A stretch of DNA of 63,397 bases from Deltaproteobacteria bacterium (GTDB lineage Bacteria > Bdellovibrionota > FAC87 > UBA2466), in assembly GCA_900299195.1 (NCBI GenBank), contig OMIX01000083.1:1-63397 (forward strand). The letters run 5' to 3'. The notes below the pieces were generated by a model. The model was not told where the DNA came from. It searched no databases and was given only the letters and a program-made list of their open reading frames with translations. This document shows, one piece after another, positions 1 through 63,397 of the stretch (its first letter is position 1; each line of letters opens with the position of its first letter). Made by a program: the position numbers and the translations under genes.

Positions 1-330
1 CCCCAAATGGCTCAAGAGATTAAAAGCCGCTATCCTGGATATGGATTGATCGTAGGCCACTACGCACAGAACATGGGAATTTACCTGAAAGACTGGGGCT
101 ATCACGGTCCTGACTTAACTAACGGGTGCATGGTAGCTCATAGTGCCCATCTGAAATTAAATTGGCTTGTAGCTGATGCCGAAAATGCAATTCGAGAGAA
201 AAAGATCACAGCTTTAGTAGATGCCAATCCCAACTGCGCCTTAGGCCCTTCGCTCAATGGAGAGTGGTTTCCTTACTTTCCGAAACGAGAAATTCTGGCC
301 GATTGGCTTTGTGTTTACCACCGGAACTAG
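1..330 (+). CDS. 3' part of an unidentified protein (open at contig start)
   Basis: The reading frame is open to base 1, so the gene is probably cut by the contig edge, although an ATG sits at position 7. The visible 107-109 residues are rich in aromatics (Trp, Tyr) and contain no signal peptide or membrane helix. I recognise no family. It ends with a 4-base overlap with the stop of the convergent pyrophosphatase gene. Its function is unknown. Confidence 0.5.
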
Positions 331-872
331 ACGATGGGGAGAACGCCTGGATAATCCCTTGAATACATTTCAATAGACTCTTTGACCACTTGAATAGCTT
401 CTTTGGGACCTAGAAATTCATTCACTTTAACAGTTTTCATTTCAAGAGCCTTGTAATCCTCAAAAAAACGTTTCACCTGTTTTATCCAGTGCGGGGGCAA
501 TTCTTGAATGCTTCGAAAATGTGAAAATTCAGGGTCGTCCGCATGAACTGCAATGATTTTATCATCGGCTTCCCCTTGGTCCTCCATTTTCATGACACCA
601 ATCGGCCGAGCTCTCATTAACGCTAGGGGTACGGTAGCTTCTTGACCTAAAACTAAAATATCCAGAGGATCCCGATCCTCGCACAAGGTTCGGGGAATAA
701 AACCGTAATTTGATGGATAGTGAACTGAGCTAAAAAGAATTCGATCTACTTTGATCAAACCACTCTTTTTATCTAGCTCGTATTTAATTTTAGAGCCTTT
801 AGGCACTTCGATGACAGCTGTCACTACTTCCGGTGCTTCAACTCCAATTTCAACTTCATGCCAAGGATGCAT
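327..872 (-). CDS. ppa: Inorganic pyrophosphatase, soluble type I
   Basis: This cytoplasmic enzyme hydrolyses pyrophosphate to two phosphates and so pulls biosynthetic reactions forward. The 181-residue length is normal for bacterial type I enzymes. The metal-binding signature DRDPLD with flanking ILVLGQE is present, as are the upstream [11 protein letters not shown] and the basic segment [11 protein letters not shown] near residues 25-35. The ATG start lies 10 bases downstream of the stop of the membrane-protein gene on the same strand, so the two may be co-transcribed. Assignment is secure from family knowledge. Confidence 0.95.
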
Positions 873-882
873 TTTTAAACTC

Positions 883-2655
883 CTAATTTTTTAGTTTTAA
901 AATCTTTTTGCCGGCAACTTTGGTAACTTCCAAATATTGGCTCGAAAGCCAGTTCCTAAAGAGATCCCCTCTTAGCCAAACGGACGTATCGGGGGTGACA
1001 AACCAATCCAACACTATCATTTCGGGAGGATGTTGCATCCAATCTTTGACTAGGGACTCTTCAATCCGTGAATTGTATTGATCAAAATAAAGATTACTCA
1101 CATTCCTCACGGGAATCGCTTCACTTAAAGAATGAGGCCCTCCATGAACAAGCCAAAGTGTTCGTTTGCCTTTAACCCACGGTTTCACTTTTTCAGTGTA
1201 AAAAGTAACAAAGTCTCGTTCAGACTTAGAAAAGAATAGTCCCTCAACTGAATACCCTGGAATCGTATCCATCTGACTGACTGAGTGAGTTGGATAAAAA
1301 AAGAGTCCCAAAAACCACATTAAAAAAACCCCAGTCAAAAATTGTTTTCGACTCCAAACACCCAAAATCAAACCCGTTATAAAAAACAGAGACAAAAACA
1401 GGGGTGTATTTAGAAAAAAATAGGCAAATCTGGAAGCACAGATCCAAACATTCATTCCCAAACTAAAAATTAACAAAAATAACAGAGCTAATGAGTCTTT
1501 CACGAACAATTGTTGTCTCTTCCATAACACAAACAAATAAAAAACTAGCCCAATGATCACATACCAAAAACAAGAAGCAAAAATAATACTGTTCGACCTG
1601 TAATCTTCGTTTAGCCAAAAGTATTTTTGTCTCCAATAAAACACCACGTCAGGAATAATTAAAGGAATGACAAGAAAAAAAACGAATCCAACAAAACACC
1701 CAATAACATCATTTTGTGTTGGAAAAGATTTCTTCTCTCCTGAGTTCTGTGGTTTTTTGGACCAAAACTTACGGTAGCAAATTAAGTTAAATCCCAAAAT
1801 GAGCCCATAAGAAAAAAGCTCTCCTATATGCTGAATTAACCAACGAACATCTCTTTGATTGGATTGGCCAAAGGAAATTCTAGGCACTGCGGTCTTAAGC
1901 ATATTAAAAAAATTACCTTTTGCCGAGGCAGCATCAATGAACATCAATGTATACAATTCTTTGAAGCTAATGTTTCTAGAAAACCACCCAAACAGAATGG
2001 CATTCAAAAAAACAAAAACGAATCCAAAGGTCAGCATTGGTTTTATGAAGTCTATCACCTTTATATTTTTACGGAGACATCCCTCTATGATGATTAAAAG
2101 AAATACCAAAATCGCAACTCCCAAGCCCAAATTTTGTTTGGTAAACAAAGAAAGAGAAGCTAGTACAGCGGCCGGCACTAAATACCTACAACGACCGGAG
2201 AACAAATAATTGAAACAAAAAACCCCACACCAAATGCTCAAACAATAACTGAGGCAATTATACAAATGTAAGGCAACTAAATGAGGGATACTTAACGGGG
2301 CCACTATCATGAGAACTAAAGATAAAATCTCAATCCTTGGGGTCAATCTTTTGAAAAGCAGAAAAACCCCGTACCAACTTAAGATCCAACATCCGTAGTA
2401 CAAGGGGTAAATTAAAACCCACCGCGGTCCAAACCATCTAAAGACTTGTCCTATCACCTCATAAGACAAGGGTCCTAAAGCGGTATAGAAATCTTTTCCG
2501 TAGATTCCGCCTTGATAAACTCGATACCCCGTCTCGTAATCCCAGCCATAATCAAAACCGTTAGCGATAAAAACCCAACGTAAAGCACACAATAAAATAG
2601 CCAAAGCAGCTAAAAAAAGGGGTTTTTCAAGCTTCACATTTAAAATGGGCATCAA
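883..2655 (-). CDS. Polytopic membrane protein, GT-C glycosyltransferase-like
   Basis: The 590-residue protein has about ten or more hydrophobic helices and a less hydrophobic C-terminal domain of roughly 110 residues. After the first helix comes an acidic loop ([16 protein letters not shown]) followed by GPLSYE. A later FTKQNLGLG segment is typical of dolichyl- or polyprenyl-phosphate sugar transferases of the GT-C fold (PMT/ArnT-like). The role as a glycosyltransferase using a lipid-linked sugar at the periplasmic face is inferred; no residue proves it. A Shine-Dalgarno-like AAGGA precedes the ATG. It may be the first gene of a unit with ppa. Confidence 0.6.
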
Positions 2656-2769
2656 ATTTTTCCTTAAATTTCAGTCAATTGTATCAAATTTTCATCGCTT
2701 CACAATTCCATCACAATTTTTGTGTATGATAAGAGTGTTGTATCTTAACCCCTGGATTTAGTGGAACGT

Positions 2770-3258
2770 ATGTCGAGAAAGATATTGATTGTCATTTGGC
2801 TCCTGATGGTCCCCTGGCCCGTGAACGCCCAGTGGATTGAGTCCTACTACGAGTGTCTTTGCCACGGGGGAACGCGGGAAACCTGTTCCGCTAAACTTGA
2901 GGACTTTCCAGAGTTTCAAGAGTTCATGAGGCTTTACTCAAAGTCGGAGCCCAATCCCAGACTCGCCACAGAACAAGTTCGCAGAGCCGATATTTTCATA
3001 GGGGAACGCTACGAAAGGCTGACTGAAGAGAGGTCTTGTTTGGACTACATTAGACCTACGCTGAGAAAAGTCATGATCTATGCCATCCGAGAAAATTCTA
3101 TCGGAGGCCCGGGAGCCCCCATTCGTATCGGAGGGCTTAAAGAGTTAGCGGAACTTTTATACCGTTGGGCAGAAGAGTATTGTTTCGACCACTCTACTCC
3201 CCCCTCTCAACCCATCCAAACCAGTTTACCCAACCCTGACCTGTGCAAATTCAGATAG
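2770..3258 (+). CDS. Small secreted protein of unknown function
   Basis: From the ATG at 2770 the protein is 162 residues and begins with a clear signal peptide (MSRKILIVIWLLMVPWPVNAQ, cut after Ala). A GTG three codons upstream at 2761 is an alternative start. The mature part is charged and has five cysteines, two of them close together (CLCHGG), consistent with disulfides in the periplasm. A possible -10 box (TATGAT at 2725-2730) lies upstream. I recognise no family. Confidence 0.65.
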   Translation: MSRKILIVIWLLMVPWPVNAQWIESYYECLCHGGTRETCSAKLEDFPEFQEFMRLYSKSEPNPRLATEQVRRADIFIGERYERLTEERSCLDYIRPTLRKVMIYAIRENSIGGPGAPIRIGGLKELAELLYRWAEEYCFDHSTPPSQPIQTSLPNPDLCKFR

Positions 3259-3289
3259 TCCCTAGTTTAAATATGTTAGAAATTCTCGA

Positions 3290-4036
3290 TCAAGATTTTA
3301 AGCTAATAAAATAACGGTCTTTAGCAGCTTCAAGCTTTCTATAGGCAGCATCATAAAGCATAAAACGATTACCAGCTTGAGTCAGATCGGGATTGAGATC
3401 AGGATGAAATTTCTTCGCCAATTCTCGATATCGCTTTTGAATCACTGACCAATCTCTTGCTTCAGGAATTCCCATGATTCCCAAAGCATTGGTTAGCTCT
3501 CTGGGGAGGCCCGTGCCCGTCTGAGGGAAATCAGATAAAGGTTGGGCCGAACGATTATGATGCCCTTGAAAGCGGGTGTTTCTCCCGGTTCGAGTTCCTG
3601 AAGAAAAATTTTGAGGTTGAGATTTTGAATTCATCTTTCGTTGAGCTTTAACCTTCACAGGCTGGGGCTTAAACACTTGAGATAAAACCTTCTCAGTTAA
3701 CTCGACGAACATTATCTTAACAAACCAAATGCAACTTGAAAGAATAGTCAGGGGAATCCCTGAGAGATCCCATTTGTTTTCACTGGATAGTGTTTTCTCT
3801 AAGTGTCCCGGTTGATAGTAAGTGTAATAAAACGCCCAAAAGAAAAGAAATCCTGCTGGGAACATTAGACCCGAGGGAACCTTCTCTAATTTGAGTTCGA
3901 AAAAGTACTCAGCCGCTATAAAAGCCACAACAGACAAGTAAATAGCGCTGCTGTCAGTGGCGCTTTCGATAGTTTTAGCTTGATGAGGATGGGAACGATG
4001 TTGGTAGAGATGTTCTCGATAATCACGTGCATTCAT
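3290..4036 (-). CDS. Membrane protein with a C-terminal J-domain
   Basis: The N-terminal half has hydrophobic stretches that look like two to three membrane helices. A basic, Ser/Gln-rich linker follows, and the protein ends with a J-domain: WSVIQKRYRELAKKFHPDLNPD, with the HPD tripeptide near residue 211 of 248. J-domains stimulate DnaK ATPase, so this is a membrane-tethered co-chaperone by inference. A C-terminal J-domain is the arrangement of DjlA-like rather than DnaJ proteins. The ATG at 4036 is chosen; an upstream in-frame start at 4123 would add 29 basic residues. Neither has a strong ribosome-binding site. Confidence 0.7.
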   Translation of the reverse strand: MNARDYREHLYQHRSHPHQAKTIESATDSSAIYLSVVAFIAAEYFFELKLEKVPSGLMFPAGFLFFWAFYYTYYQPGHLEKTLSSENKWDLSGIPLTILSSCIWFVKIMFVELTEKVLSQVFKPQPVKVKAQRKMNSKSQPQNFSSGTRTGRNTRFQGHHNRSAQPLSDFPQTGTGLPRELTNALGIMGIPEARDWSVIQKRYRELAKKFHPDLNPDLTQAGNRFMLYDAAYRKLEAAKDRYFISLKS

Positions 4037-4258
4037 AAAATAGTCTCGCTTTAACCCTGAGAGATGCAAATTCGTGCCCAAATTTTTGTGTGTAAAAAGT
4101 TTGAAGAGTCGACAAAATTTCAACTAGCACTGAGCGGGTAGGCCTTAGATTATTGAATTTCCACAGATTTAGACTGTCCTAATTCAGTACAGGGGGATGT
4201 TTTTCATCTAAGTCACTGAAAGGACTCAAATTAAAACTGAATTCACTGAGTCTTATGC

Positions 4259-5791
4259 TTAATAATAATACGTGAGCCCTAAAAGAATCCCCTTAGTCAT
4301 TTGACTGATAGAAGATATCGCTGCAGGCCCGGTTTCGCCGCCGGAAATATCTGCTCCAAAACGTTGGAACATCAACTTAGCATCAAAATCAAAGTCCTTT
4401 TGATAATTGTACGTAGCTTTTAAGAGTAAGGTCCATGCTGCAATATTACTGTAAGAAACGATGGCCGTTGTCGGGGTTTCCGATAAAGAGGGGAAAATGA
4501 TTGAACTAATATCAGCGCCCACTCCTAAATTTTCGTTGATAGGAAAACTCACTCCTCCACTGATCATGGGACCTGCATAAGAAGCACTATTAAAAATCAC
4601 CGGGTCTGCAATCGAAGAAATTGAAAAACTTTGATTTGCATAGCCACCACGCAAATAAACAATGGGTCCCGTATTAGGTGCAAAAATATTCAGTCGATAA
4701 CCGACCAATAACTTTAAAGCTGACACCGACATTCCTACCGGCTCAGCCCCTGCTGTTTTACTGTTTACGATCGAAGCCACTCCGTAGTTAAAGCCTAAAT
4801 TCAAATAATATTTACTGGTAAGCCAAAGCTCTCCATTAAAAATTCCACCCGTCACCAATTTAGTGGAACTGGACTGTGCTCCAGACACTTTAGTGTTCTC
4901 GAATGTGACCAAGGTGGGCCCTAAATCCAAATTAACAATACCTAACTTACCTTTTTTAACTTCAAACTCATTGCCCCAAAGAGATGCCGGTTCTCTGCCC
5001 TCAGAAGCATCTAAAAGATTTCTCACTTCCATCGGAGGGCTATCTGAAAACTGCACTTTATTGCCTCGAGCTACTTCATGAGGTCGCTTCTCAACCATTA
5101 TTTTTCCAAAAGTCAGATTCTCTTCTACTTGGGTAATTCCGACGAGTCCGGTTTCTTCTAAAATCAACTTCCCGTCTCTCATCTCTGTCGTAAAAACTGA
5201 AATTTGAGTCCCCGGCCGAAAAACACGAGCACCTCGGTCTAGAACTACTAAATAACCATCGCGTTTTAAAATCGAGGCATCAAACGGAATTTTTTTAACC
5301 AGCTCGGACATGGCCTCTCGAGTAGCCATCGCAAAACTATCTAATGCTTTTGGATTTGAGACGGGTGCAGTCTCATAACTAATCATTTCACCCGTAGAGG
5401 TAATGACAAGGGTCAGCCCGACTTCATACTCTTCTTCTTTTTTTAAAAGTTCCGCTAAGACAACGGCTCGAGAGCCCTTCACATATTGGTCCTTAAAGAC
5501 CTCTTCAAAAACCTTAAGTTTCTCAGTCGTAGCTGGATGAATGGCCTGAGTTGAAATTTTACTTATTCCCTCTCTGAACGAGGGCTGATTCTTTTCTGAA
5601 AATTCAAATCGGGGATTAGCTTGAAGCAAAGAAATAAGTTCAGTTTCAATTTGCTCAGAAAAAACTGGCTGTTTTTTGGCATTGATGCCCCCCGCCACAA
5701 AACCTTTGTAACTATACTGGTCATCCAAAGAGGGAGAGCCCCAAACGAAATTCGAACCCAAAAGAAGTAACAGTTGAAATAGTTTTATCAT
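4259..5791 (-). CDS. Outer-membrane beta-barrel protein with N-terminal periplasmic domain
   Basis: The 510-residue protein starts with a hydrophobic signal peptide (MIKLFQLLLLLGSNFVWGS). Residues about 30-260 form a soluble alpha/beta region resembling periplasmic lipoprotein-assembly domains of the CsgG/FlgT kind. Residues about 290-510 are rich in alternating hydrophobic and Gly/Tyr strands and end in ...LTYYY, an aromatic C-terminus typical of outer-membrane barrels. A TTG two codons upstream (5797) is an alternative start. Divergent from the lptC gene. Specific function unknown; a pore or surface protein is the likely role. Confidence 0.6.
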   Translation of the reverse strand: MIKLFQLLLLLGSNFVWGSPSLDDQYSYKGFVAGGINAKKQPVFSEQIETELISLLQANPRFEFSEKNQPSFREGISKISTQAIHPATTEKLKVFEEVFKDQYVKGSRAVVLAELLKKEEEYEVGLTLVITSTGEMISYETAPVSNPKALDSFAMATREAMSELVKKIPFDASILKRDGYLVVLDRGARVFRPGTQISVFTTEMRDGKLILEETGLVGITQVEENLTFGKIMVEKRPHEVARGNKVQFSDSPPMEVRNLLDASEGREPASLWGNEFEVKKGKLGIVNLDLGPTLVTFENTKVSGAQSSSTKLVTGGIFNGELWLTSKYYLNLGFNYGVASIVNSKTAGAEPVGMSVSALKLLVGYRLNIFAPNTGPIVYLRGGYANQSFSISSIADPVIFNSASYAGPMISGGVSFPINENLGVGADISSIIFPSLSETPTTAIVSYSNIAAWTLLLKATYNYQKDFDFDAKLMFQRFGADISGGETGPAAISSISQMTKGILLGLTYYY

Positions 5792-5975
5792 GATCAAAAG
5801 AGTTGGAATGAATTATGTGAATATGGCTACTTCTTCTATTGTAGGTGAATTTTCTCCTAGAGTCACTCTTTGGCGAGGCCCCACTTAACATCAATAATGC
5901 TGCGTATAAAAGCATATCATTTCAGCAACTCTCACCTACGCTAAATTGCGTCGATAGACTCTTTCTGTTATCGTG

Positions 5976-6965
5976 ATGCCGATGTGGTGGCAGGCAGTTA
6001 ATAAAAAACTCTTCCTTTCGTTCTTTTTAGGGTTCTGGTTCTTATTGGTTTGGCTGTGGCCAGCTTCTTCTGACCCAGTGAATCTAGATAGCAATACTGA
6101 GTCTTTATTTAATCAGGAAGGACTTTATCGCTCCGACCTCACTCAAGCTAACTTCGGACTTCTCGGAGTTCGTTTTTATGAGTCAGTGGAGGGGCAACCC
6201 CGCTGGCAAATCGAATCCCAGTTTGCTGAACTTCACAGAAAAGAAAATTATGCCTTTTTAAAAACGGTAACGGCCCATTTTTTCTCAGAAGCCACTCGGA
6301 ACAAAATTTTAACAAAATCAGATTATGGGCGGTCTTGGACTGAAAAAAATTATGTCGAGTTAGATGGCCATGTTTCTATTGAATCGAGCAACGGATATTT
6401 GTTTTGGATGAACCATCTTAATTACGATGGAACTAAACATGAATTTCATTCTGAGGATCCCGTTCACATGAAGGGGCCCAACCTCCAACATCCCACCATG
6501 TTTCTCAATGGCACCGGCCTTCACGCACAAATTAATAAAGAACATTTCGTACTCAATCGTGATGTTTCCTCTCAAAAGCGGTTAAAAAGTGGGGAATGGC
6601 TGAAAATTCTATCTAAAAGTGGTGAGTTCTTTACTCAAGAGTCTCGAGCCGTTTTTATAGGAGGGGTCAAATCCAATATGCCTTCGATGACTATTTCCAG
6701 TGACATCTTCGAAATCAGCTCCCAAGAAGGAGAGGAAAACGTGAACGCTTTTGGAAATGTCGTTATTCATAGTAAAGATCGTGTAGGCTATGCTCAAAAA
6801 GCCTATTTAGAGGTTGGAGGCGATGAGATCATTCTAGAAGGTAAGGCTCGCCTTGAAGCCCAGGGAAATGTTATTGAAGGGAAAAAAATTAAGCTCTTCT
6901 CTGACGATGATAGAATAGAGGTTGAAGAGGCTGAAGGAAGAACAGTACATGATACTCCGCGCTGA
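5976..6965 (+). CDS. lptC: LptC-LptA-like LPS transport protein (fusion)
   Basis: A single N-terminal membrane anchor (LFLSFFLGFWFLLVWLWP) is followed by an LptC-like periplasmic domain (to about residue 190). A second stretch has the LptA/OstA pattern, with FIGGVKS, FGNVVIHSKD and AYLEVGGDEIILEGKARLEAQGN. At 329 residues it is far longer than ordinary LptC (about 190). LptC and LptA form the periplasmic beta-jellyroll bridge that carries LPS from LptB2FG to the outer membrane. The gene overlaps lptB by 17 bases, which supports the role. GTG 5973 and ATG 5982 are alternative starts. The fusion reading is inference from length and motif repetition. Confidence 0.75.
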   Translation: MPMWWQAVNKKLFLSFFLGFWFLLVWLWPASSDPVNLDSNTESLFNQEGLYRSDLTQANFGLLGVRFYESVEGQPRWQIESQFAELHRKENYAFLKTVTAHFFSEATRNKILTKSDYGRSWTEKNYVELDGHVSIESSNGYLFWMNHLNYDGTKHEFHSEDPVHMKGPNLQHPTMFLNGTGLHAQINKEHFVLNRDVSSQKRLKSGEWLKILSKSGEFFTQESRAVFIGGVKSNMPSMTISSDIFEISSQEGEENVNAFGNVVIHSKDRVGYAQKAYLEVGGDEIILEGKARLEAQGNVIEGKKIKLFSDDDRIEVEEAEGRTVHDTPR

Positions 6966-7668
6966 AAACTTAAGAAAAAGTTTCAAAGGTCGAACGGTAG
7001 TGTCCGATGTGTGTTTTGAAATTAGCAGCGGAAAAGCGGTAGGACTTTTAGGTCCTAACGGAGCCGGTAAAACCACCACTTTTTACATGATGGTAGGGTT
7101 AGTCACTCCCGATTCGGGCAAGGTCACTTTGGATGGAATCGATCTAGCGCAACGTCCCATTCACGAACGGGCCAGAATGGGTTTAGGCTACTTGCCCCAG
7201 GATCCCTCTATTTTTAGGAAGCTTAGTGTCGAAGAAAATTTATTCTTAGTTTTGGATAACTTGAAAATTAGCCGACAAGAAAAGAGAACACGAGCGGAAA
7301 GAGCCTTGAGTGAACTAGGCATTGCTAAGTTGGCGAAAAGCCAAGCGCTCACTTTAAGTGGTGGAGAACGGCGAAGACTTGAGATTGCTAGAGCTTTGAT
7401 TTTGGATCCTAGGTTCTTACTTTTAGATGAACCCTACGCCGGAATCGACCCACTGGCAGTGCAAGAAATTCAAGGTATTATCAAATTGTTAGTTGAGAAA
7501 GGGATCGGGGTCGTTATCACAGATCATAATGTAAGAGAAACTCTGAAATCTTGTGATGAGGCCTACTTGATTAAAGAAGGAAAAATTTGGATTCATGGAA
7601 AACCGCAAGAAATTGTGGAAAATGATTCAGCTAGGAAATTCTACTTAGGAGAAAGTTTTAGGTTATAA
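6949..7668 (+). CDS. lptB: LPS export ABC transporter ATPase LptB
   Basis: This cytoplasmic ATPase powers extraction of LPS by LptFG. Walker A GPNGAGKT is at residues 35-42. The signature is LSGGERRRLEIARAL, followed by Walker B FLLLDEPYAGIDP with LptB-type AGIDP, and the switch histidine is in ITDHNVRETL. Length (239 aa) matches LptB. The ATG at 6949 has a GAAGGAAG ribosome-binding site; an upstream in-frame start would extend into lptC without family support. It sits between lptC and rpoN, the classic proteobacterial order. Confidence 0.96.
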   Translation: MILRAENLRKSFKGRTVVSDVCFEISSGKAVGLLGPNGAGKTTTFYMMVGLVTPDSGKVTLDGIDLAQRPIHERARMGLGYLPQDPSIFRKLSVEENLFLVLDNLKISRQEKRTRAERALSELGIAKLAKSQALTLSGGERRRLEIARALILDPRFLLLDEPYAGIDPLAVQEIQGIIKLLVEKGIGVVITDHNVRETLKSCDEAYLIKEGKIWIHGKPQEIVENDSARKFYLGESFRL

Positions 7669-7670
7669 CT

Positions 7671-9095
7671 ATGGCAATCGGTCCAAAATTATCTCTCAAT
7701 TTAGGTCAGCATCTCGTCATGACTCCTCAGCTGCAACAAGCTATCAAGCTTTTGCAGATGAATCGAATGGAAATGGAGAATTTGATCAATTCAGAGCTAG
7801 TTGAAAATCCTACTCTTGAGGAAACTTCAGATTCGGAGAGTACAGTTCAGGGTATGGATGAAGTTCCACAGGAAACTTCAACTCCCACTGAGGAAAACCC
7901 TCAGGCTAATGAAGACTTCAACTGGGAAAATTATTTAGAGAACTTCAAATCTACTCCGAATCTTCCCGTCTATCGAGGAGGAGATGAAGACCTTCCCTCT
8001 TATGAAAACACATTAACTTCAGCCCCCGACCTGCCAGAGCATTTGATGTGGCAATTGAAAATGAGCGAAATGACCCAAAGTCAAAAAGGCATTGGTGAGG
8101 TCATTATTGGAAACGTGAATGAAGACGGTTACCTTCAGTGCTCAATTGAAGAAATTGCTCAAAAAGAAAATTTTGATGTGCACGAGGTCGAGGCGGTTCT
8201 CTATCGAATTCAAGAATTTGATCCTATTGGAGTAGCTTCAAGAGATTTAAAAGAATGCCTACTGGTTCAAATTTATGATTTAAAAGAAAACGATGACCTC
8301 CTTGAGGCTATGATCGAGAATCATCTTTCCGATCTCGAAAAGAAAAATTACAGCGCTATTTGTAAAGCTCTGAATCTTTCTATGGAAGAAGTCGTCGAGC
8401 GAGTCAAAATTATCGAAGAGTTGGAGCCAAAACCCGGCAGGGCTTTCGGCGGTTCTCCGGCTCACTACATCATCCCCGATATTTACGTTGTAAAACGAGG
8501 TGATGAATATGTGGTCATGCTCAACGAAGATGGTCTGCCCAAATTAAAAATTTCTTCTTTTTATAAAAATCTTTTAGATAAAGAGAGCGAAAATCAGCAG
8601 ATCACTAAAGATTATGTTCAGGGAAAACTCCGCTCCGCAGTTTGGCTTATTCGCAGTATTCATCAGCGACAAAGAACTATTTATAAAGTCACCGAAAGCA
8701 TTGTAAAACAGCAATATGACTTTTTTGAAAAAGGCATTTCCCATCTTAAACCAATGGTTCTTAGAGATGTCGCAGATGACATTGGAATGCACGAATCTAC
8801 CATCAGTCGAGTGACCACCAATAAATATGTCCACACTCCCAGAGGAATTTTTGAGCTTAAATTCTTTTTCAATAGTGGTATCTCGAGAGTTCATGGAGCT
8901 GATGTCGCCAGTGAAACGGTCAAAGAAAAGGTCAAAGCCATCATCGCAACCGAGCCTCCAGCGCATCCGTTTAGCGATCAAAAAATTGTGGAGCTATTGT
9001 TGAAAGAAAACATTAATATTGCTCGCAGAACCGTAGCAAAATATCGAGAAATGTTGGGAATACTTCCTTCATCTAGACGCAAAAAAGTCTTTTGA
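7671..9095 (+). CDS. rpoN: RNA polymerase sigma-54 factor
   Basis: Sigma-54 directs RNA polymerase to -24/-12 promoters that need AAA+ enhancer-binding activators. The Gln/Leu-rich region I (LSLNLGQHLVMTPQLQQAIKLLQ) opens the protein, and an acidic region II follows (about residues 55-95). Near the C-terminus is a perfect RpoN box, ARRTVAKYRE, at about residues 451-460. Length is 474 aa, as expected. It begins two bases after the lptB stop, so it is translationally linked. A near-consensus sigma-54 promoter elsewhere in this window (27471-27486) is a possible target. Confidence 0.97.
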   Translation: MAIGPKLSLNLGQHLVMTPQLQQAIKLLQMNRMEMENLINSELVENPTLEETSDSESTVQGMDEVPQETSTPTEENPQANEDFNWENYLENFKSTPNLPVYRGGDEDLPSYENTLTSAPDLPEHLMWQLKMSEMTQSQKGIGEVIIGNVNEDGYLQCSIEEIAQKENFDVHEVEAVLYRIQEFDPIGVASRDLKECLLVQIYDLKENDDLLEAMIENHLSDLEKKNYSAICKALNLSMEEVVERVKIIEELEPKPGRAFGGSPAHYIIPDIYVVKRGDEYVVMLNEDGLPKLKISSFYKNLLDKESENQQITKDYVQGKLRSAVWLIRSIHQRQRTIYKVTESIVKQQYDFFEKGISHLKPMVLRDVADDIGMHESTISRVTTNKYVHTPRGIFELKFFFNSGISRVHGADVASETVKEKVKAIIATEPPAHPFSDQKIVELLLKENINIARRTVAKYREMLGILPSSRRKKVF

Positions 9096-9138
9096 GACTT
9101 AGGCTTTCTTCCGATACTGAATCTAAGAAGGAGATCCT

Positions 9139-9543
9139 ATGTCACTCCATTTAAACTTCAGAAATATCGAGTCTACAGAAGCTATCAAGGAACACGTTGA
9201 AGATAAGGTGGAAAAACTGAAAAAGTTTGTCACCTACCCCATGGAAGTTCATGTGATACTAAGCCTGGAAAAAAATCTTCAGTGCGTTGAAATCACTTGT
9301 CACGCCGAACACAAAGATTTCGTTGCTAGTACGAAATCCAAAAACCTTTATGAATCGATTGATGTCTGCTGCCATAAAATCGAATCTCAACTCAAAAAGG
9401 AACGAGAAAAAAAGAAGGGGCACCATACCGCCCACAAGCTCCAAAGCCGACATGCTGAAAAGCTTGGCGCCGATGTTCGAGCCATTCTGCCTCACCAAGG
9501 TAAAAGCTCCAACTCCAAACGAACCGGCACCGATCAAGAGTAA
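9139..9543 (+). CDS. hpf: Ribosome hibernation-promoting factor (short form)
   Basis: HPF/RaiA proteins bind the small ribosomal subunit and silence ribosomes in slow-growing cells. The 134-residue protein has the beta-alpha-beta N-terminal fold signature (LNFRNIESTEAIKEHVEDKVEKLKKF) and the conserved VEIT...F.A....NLYESID segment. Its basic C-terminal tail is disordered-looking, and there is no long-form dimerisation domain. A strong AAGGAG site precedes the ATG. Location directly after rpoN is conserved across proteobacteria. A second HPF-like gene lies at 25178. Confidence 0.92.
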   Translation: MSLHLNFRNIESTEAIKEHVEDKVEKLKKFVTYPMEVHVILSLEKNLQCVEITCHAEHKDFVASTKSKNLYESIDVCCHKIESQLKKEREKKKGHHTAHKLQSRHAEKLGADVRAILPHQGKSSNSKRTGTDQE

Positions 9544-9567
9544 ATATTATCTACTTTCAATAACTTA

Positions 9568-9603
9568 AAAGCCTAACCCGTTCCAGGGTTGGGCTTTTTT
9601 TTT
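9568..9603 (+). terminator. Rho-independent terminator after hpf
   Basis: An 11-bp stem (AAGCCTAACCC / GGGTTGGGCTT, one G-U pair) closes a six-base loop and runs into nine T residues. It ends the lptC-lptB-rpoN-hpf unit. Confidence 0.93.
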
Positions 9604-9677
9604 GGCTTTCCGAACCAAATTGACTCATTGCGCAATAATTGATATAAAGCCGCAACTTTTAACCCATAGGAGTTGCT

Positions 9678-10046
9678 ATGAGAGCTCTAGTCTTTTTGAT
9701 TCCTTTCCTAATCATTCAATCCCTTTCCGTGGCGGATGATTCTGCCGCTAGAATCATCGAAGGTTCGTGCGGGGATCATTGGTTCAAAATTCACTTTAAA
9801 GCGAGTGAAGAAACCAAAGCTGTGACCTTATCTTTTTCTGGAGATTCCGGAGAAAACGCTGAGTTCACAGGAACTTTAATTAAAGAAGAGAACGATCCCT
9901 CTTTTCAAATTAAATTCAACTCACCCCAACCCGGGTACTTGAATATTGATGGTACCGACTATTACCACAATATTTATTGGGGAACTTTATCTAGAACCGG
10001 CCGTCCTGAAGACTCTCAAGGTATGGGTCTTTGTTCTATTATGTAA
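9678..10046 (+). CDS. Small secreted protein of unknown function
   Basis: The 122-residue protein has a signal peptide (MRALVFLIPFLIIQSLSVAD) and a mature domain that reads as beta-rich. There is one cysteine near the start of the mature part (GSCGDHW) and one near the end (GLCSIM), a likely disulfide. AGGAG lies upstream of the ATG. Convergent with holA. No family recognised. Confidence 0.6.
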   Translation: MRALVFLIPFLIIQSLSVADDSAARIIEGSCGDHWFKIHFKASEETKAVTLSFSGDSGENAEFTGTLIKEENDPSFQIKFNSPQPGYLNIDGTDYYHNIYWGTLSRTGRPEDSQGMGLCSIM

Positions 10047-10060
10047 AAAGATTGCCGGTT

Positions 10061-11077
10061 TTAACGGGATTCTTTTGAAAAGTAGGGGACGAGAAATTTT
10101 TCAAACAAATTTCCGTCCCCTGTTTTTATTTGATAATCACATTGAGCCAGAAGATTTAAGGTTTTCCCCACACTTTCTTCGGTGTGTTTTTTCATTTGCT
10201 CAAAAATTTTAGAAACAAAAAAAGGATGAGCTCCTATTTGAACCGCTACGGTTTTGGGATCCGTAACTCCCTCTTTTGAGAGCCGAAGCGCCTGCTCAAT
10301 CATTCGAAACTGACGAACAATAATAGATAGTAATTTAATATCGCTCTCGCCATTTCTTAAAAGCAGATCATACTTACGAAGAGATACTCCCTTGCGCTTC
10401 ATAGCTAAATCTTCAACGAGAGAGAAAATATCATCACCCGTAGAATTAGCTCCCATCGACTGAACATCCGATAATTGAATTGAAGATTTTTCTCCTACAA
10501 AGACGGCTAATTTCTCTATCTCGGTGGCTAATAAAGATAAGCATCTTCCACTTCCCGACACTAACATTTCCCATGCTGCGGGATCGACTTTCAATTTGTG
10601 TTTTCTTTCAAAATATCCCGACCATTTAGGCCACTCTCGATCGTAGGGTTCTCTCACCTCTAAAACATCACCATGCTCTTCAATGAGCTTATACCAAGCT
10701 TTCCGCTTGTCTATTTTCTCAGCCATCATCACAAACACCGTTGATGGCGAAGGCTCACTGAGATACTTTTGTAAAACTTCCATATGGCTAGGTGCAATTT
10801 TGTCAAATCGCTGACAAACGATAAGTCGAATCTCCTCGTCAGAGCTAAAAAGGCCCGGAAGCATTTCAAGCGAATTCAATAAATTGCCCGCATCTAAACC
10901 TTCGCCATCCCAAAGTTCATAATTTAAAGCTTGGGCTGTTTCTTCTTTGATAAACTTCTTTTTGAATTGGTTTAAGATTTCGTTCGACTGAAAAGGCTCG
11001 GAACCGACCACCAAATAGAGGGGGTTCCAGCTTCCCGAATCTAGATCTTTAAAAACCTTTTGAGCTGTAACTATCAT
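10061..11077 (-). CDS. holA: DNA polymerase III delta subunit
   Basis: Delta is the wrench of the clamp loader that opens the beta sliding clamp. The 338-residue protein matches the family in length and pattern: YLVVGSEPFQSNEILNQF at the start, then the clamp-interacting NSLEMLPGLFSSDEEIRLIVC. The C-terminal all-alpha collar domain ends in QCDYQIKTGDGN. The start codon overlaps the end of lptE by one base. The order leuS-lptE-holA is common in Gram-negative bacteria, which supports both calls. Confidence 0.92.
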   Translation of the reverse strand: MIVTAQKVFKDLDSGSWNPLYLVVGSEPFQSNEILNQFKKKFIKEETAQALNYELWDGEGLDAGNLLNSLEMLPGLFSSDEEIRLIVCQRFDKIAPSHMEVLQKYLSEPSPSTVFVMMAEKIDKRKAWYKLIEEHGDVLEVREPYDREWPKWSGYFERKHKLKVDPAAWEMLVSGSGRCLSLLATEIEKLAVFVGEKSSIQLSDVQSMGANSTGDDIFSLVEDLAMKRKGVSLRKYDLLLRNGESDIKLLSIIVRQFRMIEQALRLSKEGVTDPKTVAVQIGAHPFFVSKIFEQMKKHTEESVGKTLNLLAQCDYQIKTGDGNLFEKFLVPYFSKESR

Positions 11078-11658
11078 TATAAGGTTTCCAACATAGCATC
11101 GTACAAATCTCTCACCAAATCTCGCGCAATATCACTGTAACGAGAATCAATCAAAGACTGAGTGTAAGTTCCAAACCCACTCGCAGCTTCTTTATCTCCC
11201 GTCCTTGCCAAGTAAGCCCCCACTATTCGAGAAGCGGTTGCGCTTTGGGTCCATAAAACCTTCTTTGAATCACGGTCGAAAAGTTCTAATCGCACCCGAG
11301 CCACTAAATTGATCTGGTCGGGGACATTCGAATAAGACTGAAGCTTATTCACTCCCGCGTTGGGTGCGTAAAGAGCTGTCGGTTGATAATTGATCTGTTC
11401 AACCACACCCCGCAGCTCTAAGGGAGTTTCCTCTTTTTTATGAGCCACTCGAAAAGTTTGATGCAAAGTTAATTCTCTAAGAAGCGCATTGGTAAAGATC
11501 ATTTCGGCACCGAGTTCTTCGGTGTCGTTGGCAAAAATGGGAACAAACAACCCTTTAGGGTGATCAAACACATTTTGAACTCGATGGGAAAGGGTGTAAC
11601 CACATCCCGAAAGAATCACTAAAAGGAATGACAGAAAAAATCTAAACCACAACGACAT
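11077..11658 (-). CDS. lptE: LPS-assembly lipoprotein LptE
   Basis: LptE plugs the LptD barrel at the outer membrane and receives LPS. The chosen ATG gives a 193-residue protein with a lipoprotein signal (MSLWFRFFLSFLLVILSGC, lipobox LSGC) followed by GYTLS, as in other LptE proteins. FVPIFANDTEELGAE and the final ARDLVRDLYDAML are typical of the LptE (former RlpB) fold. The start overlaps the leuS 3' end by 17 bases and has GGAAAG upstream, so it is translationally coupled to leuS. Confidence 0.9.
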   Translation of the reverse strand: MSLWFRFFLSFLLVILSGCGYTLSHRVQNVFDHPKGLFVPIFANDTEELGAEMIFTNALLRELTLHQTFRVAHKKEETPLELRGVVEQINYQPTALYAPNAGVNKLQSYSNVPDQINLVARVRLELFDRDSKKVLWTQSATASRIVGAYLARTGDKEAASGFGTYTQSLIDSRYSDIARDLVRDLYDAMLETL

Positions 11659-14131
11659 TCGCAATTCTTTCCGGAACGTAAACAAACTGTTTTAAGGTTT
11701 TGCCTTCCATAAAGGGTTTTATCTTGTCCATTCCCAAAACCAACTTCTGCACGTCTTCTTTGGTGATACCTTTAGCTACTTCGATTCGCTCTCTCACTTT
11801 GCCGTTCACTTGAACCACCAAAGTGAACTTACTTTCGGTCAATAAGTCCGCACGAAACTTGGGCCAATCAGCACAGGTCACAAAAGTTTTATTTCCCATT
11901 TCATGCCATAACTCTTCCATCATGTGGGGAGCAAACGGCGCCAAACACAAAAGTAGAGAATGAACCGCTTCTTGGAGGGTCCACTTGCCATCGGGAGTTG
12001 AAAAGAACTTATCGTGATCAGTTAAGGCTCCATAAAGCTCATTCACAAGTTCCATAGCTGCTGAGATGGCCACATTGAACTTTTCAGATTCAATATCTTC
12101 AGTCATTTTTTGAATCATCCAATGGGTTTTTCTTCTTAAGGCTAAGCATTTATCGGAAAATGTGATCTCTTTTTCAGCCACTTGAGCTTCTGCTAATAAC
12201 GATTGGTGCTGATAGAAAAGTCGCCACACTCTTTGCAAAAATCGATGACACCCTTCTACCCCTTTTTCATTCCAATCAAGATCCTTCTCCGGAGGAGCCG
12301 CAAAAAGACTAAACAGCCGAGCTGTATCTGCGCCAAATCGATCTAAGATCGAACCCGGGGTAACGACGTTACCTTTCGATTTTGACATCTTAGCGCCGTC
12401 TTTAATGACCATGCCTTGAGTGAGAAGACGACTAAAAGGCTCATCCCCTTTCAAAAAACCCCAGTCTCTTAAAATTTTGTGAAAGAATCTAGAATAGAGC
12501 AAATGCATACAAGCATGTTCCACTCCTCCGACATAATAATCGACGGGTAACCAATAATCGGCTTTAGCTTTAGCGAAGGGGCCAGTGGAACAATGCGGAT
12601 CGGTGTATCTAGCATAATACCAAGAAGACTCCACAAAAGTATCCATAGTGTCGGTCTCTCGTCGCGCTGTCTTTTGACACTTTGGGCACTGCGTTTTGCT
12701 AAAAGTGGGATGCTGCTCTAAAGGATTTCCCTGTTTGCCCGAAAAAGTCACATCCATAGGAAGTTCAACGGGTAAATCTTTTTCCGGAACGGGAACGGTT
12801 CCACAACTCTCACAATAAACAATCGGAATGGGAGCTCCCCAGAATCTCTGACGGCTCACGCCCCAATCTCTCAAACGATATTGGATCGTTTTGATCCCCA
12901 GTTTTTTACTTTCTAATTCTTTTAAAATATTTGTCTTGGCAGTCTCGTTGTCTTGCCCATTAAAGCTTCCACTTTCCGTTAAAAATCCGGAGCCCGTATA
13001 GGCTTCTTTCATAGGCTGTGCCCCCCCCTCGTCTTTGTTGGGGACAATCACAGTCTTGATAGGAAGTTGATACGTTTGAGCAAATTCAAAATCCCTTTGG
13101 TCATGGGCAGGAACGGCCATCACGGCTCCAGTTCCATATTCCATGACCACAAAATCTCCCACCCAGACCGGCACTTTGGCTCCAGTTAAAGGATGAATAG
13201 CATAGCTTCCCGTAAAGAAACCTTTCTTTTCCTTAATCTCTTCATCTGGACGACGAAGAGCCACCGCCACTTTGATTTGTTCTAAGTGTTTTAGGGCGTC
13301 CGGCGTTTTACATAGTTTTTGTGCTAAAGGATGAGCCGCCGCTAAAGTCACAAAAGTGACGCCAAAAAGAGTGTCGGGACGAGTGGTGAAGATCTCTATT
13401 TTTTCTTGCGAACCTTCAACTTGAAACTGAATCCTGCCCCCTTGGCTCTCTCCAATCCAATGCTTTTGCATATCCAAAACCCGCTGAGGCCAACTCTTTT
13501 CAAGCTGTTGATGCCCTGAAAGAAGTTGATCCGCATAAGCGGTAATTTTCAAATACCATTGGCTTAAGTCTTTGACGACGACTGGAGAATCACATCTCCA
13601 ACAGGCTCCTTCTTGAACCTGTTCATTGGCCAAAACCGTTTCACATTTGGGGCACCAATTCACTTGCCCCCTTTTTTTGTAGGCCAAACCCTTTTCAAAA
13701 AATTTCGTAAAAAGCATTTGTTCCCATCGGTAATACTCGGGCAAACAAGTGGTAACTTCTCGATCCCAGTCATAACCAATGCCCATGCTTTTAAGCTCAA
13801 CTTTCATTTGAGCAATGTTTTGCAACGTCCAATCTCTTGGGTGAACACTTCGCTGAATCGCAGCGTTCTCTGCAGGAAGACCAAAAGAATCCCACCCAAT
13901 AGGTTGAAGTACGTTAAAACCTTTCATTCTTTTGTAGCGGGAAATGAGGTCTCCGATGGAATAATTCCGCATGTGGCCCATATGGATGTTGCCGCTAGGA
14001 TAGGGAAACATGCACAAACAAAAATATTTAGGTTTTGGGCTGTCTTCAGTCGCTTTAAAGACATTTTGTTCTGCCCAAAGCTGTTGCCACTTGCCTTCTA
14101 TACCCTTCGGATCGTACTTTTCACTTACCAT
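11642..14131 (-). CDS. leuS: Leucyl-tRNA synthetase
   Basis: This class I synthetase charges tRNA-Leu. The HIGH-type motif is PYPSGNIHMGH (HMGH near residues 50-53) and KMSKS appears in KDGAKMSKSKGN near residue 580. The zinc-binding pairs CPKCETV...CWRC and CESC...CPKC are present. The CP1 editing domain lies between, with the conserved TTRPDTLFG. Length 829 aa is normal. It heads the leuS-lptE-holA unit on the minus strand. Confidence 0.97.
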   Translation of the reverse strand: MVSEKYDPKGIEGKWQQLWAEQNVFKATEDSPKPKYFCLCMFPYPSGNIHMGHMRNYSIGDLISRYKRMKGFNVLQPIGWDSFGLPAENAAIQRSVHPRDWTLQNIAQMKVELKSMGIGYDWDREVTTCLPEYYRWEQMLFTKFFEKGLAYKKRGQVNWCPKCETVLANEQVQEGACWRCDSPVVVKDLSQWYLKITAYADQLLSGHQQLEKSWPQRVLDMQKHWIGESQGGRIQFQVEGSQEKIEIFTTRPDTLFGVTFVTLAAAHPLAQKLCKTPDALKHLEQIKVAVALRRPDEEIKEKKGFFTGSYAIHPLTGAKVPVWVGDFVVMEYGTGAVMAVPAHDQRDFEFAQTYQLPIKTVIVPNKDEGGAQPMKEAYTGSGFLTESGSFNGQDNETAKTNILKELESKKLGIKTIQYRLRDWGVSRQRFWGAPIPIVYCESCGTVPVPEKDLPVELPMDVTFSGKQGNPLEQHPTFSKTQCPKCQKTARRETDTMDTFVESSWYYARYTDPHCSTGPFAKAKADYWLPVDYYVGGVEHACMHLLYSRFFHKILRDWGFLKGDEPFSRLLTQGMVIKDGAKMSKSKGNVVTPGSILDRFGADTARLFSLFAAPPEKDLDWNEKGVEGCHRFLQRVWRLFYQHQSLLAEAQVAEKEITFSDKCLALRRKTHWMIQKMTEDIESEKFNVAISAAMELVNELYGALTDHDKFFSTPDGKWTLQEAVHSLLLCLAPFAPHMMEELWHEMGNKTFVTCADWPKFRADLLTESKFTLVVQVNGKVRERIEVAKGITKEDVQKLVLGMDKIKPFMEGKTLKQFVYVPERIANVVVV

Positions 14132-14186
14132 AATTTTTTGACTCTAAGCTGTTAAAGTCCCAGAGTCTAGCCTAAGGAGATTTTGA

Positions 14187-15365
14187 ATGAAAGAAGTAGT
14201 CATACTATCCGCTCAAAGAACTGCGATCGGTGCTTTTCTAGGGTCGCTCAAAGATATTGCAGCCCCCAAATTGGGGGCGACAGCCATTCAAGCTGCTGTA
14301 AAAAGAAGCGGCGTGTCGCCAGAACAAATTGAGGAATGTTTGATGGGTTCAGTTTTGACTGCCGGGGTAGGACAAGCCCCCGCCCGACAAGCCACTTTGT
14401 TTTCAGGCCTCCCCAACAGTGTTAGAGCAACTACTCTAAATCGAGTTTGCGGAAGCGGTCTTAGAACGGTGATGTGGGGCGCTCAAATCATTCAATGCTC
14501 GGACGCCGAAGTCGTCGTAGCTGGCGGAATGGAGAGTATGAGCAAAGCCCCATACCTTCTTGATAAAGCTCGCGAAGGTTATCGATTGGGCAACGGAAAA
14601 CTGATCGATTCGATGGTTCATGATGGATTGTGGGATGTTTATCACAACCTTCACATGGGCGATTGCGCTGAGCTTTGCGCCAAAGAAAAAAGTATTTCGC
14701 GAACTGAACAAGACCAATTTGCTTTAGAAAGTTATCAAAGAGCCCAAGATGCCTTAAACCGAGGCGTCTTTTCTGAAGAAACGACTAGCGTTGAAATCAT
14801 GGTAGGAAAAGAGAAGAAACTCTTCGATAAAGACGAAGAACCTTTCAAAGCGAAATTAGACAAGCTAGGAGATTTAAAACCCGCTTTTCAAAAAGAAGGG
14901 ACTATCACTGCCGGCAATGCAAGCTCACTCAGTGATGGGGCTTCAGCTTTGGTTCTTGCTTCATCCGATTATGCTAAGAAAAACGGTTTAAAACCTATGG
15001 CCAAAATTGTGGCTCAGGCTAGTCATGCGCAAGCTCCCGAATGGTTTACGACAGCGCCCGTAGGATCCATTCAGAAACTTCTCAAAAAAGCTAATTTGAA
15101 AGCTTCTGACATTGATCTTTACGAAATCAACGAAGCTTTCTCAGTGGTGGCATTAGCGTGTATCAAAGAGCTCAGTCTCGATCCTAAAAAAGTGAACATT
15201 CACGGGGGAGCAGTAGCTTTAGGCCATCCTATTGGAGCTAGTGGAGCTAGAATTTTAACCACTTTAGTTCACTCACTAAAAACCCAAGGAAAACGTTATG
15301 GAGTCGCTAGCCTCTGTATCGGTGGAGGAGAGGCTTCGGCTTTGTTAGTGGAAGCTTGTCATTAA
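14187..15365 (+). CDS. Acetyl-CoA acetyltransferase (thiolase)
   Basis: Thiolases condense or cleave acetoacetyl-CoA. The 392-residue protein has the acyl-enzyme cysteine C88 in NRVCGSGLRTV. The C-terminal catalytic His347 is in GGAVALGHPIGASG, and Cys377 is in SLCIGGG. The biosynthetic type (AtoB/PhaA/ThlA) is favoured by length and the motif set, but the physiological direction is unknown: no PHB or beta-oxidation partner is adjacent. A strong AAGGAG ribosome-binding site precedes the ATG. A small ORF starts immediately after its stop. Confidence 0.93.
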   Translation: MKEVVILSAQRTAIGAFLGSLKDIAAPKLGATAIQAAVKRSGVSPEQIEECLMGSVLTAGVGQAPARQATLFSGLPNSVRATTLNRVCGSGLRTVMWGAQIIQCSDAEVVVAGGMESMSKAPYLLDKAREGYRLGNGKLIDSMVHDGLWDVYHNLHMGDCAELCAKEKSISRTEQDQFALESYQRAQDALNRGVFSEETTSVEIMVGKEKKLFDKDEEPFKAKLDKLGDLKPAFQKEGTITAGNASSLSDGASALVLASSDYAKKNGLKPMAKIVAQASHAQAPEWFTTAPVGSIQKLLKKANLKASDIDLYEINEAFSVVALACIKELSLDPKKVNIHGGAVALGHPIGASGARILTTLVHSLKTQGKRYGVASLCIGGGEASALLVEACH

Positions 15366-15653
15366 ATGACCTCTAAACTTTTTACGATTTTTGGAGAGCC
15401 CCAACTCAGTAGAGACCTACATACTCAAGTAGTTCGGGCTCTTAAAGAAAAAAAAGAATCCCAAGGTCTTGTGGAGAAGATCCTCCAAACCAAATCGAAG
15501 GCTTTGGGGAGACTTCATTTTCTGAAATTTCATTTGTTGCATCGGGAATTTACTGGCCGGGAAATCAAAGCTCTTAGGTTTGTTTTTGCTTCTACCCGTT
15601 TAGCGAGACATAATTTCAGGCATTTAAAGAGCTGTTTTTGGGAGAATCGATGA
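15366..15653 (+). CDS. Small basic protein of unknown function
   Basis: The ATG follows the thiolase stop without a gap, and the 3' end overlaps the next gene's ATG by four bases (ATGA), so translation of all three is probably coupled. The 95 residues are basic, helical-looking and lack a signal peptide. No family recognised. Confidence 0.55.
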   Translation: MTSKLFTIFGEPQLSRDLHTQVVRALKEKKESQGLVEKILQTKSKALGRLHFLKFHLLHREFTGREIKALRFVFASTRLARHNFRHLKSCFWENR

Positions 15654-16789
15654 AAAGGGAAAATCAACAACCCTTTCGAATTCACCAGTACCATTACTCG
15701 GTCAGTCGAGCCGATGGAATTAGCCATCAAATGTTTTTTATCCAATCGGCTTTAAGTAAAATAGGAATTTCAGGGTCTATTTTTGCCTCTCAACTTAATC
15801 AGATCAAATCCCCTCATGCGTTTCAATTAAACTTGGAGCAAATTTGGAATTGCGATTTGCTTCTCATTCATCACTCTCACGGAAATCCTGATTTGCGAAA
15901 GCTCGCTCCCATTGAGATTCCGAAAGCTTTGGTTTACCACAATATTGTTTCTGAAAAATTTTATCCGCATGATCCTTTCATGGCAGAATTAAGCCATCTG
16001 GGCAGGCGACAACTAAATAGTTTAAGAAAAGAAACTATCGCCTCATTTACAGGTTCTCAATTTAATCTTTTAGATCTTAAGCACCATCACTACCCTAACC
16101 CTCAATTACTACCACTCATCGATTTTTCAAAAGACTTAGCCGAGCTCAAAACCCCATCGATTCGCTTATTAAAAACAGAGCCTAAAAATCTGCTTTTTGT
16201 CGGCAGACTCACTCCCCACAAAAACCAAGCCCTTTTGATAAAAACATTTTTCTATCTCAAAAAATCCCTCCCCAAAGGGTCTAAATTATTTTTGGTGGGG
16301 ACCCAAGATCCTACTTACACCGAATATCTTAAGTTGCTCACGAAACAATTAGGACTGTCTCAAGAAGTAAAAATCACAGGGCCAGTGACTAGAAAATCGT
16401 TAGAAAATTATTACGAAATTTCAGACGCACTAGTTTGTTTGAGTGAACAGGAAGGTTTTTGTATTCCTCTGGTAGAAGCCATGAGCCGACATCTTCCCAT
16501 TTTCTTTCACCCCAATACTGGAGTTCAAGAAACCATGGGAAAAAGCGGCTGCGCTTTGAACACCCAAAACCCCTGGGAAATAGCAGAAATTATTTCAACT
16601 GTATTAAATTCCAATCAGGCGATGAATAGCTTAGTCAAATCGCAGCACCGACGGTGGGTCGAATTGAGCCGGGAACAGAATTCAAAAAAAGTGCAAGATT
16701 TGCTTTTAGATTTACTGATGAAGTTAAGAACAACTCCAAGTTTGCAAATGAACAGGAGAGGGGCTAGCCATTTTCTCACCCAGGGGTGA
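15650..16789 (+). CDS. Family 4 glycosyltransferase
   Basis: The 379-residue protein has the GT-B two-domain layout. The C-terminal half carries NLLFVGRLTPHKNQALLI, then KITGPVTRKSLENYYEISDALVCLSEQEGFCIPLVEAMSRHLPIFF. That contains the E-x7-E nucleotide-sugar motif (EGFCIPLVE) of family GT4. It transfers a sugar from an activated donor; the acceptor is unknown and probably a surface glycan. The ATG at 15650 with GGAGA upstream is preferred over a TTG at 15638. Confidence 0.85.
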   Translation: MKRENQQPFRIHQYHYSVSRADGISHQMFFIQSALSKIGISGSIFASQLNQIKSPHAFQLNLEQIWNCDLLLIHHSHGNPDLRKLAPIEIPKALVYHNIVSEKFYPHDPFMAELSHLGRRQLNSLRKETIASFTGSQFNLLDLKHHHYPNPQLLPLIDFSKDLAELKTPSIRLLKTEPKNLLFVGRLTPHKNQALLIKTFFYLKKSLPKGSKLFLVGTQDPTYTEYLKLLTKQLGLSQEVKITGPVTRKSLENYYEISDALVCLSEQEGFCIPLVEAMSRHLPIFFHPNTGVQETMGKSGCALNTQNPWEIAEIISTVLNSNQAMNSLVKSQHRRWVELSREQNSKKVQDLLLDLLMKLRTTPSLQMNRRGASHFLTQG

Positions 16790-16813
16790 ACCTGTTGCCT
16801 CCCCTCCCCTGCT

Positions 16814-16871
16814 AAAGCCCTTTTCTCTGTACTACTGATCTTAGCCGCAAAATTCACAAGACAAGGGCTTT
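16814..16871. repeat. Inverted repeat between convergent genes
   Basis: Nine-base arms (AAAGCCCTT / AAGGGCTTT) are separated by about 40 bases, between the convergent glycosyltransferase and KGG-protein genes. It could act as a bidirectional transcription end, but there is no T-run, so the role is uncertain. Confidence 0.35.
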
Positions 16872-16883
16872 AAAGTTTCAATA

Positions 16884-17252
16884 CTAAGCCGAAAGGGGTT
16901 GCCAATCGGGTTTATCCGAACCTGAACTCTGTGGGGACTCAGTGGGCGATTTTTTCTCCGAAGACGCAGCCTCTGGGGGAGCTGTTGTTGCAGATTGAGA
17001 CTGTAACAACCGCAACTTGGCTTTTTTAGCTCTCATGTGGCCCCCCTCGCGACCAATGGCGACCATGTGGGCACGGTCTCGACTGACCGCTAAGCCCCCT
17101 TTTCTTCCTGCTCCTCGAGCCTCCTCTGAAGTAAACTCATGGGCTGTGCCCTTAGCGTGGGCGGCTTTTCCACCGCGGCTTGCAATTTCTTTTTGTTTAG
17201 CAGGATCCATCGAAGCAAAACCTCTTTTGCTCTTGTGGGGTGTTGTTTCCAT
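16884..17252 (-). CDS. KGG-repeat stress-induced protein
   Basis: The 122-residue protein carries the short KGG repeats of the stress-induced acidophilic repeat family (YciG/Con-10 like): RGFASMDPAKQKEIASRGGKAAH, EARGAGRKGGLAVS and AIGREGGHMRAKKAK. The C-terminal 35 residues are a Ser/Pro/Glu low-complexity tail. Such proteins are small, hydrophilic and often induced by stress; their molecular role is poorly known. The ATG at 17252 has AGAGG upstream; longer in-frame starts would add an unrelated basic segment. Confidence 0.8.
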   Translation of the reverse strand: METTPHKSKRGFASMDPAKQKEIASRGGKAAHAKGTAHEFTSEEARGAGRKGGLAVSRDRAHMVAIGREGGHMRAKKAKLRLLQSQSATTAPPEAASSEKKSPTESPQSSGSDKPDWQPLSA

Positions 17253-17388
17253 AGCGCATACCTCTTTCTTTCCGTTGGATTCAAATTCCGTTTCAATCCA
17301 AAGTGAAATGCAGCCTTTGTGCCAGATTGAACTCTGGAAGCATCGCTTCTTTTCTTTCTGACGAAGTCGCTTTACAACTACGGACCAC

Positions 17389-18588
17389 ATGGCAGTTTCT
17401 AAATCTTACTTTCAACTCTTCTTTTTACACTTAGCCCTTTTGATATTGATGCTTTCAGGTGCTCTTGGCCCTGCCACGGCTCTCGGGGGAAATTGGAATT
17501 ATGAAAAGGGAGGCTCCATCAAAACTTTCTTTGGAGTCAGAGACTTAAATCAACGTAACGTCTTTGAAAGAAATCGGATTTTATTTAATGAGGAGAGATT
17601 TCGGGTTCAAGGAGCTCTCACCCATCCCAACTTTAGATTGGAATTTGCCGATGAAGCGTTTGTTTTCGTAGAAAGAGACAATCCGTCCCCTCTTCCCCTC
17701 CCTGATTTCACCCCAACTTCGGCTTGGAAAGCGAGATGGACATTATTGGAGAGAAAAGATGTCTCAATTGTCGGTCGACTCGATCGGTTCTTTGCCCAGT
17801 TTCAATTGGGGGATGTTCAGTGGATCATCGGCAAACAGGTGATTGCAACAGGCGTGGGACAAATTTTTACAGCAGTGTCGCAAGTTCAACGGTACATGTT
17901 CGACTTTATTGATCCTGAATTTCCAAAAACTGAGGATGCGGTAAGTTTTATCTGGAGTGGTCCTTTACAACTAGAAGCCCGATTTCTCCCTAAAGTCGCC
18001 GAACAAAAGGAACAAAATTTCCACATTCGAGTGAAAGGCAACAAAAGCAACTTTGACGTAGCCTTAACTAGCGGTCGTTCCGATGATAAGTTTTATCTGG
18101 GATTAGAAAGTGCGGGAAATATCGGGGATGGACTTATCCGAAGTGAACTGGTCGGTTATCAGGCTTTAGAAAAAAAATATCTGCAAGGTTTGTTGGGGTT
18201 TGATTATGTTTTTTCTCCCAAGTGGAGCGGAAAACTAGAACTGTTCTACAATGGCTTTGGAAGGAATCAAAATTACGTTTTTGAAAACTTTCTTCATCGC
18301 ACAGCCCCTTTTCGGGGCCAATGGTACGGAGCTCTTTTGCTTTCTTGGGAGATTCACCCACTTCTCAAAGCTCATTGGCTAAGCGTTGTTAACCTACAAG
18401 ACCCCTCCACTCTGACTCACCTCTATTTTAACTATTCTTTAAGTCACAATCTTGATGTTCTGGTGGGGCAATTCTTTAATGCTGGAAATGAAAAATCTGA
18501 ATTTGGAGGAAGACTTTTAGTCAGTCCGCCCAATTTTGAACTAGGAGCTCCCAACATCACTTATGCTGCAGTACGTTGGTATTACTAA
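17389..18588 (+). CDS. Outer-membrane beta-barrel (porin-like) protein
   Basis: A long signal peptide (about residues 1-31, ending ATAL) precedes a mature protein of alternating strands, such as FRLEFADEAFVFVE, KYLQGLLGFDYVFSPKWSGKLELFYNGFG and THLYFNYSLSHNLDVLVGQFF. It ends in AAVRWYY, an aromatic C-terminus typical of BAM substrates. The 399-residue size fits a 14-18-strand barrel. It is divergent from the KGG gene. Substrate unknown. Confidence 0.65.
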   Translation: MAVSKSYFQLFFLHLALLILMLSGALGPATALGGNWNYEKGGSIKTFFGVRDLNQRNVFERNRILFNEERFRVQGALTHPNFRLEFADEAFVFVERDNPSPLPLPDFTPTSAWKARWTLLERKDVSIVGRLDRFFAQFQLGDVQWIIGKQVIATGVGQIFTAVSQVQRYMFDFIDPEFPKTEDAVSFIWSGPLQLEARFLPKVAEQKEQNFHIRVKGNKSNFDVALTSGRSDDKFYLGLESAGNIGDGLIRSELVGYQALEKKYLQGLLGFDYVFSPKWSGKLELFYNGFGRNQNYVFENFLHRTAPFRGQWYGALLLSWEIHPLLKAHWLSVVNLQDPSTLTHLYFNYSLSHNLDVLVGQFFNAGNEKSEFGGRLLVSPPNFELGAPNITYAAVRWYY

Positions 18589-18659
18589 TTCCAAGCGTCT
18601 TTCAGTTGACTGTGAGCAGAAAAAAGAGAATTCTACGGGATTAAATCGAGGCATTTGCA

Positions 18660-21035
18660 GTGAATTTTGAAACTTGGCTAAAACAATCCGAACCTAACAT
18701 TCCCATTTCGTCCGCTCTCGCTGTTCTAAAACTAACCGAGCAAGGATCCACCGTTCCTTTCATTGCTCGTTACCGAAAAGAGCAAACACAAAACTTAGAC
18801 GAAGTGGCTATTCAAACGGTCATCGATAAGAAAGAAGAGTGGGACTCTCTCATCAAGCGACAATCGTTTATTGTGACCGAGATCGAATCGCAGGGGAAAC
18901 TCACTGCGGAACTTAAAACCTCAATACTATCTACTTTTGATCTCACTCTTTTAGAGGACATTTATCTTCCCTTTAAGAAGAAGAAAAAAACCAAAGCTAC
19001 GTTAGCCAAGGAAGCTGGGTTACAACCCTTAGCCGATTGGGTTTGGAATTGCGGCCACGGATTAGAAAACCCTCAAGCCGGCCAAACTTTAGAGATTTGG
19101 GCCTTCACTTTTCGTAATGAAGAAAAAGGGATTACTGACGCTGCTCTGGCCATTAAAGGGGCCCAAGATATTTTAGTAGAGCGAATAGCAGAAATTCAGG
19201 AGCTTAGACAATTTGTTCGAAAACAGCTTTTTGAGAATGGTTTTGCTAAAACCGGTAAAGGCAGCAAAGTAAAGCCTAACAGCAAGTATGAAAAATATTT
19301 TGAGTCTCAGGAACTGCTCAAGCATCTTTTACAGCCCCAAAATTCTCATCGTTATTTAGCCATGAGGCGGGGCTGGATAGAGGAAGAATTAACTTTAGAG
19401 TTTGGCGGCGATCCTAAAGACCCCTCTTTCGATACCCAACTCGTGAATGCTTTTGAAAAAGCAGCCGTTACTGTCTCTGATTTTTCTGGGGCTGAAGTTT
19501 TGCTCAATGCCGCACGCATTGCTTACAAAGCTTACGTCCGGCCCAGTATTGATAACGAAATTCACAAAGCGCTCAAAGCCGTTGGCGATGAAATGGCCAT
19601 TAAAGTTTTTGCGGAAAATGTAAAAAAACTTTTATTGGCTTCTCCCTTCGGTTCCAAAGCCGTTTTAGCCATCGATCCAGGGATTAGAACAGGCTGTAAA
19701 ATGGCACTGGTGGATGACTCGGGAAAATATTTAGGAAGTGCTATTCTTCATTTGCAGTCGGAAGAGGAAAAACAAACTTCAAAAACATTGCTGACTGAAA
19801 TTATTAAAGCGCATCCGATTAAAGCCATTGGAATCGGAAATGGTACGGCAGGAAGAGAAACTGAAATTTTTGTCCGTCAACTCGTAAAGGAAAATGGGTT
19901 TAGCATTCCGGTGGTGCTAGTGAACGAAGCCGGAGCCAGCGTTTACAGCGCCAGTGAAGTCGCTCGCGAAGAGTTTCCAGAGTTAGATGTTTCCATTCGG
20001 GGAGCTATCTCTATTGGTAGGCGCCTTCAAGACCCTCTGGCGGAACTTGTTAAAATTGATCCTAAAAGTATTGGAGTGGGTCAATATCAGCACGATTTAA
20101 GCCCTCACTCCTTAAAAAAATCTCTGGATCTTGTGGTGGATTCTTGTGTGAATTCCGTGGGGGTTGATCTTAATACCGCCTCTTACCATTTACTTTCTCA
20201 TATTTCAGGTATCGGAGATGCTTTAGCCAAAAATGTAGTCGCCTATCGAACCGAAAAAGGACTTTTCCGTTCTAAAAAAGCTCTCCTTGAAGTTCCTCAT
20301 TTTTCAGAGAAATCTTTTGAGCAATCGGCCGGTTTTTTACGAATCCCAAATGGCGATAATCCCTTAGACAACACTGGAGTGCATCCCGAAAGATATGAAG
20401 CTTTACAAAGAGCCAGTGCTCGCTTGCAAAAAAACATCACCGATTTAATCGGGGGTGGCGCCACTGTTTTACGAGAAGAAAAAGACCTTCTAGAAGAGGT
20501 GGGGAGCTACACTCTCCAGGACATGATTAACGAGCTTGAAAAGCCCGGAAGAGATCCTCGTGAAACTTTTATTCCTTTTTCATTTAGAGAAGATATTTTT
20601 GAATTAAAAGATTTAAAGCCGGGTTTAGTTTGCCCCGGAATTGTCACCAATGTGACCAACTTTGGAGCTTTTGTTGATATTGGCGTTCATCAAGATGGAT
20701 TGGTTCATATTTCACAGCTAGCCAATCGGTTTGTGGATGATCCCCAAAAAGTAGTGAGCCCAGGAGACAGAGTTTCGGTGAGAGTTCTTGAAGTGAACAT
20801 TGATAAAAAGCAGATCTCTTTAACCATGAAACCAGAAGCCGCTCCACGGCCAGTGGCCGCACCCAGAGCCGAGCAGAAAAAAGAGTTCTCGGGCCCAAAG
20901 AAATTTTCAGGCTCGCGGCACTCCCATACCTCCAGACCTCAACAACCGCAACGTCCTGCGAGACCCGCTTTTAAAAGCAATGCTTTTGCTGCGCTAGCGA
21001 CTTTAAAACAACCTGTTTCTGAAAAAAAGAAGTGA
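18660..21035 (+). CDS. tex: Tex-family transcription accessory / RNA-binding protein
   Basis: Tex is a cytoplasmic nucleic-acid binding protein related to eukaryotic Spt6. Visible parts in order are the N-terminal helical Tex domain, the YqgF/RNase H-like core (AIDPGIRTGCKMALVDDSGKY), a helix-hairpin-helix region (HISGIGDALAKNVVAYRTEKGLFRSKKALLEVP) and an S1 domain near residues 650-725 (GIVTNVTNFGAFVDIGVHQDGLVHISQL). A basic Pro/Arg-rich tail follows. Length 791 is typical. The start is GTG at 18660 with GAGG eight bases upstream. Confidence 0.95.
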   Translation: MNFETWLKQSEPNIPISSALAVLKLTEQGSTVPFIARYRKEQTQNLDEVAIQTVIDKKEEWDSLIKRQSFIVTEIESQGKLTAELKTSILSTFDLTLLEDIYLPFKKKKKTKATLAKEAGLQPLADWVWNCGHGLENPQAGQTLEIWAFTFRNEEKGITDAALAIKGAQDILVERIAEIQELRQFVRKQLFENGFAKTGKGSKVKPNSKYEKYFESQELLKHLLQPQNSHRYLAMRRGWIEEELTLEFGGDPKDPSFDTQLVNAFEKAAVTVSDFSGAEVLLNAARIAYKAYVRPSIDNEIHKALKAVGDEMAIKVFAENVKKLLLASPFGSKAVLAIDPGIRTGCKMALVDDSGKYLGSAILHLQSEEEKQTSKTLLTEIIKAHPIKAIGIGNGTAGRETEIFVRQLVKENGFSIPVVLVNEAGASVYSASEVAREEFPELDVSIRGAISIGRRLQDPLAELVKIDPKSIGVGQYQHDLSPHSLKKSLDLVVDSCVNSVGVDLNTASYHLLSHISGIGDALAKNVVAYRTEKGLFRSKKALLEVPHFSEKSFEQSAGFLRIPNGDNPLDNTGVHPERYEALQRASARLQKNITDLIGGGATVLREEKDLLEEVGSYTLQDMINELEKPGRDPRETFIPFSFREDIFELKDLKPGLVCPGIVTNVTNFGAFVDIGVHQDGLVHISQLANRFVDDPQKVVSPGDRVSVRVLEVNIDKKQISLTMKPEAAPRPVAAPRAEQKKEFSGPKKFSGSRHSHTSRPQQPQRPARPAFKSNAFAALATLKQPVSEKKK

Positions 21036-21047
21036 TACAATTTCACC

Positions 21048-22580
21048 ATGATTACCTTTTCATGGATTGAAATCCTATTATCGTTATTTTCTTGTTTATC
21101 AGTGTTTCTAACCCCCACGGTGGGATCGCTGAATTATCACATGGGGTTTTACTCAAATCCCTACTTTCCCATCGCTGCAGCATCCACCCTAGGATTTTTA
21201 CTTTGGCTCCTGCTTCTTGTCTCTCGATTCGCTCTCCAAGCTAAAAAAAGGGAAATGATTGACTTTGTTTTCGTAAGTTTATGGATGGTGATCTTTAGTT
21301 TCTTTTTCTTTAAACACTCTCCTTTAGGCAGATACCATCCTCGGATCACTGAGGGAGTGACTCTGTTTTTAGCTTTTGTTTTGGCTAGCTATCTCATTCG
21401 GTGGTTAAATCGAAAGGACCTAGTGCGATTCATCGGGTTGCTCTCCCTAGCTTTTCTAAGCGCAGATTTTATTCAATTTAGAAAGCTAACTGTGATGGAA
21501 CCCCGTCCCGCAGTATCTGCAACCCCATCAGCAGCCCCATCCCCTTCCATAGTTCACATTGTTTTAGATAAATTCAGCTATGACAACGCTGCTCTTAACC
21601 ATCCTCAATTTGAAAAAAAGTCTCTAGAGCTAGCTAAAAAACATCAACTTACTTTTCACACCCAACATTATTCTAATTATCACGCAACCGCTTTCTCAGT
21701 TCCGGATTTTTTAAAAGATCAAAGAGACCTGGATGCCTCAACAGGATTTAGAGAACTTAACTCCAATACTCTGTTTCACTATTTCTTTAAAAAGGGGTAC
21801 GACCTTTACTTGTATGGCCATTATTTACCCTACTGTTTGAGATTTAAAGCTCTCGCTAAACACTGCCAAATCAATAGCCGAGAGGAAGCCAAAGCAGTCT
21901 TTGAGTTTTCAAAATGGGCAGAGCTCTATTTAACTGAATTTTCTTCTTCGATTAACAGGATTTTCAACTCTGAGAACTCTTATCAGTTCCTACAACGCTA
22001 TCCCGAAAACGCGCTCCAAATGTTTGACGACTATCGGCAAGATTTTAAAAAGTGGGCCCAAAGTTCACATCCTTTTTATGCTTATCTTCATGTGGTTGTT
22101 CCGCATGATCCTTTTCGATTAAGCCAAGACTGCGAACTTTTACCTCCCATAAAGAAAGGAATGGAAATTGAAGAAGTACGTGGAAGGTTACAAAGTCAAA
22201 GTTTGTGTGTGCTGAAACAATTAGACATTGTGCTAACTTCAATCAAAAGCCAATATCCGGGCCCCTTGAAAATTTTAATTCATTCGGACCATGGCATGTT
22301 CATGAGAGATAATAAGTCCGAGAAAAAAGAAAACACCAAAGACGCGGAATTAAACCAGCTATCGCACATTCCTGCTTGGGTCAGTCAAGAAAACAGTCAA
22401 AGCCCTTTACGATCTGATTCGCTGACTTCTAATAGCGAGGTGGGAGCTTTCCTCAAAGGGGAAACCCCAACTCTCAAAAGTCAAACAGACATCCATTTTT
22501 TTGCAGGCTGCGTTAATAAGCGAGACCCCTACAAAAAAAATAGATTCGGCCCTTGGGCATCCCCCAACCCCAAATCTTAA
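21048..22580 (+). CDS. Membrane-anchored sulfatase-fold protein
   Basis: Four to five N-terminal hydrophobic helices (to about residue 150) precede an alkaline phosphatase/sulfatase-type domain. That domain has IVHIVLDKFSYD, where the first metal-binding Asp is expected, VVPHDPF, and ILIHSDHGMF with the conserved DHG. The architecture resembles LTA synthase or phosphoethanolamine transferases. The region where the Thr/Ser/Cys nucleophile should lie is not clear, so the reaction is undetermined. It starts 12 bases after tex stops. The neighbouring exosortase pair suggests a link to surface polymer modification, but this is only context. Confidence 0.65.
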   Translation: MITFSWIEILLSLFSCLSVFLTPTVGSLNYHMGFYSNPYFPIAAASTLGFLLWLLLLVSRFALQAKKREMIDFVFVSLWMVIFSFFFFKHSPLGRYHPRITEGVTLFLAFVLASYLIRWLNRKDLVRFIGLLSLAFLSADFIQFRKLTVMEPRPAVSATPSAAPSPSIVHIVLDKFSYDNAALNHPQFEKKSLELAKKHQLTFHTQHYSNYHATAFSVPDFLKDQRDLDASTGFRELNSNTLFHYFFKKGYDLYLYGHYLPYCLRFKALAKHCQINSREEAKAVFEFSKWAELYLTEFSSSINRIFNSENSYQFLQRYPENALQMFDDYRQDFKKWAQSSHPFYAYLHVVVPHDPFRLSQDCELLPPIKKGMEIEEVRGRLQSQSLCVLKQLDIVLTSIKSQYPGPLKILIHSDHGMFMRDNKSEKKENTKDAELNQLSHIPAWVSQENSQSPLRSDSLTSNSEVGAFLKGETPTLKSQTDIHFFAGCVNKRDPYKKNRFGPWASPNPKS

Positions 22581-22631
22581 AAAGGTGAAATGGCAAAAGG
22601 GTCATAGTACAATCAGCTTTCAGGAACTCTT

Positions 22632-22949
22632 ATGAAGCTTAGTTACTTTTTTCGACTTTTTTTACTTCCTCTCTATTTTCTTTTCATGACTCAGTTTCAG
22701 GGGAAGATCTTAGCTGAAAGCTCGGGTCCACCACCACCCATCAGCTCTGGAGTATGTGCATGCACTGGTGGCGCGGTTGCTGCATGCTCGTATCCGACTT
22801 GTTGTTGCCAAAATTGCCCCCCTAGCCTATGCGGTGGTGGCACGGGTGGTGGCGGCGGCGTCCCCGAACTTCCAGGCGGGAACCTTTATCTGCTCATTGG
22901 AGGGGCTAGTGGCGCACTATTTTGGGTGAGAAGATTCTTTAAAAGATAA
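22632..22949 (+). CDS. Small Cys/Gly-rich secreted protein with PEP-CTERM-like sorting tail
   Basis: The 105-residue protein has an N-terminal signal peptide, then eight cysteines between residues 42 and 67 (CAC, C, CCC, C, C). A Gly hinge precedes VPELP at residues 77-81, a hydrophobic helix (about 84-98) and a basic end (RRFFKR). That tripartite tail is the layout recognised by exosortases. The 3' end overlaps the convergent exosortase gene by 33 bases, making it the obvious dedicated substrate. The mature product would be a tiny disulfide-rich peptide. The tail reading is inference from pattern; VPELP is not a canonical VPEP. Confidence 0.72.
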   Translation: MKLSYFFRLFLLPLYFLFMTQFQGKILAESSGPPPPISSGVCACTGGAVAACSYPTCCCQNCPPSLCGGGTGGGGGVPELPGGNLYLLIGGASGALFWVRRFFKR

Positions 22950-23846
22950 AAATAAGTAAAAAGCCCCAAAAAACAAAACCAATCCCACCCAATAAACTCC
23001 CCAAGCGTATTGACTATGAAAAAGTTCGACCTGCTCGTGTACGGTCAAAAGGCTTTGAGTTCGGGCAAAGCTTTTATTTCCCCAATAAATCAGTGATCCA
23101 ATCCTAAAAAAATTAAGAAAGGTCATGTAAAAAACTCCAAAAACAGCTACCGTCCAGCGCATGAAAGTAGAAACTTGTTTTCCATCAAATATCAAAATCA
23201 CTCCCCAAAAGGCAAAAAAGAGGCATATTCCTTCAAAGCCACTGCACCCCTGCAAAATATGAATTTTACCCCAAGGCATCTTTAAAATCGGCCCGAAGGG
23301 ATGAAATTGCACCTTCATCGAATGAAGACCAGGAATAAAATTAAAATGAGAAAGTATTTTTGAAACATAGGGGCTCAAAAAGCGCCAAAGTGAAGTGTTA
23401 AAAAGGCGATAAACCCAAAATGCAGTTCCCGCCATAAAGGCTGGACCCCAATCTGATTTTTCTTTTAAAACTCGGGCCCCAAAACCTCGAAAACTCACCA
23501 CCGAAAAGAAACTTGAGAAAAAAACGGCTCCGGCCCAAAAGGCCCATATCAACCTGGGCCAACCATAAACGCTGCTTTTTAAATAAAAAGTGAATGCCAC
23601 AAAACCCACAAGCAATAGAAAGTGCATTAACCAAAGTTCCTTTTTAGGGTTCCGTGGAATACGCTCTGCCAAATCCCATTTCACATAAAGAAGAGTCAGA
23701 ACGATCGAAGGAACGATCAAAACGGCCGGTTCGATTCGAACCGAAAAATTGATATTCACTAGGGATCTTAAAATAGCCACTTCCAACAGAGGAAGTATCC
23801 AACCCAAATGAACCCAGGACGGAAATTGGATGTGTTTTATTTTCAT
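22917..23846 (-). CDS. Exosortase/archaeosortase-family cysteine protease-transpeptidase
   Basis: The 309-residue polytopic membrane protein has about eight helices and the three invariant exosortase residues in order: Cys201 in ILQGCSGFEG, Arg248 in FLNFFRIGSL and His277 in ELFHSQYAWGVYW. Exosortases cut C-terminal PEP-CTERM-type signals at the cytoplasmic membrane and probably join the protein to an acceptor. The only candidate substrate in the window is the overlapping convergent gene. It lacks any fused extra domain, so the subtype is not assigned. Confidence 0.85.
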   Translation of the reverse strand: MKIKHIQFPSWVHLGWILPLLEVAILRSLVNINFSVRIEPAVLIVPSIVLTLLYVKWDLAERIPRNPKKELWLMHFLLLVGFVAFTFYLKSSVYGWPRLIWAFWAGAVFFSSFFSVVSFRGFGARVLKEKSDWGPAFMAGTAFWVYRLFNTSLWRFLSPYVSKILSHFNFIPGLHSMKVQFHPFGPILKMPWGKIHILQGCSGFEGICLFFAFWGVILIFDGKQVSTFMRWTVAVFGVFYMTFLNFFRIGSLIYWGNKSFARTQSLLTVHEQVELFHSQYAWGVYWVGLVLFFGAFYLFLSFKESSHPK

Positions 23847-24014
23847 GGATATCTATAGAGAACTGTTCCATTTTACCTTTTTTTTTTTGAAACGACATCT
23901 TTCCTTCACAATTGTTTGCTATTAATGGAATTGTGAGATCAAGTGGAACGTGAGCAGAAGGGCATTGCCTCTCATTCACCCTCTCTACTTTCACTTACAC
24001 ACACGACAATTTAA

Positions 24015-24146
24015 ACCGGTTCGCGATTGAACGCCCGGTCATGGAAATAGTGTCAGCCTACAGGGCTCTCCTAGGGGGCCCGTAGGTATTCGGTTTTAAG
24101 GAAATACACCTGAAGCGAGCTCTCCTAGGGGGCTCGCTTTCTTTTT
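24015..24146 (+). ncRNA. Candidate structured RNA with twin hairpins sharing one loop
   Basis: Three consecutive stem-loops lie in the gap before the nhaR-type gene. The first (24015-24039) has ACCGG/CCGGT ends. The second (24057-24086) pairs CCTAC(A)GGGC with GCCCGTAGG. The third (24113-24139) pairs AAGCGAGC with GCTCGCTT. The last two have the same 11-base loop TCTCCTAGGGG although their stems differ. The third runs into TTTCTTTTT, so it doubles as a terminator. This looks like a small RNA or leader; no known riboswitch consensus was recognised. Confidence 0.6.
24113..24146 (+). terminator. Rho-independent terminator (third hairpin)
   Basis: A perfect 8-bp GC-rich stem AAGCGAGC/GCTCGCTT with an 11-base loop is followed by TTTCTTTTT. 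It sits upstream of, not after, the nearest plus-strand gene. That implies a short transcript that ends here, or attenuation of the downstream gene. Confidence 0.75.
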
Positions 24147-24181
24147 GTCTATAGGGGGGTTTGTGCGTAAAATGTGACCCC

Positions 24182-25066
24182 ATGAACCCTTGGATCAACT
24201 ATCACCATCTTCTTTATTTTAAAACTATCGCCGAAGAAGGAAGCGTCTCAAAAGCGGCTGAAAAGCTTAAACTGGGGCAGCCCACCCTAAGCGCTCAATT
24301 AAAACAATTTGAGGAAGCACTGGGAGTAAAGCTTTTTGAAAGACAACACAAAAAACTCATCCTCACAGAACAAGGCAAAGTAGCCTTAGACTACGCAAGA
24401 AGTATTTTTAAAATGGGTTCTGAGATGTACGAAGTGTTGCACGACCGCTTAGTTCCTCAAAAGCCTTCATTGTCCATAGGGGCCTTAGACAGTATCGCCA
24501 AACAGATCGTTTTACAGTTGGTAAAAAAAGCTCATGAGATTGGACCGTGTTTAGTCACAATTTCTGAGGGAAAAAGTGATGAGCTCATACGAGAACTTAC
24601 TAGCCACAAAATCGATCTCTTATTAACCAACTTTCTTCCGACAGCTTTAGAATCTAAAAGTTTGTTCCATCGAGTGATCACAAAGAAAAATGTCGGGTTC
24701 TTTGCCTCAAGTAAGTTCAAATCACTGAGAAAAAACTTTCCGCAATCCATCTCGGGGCAACCTATGATTGTTCCCACCTACGATAGTAAATTGAGATACG
24801 ATCTAGAGCACTGGAGCAAAGCGAACCAAATCAACCTAAACATCATTGCAGAAAGCCAGGATATTGCCGTCAACAAACTGATGGCCATTAGTGGGATGGG
24901 ACTGATTCCGGCCGCTTACTATGCGGTCAATCGACAAATTTTAGCTGGCGAACTAGTAGAACTGGGCCAACTGCATGGTGTTTATGAAGAGCTTCTCTTA
25001 GTGACAGCCGATAGACGCATTGAAAACCCTATCGCCGCTAAACTCATGAAGAATTTCGTTGTATAA
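24182..25066 (+). CDS. nhaR: LysR-family regulator, NhaR type
   Basis: The N-terminal winged helix begins WINYHHLLYFKTIAEEGSVSKAAEKLKLGQPTLSAQLKQFEEALGVKLFER. The INY.HL.YF opening is characteristic of NhaR rather than other LysR proteins. The C-terminal effector domain follows (about residues 90-294). NhaR activates Na+/H+ antiporter genes in enterobacteria; no nhaA is in this window, so the targets here are unknown. The ATG at 24182 is chosen; a TTG at 24161 would add seven residues. A UAGGGGGG stretch at 24152-24159 is the only SD-like sequence, and it could pair with the loops of the upstream RNA. Confidence 0.8.
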   Translation: MNPWINYHHLLYFKTIAEEGSVSKAAEKLKLGQPTLSAQLKQFEEALGVKLFERQHKKLILTEQGKVALDYARSIFKMGSEMYEVLHDRLVPQKPSLSIGALDSIAKQIVLQLVKKAHEIGPCLVTISEGKSDELIRELTSHKIDLLLTNFLPTALESKSLFHRVITKKNVGFFASSKFKSLRKNFPQSISGQPMIVPTYDSKLRYDLEHWSKANQINLNIIAESQDIAVNKLMAISGMGLIPAAYYAVNRQILAGELVELGQLHGVYEELLLVTADRRIENPIAAKLMKNFVV

Positions 25067-25177
25067 CATAAAACAATAATAATAATACTATTTATCTATT
25101 TTAACTATTCATTAAAATTCCGTAACCTATCCTTGTAAGGGGCAATAACCCCCGAAAAAAGATAGGAGGAATAGACA

Positions 25178-25519
25178 ATGAAGATAGTCTTTAAAAACCT
25201 GGAACGCTCGGAGCTAGCCAAAGAGTTAGTTCAGGAACGATTGGAAGCTTCCTTTCAACGTTTTCCCGATTTAAAGACCCAGAATGTCGCCATCACTTTA
25301 GACATGGAAAACTCACCCCAGCAATCGGGGCCTGATGTTTTTTCGGTAAAATTGCATGTTTCTGGAGGACGCTATCAAGGAATCACTTTAGAAAAGAAAG
25401 CCCCCAATTTGTATCAAGCTCTCGCAGATGTGAATGAACACTTACTAGAAAGACTCAATCGATTTGGAGATAAAACTCGAAACAAACTTCGTCGAATGGA
25501 ACGAAGATTTGCTTCCTAA
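25178..25519 (+). CDS. HPF/RaiA-like ribosome-associated protein
   Basis: The 113-residue protein has the sigma-54-modulation/S30EA pattern: MKIVFKNLERSELAKELVQERLEASFQRFPDL, then VKLHVSGGRYQGITLEKKAPNLYQALADVNEHLLERL and a basic end. This suggests binding to the 30S subunit like HPF or YfiA. A strong AGGAGG-type site precedes the ATG. It is a divergent paralogue of the hpf gene at 9139 and leads an operon with carbonic anhydrase and a bestrophin-like channel, an unusual association. Confidence 0.75.
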   Translation: MKIVFKNLERSELAKELVQERLEASFQRFPDLKTQNVAITLDMENSPQQSGPDVFSVKLHVSGGRYQGITLEKKAPNLYQALADVNEHLLERLNRFGDKTRNKLRRMERRFAS

Positions 25520-25545
25520 CCCTATAACAAGAGAAGGAGTCATTT

Positions 25546-26199
25546 ATGAAAAACCTATTACCTGGATTAAGAAAGTTTTCCGAGTCTGAGTTCAAAAACA
25601 AACAGTCACTTTTTGAAACTTTATCGAAAGGTCAAAGTCCACACACGCTGCTGATTACCTGCTCTGATTCCAGAATCGACCCCAATCTGATCACACAAAC
25701 CGAGCCCGGGGAGATTTTTGTGGTCAGAAATGCAGGAAACATCGTACCTCCCTTTGGTTCGTCGTTAGGAGGAGAAGAAGCGGCCATTGAGTTTGCTATT
25801 GATGGTTTAAAAGTAACCAATGTCGTAGTTTGTGGCCATTCCCATTGTGGCGCGATGGCGGGCTTGATGGACAGGGTAAACATTGAATCTCTCCCTTCCG
25901 TTAAGAAATGGTTAGGCCATGCCCAAGCGACTCGGAGAAGAATTGAAGCGACACCCGAGGGAAAAAACACCGATTTAAAAAAGGTGATTGAAGAGAATGT
26001 GTTGGTTCAAGCCGATAACTTGAAAACTCATCCAGCAGTATCGGCTGCGCTAAGGCAGGGACGTATTCGTATTTTCGGTTGGATGTACCATTTCGAAAAT
26101 GGTTCGGTCACTGTTTATGATCCCAAAAACAAAACGTTCATTCTTTCTGCCGAAGTTAAAAACGAGCTTGCAGAGGATATGACTCGGTTTGCTCTCTAA
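25546..26199 (+). CDS. Beta-class carbonic anhydrase
   Basis: This zinc enzyme interconverts CO2 and bicarbonate. The CxDxR motif (C39, D41, R43 in ITCSDSRIDP) and HxxC motif (H98, C101 in GHSHCGAM) give the zinc ligands. RNAGN and the following GSSLGGEEAAIEFAI match the family. Length 217 aa is standard. AGAAGGAG precedes the ATG. It lies 26 bases after the HPF-like gene and 14 bases before the bestrophin-like gene, so the three form one operon. Confidence 0.95.
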   Translation: MKNLLPGLRKFSESEFKNKQSLFETLSKGQSPHTLLITCSDSRIDPNLITQTEPGEIFVVRNAGNIVPPFGSSLGGEEAAIEFAIDGLKVTNVVVCGHSHCGAMAGLMDRVNIESLPSVKKWLGHAQATRRRIEATPEGKNTDLKKVIEENVLVQADNLKTHPAVSAALRQGRIRIFGWMYHFENGSVTVYDPKNKTFILSAEVKNELAEDMTRFAL

Positions 26200-26213
26200 A
26201 CGGTGAGGTTGAT

Positions 26214-27149
26214 ATGTTGAGCTTAACCAAAACAGTCTGGAAAGAAACAGGGTTGAGAAAACCTCTCGACCCTGTGGTTCTCACGAATCGAGGTGAAGTT
26301 AAAAATTTCTTTAGAACGGCTTTGGCGTGGAAGGGAACGGTTACGCCAAGAGTGATTCCCCGAGTTTTAATCACTGCGGTGTTTTCGGTGCTCGTGGTTT
26401 GGTGGGTTGAGACCTTTCCAGTTTTTACTCTACCCATGACCCCCTTTGAATACTCGGGAGCAGTGTTGGGGCTTCTTTTAGTTCTGAGAGTGAATGCGGG
26501 GCTAGACCGCTGGTGGGAAGCCAGAAAAATCTGGGGAAGTATCGTGAACCAAAGCCGAAACCTAGCCTTGGCGGGGTACGGCTATAGCAATATCAAAACA
26601 GGACCTGCTTCAAAATTCTTAAGATGGGTAGCAGCTTGGCCTCACATCATGAGAGAGTCCTTACGAAAAGAAAAAAACTTAATTGAAGTGACTCATCTGT
26701 TAGGTGATGTAGAGGCCGAAAAGGTACGCCGTTCGGTTCACATGCCCACGTACGCGGGCTCTCGCATGATTGAATATGTAAGAGAGCTTCGAAAAAACGG
26801 GCTAGATGATTTTGCTTTTGCTCAAGTAGAGAGAGAACGGGCTCTTTTGATTGATGCGATTGGGGCATGCGAAAGAATTCGAAACACGCCAATCCCTTTT
26901 GTACTCGCGGTCAAAACTCGAAGATTCATATTATTGTTTCTTCTTTTGCTCCCCTTTGGACTCACGGCTAAGGTCGACTGGTTCACGCCGCTCATTGTGG
27001 CTTTGGTTTCTTATCCGTTATTTTCTTTAGATGAAATTGGGGCAGAACTTCAAAATCCATTTTCCCCAAGAAACTTAAGCCATCTTCCTCTAAATGACAT
27101 TTGTAACACTATTGAGAGCAACGTGATGAGTTTAGAGAAAAGTGAATAG
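26214..27149 (+). CDS. Bestrophin-like anion channel (UPF0187 family)
   Basis: The 311-residue protein has the bestrophin pattern: an N-terminal helix pair (ITAVFSVLVVWWVETFPVF), then EYSGAVLGLLLVLRVNAGLDRWWEARKIWGSIVNQSRNLA, and near the end FPLFSLDEIGAELQNPF-like sequence (YPLFSLDEIGAELQNPFSPR). Bestrophins conduct chloride and bicarbonate. Directly downstream of a carbonic anhydrase, a role in bicarbonate flux or CO2/pH balance is a reasonable inference. A strong hairpin follows the gene. Confidence 0.88.
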   Translation: MLSLTKTVWKETGLRKPLDPVVLTNRGEVKNFFRTALAWKGTVTPRVIPRVLITAVFSVLVVWWVETFPVFTLPMTPFEYSGAVLGLLLVLRVNAGLDRWWEARKIWGSIVNQSRNLALAGYGYSNIKTGPASKFLRWVAAWPHIMRESLRKEKNLIEVTHLLGDVEAEKVRRSVHMPTYAGSRMIEYVRELRKNGLDDFAFAQVERERALLIDAIGACERIRNTPIPFVLAVKTRRFILLFLLLLPFGLTAKVDWFTPLIVALVSYPLFSLDEIGAELQNPFSPRNLSHLPLNDICNTIESNVMSLEKSE

Positions 27150-27166
27150 TGGTTGTGTGAGCCTGC

Positions 27167-27211
27167 AGAGGAGCGAAGCGCCATCCCCCCGAAAGTCTTC
27201 GCTCCTCTTTT
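27167..27211 (+). terminator. Terminator after the carbonic anhydrase-bestrophin operon
   Basis: A 12-bp perfect stem (AGAGGAGCGAAG / CTTCGCTCCTCT) with an 18-base loop is followed by a short TTTT. Confidence 0.75.
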
Positions 27212-27272
27212 CCCCCTGCCCTTCATCGTCTCAAACGAAACCCTCTCAGTCCTAAGTTTTCACCCAAAATGA

Positions 27273-27358
27273 TGACCGCTACTGTTTAAGCTTGATGGGA
27301 GACTGACACTTTTTACTGAGTATAAGCTTGATGGGAGACTGACACTTTTTACTGAGTA
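27273..27358 (+). repeat. 37-bp repeat copy A plus 36-bp tandem duplication
   Basis: Copy A (27273-27309) begins TGACCGCTACTG, passes through AAGCTTGATGGGAGAC and ends TGACAC. A 36-bp unit that starts inside it (27287-27322) is repeated exactly at 27323-27358. The same 37-bp sequence occurs inverted at 29174-29210 and 30496-30532, and diverged elsewhere. Left boundary of an accessory segment. Confidence 0.9.
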
Positions 27359-27470
27359 ATAGACCCGACCCTAGAAATTTTCCAATGATATCTTTTAGAC
27401 GCCCGTCAATTTCTTGGACAGTTTTTAGGGGGTGTAGTCTTAAAGTATGCGGGGAATTGTGAATTTGGGG

Positions 27471-27486
27471 TGGCACGGGGGGTGCA
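27471..27486 (+). promoter_or_regulatory. Sigma-54 (-24/-12) promoter
   Basis: TGGCACG at 27471-27477 and GTGCA at 27482-27486 place GG and GC exactly ten bases apart, as in the consensus TGGCACG-N4-TTGCA, with one mismatch. The next ATG with a ribosome-binding site is about 40 bases downstream (27527). rpoN is encoded in the same window. Confidence 0.7.
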
Positions 27487-27526
27487 ACTCTTAGAATACA
27501 AACAGTGTCTAACCGTGAGGCCTTTT

Positions 27527-29161
27527 ATGAGATTGAATCGCGCTTTTTCTTGTTTTAATTGCTTAGCCTTTACACATAAGGTTTGGCTATTTGTGGTGTT
27601 TACCTTGGTTGGTAATTTCTCGAATCTTCATGGAAACACTACTACTTTCAACCATAAATATCCTAACGAGAACAAAGCGCCACAAATTCTTGGAAAACCA
27701 TTGAGAAACTTGGTCTCCCCTCATTTTAATCCGGTTGATCCACAAGATATTCACAAAAGTGTTGCCCAGGGAAAACATGATTTAGAACTTGCTGAGCAGG
27801 GCAAAAAATTAAATGATGAAGTTTTAGAAAGATATAACAAAGAACTTGATGATGAACAGAATAAAAACGACAGAAAACGTAAAGCGCTCGATGCAAAATA
27901 TACAGATAAGGACGATTCTACCTACAGAAAAGAGCTGGAAGAAATTACCAACAAAGACCGAGAAATTGCCCAAGCCAGAGAAACTGTTAAAAAAGAACAA
28001 CAGGAAAATAATCTTTTGGGTGGCCAAATTGAAAAACAAAGGGGAATTTTAGACAGAAATGAAAAAGCTCAAAGAGATCTAATGAATTTAGAAGAGAAAC
28101 AACGACAAGCCAGTTCTGAGGGAAAAACAGAACATGCGAATGATTTGAAAAATGCTGCAGACACGCTCAAGCAAAGTTGGTCGAAAGAAAATGAAGCAAG
28201 GAACGGTAGTCACGATGACGCGGATTACAAAACTCAGATAACCGATCAGGTTTCTAAAGCTGCATCAGATACGGCCAATCTTGGAAAACCATGGACGCCC
28301 GGAGAGAGCTTCCCAGTAGACTCTGCTACCGCAGGCAAGCCAACTACCACTGATCCCGCACCGCCCTCATCACCCAGTACTTCACCAGCGACAGATGTAT
28401 TTCGTCCAATCACCGATGCTGAACTCGCCCGAAAGCCCGGCGAGTCCAATGCTGAATACAAGAGCCGATTAACTGAACTTGCAGCTGGAAATGAAGGGCT
28501 GGATATTAATAAAGTTCAGGCTATCCTGAATAACCCTGAATTGACCAAACCGGAATTGCCCCATAATAACTGGCAGCACAATGCATCCGGGAATGGCCAG
28601 TTTCAAAATCGAGAGGGAACTTTTGATCACCCGAATCCTCAGGCCTATCAGAAAGCCATTGAAAGTTACCGAAAAAATCCAAATCAAGCGAATTACAATG
28701 AGCTGATGAATCAAGTGAGAGATTTACGGCAATTGGGATCCGACGGGACAACATGGAACACTTGGAGAGGCGGCGGCCAATTAGCTGACGGAAGTTTTCA
28801 ACATATGTTTGGTAACGGGAGTAATACAAACTCCGTTTGGAGTAGCCGAACGGGTTCCAATAATTCTCCATCGTTAGCACTCTACGATCCCAAGGTGCAT
28901 TCCGGATTTCAAAATCCACAGTCCGGATTTAATAATTTTTACTCACCGACCGGTCAGACATTTCAGGCAGGAAAGTATGTTGGTCAAAGTGCTAATTCAC
29001 TTACCGGCAGCTACGCACATCCTGTTTCCGGACGAACAACGACTGTATTGACCCCTACTGGACAAAAAGTCGTAAGGACAGGAGCTTCGGTCGTAGCAGC
29101 TGCGACTCCTGTTGGTTGGTTTGGCGGTCTCTCCAGTTGGTGGTCGACACTTTTTAAATAG
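27527..29161 (+). CDS. Large secreted coiled-coil, Asn/Gln-rich protein of unknown function
   Basis: The 544-residue protein starts at an ATG with GTGAGG upstream. It has a hydrophobic signal segment (residues about 15-35), then a highly charged coiled-coil region (about 85-250, full of Glu/Lys/Gln heptad-like stretches). A Pro/Ser/Thr linker (about 270-295) and an Asn/Gly/Ser-rich C-terminal half end in a hydrophobic, Trp-containing tail (VGWFGGLSSWWSTLFK). Composition differs from its neighbours. It sits between inverted 37-bp repeats behind a sigma-54-type promoter. A secreted or surface effector is possible; nothing specific is recognised. Confidence 0.65.
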   Translation: MRLNRAFSCFNCLAFTHKVWLFVVFTLVGNFSNLHGNTTTFNHKYPNENKAPQILGKPLRNLVSPHFNPVDPQDIHKSVAQGKHDLELAEQGKKLNDEVLERYNKELDDEQNKNDRKRKALDAKYTDKDDSTYRKELEEITNKDREIAQARETVKKEQQENNLLGGQIEKQRGILDRNEKAQRDLMNLEEKQRQASSEGKTEHANDLKNAADTLKQSWSKENEARNGSHDDADYKTQITDQVSKAASDTANLGKPWTPGESFPVDSATAGKPTTTDPAPPSSPSTSPATDVFRPITDAELARKPGESNAEYKSRLTELAAGNEGLDINKVQAILNNPELTKPELPHNNWQHNASGNGQFQNREGTFDHPNPQAYQKAIESYRKNPNQANYNELMNQVRDLRQLGSDGTTWNTWRGGGQLADGSFQHMFGNGSNTNSVWSSRTGSNNSPSLALYDPKVHSGFQNPQSGFNNFYSPTGQTFQAGKYVGQSANSLTGSYAHPVSGRTTTVLTPTGQKVVRTGASVVAAATPVGWFGGLSSWWSTLFK

Positions 29162-29173
29162 AGTAGATAAAAA

Positions 29174-29210
29174 GTGTCAATCTCCCATCAAGCTTAAACA
29201 GTAGCGGTCA
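29174..29210 (-). repeat. 37-bp repeat copy B (inverted)
   Basis: This is the reverse complement of copy A with one substitution (TCAATCTCCC for TCAGTCTCCC). With copy A it brackets the secreted coiled-coil gene as a pair of inverted repeats; the match even continues for some bases outside (AAAAAGTGTCA). Confidence 0.9.
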
Positions 29211-29257
29211 CCCCAGAGCTATGCCGAGCCTTAATGGCAAAACAAGAGAAAAAACAA

Positions 29258-30379
29258 TCATGGGAATCCTATACCCTCCCAGTTAATTGAATAGCTCACA
29301 GATCTCCCACCGCCAGGATTTCTTTTTAAAATCCCTCTCGTTTCCAAATCGTGAAGATCGCGCTTTGCAGTTTCAGGGCTGATTTTGTTCAGGCCCACGT
29401 ATTTTCGATTCGTCATACCGCCTTGGAGGCCATCGGGACCTGCTTCCAGCATTCGGTTAACCGCCTTTAATTGCCGTTCATTCAGCGCAGATTGGCTATT
29501 CTCTTTCCAAAACTTTGCAATAGAGAGCGCGGTATTGATTGTTTCTTCCGAACTATGAACGGCTCGGATAAAAAGGCCCAAGAACCAAGAAAGCCAATCT
29601 GTGATATCAAGTGTGCCTTTTTGGCAGCTCTCTAAAGTATCGTAATAGTCATTACGTTCAGCATTTATTTGGGAAGAGAGGCTATAAAGCCTTCGCCCAG
29701 TTTGTTCGTCTTGTGCAAGAGCCATATCAGTCAGCGCACGCGCAAGTCTTCCATTTCCGTCTTCAAAGGGATGAATAGTAACGAACCAAAAGTGTGCGAT
29801 ACCCGCACGTAATAATCCGTCAATTCCAGGAGGTGAGTTCCACCACTTCAAAAATGCTTTCATTTCTCGTTTAAGTTCTTTTGAGGGAGGTGCTTCAAAG
29901 TGGACTTTTCTCTTTCCTTCAGGCCCTGATACCACTTGCATGGGTTCTTCGGACTTTCTCCAGTTCCCAACGATAATTTTTTGGAAGCCGGAATAGCCTG
30001 TGGGAAATAGGGCTGCATGCCAGCCAAAAAGACGTTTTTCATTTAAAGCAACGGAGTGCTTCGAGGTTGCATCGGTTAAGATGGCAACTAAGCCATCAAT
30101 GGCTCTTTCGGTTTTAGGAAGACCGGCCGTGAGGAGACCTAGGCGTTTTGCGACTGAAGAACGTATGGTATTGCGGTCGAGTTTTTCCCCTTCGATAGCG
30201 GAAGTGGTAAAAGCCTCTTCCACAAGAATTTTCGCCTGTTCTTCAAGGCCAATGAAATCAGCTTGCGCAATGATTTTTCCTTGAGCTTTTCTAGCTTCTC
30301 CAAGTAACCCAAGAAGGGCAGAGCTATCCCACTTTAAATCGGGCCACCCCTCTTTTTGCCAAAGATACTTTTGACCCAT
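29258..30379 (-). CDS. Fic-domain AMPylase-type protein with N-terminal inhibitory helix and C-terminal winged helix
   Basis: The Fic motif HPFEDGNGR (His203-Arg211) is intact, so nucleotidyl transfer from ATP to a protein hydroxyl is likely. The N-terminal domain (DUF4172-like) contains TSAIEG at 59-64, the [S/T]xxxE[G/N] inhibitory motif with Glu63, so activity should be autoinhibited. Residues about 310-373 form a winged-helix-like end (ISPETAKRDLHDLETRGILKR). AGGAGG precedes the ATG. Two GGTCA/TGACC inverted repeats upstream suggest autoregulation by the C-terminal domain. The target protein is unknown. Confidence 0.92.
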   Translation of the reverse strand: MGQKYLWQKEGWPDLKWDSSALLGLLGEARKAQGKIIAQADFIGLEEQAKILVEEAFTTSAIEGEKLDRNTIRSSVAKRLGLLTAGLPKTERAIDGLVAILTDATSKHSVALNEKRLFGWHAALFPTGYSGFQKIIVGNWRKSEEPMQVVSGPEGKRKVHFEAPPSKELKREMKAFLKWWNSPPGIDGLLRAGIAHFWFVTIHPFEDGNGRLARALTDMALAQDEQTGRRLYSLSSQINAERNDYYDTLESCQKGTLDITDWLSWFLGLFIRAVHSSEETINTALSIAKFWKENSQSALNERQLKAVNRMLEAGPDGLQGGMTNRKYVGLNKISPETAKRDLHDLETRGILKRNPGGGRSVSYSINWEGIGFP

Positions 30380-30394
30380 TTAAGCCTCCTATTT

Positions 30395-30447
30395 AGGTCA
30401 ACCTGTGACCCGTTTATATAGATTATTCAGGTCATAATATGACCTGA
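30395..30447 (-). promoter_or_regulatory. Operator pair upstream of the fic gene
   Basis: A 21-bp perfect palindrome (arms TCAGGTCATA / TATGACCTGA, 30427-30447) and a weaker repeat AGGTCA...TGACC (30395-30410) share GGTCA half-sites, 16-70 bases upstream of the fic start. The likely ligand is the protein's own winged-helix domain, by inference. Confidence 0.65.
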
Positions 30448-30495
30448 TTATAGCACTGATTCGGGGTAGATCAATGATCGAGTGTCTATGATCGA

Positions 30496-30532
30496 GTGTC
30501 AGTCTCCCATCAAGCTTAAACAGTAGCGGTCA
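30496..30532 (-). repeat. 37-bp repeat copy C
   Basis: A perfect inverted copy of repeat A. Its last three bases (TCA) are the stop codon of a minus-strand remnant of the ketol-acid reductoisomerase 3' end. A 14-bp tandem repeat (ATGATCGAGTGTCW) touches its left side. Confidence 0.9.
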
Positions 30533-30571
30533 TAGCGGAAGATCCTGATAGGTCTTTTCGAAAAGAGGCTG
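30530..30571 (-). pseudogene. Duplicated 3' end of the ketol-acid reductoisomerase gene
   Basis: Read on the minus strand the bases encode PLFEKTYQDLPL and a TGA stop. The intact gene at 31674 ends [12 protein letters not shown] plus TGA. Both are followed directly by a copy of the 37-bp repeat. Upstream of the last dozen codons the similarity fades. It is a recombination scar, not a gene. Confidence 0.75.
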
Positions 30572-30621
30572 GGCAATCCCCTTAGCTGGGAGCCAGCTAT
30601 CTATGACTGGTGGAATAACTA

Positions 30622-30658
30622 GTATCACTCTCCCCTCACTCTTAAAAATTAGTGCTCA
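30622..30658 (-). repeat. Diverged 37-bp repeat copy F
   Basis: The same length and register as copy C, with 28 of 37 positions identical by hand alignment. It lies 10 bases past the stop of the SGNH hydrolase gene. Confidence 0.7.
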
Positions 30659-30667
30659 GGAAAGAGT

Positions 30668-31639
30668 TTAGCGTGGGTCTTGAAGGGCTTGATCCGAGGG
30701 ACAAAGGTGTACCATGTCTTGATTGAGTTTTGTTTTCTGCAGAATACCGATTAAAACCTCAGATACTAATTGATGGAGTTGAGCCGAAGGGTGAGCATCC
30801 ATACAGCTAGCTACCCTTTCTCTTGGCGAGAGTTTTTCTACCAAAGGAGTCACATCTACAAAAATATCATTTTTTGCACACGTTTCATTAAAATAATTCC
30901 GTATTATTTTTATGTATTCGGCACTTCGAGCAGTTATCTGGTCATTATCTAAAAATGGAAAAACAAGAAATACCAAATTAGCTTTTTGTTTTCGAATGTC
31001 CGTATGAAGTTTTTTTAAATCAGCTAAGTGCAGAGCTAGAAGATTTTTATCACGATAAGCATGGTACAAAGCTTCAAAATAAGCTCCTCCTAATTCTCTC
31101 GAGAAAAGTAAATTATCTAGAAAATTAATTCCTTCGCTCCGAACACGCAGTCTTGCCGGAAGCCGGTGGTCAACTTTTGGCATAGTCATACGGCTCTGGA
31201 TATCATTTCCCAAATACTGATGAATTACGGTCCTAAGTTCAGGTTTAAAGGCAGTTAAATATCTGGACAAAGTTTTAGCTTCTTGTTCAGTGCTAGCGCC
31301 GAGCTTTCCCAAATTAACAAACTGATACGGCGTGGGGTTAGCACTGCGGGACAGAAAATAAAAAGTTTCATCAAATTTAACTCCGTAACCCGCTGTAAAG
31401 GAATCGCCCAAAAAAACAACTTGGGGTGTTTTTTTAACCTCTCCAACCTCAAAATCACGAAAGCCAATACGATTAATGGGATGCCAATTTTTTTTACGCC
31501 AACGTCGGTCAGTTAGCCCAAGCTGAGCTCCCGAAGAAAAAGTAGCGCACCTAGCAAAAATCTCCAAACTTATCCAAGTAAGTGCCAGGGAAATAGTACC
31601 CACAGTTAAAATCATGATGATGTTTTTTCTTAATAACAA
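30668..31639 (-). CDS. Membrane-anchored SGNH-fold hydrolase
   Basis: An N-terminal hydrophobic segment (residues about 9-30) anchors or exports the protein. The SGNH blocks are visible: FLGDSFTAGYGV with the nucleophile Ser, NLGKLGAS, YLGNDI with Asn, and CMDAHPSA with the Asp/His pair near the C-terminus. Such proteins add or remove acyl groups on glycans or lipids; the substrate is unknown. The TTG at 31639 gives a basic N-terminus; ATG at 31615 is an alternative. It is flanked by diverged 37-bp repeats (copies F and G), as if it were a cassette. Confidence 0.78.
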   Translation of the reverse strand: MLLRKNIIMILTVGTISLALTWISLEIFARCATFSSGAQLGLTDRRWRKKNWHPINRIGFRDFEVGEVKKTPQVVFLGDSFTAGYGVKFDETFYFLSRSANPTPYQFVNLGKLGASTEQEAKTLSRYLTAFKPELRTVIHQYLGNDIQSRMTMPKVDHRLPARLRVRSEGINFLDNLLFSRELGGAYFEALYHAYRDKNLLALHLADLKKLHTDIRKQKANLVFLVFPFLDNDQITARSAEYIKIIRNYFNETCAKNDIFVDVTPLVEKLSPRERVASCMDAHPSAQLHQLVSEVLIGILQKTKLNQDMVHLCPSDQALQDPR

Positions 31640-31676
31640 CTATCATTCTCCCAGTCAGTTTTAACCCCATCGTTCA
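31640..31676 (-). repeat. Diverged 37-bp repeat copy G
   Basis: 24 of 37 positions match copy C by hand alignment. It overlaps the TGA stop codon of the reductoisomerase gene, exactly as copy C overlaps the stop of the duplicated fragment. Confidence 0.6.
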
Positions 31677-32624
31677 TAAAGGGAGGTCTCGATAAGTTTT
31701 TTCGAGAAGAGAAGACTTCAAACGCTTTCGTTCTTCTAAAAGAGCAACTTCTCCGTTGGCGACTTCTTTCTTCCAACTCTCAGCAAATTTTCCTGATTGG
31801 ATCTCGCTTAGAATTTTTTTCATTTCCGTTTTGGTTTGTGCACTCACTATCCGATGGCCCCGAGTTAACCCGCCATAAAAAGCAGTGGGACTGATTCGCT
31901 GGGTAAGTTCATGAGGCCCGTACTTCATCCACAATTCAATAATCGTTTTGGCCTCATAACAGCACTCTAGGAAAGCCATCTTCGGATCAAACCCTGCCTC
32001 AACCAAAGTTTCAAAGGCCGACTCCATCAACTGAGGCAGCCCCCCACAAAGCACCGTTTGCTCTCCAAACAGATCGCACTCCGTCTCTTCTTGAAAAGTG
32101 GTCTTAAGTAGCACATGGCTCGTTAAGCCAATCGCTTTGGCGTAACTTTGAACTAAAGTTTCAAACGCCGCCTCTTCGCGATCTAAGGCATAAACTCCGG
32201 GCAAGCCGCTGCCTCTTTCAAAAGCATCTCTTAAAACTGCCCCTGCCCCTTTCGACCCCACCAAAAAATATCGGCACGATTCGAGCGGCTCAATCCACTT
32301 GAAGTGGTAACAAAATCCATGGGCAAAACCCACAGATTGCCCAGGCTTTAAAAACTTTTGGGTCTGCTCGTAAATTTGAGGAATCGTCTGATCTGGGAAA
32401 AGATACATGACAATGTCGGAACTTTTCACCGCTTCTTCGAAAGACTGGATTGTAAAACCATCTTTCTCAGCTAACCTTGCGCCATTGCCAGGCCTTGCCC
32501 CTATTCGCACCTGAACCCCAGAATCTCTTAAATTAAGCGCTTGAGCCCGCCCCTGATTCCCATAGCCCAGTATGGCAACCGTTTTAGCTCGAATGGGCTC
32601 TAAGGATATGCTGTTAAGATCCAT
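31674..32624 (-). CDS. Atypical class I ketol-acid reductoisomerase
   Basis: The N-terminal Rossmann domain has [17 protein letters not shown] (GxGxxG near residue 20), and FAHG holds His102. The C-terminal knotted domain keeps the metal ligands Asp184 and Glu188 in TECDLFGEQ and Glu220/Glu224 in FLECCYEAK, plus Ser245 in ISPTAFYG. The usual KGPGHTVRREY is replaced by [11 protein letters not shown]. Canonical IlvC makes dihydroxy acids for valine and isoleucine; this one, alone without ilvBN or ilvD, may act on another substrate. It is divergent from uvrB with 22 bases between starts. Confidence 0.8.
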
Positions 32625-32646
32625 AGCTTTCGGTATACTCCAGCTT

Positions 32647-34650
32647 ATGAAGGAATTTAAACTGAAAAGTCAGTTTGAGCCTCGGGGCGACCAACCCCAG
32701 GCCATTGAAGCCTTAGTGAAGGCTATTCAGGCTAAACGCCGAGATAACGTCCTTTTGGGCGTCACTGGGAGCGGAAAAACCTTCACAATGGCCAATGTGA
32801 TCCACCGACTTCAACGCCCAGCTCTAGTCCTAGCTCCCAACAAAACCCTAGCTGCCCAGCTCTACTCTGAGTTTAAAGAACTCTTTCCTGAAAATGCCGT
32901 AGAGTATTTTGTGAGCTATTACGACTACTATCAGCCTGAAGCTTACATTCCTTCCTCGGATACCTATATCGAAAAAGACTCGGCCATTAATGACCAAATC
33001 GACCAACTTCGCCACTCCGCCACTCGAAGTTTATTGTCACGCAAAGATGTGCTGATTGTGGCTAGTGTCTCTTGTATTTACGGTCTGGGCTCTCCGGAAT
33101 GCTACCAAGAAATGGTGATTGATCTTAAAGCCGGAGCTGAATACCGCCGAGATGAATTTTTATTTCACTTGGTTGAAACTCAGTACCAACGAAACGACTA
33201 TGATTTTCATCGAGGCACGTTTAGGGTGAGAGGGGATGTCATTGAAGTATTCCCTGCCTTTGAAGAATCCTGCGCCTATCGGGTTCAGTTTTGGGGAGAT
33301 GAAATTGAAAAAATTGCTAAAGTCGATCCCATCACCGGAACGACGATTGAAGAGGTTCCAGAACTGAAAATTTTCCCAGGAAGCCATTATGTGACTCCTC
33401 AAGATCAACTCAAGCGTTCGATCAAATCCATTCAAGAAGAACTTCGAGAACGTCTTGAAGAACTTAAGAAACTCAACAAACTCGTAGAAGCTCAAAGACT
33501 GGAAAGCCGCACTTACTATGACATCGAAATGCTGGAAGAGATGGGCTACTGCAATGGGATCGAAAACTATAGCCGGCATCTCACCGGAAGAAAGCCGGGC
33601 GAACCGCCTCCTACACTTTTAGAGTATTTTCCGGAAGATTTTTTACTTTTTGTCGACGAAAGCCATGTGACCGTTCCACAAGTGGGCGGAATGTATCGAG
33701 GCGATAGAGCTAGAAAAATGACTTTAGTCGAGCACGGCTTTCGCCTGCCTTCAGCTTTAGACAATCGGCCTTTAAATTTCTCGGAGTTTGAATCACTCAT
33801 CGAGCAAGCAGTGTATGTTTCTGCCACGCCTGGAAAATACGAAATGGAAAAATCTCGTGGCGTGGTGGTTGAACAAATCATTCGTCCTACAGGTCTCACC
33901 GACCCTGAAGTGATCATGCGCCCTGCTCGAGGAGCCGTCGACGACCTCTACGGTGAAATTAGAAAACGGGTTGAAAAAAAACAAAGAGTCTTAGTCACTA
34001 CGCTCACCAAACGGATGGCGGAAGACCTCACCGAATACTATCAAAAGTTGGGATTAAAAATTCAATACCTTCACTCAGACATTGACGCCATTGAACGAGT
34101 AGAAATCATTCGTCAGCTTCGGATGGGAACTTTCGATGTGCTCGTAGGAATTAACTTATTAAGAGAAGGGTTAGATATCCCCGAATGTTCTCTGGTAGCC
34201 ATTCTTGATGCCGACAAAGAGGGTTTCTTAAGAAGCCAAACCTCTCTTATTCAAACCATTGGTCGTGCCGCTAGGAATGTCGATGGAACCGTTTTACTTT
34301 ATGCCGATGTAGTCACCAAATCGATCGATTTTGCTTTAAAAGAAACCGAACGACGCAAAAAATTACAGCTTGATTACAACCAGGCCCACGGCATCACTCC
34401 GCAATCTGTGAAGAAGAACATTCAAAATTCGCTCTATCAAACGGAAAATAGCGATTACTTTGAAATTAAACTCCCCGAGAAGCGCGGAAGTATTGTCATG
34501 GATGAAAAGGCAATTCCCAAAGAGCTTGAGAAACTTGAAAAGATGATGAAAAAAGCAGCCAAAGATCTCGAATTTGAAAAAGCGGCCGAACTTCGAGACC
34601 GCATTGTGCTTTTAAAGAAGAAGCAAATGGGGCTCTCGATAGTAGCTTAA
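32647..34650 (+). CDS. uvrB: Excinuclease ABC subunit B
   Basis: UvrB is the damage-verifying helicase of nucleotide excision repair. Walker A GVTGSGKT is at residues 38-45. The beta-hairpin [12 protein letters not shown], the DESH box ([11 protein letters not shown]), motif VI (QTIGRAARN) and the C-terminal UVR motif ([18 protein letters not shown]) are all present. Length 668 aa is normal. The ATG at 32647 is chosen by homology ([20 protein letters not shown]); longer in-frame starts overlap the divergent gene. Confidence 0.97.
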
Positions 34651-34655
34651 ACAAA

Positions 34656-35558
34656 TTAGGGTTCACAATACTCTACTCCACATTCCCCCATCACACTTTC
34701 ACAAAACACTTTTCCCTGGGGGGTTACAGTCAATCTAACCGCCCCGTGATAATCGGTGCGTAGCAAATTAACCCCCAAAGCTCGATAACGACTTAAAATT
34801 TCTTTTCTGGGATGGCCATAAGTATTTCCCGCTCCTACACTCACCACTGCCCATTGGGGCTTTGTTTCACGAAGAAAGTCCCAACTGGACGAAGTCACAC
34901 TTCCATGGTGAGCCACTTTTAAAACATGGGCTTTACCCAGCGATAAATGGATCAGTTCGTGCTCGGCTTCTTTTTCAATGTCCCCTGTAAATAAAATATG
35001 GCACTTTCCAAATCTAAGATAGGCCACCAAAGCCTGATCATTTCTTTGGCGAGGATTTCCTCGTAAAGGAATCACTTGCAGTTCAACTCCCGAAATTTCT
35101 TGAGTGAGCGGTTGATTAAGCCAATCTAGCTTTGTGTTTTTGAACTGAAATCGGTTCACGATCTCTTCCAAAAGAGGGCGTCTGGGAAAACGGCTCCACT
35201 CGTGATGCAGCCATAATTTTTTTACGGTAAACCATTCTGCAATACCTAGAAGACCACGGGCATGATCATTATCGGGATGGCTCAACAACAAATAATCTAA
35301 AGTTAAAACACCCAAACGGGTCAATTCTGGAAAAAGGATTTTCAAACCCATGTTGTTTGTTTTCCAGCCCCCACCGCCATCGATTAATAAGGTCTTTCCG
35401 TAAGGGAATTGAATAAGCGCAGAATCCCCCTGGCCAACATCAAAAAAAGTGACGGTGAGATTAGGATTGGCAAAGCGAAAATAAAGCCTTCGAGTCACCA
35501 AAATTCCGATGAGCCCCAAAACCAGGAAAGCTTTCTTTTTAAACAATCTATTCGCCAT
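34656..35558 (-). CDS. ComEC-type metallo-beta-lactamase domain protein (standalone)
   Basis: One N-terminal hydrophobic segment is followed by the periplasmic metallo-beta-lactamase domain that normally forms the C-terminus of the DNA-uptake channel ComEC: TFFDVGQGDSALIQFPYGKTLLIDGGG, LLLSHPDNDHARGL, ILFTGDIEKEAE, VLKVAHHGS. The 300-residue protein lacks the multi-helix competence domain. It might degrade the non-transforming strand with a separate channel, or be a nuclease of another role. A TAG stop lies just upstream in frame, so it is not simply a mis-set start. Confidence 0.82.
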   Translation of the reverse strand: MANRLFKKKAFLVLGLIGILVTRRLYFRFANPNLTVTFFDVGQGDSALIQFPYGKTLLIDGGGGWKTNNMGLKILFPELTRLGVLTLDYLLLSHPDNDHARGLLGIAEWFTVKKLWLHHEWSRFPRRPLLEEIVNRFQFKNTKLDWLNQPLTQEISGVELQVIPLRGNPRQRNDQALVAYLRFGKCHILFTGDIEKEAEHELIHLSLGKAHVLKVAHHGSVTSSSWDFLRETKPQWAVVSVGAGNTYGHPRKEILSRYRALGVNLLRTDYHGAVRLTVTPQGKVFCESVMGECGVEYCEP

Positions 35559-35668
35559 CCAGCCACGCTAAGCAAATGATATTCCAAAGAAAGTTGTTCC
35601 CCCAAAAAATCGGGAAGCCCCTGAGGAAGTATTTGTATTTTATGACGCAAGGTGATTAAATGCGCGCC

Positions 35669-36703
35669 ATGGAAAATTTGCACACCCCAAGGCTTTGCAT
35701 CGATGGCCGTTCAGCCCATCAATTAGGTCCCCGAGGGCTCATGGCTCAAGAAGTGATTGACCAACTGGTGGCAGGTTAGGGTGAGGGAAAAGCCTCAAGC
35801 GAATGGATTGAGAAGAAGCGAACCGTTTTGCTTTCTCATCCCAATCAATCTTTTAATGGGCAACTCAAAAGATTTGATACCAAAAGAAAAATTTCCTGCT
35901 CACTCTTTTATTGGCTTTGGGAAAAACAGTTTGCGCGTCATGCGAATATTTCCTACTTTCACCGTTTTCGATCGATTGACCATTTAAATCCATCATTAAC
36001 CATTCCCACGTTAACCACTTTGCTCCCCTCAAAAGGCCGATTGCCTTTTTTTATTTCACGAAAGCCTAATCAACAATATGTGGTTCCTTCAACTCAAGAT
36101 GGAAAACTTTTAGAAAAATGCTACCACATTGCTTCTGAACAAATTCACATAGTGAAACCCGGAACTCGACGATATGTTCAGTTCATGGATCCATTCAAAC
36201 ACAGTGGCCATGGAAATATTTTGTTTTTGGTTGCCGATAAAAAATCTGCAAAAAAACTAAAACCGCTCAAAAAAGTTTTTTCGAAAGTTTATGCTAACAT
36301 TCCCCAAAAAGTGATGTGGCTGAAAGATTCCACCCAACTTTCTCCCACTTTGTGGATGAAACTTCTGCAAAACACTAAAGTGTGTGTCTATTTAACTTCT
36401 CAACCTTTTGATTGGGCTACCTTGCCGTTAGAGGCTTTATTTTGGAACGTGCCGACACTTTTTTCTGAAAACCATTCAGCGATGAACGAATTACTTCCAC
36501 AATCTCCCTTAAGGCTTTCGCAATTTTTATTAGACCAGCCCGACTTTGAAAAATTGAACCACTTCACCCGAAAAGCGAAAGAACAACTTGAGGGGAAAGG
36601 GGTGTTCCACCCACTCAACATGGCGGAACAATATGCAAATCTCTATCGCGCCTCGGGAACTCCCTCTGGCCCAGCCCCCATTGAAACAGGTTGTTGTAAC
36701 TAA
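35669..36703 (+). pseudogene. Glycosyltransferase gene interrupted by an in-frame TAG
   Basis: From the ATG at 35669 the frame reads RLCIDGRSAHQLGPRGLMAQEVIDQLVAG, a typical GT-B N-terminus, then a TAG at 35777-35779, and continues open in the same frame to 36703. The C-terminal half has WATLPLEALFWNVPTLFSENHSAMNELLP, like the donor-binding segment of GT4 enzymes, but the first Glu of E-x7-E is Gln/Phe here. Either a recent pseudogene, a sequencing error, or restart at TTG 35828. Divergent from the ComEC-type gene. Confidence 0.65.
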
Positions 36704-36797
36704 TTGTATTTTAAAGATATTATTGCCTTCCGAAGATTTGCTGGTAAAAGTAAGGATTCACCATTATGGTGTCGCATCAAAAGAGAGCTTAGATAGT

Positions 36798-36874
36798 GCG
36801 CCTGTAGCTCAGTTGGATAGAGTAGCAGACTACGAATCTGCGGGTCAGAGGTTCGAATCCTCTCAGGCGCGCCA
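36798..36874 (+). tRNA. tRNA-Arg (anticodon ACG)
   Basis: A complete cloverleaf: acceptor GCGCCTG/CAGGCGC, D-arm TAGCTCAGTTGGATAGAG, and anticodon stem GCAGA/TCTGC with loop CTACGAA (anticodon ACG, 36832-36834). The T-arm is AGAGGTTCGAATCCTCT and CCA is encoded. Wobble A34 is expected to be edited to inosine. Confidence 0.97.
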
Positions 36875-36876
36875 TT

Positions 36877-36913
36877 AAAAAGGGGATTGTCCCGCAAGGA
36901 CAGTCCCTTTTTT
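36877..36913 (+). terminator. Terminator after tRNA-Arg
   Basis: Sixteen paired positions (AAAAAGGGGATTGTCC with GGACAGTCCCTTTTTT, two G-T pairs) around loop CGCAA, ending in six T. Confidence 0.92.
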
Positions 36914-37145
36914 AATTTTAGGATGGATAGGAACCCAACTTTCCACTTTCAAATACCCCTCTCTCTTTAAGTCCAAACTTTTTACACCTACCTTTTTTAA
37001 ATTTGAGAAGCCTCTAATATTTCAATATTTTTTTAACTCCTAAAAACCAAGGGTTGTTTTTTGAAATTATGAATTTATTTCCACAATTGCTCCATAGATT
37101 GTGAAGTTTCTCTCAGGGTATCATGAAAGAAATCGTGGGGTGTCT

Positions 37146-39254
37146 GTGAAAAAAAATACTATGTTAAAGTCTTGGAAAATAACAGTGAGCTCGTTGGGAG
37201 TTGTCCTCGCTCTCATCGGATGTAGTCTTAAATCTCAATTTGATAAATCACCCCTTATGTTTGGGACTTCTGTTCCAGCGGTCGCAGACACTTACATGCA
37301 ATTTACTCCTTCCATCCCCACTGGAGTCACCGGCCCCTTTTCTTTAGCGGAAGGGCCTTTTTGGGTTCAAGTGGACAACAATACAGGAGAAATTTCGGGC
37401 TATCCCGATTTCAAATCTAACTCTATCCCCATTCGCATTCGAGGCACATCCTCAGAAAATGGAAATACGGTAGCCTTAACGCCTTTCATAGTTGAAGCCA
37501 AAGGAGACCCCCTGGTTGCAGAACAGTGGTCCACTTTTAATAACCAACAAACAAGTTACGCAAAATCCAGGGGAAGATTCAATGAAGACCTGGGAGTTCG
37601 AGATGTGATTCGCAGTGGAATCACTGGGAAAAATGTCAAAATAGCTATTTCCGATACAGGCCTTGATATCAATCACGAAGACCTCAAAGCTAACGTTTTA
37701 GCGGGAGCTTCTAAAAATTATAACCCGTTAGGGCTAACTGATGATCCCACTTTGAGGCCCTCGGCTGAAGACCCCTTCGCCGAGGATCACGGAACTTCTG
37801 TCGCTGGAATTATTGCAATGGAAGGTTGGAACAACATTGGAGGACGAGGGATTGCTCCCAATGCGAAAATAGCGGGTTTAAACTTTTTAAGCTATCAGTC
37901 AGACACGAGTTACTTAGATCAAATTTCAAGACCTTTTGATATCGTCAATCAAAGCTGGGGCTCAGGGGCACCTTTTTTTGCACCTGAGGACAGTCTATAC
38001 CGTCAAGCTCTCGAGTCGGGAGTTACCAATTTGCGCGCGGGCAAAGGGGCTATCTACGTCAAAGCCGCTGGTAATTCCTTCCAAGGGGGAATTAATGCTG
38101 CTTGCGATCCCAACAATACAAATCCCCAAACTATTGTAGTAGGCGCCACAAACTCTGAGGGAGTTCATTCTTCATATTCCAGTTCAGGGGCCAACCTTTG
38201 GATTAGCGGCGCTGGAGGAGAATATGGATTTGATAGCTTTTTCTACGATTTGCTTCAACGCTATCTCAGCGACCCCACCAAACCCCCTGAGGACCCCGCA
38301 GATCCTGAAAATATCAAGACTCGGGTTCGAGCTGCCTTAAATTTTGCCCCTTTCTTTTCACCAGCTATCGTAACCACCGACAATTCCTCATGCGACGTTG
38401 GATATTCTCATCACTATGTGGAAAACACTTTAATTGCGCCCTCCTTTTCTCTGTTCAATTTCGATTTGTCGCAGCCCGGAAGAGGAACTCCACACAAAGA
38501 CAATCCCTCTTGTAACTACACTTCCAGTTTTAATGGAACTTCAGCAGCCACGCCCTCAGTCGTTGGCGTGATCGCTCTATTGTTAGAAAAAAAACCTCAG
38601 CTCACTTGGCGGGAGGTTAAGGATATTTTGGCCAAAACAGCACGAAAAGTAGATCCTAACTCTGTAAACATTACACTTGGTGACGACATTACTGGCCACA
38701 TCAATGAACCAGGGTGGATAAAAAATGCAGCTAACTACAATTTCCACAACTACTATGGGTTTGGAAGAATCGATGCAGCTGCTGCAATCGCTAGGGCACA
38801 AACTTACACTAGCCCTTTTTTAAATAAACCTTTTAATTTTCAAGCCGCTTTTTTAACAGATACCATTGCAGCTCCAGGGCTTGCGATCACGGACAATAAC
38901 GCTACCGGAGTCACCCGAACCATCACAGCACCTAACACAACCACCACTTTTGTCGAAGCGGTTGAAATCGAAGTGAGTATTACTCACCCCAATCCCAAAG
39001 ACCTATCCATCGAAATCCAATCCCCAGGTAATACCAAAAGTGTGGTTTTGAACTCGAATCGATTTGCGCCTTGTTCACCTCAAGTCGTTAACAATGTGAC
39101 TTCTTGTAACCCAGTACCCAACCTTACCCGAGTTCGATTTTTATCCAATGCTTTTTACGGGGAAAATGGAGTGGGAGATTGGAAAATTAAAGTAGTGGAT
39201 GCCAAAGCTACTAACGAGGGAGTTTTAACTGAATGGAAGTTAAAAATTTATTAA
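37146..39254 (+). CDS. Lipoprotein subtilase (S8) with C-terminal P-domain
   Basis: Numbering from the GTG at 37146 gives 702 residues. The order is a lipoprotein signal (LALIGC, Cys26), an Ig/cadherin-like region with He_PIG features (about 50-120), and the S8 catalytic domain with Asp170 (AISDTGLD), His215 (DHGTSVAG) and Ser466 (FNGTSAATPS). A P/Homo-B domain follows at about 585-702, ending GVLTEWKLKIY. P-domains are typical of kexin-like processing proteases. No I9 propeptide is present in this chain; the next gene may supply it. ATG 37161 is an alternative start. A 230-base gap upstream holds no clear feature. Confidence 0.88.
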   Translation: MKKNTMLKSWKITVSSLGVVLALIGCSLKSQFDKSPLMFGTSVPAVADTYMQFTPSIPTGVTGPFSLAEGPFWVQVDNNTGEISGYPDFKSNSIPIRIRGTSSENGNTVALTPFIVEAKGDPLVAEQWSTFNNQQTSYAKSRGRFNEDLGVRDVIRSGITGKNVKIAISDTGLDINHEDLKANVLAGASKNYNPLGLTDDPTLRPSAEDPFAEDHGTSVAGIIAMEGWNNIGGRGIAPNAKIAGLNFLSYQSDTSYLDQISRPFDIVNQSWGSGAPFFAPEDSLYRQALESGVTNLRAGKGAIYVKAAGNSFQGGINAACDPNNTNPQTIVVGATNSEGVHSSYSSSGANLWISGAGGEYGFDSFFYDLLQRYLSDPTKPPEDPADPENIKTRVRAALNFAPFFSPAIVTTDNSSCDVGYSHHYVENTLIAPSFSLFNFDLSQPGRGTPHKDNPSCNYTSSFNGTSAATPSVVGVIALLLEKKPQLTWREVKDILAKTARKVDPNSVNITLGDDITGHINEPGWIKNAANYNFHNYYGFGRIDAAAAIARAQTYTSPFLNKPFNFQAAFLTDTIAAPGLAITDNNATGVTRTITAPNTTTTFVEAVEIEVSITHPNPKDLSIEIQSPGNTKSVVLNSNRFAPCSPQVVNNVTSCNPVPNLTRVRFLSNAFYGENGVGDWKIKVVDAKATNEGVLTEWKLKIY

Positions 39255-39274
39255 ACCTTAAGTGAGATATTTCT

Positions 39275-40063
39275 ATGAAAAATAACTATTCTTTAAAATT
39301 TTTGATTCTCGTTATCGTCATAGGAGCTATCGTATTTTTTGTGAATCACACCCCTCAGGTTGTAAGGAAAACTTCCGACACCGCATCACAAGAATCGACT
39401 GCCAAAACCCTTGATAAGTCAGTTAAAAAATCACCCGAAAGAAAAGTAGCTAGCATCCCAGAAAAATCGTATCAAGATGTTTTAGCCGCCATGCCCGAAG
39501 AACAAAAAGATAAAATCGTTCTAAACGCCTTAAATCGATTAAAAAAGCCTGAACTAAAACTTAACTTAGGCCAGACATCTCAAAATATCATTGACCGCTA
39601 CTTAAGAACCGACGAAAGCCGTCGTTTTGAGAAATCCTTTTCCCAGGATTCTCGCTCCTATCGAAGTTTGCCAGGAATTGTCGCACTTCCACAAAACAAT
39701 ATTCCTGGCGGGATTCCCCAATCTTCTCAAGTGTTAAAATTCTTAAACCACACTCTCATCAAGACTGACGATCCCGAAGTGAGTGAAAATGGACTACCCG
39801 TAGTTTTTGATACGGAAAGAGGGACTTTAGCCCTAGTCACTGGAAACCTCACCATCAGCTACCGGGGCCCATTAGATCCGGTTATTGCCTCCAATTCGAG
39901 AATCAAAATCATCCAGAACTTTCCCCAACTAGGAATGGCTACTTTTTCAGCCACTACCAAAGATATTGGGCAACTCACTCAATTGGTGGGAACTTTAAAA
40001 AAGAATCCTAAAGTTCGCCAAGTGAATCTCGAACTCAAAGATCATATCAATGTCCCTCAATAA
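39275..40063 (+). CDS. Membrane-anchored protein with I9 propeptide-like C-terminus
   Basis: The 262-residue protein has an N-terminal hydrophobic anchor, a Lys/Ser linker and a soluble part. Its last 50 residues (IKIIQNFPQLGMATFSATTKD followed by LVGTLKKNPKVRQVNLEL) match the pattern of subtilisin propeptides (strand, helix, NP.V..V...). It lies 20 bases after the subtilase that lacks such a propeptide, so a separately encoded chaperone/inhibitor is inferred. No other family recognised. Confidence 0.55.
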   Translation: MKNNYSLKFLILVIVIGAIVFFVNHTPQVVRKTSDTASQESTAKTLDKSVKKSPERKVASIPEKSYQDVLAAMPEEQKDKIVLNALNRLKKPELKLNLGQTSQNIIDRYLRTDESRRFEKSFSQDSRSYRSLPGIVALPQNNIPGGIPQSSQVLKFLNHTLIKTDDPEVSENGLPVVFDTERGTLALVTGNLTISYRGPLDPVIASNSRIKIIQNFPQLGMATFSATTKDIGQLTQLVGTLKKNPKVRQVNLELKDHINVPQ

Positions 40064-40278
40064 GCAGAATCACTTGTTTAAACATTTTCTCTTACCAGAC
40101 CAGCAACTAGAAGTCTTTTGTTGTAAAAAGTTAACCCAATAAGAAACCACAAAAATACGAATAACAGCCAACGCAATTGCAAAATCAAGTTTTCTTGTCT
40201 TGCTCAAAGAGACATAGCATACAAGAAACAAAGAAAAAGCAAATCCGGATAGAGCCTCCGTCATAATAAATCGTTCAT

Positions 40279-40301
40279 AGACCAATGGGTGGTCTTTTTT
40301 T
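40279..40301 (+). terminator. Terminator of the subtilase pair
   Basis: AGACCA / TGGTCT stem with a five-base loop followed by seven T, about 215 bases past the stop of the propeptide-like gene. The intervening stretch (40064-40278) holds only a short minus-strand hydrophobic ORF that I do not support as a gene. Confidence 0.65.
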
Positions 40302-40374
40302 ATTTCACAACCAACGAACTCAAAGAAAGGGCCAGTTCTCTCTTATCACCATTATAACGAATGATGTTCTTTGC
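40300..40374 (-). pseudogene. Orphan tail of the shared C-terminal domain (in frame after the acyltransferase stop)
   Basis: Directly after the TAA of the acyltransferase gene the same frame continues as AKNIIRYNGDKRELALSL then SSLVVK and a second TAA. The acyltransferase itself ends SNGDIRKLAILLNSFVVK. This is a diverged duplicate of the gene's 3' end, left by recombination. Confidence 0.75.
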
Positions 40375-42066
40375 TTACTTGACAACAAAAGAATTCAATA
40401 AAATGGCAAGCTTTCTTATATCTCCGTTACTCGGAAGATGGGCATCCGGTAGTATAAATTCTAACTTATTCTCATCACCTTTAAAGACGAGTAACTCAGG
40501 ATCAAACTTCATAGTTAGAATATTTTGTGTAGTATCTAGCGTTCCTTCATAGATCTTTGTTCCGTTCAGGCTAGCTATGATCCTCTGTTTGCCCAACGAG
40601 CCGCAACCCATAACAATTTCTCCAGCCAACGGCTCATTAATATCTTTTAGTTTGAATGAAATTATAGCCCTCTTCCCCAGGCTCCAGCGATGAGTATCTT
40701 CAGCCGCCCCCCAACTGATATACTTGATTCTAGTGTCATTGAAAGAAACAACCTCTCGGGGCCTGATATGGGCCGGTTTGAAATCTACTAGAAACAAGGA
40801 GGCAAAAATTCCCACTATTAAAAGGCTAAAGATCAATAATTCTGAGCTGAACTTAGACCTCGGGAGATTCAAGTCTTTTTGGCTCTGGGGATTTATAGAG
40901 TATCCAGCAGAAAAAGGGTATTCAACATATCGGTATATTAAGGCTGCTATAACAAGAGTTAAAAGGCCGACAAACCCTGTATAGATCCAATGATGAGCTG
41001 GGTCCTTCCCCCCATAAGCTCGAGTCACCCACAGAATCAATCCATGAAACAAATAAATACTGTAACTGATTTTGCCTAGGAATAATGCGGATTTTGATGT
41101 CAGGATTCCAAAAAGATTATTGCCATACACTAAAATAATAAAGAAGCAGAACAGGAAAATACGCTGATAGGGTAAGGAAAAATAGTTAGATTGGCACAGG
41201 CCCAACAAAATAATCGCCAAAATCGAAGCCACACGACTTTTCAAAAAGGAAGCACTAGGAAATACGGCGGTCAGCCAAGCGGCAATCATTCCCCAACCGA
41301 AGCCGTAACGTATATGGTACATAAGGTTGATGAGATTTTGTGCATAGTTTCTCATTACACCAGATGAGATTGAACTAGCCAGATCCGTTCTCGCTAGCCA
41401 TTCATGAAGTATCCACACTCCTACCACAATTAAGATTGAACGATTTTTACGGGAAAAAGAGGAGAGAAAGGGAAGAATCAGATAAAATAACCATTCGATC
41501 CTAAGAGTCCAAAAAACCCCTGCATTCACCACATAGGTGTTTTGAAACGTATTGATTCCAGCAGGTTTAAAACACAGCCAAGATATAATTGAATTCAGAA
41601 ATTCTTTCAGAGGAACTCTAATCTCGAAATCAGATTGTATTAAAATCACCAAGATTAGAATAGCCACTGAGAACCATCCCGCTGGAAGAATTCTGCTAAC
41701 TCTACCCATAAAGAAGGTTTTCCAATTAAGATTGCCATGAAACTCAATGAGTTTTTTCCAAAACAAGAATCCCGAAAGAAAAAAGAAAAGTGCCACAGAA
41801 TTAGACCCAAGTAAGTCAAAGAAATCAACAGGCGGAGGCAACCATTGGGCAGTTTGTCGAAACGTATAGTGTCTGGCACTATGGGCAAAAAAAACACTTA
41901 AGGCCAAAAATCCGCGTAAACCCTCTAAGGAACAGTTGAACTTGGAATTTTGACGTGGGTAAAAAACCGGACTGGCCCGACTGATAAACTGTCCAACAAC
42001 AACAAAAATCGACATGAAGATAAAATAAAGTGGGATAGAAAAAGGATCGGTGATCCAAGAAACCAT
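40375..42066 (-). CDS. Acyltransferase family 3 protein with C-terminal beta-domain
   Basis: The 563-residue polytopic protein belongs to the OafA/YrhL-type O-acyltransferases: CSLEGLRGFLALSVFFAHSARHY with the catalytic-type His, SVALFFFLSGFLF and FFMGRVSRILP, then about ten helices to residue 430. They acetylate surface polysaccharides. Residues about 440-563 form an extra beta-rich domain ending NGDIRKLAILLNSFVVK. A related domain ends the 2OG oxygenase at 44320, and two orphan pieces flank this gene. Confidence 0.88.
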   Translation of the reverse strand: MVSWITDPFSIPLYFIFMSIFVVVGQFISRASPVFYPRQNSKFNCSLEGLRGFLALSVFFAHSARHYTFRQTAQWLPPPVDFFDLLGSNSVALFFFLSGFLFWKKLIEFHGNLNWKTFFMGRVSRILPAGWFSVAILILVILIQSDFEIRVPLKEFLNSIISWLCFKPAGINTFQNTYVVNAGVFWTLRIEWLFYLILPFLSSFSRKNRSILIVVGVWILHEWLARTDLASSISSGVMRNYAQNLINLMYHIRYGFGWGMIAAWLTAVFPSASFLKSRVASILAIILLGLCQSNYFSLPYQRIFLFCFFIILVYGNNLFGILTSKSALFLGKISYSIYLFHGLILWVTRAYGGKDPAHHWIYTGFVGLLTLVIAALIYRYVEYPFSAGYSINPQSQKDLNLPRSKFSSELLIFSLLIVGIFASLFLVDFKPAHIRPREVVSFNDTRIKYISWGAAEDTHRWSLGKRAIISFKLKDINEPLAGEIVMGCGSLGKQRIIASLNGTKIYEGTLDTTQNILTMKFDPELLVFKGDENKLEFILPDAHLPSNGDIRKLAILLNSFVVK

Positions 42067-42169
42067 AGTTTAATTACTTATCCTGGAGATGAAACCATTC
42101 TGCATTTGTTCCGTAAGCAAAGTCGTTTTTTAAAAAAGGGGGCTTTTTCAACATTTCTTCTTGAACGCA

Positions 42170-42274
42170 CTACTTTACAACAAAAGACCCGATAGCAATA
42201 GCTAATCCTCTAAGATCACCATTTGTCGGAAGATGGGTATCTGGCAAATCAAACTCTAACTTATTCTCATTCAT
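42170..42274 (-). pseudogene. Second orphan tail of the shared C-terminal domain
   Basis: Read on the minus strand: MNENKLEFDLPDTHLPTNGD then LRGLAIAIGSFVVK and TAG. It aligns with the acyltransferase end (ENKLEFILPDAHLPSNGDIRKLAILLNSFVVK). TAGTAG in frame a few codons upstream shows it is a fragment. It lies in the gap between the acyltransferase and the FkbH-like gene. Confidence 0.8.
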
Positions 42275-42330
42275 ATTTTTAATGGCCGATTTCTACTAAG
42301 ACTGGAATGAATTTTTTCATATTTAGGATT

Positions 42331-44070
42331 TCAATACTCAACGGTTTTTTGAATGTAATCGAAAAGTCGAAAATAAACCATCCTGTCGTAATGGTTATCT
42401 TCTTTTATTTCCCCATCGTAATGCACAAAATCGGTTGTTGCCAGAGGTCGAACATTGCTAAACTCTTTCCCGATTGCCTCAATCTGGCGATTGAAACGAA
42501 TAGCATCCTTAGCTACATTTTCTTTTCTCGGCTTAACTCCATAAAACTCCTTACTCTTTAGAATGAAGACGAAAGAGGTTTCTGGAATTCTTAATAAAAA
42601 GTGTCGCAGATTCGAAATAAAAACATCGTCGAGGCTCGAACCATAATATTCGAAAGATGAAGCCAATGTTTCCATTGCTAACTTTACATGGTCACTCTGA
42701 GTTAGTGCCAAACGCTCAGAGGCGGACAAAGCACAAAGGTCGAGCATTCCATTCGAAGGATCTAAAAAGAATGGGACAAGAATACCCGTCTTTTTGTGTC
42801 GATAAACAGAAACCCATTGATCAGGCAAAAAGCTTAAAATATAGACTTCCCCTTGCCGATGGAAATCGATCCTAGTCGTAAAATCACTTTTTGTGAAACT
42901 AAGTTTGCTCAGATCTTCTAGCGCAGCAATAGGCACGCCATCGAGAGCTAAGCGCCACACGGTCGAGTGATCAAGCCGCAAGGGAATCCCATTGCGGACA
43001 ATGTTGGACTCTGTCACCACCTGATTAGAGTTCATGCGGGTGTAGTGCTCGAGCACAGCTAGATCGCACCCGCCTCGAAGAAAATAAGCTCGTTGGCTCT
43101 TTTTTGAACCTCTTTTACCGCTTACGGCTTTTGGACTAATCAGGTTAATCCAATCCACCTCGAGATTGTCCGCTGGATTTGAAATAACCTCTCCAACAAT
43201 ATCGAGAGTCGGCCGCTTTAGGAAATTGTAGACGTAATGTTCAACCCCCATGTTGAGAATGCGACAAGAAAAAATGAAGTGCTCCAAATGCCGCTGTCCT
43301 CCCTCCAAAATCTCCATGATAAAGAGGCCGCAATATCCGTAATCTCCAAACTTGTCGACAACTCGAATCAGTCCGGCAACGCAGTTGTGGCGAGCTAACA
43401 ATCGGTCTAGTTCAGCAAAGGCAGTCGCTTCGTCCTCAGGCAGACGGCGCTTCGTGAAATTAAGTTGATTGGTTCGGTTGATCATCTCGAGAATACGGGG
43501 GTAGTGCGGCTTGAGATCAGTTTCAATCGAAATACAAATTTGGCTATTTCGGAGAAAAGCTAAATTGTCCCCTGCAAAATTTTCCTGTTCAGTGTATCGA
43601 TTTTCGAGATTCTTATAATGGTTAAGCCGGCTCAACCCCTTGTCGTTCTTACCCTGGAGGAGAGGATCAGATAACAGGCTAGAAAGAACCTTTTCATCGG
43701 CCACCTGGATGCCAGGAACGAAAAACCTAGCCTCATTGCGATTACCGTGATTGTCATCGATATACAACACCGTGGGTGCGCGTAAGTGTACCCTTTTCAA
43801 TAAGTCAGCAAGCCGCGGCCCCTTTGCTTTCCAGTTAATGGTGGGAAAGACAAAAAAATCCCAAATTCCTACAGCGATTAGAAATGCCTTGGACTTTTCA
43901 AAGTCATTCTTGGAACAAATTGAGGATAGAATCCCTCGCTCAGCTAATTCTTTTACAATCTCACAATTAGCCTGAATAATCTTAGCACCTTCCTCTAACA
44001 AAGTTCCTTGCCAGAAGGTCTCATCGAGATCCCAAATCACCAGCCGAATCGGCTCTTTCACCCCGTCCAT
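42331..44070 (-). CDS. FkbH-like HAD-IIIC protein with GNAT-like and C-terminal SGNH-like regions
   Basis: Residues 10-25 (LVIWDLDETFWQGTL) carry the HAD nucleophile motif DLDET typical of FkbH proteins. SSICSKND and VLYIDDNHGNRNEA complete the HAD-IIIC core. Residues about 170-310 resemble the GNAT-like second domain (INRTNQLNFTKRRL, DKFGDYGYCGLF). The last 240 residues end in DNHYDRMVYFRLFDYI, like an SGNH D..H block. FkbH proteins load or transfer glyceryl or acyl units in polyketide and glycan pathways. Its surface-glycan neighbours favour the latter. Confidence 0.75.
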   Translation of the reverse strand: MDGVKEPIRLVIWDLDETFWQGTLLEEGAKIIQANCEIVKELAERGILSSICSKNDFEKSKAFLIAVGIWDFFVFPTINWKAKGPRLADLLKRVHLRAPTVLYIDDNHGNRNEARFFVPGIQVADEKVLSSLLSDPLLQGKNDKGLSRLNHYKNLENRYTEQENFAGDNLAFLRNSQICISIETDLKPHYPRILEMINRTNQLNFTKRRLPEDEATAFAELDRLLARHNCVAGLIRVVDKFGDYGYCGLFIMEILEGGQRHLEHFIFSCRILNMGVEHYVYNFLKRPTLDIVGEVISNPADNLEVDWINLISPKAVSGKRGSKKSQRAYFLRGGCDLAVLEHYTRMNSNQVVTESNIVRNGIPLRLDHSTVWRLALDGVPIAALEDLSKLSFTKSDFTTRIDFHRQGEVYILSFLPDQWVSVYRHKKTGILVPFFLDPSNGMLDLCALSASERLALTQSDHVKLAMETLASSFEYYGSSLDDVFISNLRHFLLRIPETSFVFILKSKEFYGVKPRKENVAKDAIRFNRQIEAIGKEFSNVRPLATTDFVHYDGEIKEDNHYDRMVYFRLFDYIQKTVEY

Positions 44071-44319
44071 ACCAAGAAAGCCTCATCTCTTTTAAATAAT
44101 CCGAATCCTATCACCTCGATGTTTTCTATTTTAGCTGAACCTTGAGATAGCGTCTCTAGAAATGCAAAAAACAACGCTTAACGTCACGAGCGCCCCTTTT
44201 TTTTTCAGCAGCGAGCACCAAACGTGGCCAGTTCGAAATCGTTTGGCAATTTTCTTGTGAAAAACCTCACCATTTTTTGGTAGACTGCGGGGCTAATAAG
44301 TCGACTAGAGTCGGAGACA

Positions 44320-45552
44320 ATGCTAAGACGCATCACTCATGATGGAAAAGCTAAATTAAGAGCTACCTTCAAGGAAGCGAGTCCTTTTCCTCATATAGTT
44401 TTAGAAAATTTTCTAGCTGAAGAAGTCGCAAATAACTTACTAAAAGATTTTCCTCGCTTTAACCCAGCTCTCGCTAAAAATGAATTTGGGCAATTGGGTC
44501 CCAAATGTGTTCACAGTGATATCAAAAGTATTTCGCACAACTATAGTCTTTTTTACACCTATATCAATTCTGAAGGCTTTTTATCTGAAATAAGTGAGCT
44601 AACAGGCATCGCTGAATTAATTCCCGATCCTAATCTGTTTGGAGCTGGCACACATGAAAATATCGATGGAGCAGAGCTAGCTCCTCATGTGGATTTTAAC
44701 TATGAAAGTTTTACCAAGAACCACAGACGTTTGAATCTATTAATTTACCTAAATGAAGAATGGGATACAGAATGGGGAGGCGCCATCGAACTGCATTCCA
44801 ACCCATTCGGGTGGGTTGATAACACAGATTCGGTCTCTACTATAAACTGCCTTTTTAACAGGTGTGTTATTTTTGAAACCTCTGAGAGGTCATGGCATGG
44901 ATTTCGACAAATTCGATTACCTCATCAAAAAAAACATCTTTCTAGAAAACTCATCTCTATTTATCTCTACACTAAAGATCGACCTAAAAACGAGATTGCA
45001 GCTCCACATGGAACATTTTATCTGCCCTATATTCCTGATTTTAAGCAAATCCAAAACGAAGACTATGCAAATCAGGTAAAGGGTTCTTTTATTAAGAGAG
45101 ACAGACTATTGAAAGCATCTTGGGAAAATGAACTGCGATTAAGTCAGCAGGTTCTGGAATTAACCTCACAGATCACCGAACTTAAAAAAGCTATTCAACC
45201 CAGTGTGGTCGGTTTTGCTTTAATCCAGAAAAATTCCGTTTCGGGTTACTTCCATGATGGGTGGATAGGCCCATATTTTAGATCGACTTTTCAACCTTTG
45301 CATTCAGTGAATAGCATTAGACTCATTGGCTTCAATTCTGCAACCGATCCGATAAAGGTAGAAATGAGAGTTAATCAAGAGCTTTTCTCAACGGCAGTGG
45401 AAACAGGAGGCTTCTCTTGCGAATTCAAATTCAAAAACCCAATTGATGACCCCTTCACATTCTGTGTGGAAAGCCCACCTTCCCCAAAAGATCCTGAAAA
45501 TAGAGATCTCAGGGAGCTGTCCCTCATCCTAAATCAAATTCAGGTTCTATAA
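44320..45552 (+). CDS. 2-oxoglutarate/Fe(II) dioxygenase with C-terminal beta-domain
   Basis: Iron ligands His123 and Asp125 (APHVDFNYE) and His193 (RSWHGF), plus Arg209 for 2-oxoglutarate (LSRKLISIYLY), are present in a 2OG-FeII_Oxy_3-type domain (residues about 20-220). A helical stretch follows (255-285), then a beta-rich domain ending ENRDLRELSLILNQIQVL, related to the C-terminus of the acyltransferase. Hydroxylation of a sugar or surface substrate is plausible; the real substrate is unknown. Divergent from the FkbH-like gene across about 250 bases. Confidence 0.8.
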   Translation: MLRRITHDGKAKLRATFKEASPFPHIVLENFLAEEVANNLLKDFPRFNPALAKNEFGQLGPKCVHSDIKSISHNYSLFYTYINSEGFLSEISELTGIAELIPDPNLFGAGTHENIDGAELAPHVDFNYESFTKNHRRLNLLIYLNEEWDTEWGGAIELHSNPFGWVDNTDSVSTINCLFNRCVIFETSERSWHGFRQIRLPHQKKHLSRKLISIYLYTKDRPKNEIAAPHGTFYLPYIPDFKQIQNEDYANQVKGSFIKRDRLLKASWENELRLSQQVLELTSQITELKKAIQPSVVGFALIQKNSVSGYFHDGWIGPYFRSTFQPLHSVNSIRLIGFNSATDPIKVEMRVNQELFSTAVETGGFSCEFKFKNPIDDPFTFCVESPPSPKDPENRDLRELSLILNQIQVL

Positions 45553-45658
45553 TTTTCGCTTGGGGAAATCCTTTTCGGTAGCCCCATTGAAACAGCCATT
45601 AAAATTTTGTCGGGTTTTAAGCGATAAAATTCATTTAACTACAAGTGAATAAGCAGTC

Positions 45659-46216
45659 TTATTGAAGAAGCTCTTGAACCTTATTTTCTAGCTCTGAGCC
45701 CATAGGTGCGACTGCTGACTTAAATCGAGCTACCACTTTACCCTCTTTGTTCACCAAAAACTTTTCAAAATTCCAACTGACTTCACCTTGAAGATCTTTA
45801 TCGCTACTTTCAGTTAAAAATTTGTAAACTTCTTGTTTCTCAGTCCCCTTGACAGGATTTTTTGAAAAAAGAGGGAATGTCGTTTTGAATTTCATTTCAC
45901 AAAACTTTTTGACTTCAGTATTGGATCCGGGCTCTTGCGCCCCGAAATCATTACTTGGAAAGGCCAACACAACCAAGCCTTTAGCTTTGAACTTTTGGTA
46001 AAGAGCTTCCAGATCTTTGTACTGAGGAGTAAACCCGCACTGAGAAGCTGTATTCACTACCACCGCGACTTTTCCTTTAAACTGTGAAAGCGATGTCTCT
46101 TTTCCGTCGATATTTTTAACTTTAAAATCGTAAAAGCTCATAGCCCCTACCCCTTTCTGTATAAAAACCGTTAATACCAATACTGCAAATTTAATTGTCA
46201 AAAAGTTTCGGATCAT
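45659..46216 (-). CDS. Glutathione/thioredoxin-type peroxidase, exported
   Basis: A signal peptide (about residues 1-25) leads a GPx fold: FKGKVAVVVNTASQCGFTPQY with peroxidatic Cys60, FPSNDFGAQEPG with Gln94, and WNFEKFLV with the Trp/Asn. Cys106 lies 46 residues after Cys60, the spacing of the resolving cysteine in thioredoxin-dependent GPx, so thioredoxin is the likely reductant. It removes peroxides in the periplasm. AAGGGA precedes the ATG. Confidence 0.92.
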   Translation of the reverse strand: MIRNFLTIKFAVLVLTVFIQKGVGAMSFYDFKVKNIDGKETSLSQFKGKVAVVVNTASQCGFTPQYKDLEALYQKFKAKGLVVLAFPSNDFGAQEPGSNTEVKKFCEMKFKTTFPLFSKNPVKGTEKQEVYKFLTESSDKDLQGEVSWNFEKFLVNKEGKVVARFKSAVAPMGSELENKVQELLQ

Positions 46217-46270
46217 GGTTTTCTTCCCTTGAATAATTTGTTAGTCCTCATTTTAACAAGGAACACTTAT

Positions 46271-46765
46271 ATGCCTTATCAACCTATTTTAGGAACTTTA
46301 GGATACATCCTTTCTCCTGACAAAGAAAAAGTATTGCTGATTCACCGCAATAGTCGACCTGGGGATGAGCACCTAGGAAAATACAACGGCTTGGGTGGAA
46401 AAATTGAAGCTAATGAGGACATTGTGGCCAGCATGAAGCGAGAAATTTTAGAAGAAGCTGGAATTCAATGCACTGAAATGACCCTACGAGGAACTATTAG
46501 CTGGCCAGGATTTGGGAAAAACGGGGAAGATTGGTTAGGTTTTATTTTTGTCATTACCCAATTTGAGGGAACTCCTTACACTCAAAATGACGAAGGGACT
46601 TTAGAATGGATTGAAGTTCGCAGGTTTTTAAACATGGAAATTCCCATGTGGGCAGGGGACAAATACTTTATTCCTCTTCTGTTTACTCAAACCCACACCC
46701 AATTCCATGGCATTATGCCCTACAAAAACGGAAAACCGGTCAGCTGGAATTTTTCCTGGCTGTAA
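46271..46765 (+). CDS. Nudix hydrolase, MutT/8-oxo-dGTPase-like
   Basis: A complete Nudix box (GX5EX7REUXEEXGU) spans residues 42-65 with REILEEAGI at its end. The C-terminal WFGKNG/SWN-type features (WPGFGKNGEDWLGFIF, VSWNFSWL) resemble oxidised-nucleotide hydrolases. The ATG at 46271 with AAGGAA upstream gives 164 residues; an earlier in-frame start at 46229 has no such support. Next to a peroxidase, a shared role in oxidative damage control is possible. Confidence 0.85.
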   Translation: MPYQPILGTLGYILSPDKEKVLLIHRNSRPGDEHLGKYNGLGGKIEANEDIVASMKREILEEAGIQCTEMTLRGTISWPGFGKNGEDWLGFIFVITQFEGTPYTQNDEGTLEWIEVRRFLNMEIPMWAGDKYFIPLLFTQTHTQFHGIMPYKNGKPVSWNFSWL

Positions 46766-46906
46766 TCACAGTAGACAACTTTCTACTGAGAATAACCTCG
46801 TCAATCCCCTTGTTAACCCATGTCTTGTTACAAATTCACATAATTACCCAAAGAACCAATACCAGCAAGTATTTGCGGGTGTACACTGATTAAAGAGAGG
46901 CTTTTT

Positions 46907-47677
46907 ATGTACCTGATAGCCTGCATAGCTGTTCTAGTGGCTACATTTTATCTGACGCTTTTTTACATTACCGTCTTTTATCATCGGGCTCTTACCCACC
47001 GGGCTATTATTTTAAAACCGGGTTTAAAAAAATTCGTGGTCGCCACTGGAAATTGGCTGACTGGCATTGAACCTAAAACTTGGATTTGTATGCACCGTAG
47101 GCACCATCTTTTTGCAGACCAAGCTAAAGATCCTCACAGTCCGAATTTTCACAGTATCCCCTCGATCATTTGGATACAGTTAAAGTCTTACGAAAAAACT
47201 TTAGAAGAACTGAAGAAGAACAACCGAGATTACACTCGACTGGTAAAAGATTTGGATTTTCCCGTTCACTTTCTCAACGAAAGAGGATTATGGTTTGTTC
47301 CCCATTTGCTGCATTTATCTTTTGCGGTTGCCATTGGGATAATGTTTGACGCTTATCTTTTAGCTTCGTGTTACTGGCTAGGAATGAACAGTCATCCTGT
47401 TCAAGGTTGGCTGGTGAATGCCTTCGGTCACTCCAAGGGTTACCGCACATTCAACACTCCAGATAACTCCACCAACAATTTACCCGTGGGGTATTTAGTG
47501 ATGGGGGAAGGGTTTCAAAACAATCACCATCACGATTCAAGACAGGCCAAGTTTTCTGTAAATTGGTGGGAAATTGACACCGGTTTTGGGCTTTGTAAAA
47601 TCTTAGAACGCCTCGGGTGGCTCGCTTTCAACCCCCGCATCAAAAATCGAACCTCGCGACTCAAAAAAGCCGCGTAA
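46907..47677 (+). CDS. Acyl-lipid/acyl-CoA fatty acid desaturase
   Basis: The three His boxes of membrane delta-9 desaturases are present: HRALTH (26-31), HRRHH (63-67) and NNHHHD near residue 207. Four hydrophobic helices surround them. The 256-residue length is typical of bacterial OLE1-type enzymes. It introduces a double bond into membrane acyl chains using di-iron. GAGAGG lies before the ATG. Confidence 0.92.
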   Translation: MYLIACIAVLVATFYLTLFYITVFYHRALTHRAIILKPGLKKFVVATGNWLTGIEPKTWICMHRRHHLFADQAKDPHSPNFHSIPSIIWIQLKSYEKTLEELKKNNRDYTRLVKDLDFPVHFLNERGLWFVPHLLHLSFAVAIGIMFDAYLLASCYWLGMNSHPVQGWLVNAFGHSKGYRTFNTPDNSTNNLPVGYLVMGEGFQNNHHHDSRQAKFSVNWWEIDTGFGLCKILERLGWLAFNPRIKNRTSRLKKAA

Positions 47678-47741
47678 AAATTCTATTTTCAACTCTTCAG
47701 GCTCTCGCCAGACTGTTTAATTCAGAGTATGCTGCCTAACT

Positions 47742-49214
47742 ATGAGTACATTTGACAATACGAAATCCAAAAAACAAGAGAGTCACGATACAGTTCCACC
47801 TCCTAACTTGATCTCGTTCATGTTAAAAAGTTGGAAACCCAAGCCGTTTAAGAGAATTTCTCCCCTCAAAAATGCTGAATACTTTAAATTACGACGGCGA
47901 GCCCTTTCAGCAAAGTTCCCTGGAGAATGGCTAATACTTCCCACAGGCCACTTAAAAGTTCGCTCGAATGATCAGTTTTATAAATTTAGGGCTAACTCCG
48001 ATTTTTTCTACCTCACCGGCAATTTAGAGCCCGATTGCGTTTTAATTTTAGCACCGGAAGCTCAGGGCCATAGCGACATTTTATTTGTTGAACCCAACCC
48101 AGGTAAAACTGACGCTACTTTTTTCACCGATCGCGTGAAAGGAGAGCTTTGGGAAGGAGCACGATTAGGAGTTCCAGAGAGCCGTGGGTTATATTCCATT
48201 CAAGACTGTCGATCCCTGAATGATTTAGAATCTTTTGTTTTTGAGAAAATAAAAAAATCAGGAAAACCCTTTAGAGTATTAAGAGGTAATTCTGAAAAAA
48301 TGGAGAATTGGCTTCAACTATCGGGTGAAGCTCAAGCGTCTAAGGATAAACTTTTAGCTTCTACTTTGTCTGAGATGAGACTCATTAAAGATAAAGCTGA
48401 ACTCAAAGAATTAGCCTTAGTGATCGAAGCCACTCAGAGGGGTTTTGAAGATGTGATTGTCCGTTTAAAAACAGCCAAAACCGAGAGAGAACTTGAGGGA
48501 GTGTTTTTTACCCGGGCCAGAATGGAAGGAAACGATGTGGGTTATGCCTCAATTGTCGCCTCGGGCGCTCATGCTTGCACCCTTCACTGGAATAAAAATA
48601 ATGGAAAAATTCAAAAAGGGGATCTCCTCTTACTCGATGCGGGTATTGAGGGAAATTCTTTGTACACCGCTGACATCACCAGAACGTTACCGATTAGCGG
48701 AAAATTTTCCAAAGAGCAGTTAGAGATTTATGAGCTTGTGCTTGAAGCTCAAAGAGCAGGTCTTCGAGAGGTTAAGCCAGGAAATGATTTTATGGCACCC
48801 AACCACGCTGCCATGAGAATTCTTGCAGAAGGGCTAGAGAGACTGAGGATTCTCCCCTGCACTGCTGAAGAAGCTTTGAAAGATGAAAATCAATTTTACA
48901 AACGATATTCTCTTCACAATGTAAGCCATATGTTGGGAATTGATGTTCACGATTGTGCTCAAGCCAGAGCAGAAAACTACAAATACGGAAAGCTCATGGC
49001 TGGAATGGTGTTGACTGTGGAACCGGGTTTATACTTCCAAACTGATGATTTAACCGTTCCCGCTAAATACCGCGGCATCGGAATTCGAATCGAAGATGAT
49101 ATTGTGGTGACAGAAAAAGGATTTAAAAACCTTTCAGCTCACATTCCTTCGGAGCCTAAAGAGATCGAAAGCTGGATGAGATCACTCTGGAAAAAATCCA
49201 ATCGACGAGCATAG
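47742..49214 (+). CDS. pepP: Xaa-Pro aminopeptidase (M24B)
   Basis: The N-terminal aminopeptidase P domain (FRANSDFFYLTGNLEPDCVLIL) precedes a pita-bread catalytic domain. Its metal ligands are visible: Asp in LLLDAGIE, Asp in YTADITRT, His in HNVSHMLGIDVHD, Glu in LTVEPGLYF and Glu in GIRIEDDIVV. It removes N-terminal residues before proline in the cytoplasm. The first 45 residues are a Ser/Lys/Pro-rich extension not usual in PepP. Confidence 0.93.
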   Translation: MSTFDNTKSKKQESHDTVPPPNLISFMLKSWKPKPFKRISPLKNAEYFKLRRRALSAKFPGEWLILPTGHLKVRSNDQFYKFRANSDFFYLTGNLEPDCVLILAPEAQGHSDILFVEPNPGKTDATFFTDRVKGELWEGARLGVPESRGLYSIQDCRSLNDLESFVFEKIKKSGKPFRVLRGNSEKMENWLQLSGEAQASKDKLLASTLSEMRLIKDKAELKELALVIEATQRGFEDVIVRLKTAKTERELEGVFFTRARMEGNDVGYASIVASGAHACTLHWNKNNGKIQKGDLLLLDAGIEGNSLYTADITRTLPISGKFSKEQLEIYELVLEAQRAGLREVKPGNDFMAPNHAAMRILAEGLERLRILPCTAEEALKDENQFYKRYSLHNVSHMLGIDVHDCAQARAENYKYGKLMAGMVLTVEPGLYFQTDDLTVPAKYRGIGIRIEDDIVVTEKGFKNLSAHIPSEPKEIESWMRSLWKKSNRRA

Positions 49215-49261
49215 CAAACTCGCCCTACCCCAGAAATCGTTTGTTATTGGAAAATAGAAAG

Positions 49262-49301
49262 AAAAAAAAAGAGCGGGTAACTTTTTTGTCACCCGCTCTT
49301 T
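49262..49301 (-). terminator. Terminator of the Tyr-rich protein gene
   Basis: An 11-bp stem AAAGAGCGGGT / ACCCGCTCTTT. On the minus strand it is followed by nine T (A-run at 49262-49270), so it ends the minus-strand gene. It may also slow transcription from pepP. Confidence 0.88.
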
Positions 49302-49322
49302 CAAATAGATTCTAACTGGTTT

Positions 49323-49823
49323 TTAGTAGTACCAACCGTAGTAACAGTTGTTCCAGTTGTAATTCCAGCTGTAGTTATATCGGTAAGAATAACCGTAAGT
49401 GAAATATCCTGGATTGTAGTAAGGGCTAGACCAGTTGTAATAGTAAGGGGAGTATCCGCCCCAATAGTTCCATCGGTAGTTATAGCCGTACCAACGATAC
49501 CACCAAGCTTCTGTGGAACTGACTTTATCCAATTCCTTATCAGAAAGCTTGAACTCAGCAACTTTGTTCACTGGGTTTTCAATTTCTTTGATTGTGGAAT
49601 CTAGAGCGCTAGTTCCAGCTTTAGCAGTAATGCTATCGCTTAGCTTGTTAACACGGAAAACTTCAACTGTTTTAGAATCCGGGTTAACTTTTACCATCAT
49701 AGCTTTAGGAGCAAGTTTAGCTGCTTCTTTAGCTTCATTATCCAATTGATCCGCAACCACATTTGAAGCAACGACAAAAGCCATTGCAACCACTGCTGTT
49801 TGCATCCATTTCACCATTTTCAT
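49323..49823 (-). CDS. Secreted protein with extremely Tyr/Trp/Asn-rich tail
   Basis: The 166-residue protein has a signal peptide (MKMVKWMQTAVVAMAFVVASNVVA) and a Lys/Val/Asp-rich middle (about 30-105). The last 60 residues consist almost only of Tyr, Trp, Asn, Gly, Ser and Arg (WWYRWYGYNYRWNYWGGY and similar). The start has a strong GGAGGT site. Tyr-rich tails can self-assemble, cross-link or bind glycans; no family recognised. Confidence 0.75.
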   Translation of the reverse strand: MKMVKWMQTAVVAMAFVVASNVVADQLDNEAKEAAKLAPKAMMVKVNPDSKTVEVFRVNKLSDSITAKAGTSALDSTIKEIENPVNKVAEFKLSDKELDKVSSTEAWWYRWYGYNYRWNYWGGYSPYYYNWSSPYYNPGYFTYGYSYRYNYSWNYNWNNCYYGWYY

Positions 49824-50136
49824 GTTTACCTCCAACAAAAAAGACTTCCAGAAAAACGACAACCTGTTTTTTCCGGACCCCTTTTCAAGTTAATGCACTT
49901 GCCGTTCCTTACTACCGCTGGCTTTAGAGATCCATCAAATTCTTCATCAATAGCCCTTTTTTTAATGCGGGGCGTAATAAAACACACCTTCAGTCATGAC
50001 CCTCGTCAAGACCTAACTACCTGATTTTAAATGTTTTTTCTGATTATCGAATCCAAGTGACGAACTTTGCCTCTGGACAGAATTTCTAAATCCCCTATAG
50101 TTCTGCCACTTTTATCAGCAAACTCAGGGAAGACTC

Positions 50137-50700
50137 ATGATTAAACGAACTGTTCCATGGTTGGTAGTCGGACTCATCCTTTCGTGCGGGGGAAAATCCT
50201 CCTTTTTCGACAGCGATAATCCCAATGGCTACACTTACGAAAGTGGTCCAGCCATTTTAGCCCGAGCCTCATTCCGCATGGGTTCGATTGAGCGCAGTTT
50301 TGTTAATCAGCACAACGTAGCCTGTATTACCGATAAAGACCGCAACGAAACGGTCATCATTTTTAACGATGCGAGCAGTGGATCCACATTGTCCGTGAGA
50401 ATGGCGCGGGTGGATTTGAGTGATTCTACTGGCTCAAGATCCTACAATGTTGTAGCAAATCCAGGCGAAGACAGCTTTATTCTCGCGGTAAATTCTGACA
50501 AAGCCAATGGAACCTTTCATCTCCAAGCTAATCCCTCAGCGAGTTACGTTCCTAATTGCCAAATCAACTACACGTTGGATTCCTGGCAAATGAATGCCAC
50601 TTTCCGCTGTCACTCCATGACCAACCGATCGGGGCAAATTCCAGAGGCCTCGGGAGAATGGAGTTGTAAACTTCAATCGGAGGTTCAGTGGCAATGGTAA
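50137..50700 (+). CDS. Putative lipoprotein of unknown function
   Basis: The 187-residue protein has a lipoprotein signal (VVGLILSCGG; Cys17) and a beta-rich mature part with further cysteines. It overlaps the next (subtilase) gene by seven bases, so translation is coupled; a partner or inhibitor of that protease is possible but unproven. Confidence 0.65.
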   Translation: MIKRTVPWLVVGLILSCGGKSSFFDSDNPNGYTYESGPAILARASFRMGSIERSFVNQHNVACITDKDRNETVIIFNDASSGSTLSVRMARVDLSDSTGSRSYNVVANPGEDSFILAVNSDKANGTFHLQANPSASYVPNCQINYTLDSWQMNATFRCHSMTNRSGQIPEASGEWSCKLQSEVQWQW

Positions 50701-52466
50701 GAGAAACAAAATCTACTCACGGAATGTTCGCTCTCGTTCTCTGTGTCGCCTTAAGTGTTGGCTCACCTCTGAGGGCTGTCAGTGTCTTAGAAAACATTGA
50801 GGACTTAAGGAAGTTTTTTGGACTTACCTCATTTCAATACCGACCTGAACTGGCCAAACTAAAAATTGCGGTGATCGACAATGGATTTGAAGGTTTTGAA
50901 AGTGGAAAAAAACAATTGCCTGAATCTGCAGAACTTATCTCCGCTTACCCCAAAGAGATGGTCACTCAATTCAATTTAGGGGATCCCGACTACGTTCAAG
51001 CTCCTCTTCCCACCGAGCACGGAAAAATGATGGCCCAAATTGTGTGGGGAATCACTGGCGCTAATCCCCAAGGCCCTAAATTTTACCTTCTCAATGCTAA
51101 CGGGATTACCAATTTTCGTAGAGCCGTTCGTTTTGCCATTGAGCAAAAAGTGGATTTGATTCTGTACAGCCAAAATCGAGAATGCTGTGGAAATTTTGAT
51201 GGGGGTGGCTTCATCAATGCGATTGTAAATCAGGCAACTCAAAGTGGAATTGTTTGGATCAATGCAGCCGGAAATTACGGTGGCCATGTTTTTAACAGTG
51301 CTATCCAATCTATGGGATCGGATAATCGAGTCGTTTTCGTGAAAGCGAATGAATTACGTCTGCGGAGTAGGCTAGATGAAAACAAAGCTCAAATCATTAT
51401 GGCTTGGGGTGCAAATGGCCCCGAAGAAGACTCGGGTACGGATCAGGATCTCGATTTGTATGTTTATGATGAAAACAATACCCAAGTAGCCAAGAGTGAA
51501 CTCAAACAAGTGATGAAAAAAGATTCTTTAGCTGAAGGTGAAACCTATTTAGCTCGAGAAAGAATCAGCTATGATTTCTCCAAAAACCGTAACGGGTATT
51601 ACCGCATCGTCGTAAAATCAAAAAATAAACACTGGAACCGTAACAACCAAGTACGAATTGTAGTGATCCCAGAACGGCCACCGATTCAAGATAATGAAAA
51701 ACAAAAAATGGTCGATGCTATTGAGTTTTTAGACGCGACTAAAGGCGGAGAAATCATGGTTCCTGCCGATAACCCGAATGTGATTACGGTAGGAGATATG
51801 AGCCCTTTTTCTGCTCAAGGGCCAACTTCGGATGGGCGAGTGAAACCAGAAATTATTTTAGAAAATTCAATTGCGAGCTTTTCGAATGGACAATCTTCTT
51901 CAGGAACTTCAAATGCGGCAGCCTATTTCACGGGAATTGCCGCCATTTTAAAATCCTATGCTCCGCATCTCACCCGGGAGCAGTTGATTGGATTTCCTAA
52001 AAAACGTCCTTCGGCTCTGGGAGCCTCGATTCGTCGAGTTCCTTTCACTGAAGTTGTTTCACAACATTCGATCATCTTTAACAGTATCGAACAGATGCTT
52101 GATGAAAGTCCCATCTTGGCAGGTCGTTATTCCGATGGCCGTTATGTCCTTGGCATACGAAAATCTCCGGCTGAGACATTACAAGGGCTTTGTGAAATCA
52201 ATTACAGCTCACAGGAACCTTTGGAGTTCTATTTACGTTGGGCTGGAGGCTACGATCGAAATAGAGGCCCAAGAGGAACGACTCTGCAATGCTACACTCG
52301 CAGAATTCCCACTCAAGAAAATGATTCATCTCCTTTTCCTTGGGAACAGCAAGGTGGAGAGAGAACCTCTTATGTTGAAGTTAGACAGGTGTTTTTCTCA
52401 GGAACTAGCATCCCAAGCCAAGGAGTTTGGCAAACCCCAAATCCAGAAAGCCTGTACCGATTTTAA
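50694..52466 (+). CDS. Secreted subtilase (S8) with beta-domain inserted in the catalytic domain
   Basis: 590 residues from the ATG with GGAGG upstream. A signal peptide (about 1-28) is followed directly by the catalytic domain: Asp62 (AVIDNGFEG), His109 (TEHGKMM), oxyanion Asn (WINAAGN) and Ser406 (SSGTSNAAA). Between the Asn and Ser, residues about 235-330 read as a PPC-like beta-sandwich (DQDLDLYVYDENNTQVAKS...YYRIVV). No propeptide domain is evident. The C-terminal 150 residues are unassigned. Substrate unknown. Confidence 0.85.
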   Translation: MVRETKSTHGMFALVLCVALSVGSPLRAVSVLENIEDLRKFFGLTSFQYRPELAKLKIAVIDNGFEGFESGKKQLPESAELISAYPKEMVTQFNLGDPDYVQAPLPTEHGKMMAQIVWGITGANPQGPKFYLLNANGITNFRRAVRFAIEQKVDLILYSQNRECCGNFDGGGFINAIVNQATQSGIVWINAAGNYGGHVFNSAIQSMGSDNRVVFVKANELRLRSRLDENKAQIIMAWGANGPEEDSGTDQDLDLYVYDENNTQVAKSELKQVMKKDSLAEGETYLARERISYDFSKNRNGYYRIVVKSKNKHWNRNNQVRIVVIPERPPIQDNEKQKMVDAIEFLDATKGGEIMVPADNPNVITVGDMSPFSAQGPTSDGRVKPEIILENSIASFSNGQSSSGTSNAAAYFTGIAAILKSYAPHLTREQLIGFPKKRPSALGASIRRVPFTEVVSQHSIIFNSIEQMLDESPILAGRYSDGRYVLGIRKSPAETLQGLCEINYSSQEPLEFYLRWAGGYDRNRGPRGTTLQCYTRRIPTQENDSSPFPWEQQGGERTSYVEVRQVFFSGTSIPSQGVWQTPNPESLYRF

Positions 52467-52473
52467 AAGTATT

Positions 52474-52556
52474 AGTCTCTCGCGAAGCTTGATAAGTATC
52501 GATCCTATTTTATTGTCGATGACCGCTACCTTTCAAGCTTCAATGGTGTAAACCAA
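52474..52556. repeat. Two inverted, diverged copies of the 37-bp repeat (E2 and E)
   Basis: E2 (52474-52505) matches the inverse orientation (AGTCTC...AAGCTT). E (from 52520, best to 52545) matches the forward one (TGACCGCTACC...CAAGCTT). Together they form an imperfect hairpin with GAAGCTTGA/TCAAGCTTC and ATCGA/TCGAT arms between the convergent subtilase and Cys-rich lipoprotein genes. Confidence 0.65.
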
Positions 52557-52560
52557 CGGT

Positions 52561-53640
52561 TTAGTTTTTTGAGTTACCCCACCCGACAGGGTTTAGATCT
52601 ATTTTAATGACGTCTCCCATCGGACAAGGTGTGGGAGTCTTACAAGTAGTGTAGAGATCGGCATCAAAATCTGGAATGAATTGAATACCATCGGGCATAG
52701 TACTCCAGACAACAAAAGCCGGTTTCGGATCGCCAAATCCGTTCTTGTCTCCCGGCTTTGTTTTACACTGGTCTGCAATTAGTGCGAGCGTGGACTGGCC
52801 GGGTTTACAAATGTCATTTTCAACAAAATCTTTAATTTCCTTCACGGGACAAGGGTTGAATGGATATCTCGCTGGGCTTCCCGCATCCTTTCTTGGCCGA
52901 TAATCGTCTTTCACGCAGAGTTGGTTACCCGCATTATCGCACACTGGTTTTGTAGGATTTATAAGTTGACATGATAGCACAAGCAAAGACGACAATATTC
53001 TATTGCATTGGGCCTCTTGTTCCGGTCCCAATGTTCCTAAAGCACTCCACCACTCGGCCACTTTACACACTTGTGCAGTCGTAAAATCACTGCTCGCCTC
53101 TCCCAAACCGATGTTTCCGGCTACAGTCTCCGCGATTTGCTCGCAATACTTCCCCGCTTGATTCCACACCCAACCCCAATGGTTACAGTGTGCTTCAGAG
53201 AGAGAATTTCCAGTTTGATTTTTGCACATGGGCTTGTCTTTATTTTGTGGCTTGTCACAGAAACTTTGGGCCAAGGCCCTGCACTGATTGCGGTCCAGTA
53301 CAACTCCTTGTAAGTTCGCATTTTCACAACAGGCAACGGCTGCCTCAAAATGGGGCTGCCCTGCACACGGACCTGCTTTTTTACTAGGGGTAGGCTCGGG
53401 GGTAACTTCCGGCTGAGTCATTGCTCTCAACAGACCTAAATGTTTGACGGCTCCTAAAATTGTGTCAGTAGTGCTGTCTCCAAAAATTTTCACACTGAGT
53501 TGGAAAAAAACGTCCTCTGGTTCTACGGAAGTACCGTTTCCACCGGTGCAACCAAACTGGGTAAAAGCGACTAAAACCAGTAATAGCCCGGGTAACTTAA
53601 ATAATCTGTTGTTCAAAAGTTTTAATTTAAAAATGCTCAT
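52561..53640 (-). CDS. Cys-rich lipoprotein of unknown function
   Basis: The 359-residue protein has a lipoprotein signal (LLVLVAFTQFGC), a Pro/Glu/Thr linker (near residue 80) and a domain with about two dozen cysteines, including CC and C-x(2-8)-C pairs. Disulfide-rich outer-membrane-anchored or surface protein. No family recognised. Confidence 0.65.
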   Translation of the reverse strand: MSIFKLKLLNNRLFKLPGLLLVLVAFTQFGCTGGNGTSVEPEDVFFQLSVKIFGDSTTDTILGAVKHLGLLRAMTQPEVTPEPTPSKKAGPCAGQPHFEAAVACCENANLQGVVLDRNQCRALAQSFCDKPQNKDKPMCKNQTGNSLSEAHCNHWGWVWNQAGKYCEQIAETVAGNIGLGEASSDFTTAQVCKVAEWWSALGTLGPEQEAQCNRILSSLLVLSCQLINPTKPVCDNAGNQLCVKDDYRPRKDAGSPARYPFNPCPVKEIKDFVENDICKPGQSTLALIADQCKTKPGDKNGFGDPKPAFVVWSTMPDGIQFIPDFDADLYTTCKTPTPCPMGDVIKIDLNPVGWGNSKN

Positions 53641-53898
53641 CCGATACCTCTATTTATGGCTATGAAAGCCGATTGTTTTCAAAAGTGAGTTTTCTTAGTT
53701 CAAAAGAAGAGCAATGACCGTTCCGTTACCTACAGGCACGAAACGAGAGGCAGAGAATTCCAACAACTAGTGAAAGATTTAAGAATGACCAGAGTTATCC
53801 TGTGCGATCAAAAGGTTAGTCTTCTGATCAACTTTTAGACAAGTTGGTGGATTTTCCCCATACGGGAAAGAAGGCTAAATTAAGATAGAACAGTGCTT
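53641..53898. other. Intergenic stretch without a supported gene
   Basis: About 260 bases between the two minus-strand genes. One plus-strand frame reads RGREFQQLVKDLRMTRVILC before a stop, which could be a gene scrap, but it has no start context and I cannot name it. Ends at repeat copy D. Confidence 0.4.
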
Positions 53899-53935
53899 GA
53901 CCGCTACCTTTCAAGCTTGAAGGGAGACTGACACC
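53899..53935 (+). repeat. 37-bp repeat copy D
   Basis: TGACCGCTACC...CAAGCTTGAAGGGAGACTGACAC, the same length and ends as copy A with a few substitutions. It lies two bases beyond the stop of the minus-strand clan CD-like gene. Confidence 0.85.
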
Positions 53936-53937
53936 CG

Positions 53938-54957
53938 CTATTTTACGGATTCGTGGATAGCAGTTCCTGGGATTCGGATCTCGGAGGGTTTCTTAGCCCA
54001 ATGAGAAAAAGTTTCTCGGCCCCATTTGCTTTGAGAAAGATCAGGAGTTCTCTCGAGTGTCATGAAATCTTGGTTCTCAACCACCGTAGATTGCCAAGCT
54101 CCTTTGACTAATGCAGTTAATCTGATTTGCCCCTTCTGCATAATCTCGCGATCCTTACGATTGACTCCATAAATAGAATTGTCGTGAGTGAGTTGTTCAT
54201 CGGTCAAATAATCCCAAAAGCCCATTCCTTCAGGCATGGACCAATCTCCAAGACCAAAGTTTAGAGAAGATCGAATTTGAGTTTGTTCACTCTGGCTGAA
54301 GAGAGCCCCAAGCCCTGTCACAAACTCATCCCCCACGGGCCCCAAACCTACTACACATGACAACAAGTTTATTTTTAAATCTGGAGCAAAAGAAGTTTTA
54401 GCATCGGTCACTTTTTCTAAGGCCCACTTCCATTGTCTGAGTCCCGATGTACAAGGAACCGCTCCCGGAGATTGTGAAAATTCTCTAATTTGCAGAACAT
54501 CTTTTTTGGAAATGGGAGAATAGTATTGATCATAATTCGATTTATCAGCTCCAGTGGCAGCAGCCGACCATTGCCAACATTCAAAACTATTTTTAAAACT
54601 CTCATTCATAGGAAACCACATCGCCCCAGGCAAACCATGAGCATTTACATTCAACACACTGATTTGTTCCCCTCGATTTCGACTGATCTCGGAAGCTTTA
54701 GTTAACAACTCTTCTAAGTGGGAGAAAAAAATCGTAAAAGAGCGATCGGCATTTTCTATGACCAACGGAGTTGTGTTGTCAGCATCAGCAGGAAGAATAT
54801 AGGGAGTCCAAGCATTATTAGTTTCATAAGGGTGAACGCTATTATCATAGCGATGGAATTTACCGACTCCAATTTCAGCTGCGTGAATCACTAACTTAGC
54901 CTGAGCTTGGTTAGCTAAAACAATCCAAGACAAAAAACCCCAGATGAAGTAACGCAT
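53938..54957 (-). CDS. Secreted candidate clan CD (caspase-fold) cysteine peptidase
   Basis: The 339-residue protein has a signal peptide (MRYFIWGFLSWIVLANQAQA). Residues 98-110 (QISVLNVNAHGLPG, His107) and 195-215 (LKINLLSCVVGLGPVGDEFV, Cys201) reproduce the His-Gly and Cys blocks of caspase-like folds such as C80/DUF4347 or gingipain, where each catalytic residue follows a hydrophobic strand. This is pattern inference; overall family not recognised. GGGGGAG precedes the ATG at 54957. Confidence 0.5.
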   Translation of the reverse strand: MRYFIWGFLSWIVLANQAQAKLVIHAAEIGVGKFHRYDNSVHPYETNNAWTPYILPADADNTTPLVIENADRSFTIFFSHLEELLTKASEISRNRGEQISVLNVNAHGLPGAMWFPMNESFKNSFECWQWSAAATGADKSNYDQYYSPISKKDVLQIREFSQSPGAVPCTSGLRQWKWALEKVTDAKTSFAPDLKINLLSCVVGLGPVGDEFVTGLGALFSQSEQTQIRSSLNFGLGDWSMPEGMGFWDYLTDEQLTHDNSIYGVNRKDREIMQKGQIRLTALVKGAWQSTVVENQDFMTLERTPDLSQSKWGRETFSHWAKKPSEIRIPGTAIHESVK

Positions 54958-55112
54958 GAGTCTCCCCCAAAATATTTTTATTTTTACTGTTTCTTTGGGT
55001 AGTGTATTCAGTGAAGCCTCACTCGACAACAAAGATCTCAACGAGCATTTTCTAATCGGTTGTTTTATAATAGAACGAGTTCTCGGTTTCTCTTACAATC
55101 ACATGGTTTATC

Positions 55113-56375
55113 ATGCACCGCCTCCACTTCATTTTTCTAACACTCTGTTTAATCCCCTCCATTCTTGAGGCTAAACCCACTCTTTCCTGGGAACAATGTG
55201 TCAAAGAACTACGAACTCAAAACCCGGAGTTTAGCTCGACAGAACAAGCGATTGATTCCGCAGAGGCCAAAAAACGAGCCACTTGGAGTGGATTCTTGCC
55301 GCAGCTCAGCGCTAATGCGGGTGTGACTCGAAATAACCTAGGAGTCACCTCAGCCGGATTGAATTCCAATCGAGATCAATTTTCTTTAGGTGTGCAAGCC
55401 AGTGAAAATATTTTTGCAGGCTTTAAAGACTATTATAGAGTCGCACGCGCTAATCGAGGTCTTTCTTTAGCCAAAGCCAATCAGGATTTCATTAAAGCCC
55501 GACTCAGTAGCGAGCTCAAAACTAGCTTCGCCAATCTTTTGTTTAATCAAGAACAATCGCTCTTAGCGGCCTCTATTATCAAGCGTCGCCAAGATAATAT
55601 GAGAATGGTCAAACTTCGCTACGAAGGAGGAAGAGAAAACAAAGGTTCTTTTTTATTTAGTAAAGCTTCTTTAGAGCAGGCTCTCTTTGAAAGCCAACAA
55701 ATTGAACGTTCTCGAGAGGTTTCTAAGCTCACTCTAGCCAGGGTCTTGGGCCAAACCGACTCATCGGATTTTGAAGTTTCAGGTTCGCTCCAATGGAGTG
55801 AGCCCGAACCTAATCCTCAAGTTCAAAAATGGGTGAGTCTGACTCCAGAACATCGACAAGCGGAGGCCCAGTGGCAAATTGCGGACGCCGATCGGCTGAT
55901 CGCTCGTGGAGATTTTTTTCCAGATATTTCATTGACCGGATCGTATTCGAAAATCGGAACGAACTTCCCCCCTAATGATCCCAGATGGTCAGTAGGAATC
56001 TCTCTAGCCTTACCCTTTTTTCCGGGCGGACAAAATATTTTTAATTATCAAAGCGCTAGTGCAGAAGCTAATCGTAGTGATTTTCTAAAAACGAATACTG
56101 ACAATCAACTTTTAGCTAAACTCAAACAAACCCATGCAGCATTACTTGATAGTATCGGCCTGCACCATGTCGCTAAAAACTTTCTTGAAGCTAGTGAAGC
56201 CCGAGCTATTATATCTCGCGGTAAATATCAAAATGGGCTGATGACTTTTGAAGATTGGGATTTAATCGAAACCGATCTCATCAATCGACAAAAAACGGAA
56301 CTTCAAGCCCGAAGAGATGTAGTGCTAGCTGAAGCCGCCTTCGAACAAGCCCAAGGAAAGAGTGTTTTCCCATGA
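55113..56375 (+). CDS. tolC: TolC-family outer-membrane efflux protein
   Basis: A signal peptide (about 1-20) precedes two repeated halves with the long helical segments and barrel strands of outer-membrane factors. Examples are AKKRATWSGFLPQLSANAGVTRN and its counterpart ADRLIARGDFFPDISLTGSYSK. Length 420 is typical. It forms the trimeric exit duct for the adaptor and ABC pump encoded next; its stop overlaps the adaptor ATG by four bases. Confidence 0.92.
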   Translation: MHRLHFIFLTLCLIPSILEAKPTLSWEQCVKELRTQNPEFSSTEQAIDSAEAKKRATWSGFLPQLSANAGVTRNNLGVTSAGLNSNRDQFSLGVQASENIFAGFKDYYRVARANRGLSLAKANQDFIKARLSSELKTSFANLLFNQEQSLLAASIIKRRQDNMRMVKLRYEGGRENKGSFLFSKASLEQALFESQQIERSREVSKLTLARVLGQTDSSDFEVSGSLQWSEPEPNPQVQKWVSLTPEHRQAEAQWQIADADRLIARGDFFPDISLTGSYSKIGTNFPPNDPRWSVGISLALPFFPGGQNIFNYQSASAEANRSDFLKTNTDNQLLAKLKQTHAALLDSIGLHHVAKNFLEASEARAIISRGKYQNGLMTFEDWDLIETDLINRQKTELQARRDVVLAEAAFEQAQGKSVFP

Positions 56376-57358
56376 AATCAAATCGAAAATCTAAATGGAT
56401 CCTAATCACCCTAAGTGTAGTCGCTCTTTTGGGAGCAACGGTGTTTTACTCGACTCGTGAGAAACGCGAAGTCGTTTATCAAGAAGTTCAAGTCACCAAA
56501 GGACCCATCAAAAATACCATTCTGAGTTCGGGAGTCGTTCAGCCAGAAAACCGACTAGAAGTAAAAGCCCCCATTGCCGGAAGAATTGAAAAAATTCTAG
56601 TCGATGAAGGTCAGCAGGTGAAAAAAGGACAAATCCTTGCCTGGATGAGCTCTTCAGAAAGAGCGGCTCTCTTAGATACCGCTAAATCTAAAGGCAAAGA
56701 AGAACTTTCTTATTGGGAGGAAGCCTATAAAGCAACCCCGTTAATGGCTCCCATCTCAGGACAAATCATTTTAAGAAGTGTAGAGCCCGGGCAAACCATC
56801 ACTATTCAAGATGCTCTTCTTGTTATGTCCGATCGCCTCTGTATCAAAGCCCAAGTCGATGAAACCGATATTGCTCAAGTGAAGCTCAATCAAAATGTTG
56901 AAGTCACTTTAGATGCTTACGCCGAACATCCCATGAGTGGAACGGTCGTTCACATCGCCTACGAATCAAAAACAGTCAACAATGTGACCACTTATTTAGT
57001 CGACATCATTCCTTCAGAAATTCCGCCTTTTATGAAAAGTGGAATGACCGCCAACGTCGTTTTTACTACGGATGAAAAAGAAGAAACATTACTGCTGCCT
57101 GCCTCGGCCCTTCAAAAAGAGAATGGGAAATTTAAAGTACTCCTTGCTAGTGCAGATAAAAAACAGAGCCCAACTTCTCTCTCAGTTGAAGTAGGAGTGA
57201 ACGATGGCAAACAAGCTGAAATTTTAAGTGGCCTTAAAGAAGGGGATACCGTATTGGTGCCCAAACTCTCTCCGATCACTAAAAAAGGGGATTCTGGCCC
57301 TAAAAGCCCTCTGAACCCTTTTGGGGGCGGAGGAAAACGCGGATCGCGCGGACACTAA
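56372..57358 (+). CDS. macA: MacA/HlyD-type periplasmic adaptor with shortened hairpin
   Basis: One N-terminal helix is followed by the lipoyl half (NRLEVKAPIAGRIEKILVDEGQQVKKGQIL), a second lipoyl half (LMAPISGQIILRSVEPGQTI), and beta-barrel and membrane-proximal domains (ETDIAQVKLNQNVEVTLDAY; VLLPASALQKENGKFKVLL). Only about 30 residues separate the lipoyl halves, where MacA normally has a long coiled-coil hairpin of around 90. A Gly-rich tail ends the protein. It links the inner-membrane ABC pump to TolC. Confidence 0.9.
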   Translation: MKSNRKSKWILITLSVVALLGATVFYSTREKREVVYQEVQVTKGPIKNTILSSGVVQPENRLEVKAPIAGRIEKILVDEGQQVKKGQILAWMSSSERAALLDTAKSKGKEELSYWEEAYKATPLMAPISGQIILRSVEPGQTITIQDALLVMSDRLCIKAQVDETDIAQVKLNQNVEVTLDAYAEHPMSGTVVHIAYESKTVNNVTTYLVDIIPSEIPPFMKSGMTANVVFTTDEKEETLLLPASALQKENGKFKVLLASADKKQSPTSLSVEVGVNDGKQAEILSGLKEGDTVLVPKLSPITKKGDSGPKSPLNPFGGGGKRGSRGH

Positions 57359-57371
57359 ACATCCATTCACT

Positions 57372-59339
57372 ATGATCAAAATTTCCAATCTCACCAAGAC
57401 TTACCACATGGGGGATGTCTCTCTCCAAGCTCTCTCAGGCGTTTCATTAGAAATTGAACAAGGTGATTTTATTGCCATCATGGGTCCAAGTGGCTCTGGC
57501 AAATCCACACTGATGAACCTCTTAGGATTACTCGATACCCCTTCTTCAGGAAATTACCAACTCTTTGGGCAGGAAGTGGGCCAACTCGAAGAAGATGACT
57601 TGGCCCAATTGCGGCGAAAGACCATTGGATTCGTTTTTCAGCAATTTCATTTATTACCAAGAACATCGGCCCAAGAAAATGTTTCCTTGCCGCAAATTTA
57701 CTCCACTAAGCAAGTTGATTCCGCCAAATCTGAACACCTCTTAGAGATGGTAGGGTTGGGAAATAGAAAAGATCACAAACCCAATGAACTCTCTGGGGGC
57801 CAACAACAAAGAGTGGCGATTGCTCGAGCACTAGTGAATCATCCCAAAATTGTTTTAGCCGATGAACCCACTGGGAATCTGGACTCCAAATCCGAAAAAG
57901 AGATCATGAGTCTTTTGTGTCAACTCAATGAAAAAGGAATGACTATTATATTAGTCACTCATGAGGAAGAAATCGCCAATTATGCTAAAAGAATTCTTCG
58001 AATGCGCGATGGTAAAATTCTTTCGGATGACCCCATAAAAAATCGCTCTCGTCCTGAAATTCTATCTCAATTAAATCTTCCCGAGGTAACCTCTAGCGAA
58101 ATTAAACTTTCTAAAGTTTCTTTGACCGATTTTTGGGTCCACCTCAATGAGGGAATTAAATCTCTTATTGCCAACAAAGTAAGAACTTTTCTTTCCATGC
58201 TAGGCATTTTGATTGGTGTAGCGGCTGTGATTGCCATGCTAGCCCTAGGAAGAGGGGCTCAAAAATCGATTGAGAGCCAACTGGCCTCGTTAGGGTCTAA
58301 TCTATTAACGGTACGAACCGGATCCTATCGAATGGGGGGCGTTTCCTTGGGAACCGGAGCCGTTGCCAAATTAACACCCGAAGATGCCGAAGTGATTAAA
58401 AAAAGTATTTCTTCCATCAAAGCCACGGCCCCCGAGATCACTGGAAAAGGGCAAGCTACCTTTCGTGATAAAAACTGGAGCACCCAAGTGCTAGGCACCA
58501 CAGAAACCTATGCGACGATGCGAGCTTCCACGCCGGTCATTGGCCGATTTTTCGATGAAGTTGAAAACAGAAAACGAATGCGGCTAGCGGTTATAGGAAT
58601 GACTCTTGTCACCGAGTTGTTTGGAGATACCGACCCGATTGGTGAGTATATCAAAATCAATAAGGTTCCTTTTCAGGTCATAGGAATTCTTCCTGAAAAA
58701 GGAAACAATGGTTGGAGAGACCAAGATGACATCATCATGATCCCCCTGCAAACGGCCATGTACCGTCTGTTAGGTAAATCTTTTGTCGACCAAATCAATG
58801 TTGAGATCTCCTCGCTTGCAGAAATGGAATGCGCGGAAGAACAGATCAAAGGTATCATTGAGAAAAGACACCGAATCGCTCCTTCGCAAACGGATGCTTT
58901 TCAAATTAGAAATATGCAAGATATCCAATCCGCTCTCAGCGAAAGCAGTAAAACGATGGGCTGGCTCTTAGCTTCCATTGCTGCTATTTCACTTTTGGTG
59001 GGTGGAATTGGCATTATGAATATTATGTTGGTTTCAGTCACCGAAAGAACCCGAGAAATAGGTCTAAGAAAAGCTCTGGGAGCCAAACGAAGAGATATTC
59101 TGTTTCAGTTTCTGGTCGAGTCGATGGTGGTAAGTTTATTAGGCGGAGGCGTGGGGATTGTTTTAGGCGTGACGATTACTCTGGGCCTGTCCTACTTAGC
59201 AGAATGGACTACCTCGATTTCGCTGTTTTCTATTTTACTCGCGACTTTATTCTCTGCTCTCACTGGAATTTTCTTCGGGCTCTGGCCTGCTAAAAAAGCG
59301 GCCTCTTTAGATCCTATTGTAGCATTGAGATTTGAATAG
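57372..59339 (+). CDS. macB: MacB-type ABC transporter (ATPase-permease)
   Basis: The N-terminal ATPase has Walker A GPSGSGKS (38-45), signature LSGGQQQRVAIARAL and Walker B IVLADEPTGNLD. After residue about 265 come a membrane helix, the periplasmic MacB_PCD domain (about 300-520) and three C-terminal helices (FtsX-type). Length 655 fits MacB. MacB drives a mechanotransmission pump exporting peptides, macrolides or lipoproteins through TolC. Start chosen by the conserved MIKISNLTKTY; it lies 13 bases after macA. Confidence 0.94.
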   Translation: MIKISNLTKTYHMGDVSLQALSGVSLEIEQGDFIAIMGPSGSGKSTLMNLLGLLDTPSSGNYQLFGQEVGQLEEDDLAQLRRKTIGFVFQQFHLLPRTSAQENVSLPQIYSTKQVDSAKSEHLLEMVGLGNRKDHKPNELSGGQQQRVAIARALVNHPKIVLADEPTGNLDSKSEKEIMSLLCQLNEKGMTIILVTHEEEIANYAKRILRMRDGKILSDDPIKNRSRPEILSQLNLPEVTSSEIKLSKVSLTDFWVHLNEGIKSLIANKVRTFLSMLGILIGVAAVIAMLALGRGAQKSIESQLASLGSNLLTVRTGSYRMGGVSLGTGAVAKLTPEDAEVIKKSISSIKATAPEITGKGQATFRDKNWSTQVLGTTETYATMRASTPVIGRFFDEVENRKRMRLAVIGMTLVTELFGDTDPIGEYIKINKVPFQVIGILPEKGNNGWRDQDDIIMIPLQTAMYRLLGKSFVDQINVEISSLAEMECAEEQIKGIIEKRHRIAPSQTDAFQIRNMQDIQSALSESSKTMGWLLASIAAISLLVGGIGIMNIMLVSVTERTREIGLRKALGAKRRDILFQFLVESMVVSLLGGGVGIVLGVTITLGLSYLAEWTTSISLFSILLATLFSALTGIFFGLWPAKKAASLDPIVALRFE

Positions 59340-59377
59340 ATTTGGAAAGCTAACCCAAAAACTTTGTGATTCCACTT

Positions 59378-60757
59378 TCAAAGCCATGAACTCTGTAACG
59401 TCAAACCTGATTCGTAAATTTTCGTAATAAATCTTCCAAAAGAATAAACAGCATCTTGAGGATTGATTCCAAACTTGGGCCCTAAATCCTGAGCAATTCT
59501 TTCCAGGCTTGTCTTTCCATCAATGGCATTTATGACCTGAGTGTACAAAACATGAACCGAAACAAACTGAGTAAAAATGGGGTTTTGGGGAATCGGTTGA
59601 GTAGGGTCTAAAATCCAATCAGGTAAATAAACAAATCTAGGAGGTTGCTCAACTTCTCTCACCTTTTCAGCCAAGAAGCTGAAAGTTGTTTCGACTCGCC
59701 CATGTGCGCTAGCCGGACTTTGCAAATAAGGTATCTTTCGTATGATGCTTTTAGAAATAGCAAATCCTGAATCGGCTGCAATTTCTAAGATCTCCTCCGG
59801 AGCGTATCTGCGAGCAAAATCAGGGTGGTTAAAATAGCACGAGCCAAAATTAATCCATAGTCCCCCTGGCTTTAACAAAAAATTAAATCGCCTGAACAGA
59901 GTTTTGGGATCCTGCGGAACAATATCGATAAACCACGGAGTAAGAAGAGCATCGAACGAACTGGGTGAAAACGGTGGATTCATTCCATCAGCTAAAATAA
60001 AATGAAACCCATCGTTCAAGGCCTCCGGAGCTTTCAGCTCGCGCCTTAAGTAAAAACTTTTTCTATCAATGGGAGATACTGGAAATTCGAAAAGCGATTG
60101 TATTTGTCCCGAAATCAAATTTTTAGCCAAAAGCAAAAAGAGGGGATTAATATCCGAAGCCACAGTAAGACTCACTTTTTTAGACCGATGAAGCTCGTAA
60201 GGAAGTCGGCATGCGCCAGATCCAAGCACAAGCATCTGATCGATTTGAGAATGGTCCTTTAACAGTTCTAACAAAATGGCTAACGAAGCTTGATTCTCGC
60301 CATTTTCATCGCCCCAACTCCAATCTCGATACAAATTTTGCAAATAACTCCCCAACCTTTGAGTCATGGGTATCTTATCTCTCAATGCAGCACTGGTATT
60401 TAAGTCCAATCCTGAAGCACTGATGAGCGGAGCCAAAATCCTCTCAAGAGATCGAGTAAACTCTTTTTTGGCTTCTGCCCATTTCTTTAACCGTTGTCTT
60501 TGAGATTCAAAAAGCTCTGGATTACCCAAACTATTCTGAAGAGACAAACATTCGTTTTCTGTCTGCAGTAATTGATATTTGAGATTATCTCGCCAAAAGC
60601 TTAATGTATTTTGAGGAATTGGAAACAACCAGGGGATGCCCTCAAAGCAGGGAAACTCAGTTTGGCACGGAACACAAATAAAATTCTTACTCTCTGTCAG
60701 TTGTAAACTTCCGCTGCATTGGGGACAATTTAATAGGGTATTCAAAAGATTGCTCAT
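59378..60757 (-). CDS. SAM methyltransferase, N2227/carnosine methyltransferase-like, with zinc ribbon
   Basis: Residues 10-35 form a Trm112-like zinc ribbon (CPQCSGSL...CVPCQTEF). The methyltransferase core has LVLGSGACRLPYEL (SAM loop), VASDINPLFLLLAKN, and LTPWFIDIVPQD...FLLKPGGLWINFGS, the F-I-D and W-I-N-x-G pattern of N2227 (carnosine N-methyltransferase) proteins. The last 60 residues resemble a PqqD-like winged helix (DGKTSLERIAQDLGPKFG). Methyl acceptor unknown. Confidence 0.75.
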   Translation of the reverse strand: MSNLLNTLLNCPQCSGSLQLTESKNFICVPCQTEFPCFEGIPWLFPIPQNTLSFWRDNLKYQLLQTENECLSLQNSLGNPELFESQRQRLKKWAEAKKEFTRSLERILAPLISASGLDLNTSAALRDKIPMTQRLGSYLQNLYRDWSWGDENGENQASLAILLELLKDHSQIDQMLVLGSGACRLPYELHRSKKVSLTVASDINPLFLLLAKNLISGQIQSLFEFPVSPIDRKSFYLRRELKAPEALNDGFHFILADGMNPPFSPSSFDALLTPWFIDIVPQDPKTLFRRFNFLLKPGGLWINFGSCYFNHPDFARRYAPEEILEIAADSGFAISKSIIRKIPYLQSPASAHGRVETTFSFLAEKVREVEQPPRFVYLPDWILDPTQPIPQNPIFTQFVSVHVLYTQVINAIDGKTSLERIAQDLGPKFGINPQDAVYSFGRFITKIYESGLTLQSSWL

Positions 60758-60778
60758 AGGACTAAATAGATTGAATGT

Positions 60779-61261
60779 TTAACCGCTTTGGTTTTGCTTT
60801 AAGCGTTTTAAAATTTCGTTTAACTGACTAACCGGCTTATCTTCTTCTTTTTCAATAAAATTAGAAAATTTCTTTCGTTCGCTTTCTGGCATAGCTTTAA
60901 AAAGTTTATCGCCCTCTTTTTCAATCTTAAACAAATCGTTGTCCTTTTCGACCCAATTGGACTTAAAATCTTTAACGACCAACTCAAAACTTCCAATACG
61001 AATGCTATCTCCAATTTTTAAAATAACCCTTTCAACTTTCTCTTCACCCAGAAAAGTACCATTTTTACTTCCCAAATCTTCTAAACAAAGAAGGTGCTCA
61101 GAGTTTTCATAGATTTTGGCATGACTTCGAGAGCAAAGAGGATGAGGAACAATAATATCAGCGTTCTCACGCCCTATGATAAACATCTCGCCCTCAAGCT
61201 TGAGATTCTCTGCTTTTTTGGTTGCCTTAACTTCCTGAATAAGCTCTAAATTAAGTTTCAT
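60779..61261 (-). CDS. FHA-domain protein
   Basis: Forkhead-associated domain at residues about 20-100: IIGRENADIIVP with Arg31, CSRSHAKIY with Ser44 and His47, and DLGSKNGTFLG with Asn67-Gly68, all phosphothreonine-binding positions. A charged helical tail follows. It reads phospho-Thr marks made by Ser/Thr kinases. It overlaps the 3' end of the upstream TPR gene by 11 bases, so the two work together. Confidence 0.9.
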   Translation of the reverse strand: MKLNLELIQEVKATKKAENLKLEGEMFIIGRENADIIVPHPLCSRSHAKIYENSEHLLCLEDLGSKNGTFLGEEKVERVILKIGDSIRIGSFELVVKDFKSNWVEKDNDLFKIEKEGDKLFKAMPESERKKFSNFIEKEEDKPVSQLNEILKRLKQNQSG

Positions 61262-62582
61262 TTCTCTTTAAACCCACCTTCATAAGAAGGGGTCCCACTA
61301 TTTCCTGTTTAAAAAACCCGTTTTTTTCAGTAATTATCAAAGGAACCCCATTTTGGTGAAACCAATTTCGTAATTCTTGCACCACAACACACACTTTTTC
61401 TTTCGAACTTTTAGGTTGGTAGTTTTCTTTGGGGTACAACTGAGCAAATAGGTAGCGATCCCCAAAAGGAGAGTAGAAATCGGAACTTAAAACCGATAAA
61501 AGTCGAAAGGAAAGACTGTCTTTAGCTAATGTTTTTCCCGTTAAGGAAATGATTCCTTCCGAATTTCTCGTCTTCAGGACCCCTTCTGATACATCCAATG
61601 TCAAGGGACTGGAATCTATTTCTGTCAACTCTGAACCCCAGACATAAAATTCCGGAATGACCACCGTTGACTTAAACTCTCTAATCAATTTTTGGCGAAA
61701 GTTTTCGTGAGGGGTCCCAAAGTATACCTTGAGGAGTAATTTTTTATTCTGGGTCACCACCGCTTCGAATCGATCACAGTCTCTTACCGTTTCCCAATGC
61801 TGAAGCTGCTGAGCTTCAGCCCTCAAATTCTTGAGTTTAATCTGGTAGTGCTCGGGATACCCCTCAGACAAGATATTAAGAAACACCATCCACTTACGAA
61901 TAAAAAGATTATATAAATTATTTTTTTCTGAAATGAGCGATTCAGCTTCCAAAAGAAGCGTTTCTGCGGTTTTCCAATGTTTTAAGCCTATCGATAGCTC
62001 CGCTGACCTCTCTAATGCGTTTGCAAGAATAGTTTTGTAGCTTTCTTTTCTAGCCTCTCGGATCACGAGCTGAAGTAATTCCCTAGCATCATCATATTTT
62101 TTTTCGTTGACCCATGCCGCTGCCAAATTTAATTGCCCCACAAGCCTTTCATAATCACTCAGGTTTTTTGAAGCGATATATTTTTGTAAGGGCTCTATTG
62201 CTCCCTTGTAGTCCCAATGAGCAAAAAAACCAAAGGCTTGATATAACCAAACTTGAGGAAACTCCTCGGGATTAAGCTTTTTCAATAATCCCAAAGCTTC
62301 TCTCCACGACCCTAAGTAGGTCAACAAAGCTGCATACTCGGCAATATCTTCACCCGTAGCTTTAGCTTTTTTAGAATCCCGAGGTCTTACGATGGGATAA
62401 AGAATATCAACTCCCAAACTTCCTCGGCTCACCCTTCTCGCTAAACTAGCAATTCGCGCAGCATAACGGTTTGGAACCCGTTCCAGTTCTAACCCGTCTA
62501 ATTCATTTTGAACAAACTTGATATCCCCGTGCCGAATCTTTTGATCTAAAAGATCTAAATGGCTTTCAAGTTCTTTCGACAT
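61251..62582 (-). CDS. TPR-repeat protein with C-terminal winged-helix-like domain
   Basis: The 443-residue protein (ATG at 62582, by alignment to its paralogue) has TPR-like helical pairs through about residue 300. The last 110 residues resemble an OmpR/SARP-type winged helix (GIISLTGKTLAKDSLSFRLLSVLSSD ... VVQELRNWFHQNGVPLIITEKNGFFK). A transcription regulator coupled to the FHA protein is inferred. A divergent paralogue starts 45 bases away. Confidence 0.7.
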   Translation of the reverse strand: MSKELESHLDLLDQKIRHGDIKFVQNELDGLELERVPNRYAARIASLARRVSRGSLGVDILYPIVRPRDSKKAKATGEDIAEYAALLTYLGSWREALGLLKKLNPEEFPQVWLYQAFGFFAHWDYKGAIEPLQKYIASKNLSDYERLVGQLNLAAAWVNEKKYDDARELLQLVIREARKESYKTILANALERSAELSIGLKHWKTAETLLLEAESLISEKNNLYNLFIRKWMVFLNILSEGYPEHYQIKLKNLRAEAQQLQHWETVRDCDRFEAVVTQNKKLLLKVYFGTPHENFRQKLIREFKSTVVIPEFYVWGSELTEIDSSPLTLDVSEGVLKTRNSEGIISLTGKTLAKDSLSFRLLSVLSSDFYSPFGDRYLFAQLYPKENYQPKSSKEKVCVVVQELRNWFHQNGVPLIITEKNGFFKQEIVGPLLMKVGLKRNET

Positions 62583-62627
62583 AGTTGTAATAGTAGCATT
62601 TTTTTCCTTCTTTGTAATAATAGCTAA

Positions 62628-63325
62628 ATGAAACGACTTGTTCATTCTAACCTGACGGAAATTGAGCAACTTGTTATTTCTGGAAACAGCCAAAAAGCAC
62701 GCCAGTTGCTTAGGGCCACTGCTCCAAGTAACATTCCTAGAAAGGAACTTGCGCTTTTTGCCTCACTATGTCGACGAGCCAATTTACCCCTAATTTCAGT
62801 TAGGGTACTTAATCCGCTAGTCAGGCCCGTCGGCAAAAAAGAGGCTTTGGCAACCACGCGGGAAATCACCGAATATGCAGCCGCACTTACTTATTTAGGT
62901 GCCACGGAAGAGTCTAATGAGCTCTTAAAAAGAGTGAACGCCCAGGAAGAGCCCCAAAGTTTGCTGTTTCAAGCCTTCTCTTATTTTGCCAGATGGGATT
63001 ATGGGAGTGCTCTCCCTTTTTTAAAACAATACATTGAGATGGCTAGCATTAGTGACTATCAACGAATCATTGGAAAAGTAAATTTAGTTGCCGCTCTGGT
63101 TTATGAGAGGAAGCACTCCGAAGCTGAGCCGTTGCTAAGGGAACTGATTCGGGCCACGAACCAACAAAAACTTCAGCTTTTGAATGGAAACCTATGGGAA
63201 ATTAGTGCGCAAAATGAAATTTTCCAAAAAAGTTGGAGCTCTGCAAAAAAACATCTAAAGAAATCGTTTGATGTTCTGCACAGAAACCTAGGTGCGGGCT
63301 ACATTTATGTGACTAAGTGGGAGAC
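62628..63325 (+). CDS. TPR protein paralogous to the divergent gene (3' end missing)
   Basis: From ATG 62628 the open frame encodes MKRLVHSNLTEIEQLVISG... with EYAAALTYLGATEESNELLKR, FQAFSYFARWDYGSALPFLKQYI and DYQRIIGKVNLVAALVYERKH. These align block by block with the gene on the other strand (EYAALLTYLGSWREALGLLKK, YQAFGFFAHWDYKGAIEPLQKYI, DYERLVGQLNLAAAWVNEKKY). About 232 codons are genuine; the frame then runs into adapter sequence, so the winged-helix part is not seen. Confidence 0.85.
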
Positions 63326-63397
63326 CTGTCTCTTATACACATCTGACGCTGCCGACGAAGGCTTAGGTGTAGATCTCGGTGGTCGCCGTATCATTAA
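63326..63397. other. Illumina Nextera/P5 adapter read-through (artefact)
   Basis: The bases from 63326 start with the Nextera transposase end CTGTCTCTTATACACATCT, then GACGCTGCCGACGA, an 8-base index AGGCTTAG (63359-63366), and the complement of the P5 primer (GTGTAGATCTCGG... to 63395). It is not genomic. Confidence 0.98.

Follow-up and report, generated by a model that had tools for sequence, protein, structure and literature searches.

The locus

The window, meaning the whole 63,397-nucleotide stretch analysed here, is contig 83 of a 2.83-Mb assembly that is 97% complete. A plasmid search gave no match. Genus-mates of this genome, which include UBA2466 (Pseudobdellovibrionaceae according to NCBI), are Bdellovibrionales MAGs. 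At 22632–23846 a gene for a small protein and a gene for an exosortase meet tail to tail with a 33-bp overlap, the convergent arrangement that an earlier note on this DNA had described, and a sulfatase-family gene lies upstream. The features are listed below; G005 is a genus-mate and G014 belongs to another family of the same order.

21048–22580, plus strand: membrane-bound sulfatase/alkaline-phosphatase superfamily protein, 510 aa (PF00884, 35.9 bits, cut-off 25)
22632–22949, plus strand: predicted dedicated substrate, 105 aa (open reading frame; selection on the tail; adjacent pair kept in G005 and G014)
22632–22715, plus strand: likely N-terminal signal peptide, residues 1–28 (ending KILA/ES; residues 3–20 hydrophobic; cleavage position predicted)
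22755–22832, plus strand: Cys-rich core, 8 Cys in 26 residues (42–67), read from the sequence and lacking in the G005 and G014 partners
22833–22859, plus strand: Gly-rich linker, residues 68–76, read from the sequence
22860–22946, plus strand: putative tripartite C-terminal sorting signal, VPELP/helix/RRFFKR, residues 77–105 (tail identity to relatives; single in the genome)
22917–22949, both strands: stretch shared by the two convergent coding regions, 33 bp, from the ORF coordinates
22920–23846, minus strand, stop codon 22917–22919: exosortase/archaeosortase family membrane protein, 309 aa (TIGR04178; hydrophobic segments; orthologous core in relatives)
23244–23246, minus strand: Cys201 codon, predicted nucleophile, invariant among related exosortases
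23103–23105, minus strand: Arg248 codon, at least 90% conserved in the same alignment
23016–23018, minus strand: His277 codon, at least 90% conserved in the same alignment

Beyond the pair, two near-identical GCTCTCCTAGGGGGC(C/T)CG hairpins were seen 54 nt apart at 24065–24136, with T-rich sequence after the second; this region folds better than shuffled sequences (z −2.6) and had no Rfam match. A carbonic anhydrase gene is followed directly by a bestrophin-family channel gene at 25546–27149.

The exosortase

The 309-aa protein was matched by TIGR04178 at 31.3 bits (cut-off 23), and on this profile it is assigned to the exosortase/archaeosortase superfamily. About 7–8 hydrophobic segments were counted (7 hydropathy peaks), in keeping with the superfamily norm of about eight helices. 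An AlphaFold model built from five sequences had many long helices at low confidence (pLDDT 48.5) and was left out of fold searches. Sequence searches of the PDB with the exosortase, the Cys domain and the sulfatase-family protein gave nothing convincing.

Cys201, Arg248 and His277 had been proposed in family order, with loss of the set in orthologues named as grounds for abandoning the idea. The residues were correctly identified, and the set is conserved across an alignment of 16 related exosortases, some rows of which are cut by contig ends. TIGR04178 matched 15 of the 16 family exosortases. Subtype models (Xrt, Art, cyanoexosortase) were run against the window protein and none passed, TIGR04178 being the only model at E ≤0.01 (NCBIfam 20); a named subtype was dropped accordingly, as the note had anticipated. 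The Pfam exosortase model PF09721 and TIGR02602 did not match the window protein either. In the tree, a branch with 100/97 support separates the window exosortase group from the EpsH-type enzymes found in the phylum. By analogy with characterised enzymes, the exosortase is predicted to cleave a C-terminally tagged protein.

EpsH-type exosortases in other families of the phylum (L060–L064, L056) likewise adjoin a short protein with a GAPELPG-like tail, and also a conserved protein whose C-terminus is DPLLQW(I/L)(F/Y)P.

The small protein

All the elements first described for the 105-aa protein (8 Cys, Gly hinge, VPELP, helix and RRFFKR end) are present, and after the Gly run it reads VPELPGGNLYLLIGGASGALFWVRRFFKR. 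The predicted mature part comprises residues 29–81, about 53 residues, close to the 50 or so first estimated. At 7.6% Cys it ranks highest among window ORFs of at least 90 aa (median 0.9%); second in Cys-richness is a 359-aa ORF at 52561–53640 (minus strand) with 5.3%. The window substrate was not matched by CTERM models, and assignment of the tail to PEP-CTERM or another CTERM class was dropped because no model exceeded its cut-off.

Being short, overlapping and of unusual composition, the reading frame could be an artefact opposite the exosortase end. The overlap is merely 33 bp, however, and the tail recurs beside orthologues of the enzyme. Comparison of the tail codons of the window gene with those of its G005 orthologue shows 17 synonymous and 4 non-synonymous changes (4, 4 and 17 at the first, second and third positions), and the non-overlapping tail codons hold 15 third-position against 4 first- or second-position changes. 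Since the changes are mostly synonymous, the ORF is a real gene, and the pattern indicates that its tail is under purifying selection. A spurious frame, refuted by these codons, is given a negligible probability.

Orthologous pairs and the sulfatase-family neighbour

Related genomes were searched for the same convergent pair. It recurs in G005 in the same order and with the same 33-bp overlap, the partner being 79 aa long, Ser/Thr-rich and free of Cys. The reading frame of the G005 exosortase copy is lost near a contig end, no more than about 160 nt away, where damage and misassembly cannot be told apart. In G014 a 58-aa ORF with APEIP...RRFFK is divergent from a related exosortase, and the window and G014 enzymes group together in the tree (97/94 support, with a long-branch warning). 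The window tail is 86% identical to that of G005 and 44% identical to that of G014. In G001 contig 17 ends within the exosortase orthologue, of which the N-terminal 214 residues are present, and contig 10 ends within the upstream sulfatase; their orientations fit the order of genes in the window if the assembly has a gap where the pair should be. G005 carries two exosortases, each beside its own tail type matching partners in other species.

The G014 partner (L053 1904–2077) has only about a dozen residues between its signal peptide and APEIP, so there is almost no payload.

By these comparisons the tail, the pairing and the catalytic residues are conserved across orthologues and the exported body is not. 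The Cys-rich body is thus not a conserved element of the window orthologue group, because the G005 and G014 partners have no Cys.

The sulfatase-family gene was found only in G000, G001 and G005 among 15 genomes, these being the genus members with the window exosortase type, and it lies upstream of the small gene at a distance of 51 bp in the window and 45 bp in G005. Its product may be a third component of the system. The small protein could then be an accessory or anchor for this enzyme or for an envelope polymer, with exosortase cleavage regulating the complex, a reading favoured by the restricted occurrence and the close spacing. The G014 pair lacks the sulfatase, though, the neighbours of other family pairs are unrelated, and the co-occurrence rests on three versus three genomes, which is few. 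We consider it doubtful. The alkaline-phosphatase superfamily includes phosphoethanolamine transferases. The product of the Haloferax archaeosortase relies on genes for the synthesis of ethanolamine lipids (PMC7157517). It would be speculative to give the sulfatase-family protein a part in supplying or modifying the acceptor.

One enzyme and one predicted target in the genome

Two profile searches found a single exosortase in the window genome, and a single close match to the window tail was present. The earlier note had held that many other proteins with VPELP-type tails would speak against a dedicated system. A tail census was run over the whole genome with the pattern GYNCCNGARNTNCCN, which encodes [VA]PE[LIMVF]P; one of the 15 sites, that of the window, was followed by a helix and a basic end. 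A profile of 13 tail sequences (A6) matched only the window tail strongly. The best whole-genome match to the PEP-CTERM model TIGR02595 was below cut-off and lay elsewhere than the window substrate.

The exosortase might nevertheless serve further targets with different tails. Tails are diverse in the family, the A6 profile missed five divergent ones in relatives that were found by other searches, so that a very different second tail in the window genome could be overlooked, and the assembly is 97% complete. Against this stand the census, the lack of any PEP-CTERM match over cut-off, and the lack of a ten-Cys family member (described below) elsewhere in the genome. Undetected targets are therefore judged unlikely. 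One enzyme and what is probably its only target lie side by side, as expected of a dedicated system. The proposal of a single dedicated substrate stands in that sense; the arrangement is not unique, since such pairs recur across the family.

Distribution in the family

TIGR04178 was present in 21 of 369 genomes of the phylum. The survey covered 15 genomes from the family and order of the window genome, and its counts are based on mechanical ORF calls with judgement of tails. About 19 exosortases of the group (contig-cut copies included) and 19 candidate substrates were identified. Fifteen of the enzymes are adjacent to or fused with a substrate, three are cut by contig ends and one (G008) has no adjacent partner. 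Several pairs occur in some genomes, up to three in each.

In G008 a 772-aa spermidine-synthase-like membrane protein (L045 1063–3381) lies between an exosortase and its Cys-rich partner.

Among the substrates compared, 15 of 17 are Cys-rich. Within the genus, type 2 substrates form a group with VPELPSWFGPFFLAT tails and 6–7 Cys; other substrates are 125–142 aa long with 11–14 Cys, and several share a ten-Cys framework. A profile of this framework (A7) found four further proteins, one of which (G010) adjoins an exosortase missed by TIGR04178 at the threshold used; two others lie where a contig stops, as does the exosortase of the genome concerned. The profile had no match anywhere in the window genome, and membership of the window substrate, whose Cys pattern differs, was dropped. 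Two substrates matched a Pfam domain of trypanosome surface proteins, which was judged to reflect Cys composition. The idea of a processed, disulfide-rich peptide thus holds up for the family in the Cys content of most substrates; for the window protein itself, whose two closest tail relatives have no Cys, sequence comparison leaves it weak.

Family tails include FPEVP, VSEMP, IAEFP and APQFPEG. Two paralogous ORFs of G009 on different contigs (497 and 504 aa; L052 6888–8381 and L122 2691–4205) combine exosortase, extra hydrophobic segment, Cys-rich domain and APQFxEGW-helix-basic tail in one protein. A mirror-tree comparison of tails and enzymes over 14 pairs gave r 0.79 (P 0.0001), falling to r 0.02 (P 0.47) after two tight clusters were collapsed; it was set aside, as it adds nothing beyond those clusters.

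Beside or divergent from the exosortase at L040–L043, L048 and L050 (type 2 and related) is a gene for a lipoprotein-like protein of about 85–100 aa, often with a large secreted protein; these are possible further components. An exosortase remnant in G012 (L123 4274–4945) lacks the catalytic Cys and Arg and has no evident neighbouring substrate.

Taken together, these pairs suggest a Bdellovibrionales-family group whose enzymes nearly all have a single private target next to them, usually small and disulfide-rich.

Proposed mechanism

The best explanation, which we hold to be probable, is a dedicated exosortase system that sorts a private, adjacent small protein to an envelope acceptor. The steps are modelled on published schemes of Sec export, tail retention, thioester formation and transfer to an amine or lipid (PMC1569441, PMC7157517). 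Sec would export the small protein by means of its N-terminal signal peptide, and the C-terminal helix and basic tail would keep it in the inner membrane. VPELP-helix-RRFFKR would be recognised by the exosortase next door, whose Cys201, acting with Arg248 and His277, would form a thioester near the PELP motif. Transpeptidation would then pass the mature domain, a short one of about 50 residues with 8 Cys, to an envelope acceptor, probably lipid-linked, so that it ends at the cell surface. Payloads would be free to change, and each enzyme type would keep its tail.

Alternatively, exosortase and signal peptidase could release a short peptide, disulfide-rich or linear, that acts outside the cell as a signal or antimicrobial. 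The tiny mature domains (about 53 residues in the window and about 13 in G014), the eight Cys with a Gly linker, and a variable payload on a constant tail would suit such a product. Characterised relatives are thought to keep their substrates attached to the envelope (PMC11980579, PMC7157517), however, and genes for export, immunity or a receptor are not seen next to the window pair. Release is accordingly given a low probability, and sorting to an envelope acceptor is preferred.

Relation to known systems

A sorting enzyme with one target has been defined as a dedicated system, with adjacency in single-target genomes (Haft and Varghese, 2011; PMC3237569). The window pair, with one enzyme and one adjacent tripartite-tail target, is an exosortase case of such a system. 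The example detailed there is rhombosortase/GlyGly-CTERM; here the enzyme is of the exosortase family, the target is small and usually Cys-rich, and a genome has up to three pairs. With exosortase/PEP-CTERM (EpsH, TIGR02602/PF09721; Haft, 2006, PMC1569441) the window pair shares a Cys...Arg...His membrane protein and a tail composed of a short Pro-Glu-containing motif, helix and basic end. It differs in that the enzyme has no PF09721 or TIGR02602 match, there is no obvious exopolysaccharide cluster, the targets are one rather than many, and the motif is PELP rather than PEP. Archaeosortase A/PGF-CTERM belongs to the same superfamily and is modelled as forming a thioester that is then attacked by a lipid amine; its signature motif and host are different, and it has several substrates including the S-layer glycoprotein (PMC7157517). 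TraA, with Cys-rich repeats and MYXO-CTERM (PMC3325183), is likewise a Cys-rich secreted protein with a tripartite sorting tail. Its system uses myxosortase, an unrelated protease type (PMC11980579), TraA is large, substrates number dozens per genome, and the MYXO-CTERM tail has an invariant Cys, unlike the window system.

Searches of the open-access literature found nothing on exosortase with Bdellovibrio or on PEP-CTERM with Bdellovibrionota. One-enzyme/one-target sorting is already described; the lineage-specific, Cys-rich, multi-pair form appears to be undescribed in that literature. It is set apart from known dedicated systems by an unnamed exosortase group, Cys-rich targets as the norm, several private pairs per genome, and fusions.

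Most exosortases have many targets, which makes their chemistry hard to study. With one small neighbouring target per enzyme, each enzyme can be matched to a single recognition motif and a single product, and the natural enzyme-substrate fusions are ready-made test constructs. More tentatively, and with the balance somewhat against it, the private pairs may be a lineage-specific platform for display or release of interchangeable, mostly disulfide-rich domains, including, in one lineage or more, a self-sorting enzyme-substrate polyprotein; with a conserved enzyme-tail pair and exchanged payloads, this would resemble a modular means of surface presentation or peptide maturation. Should the payloads prove to be disulfide domains displayed at the surface, they would be an unrecognised envelope feature of Bdellovibrionales relatives.
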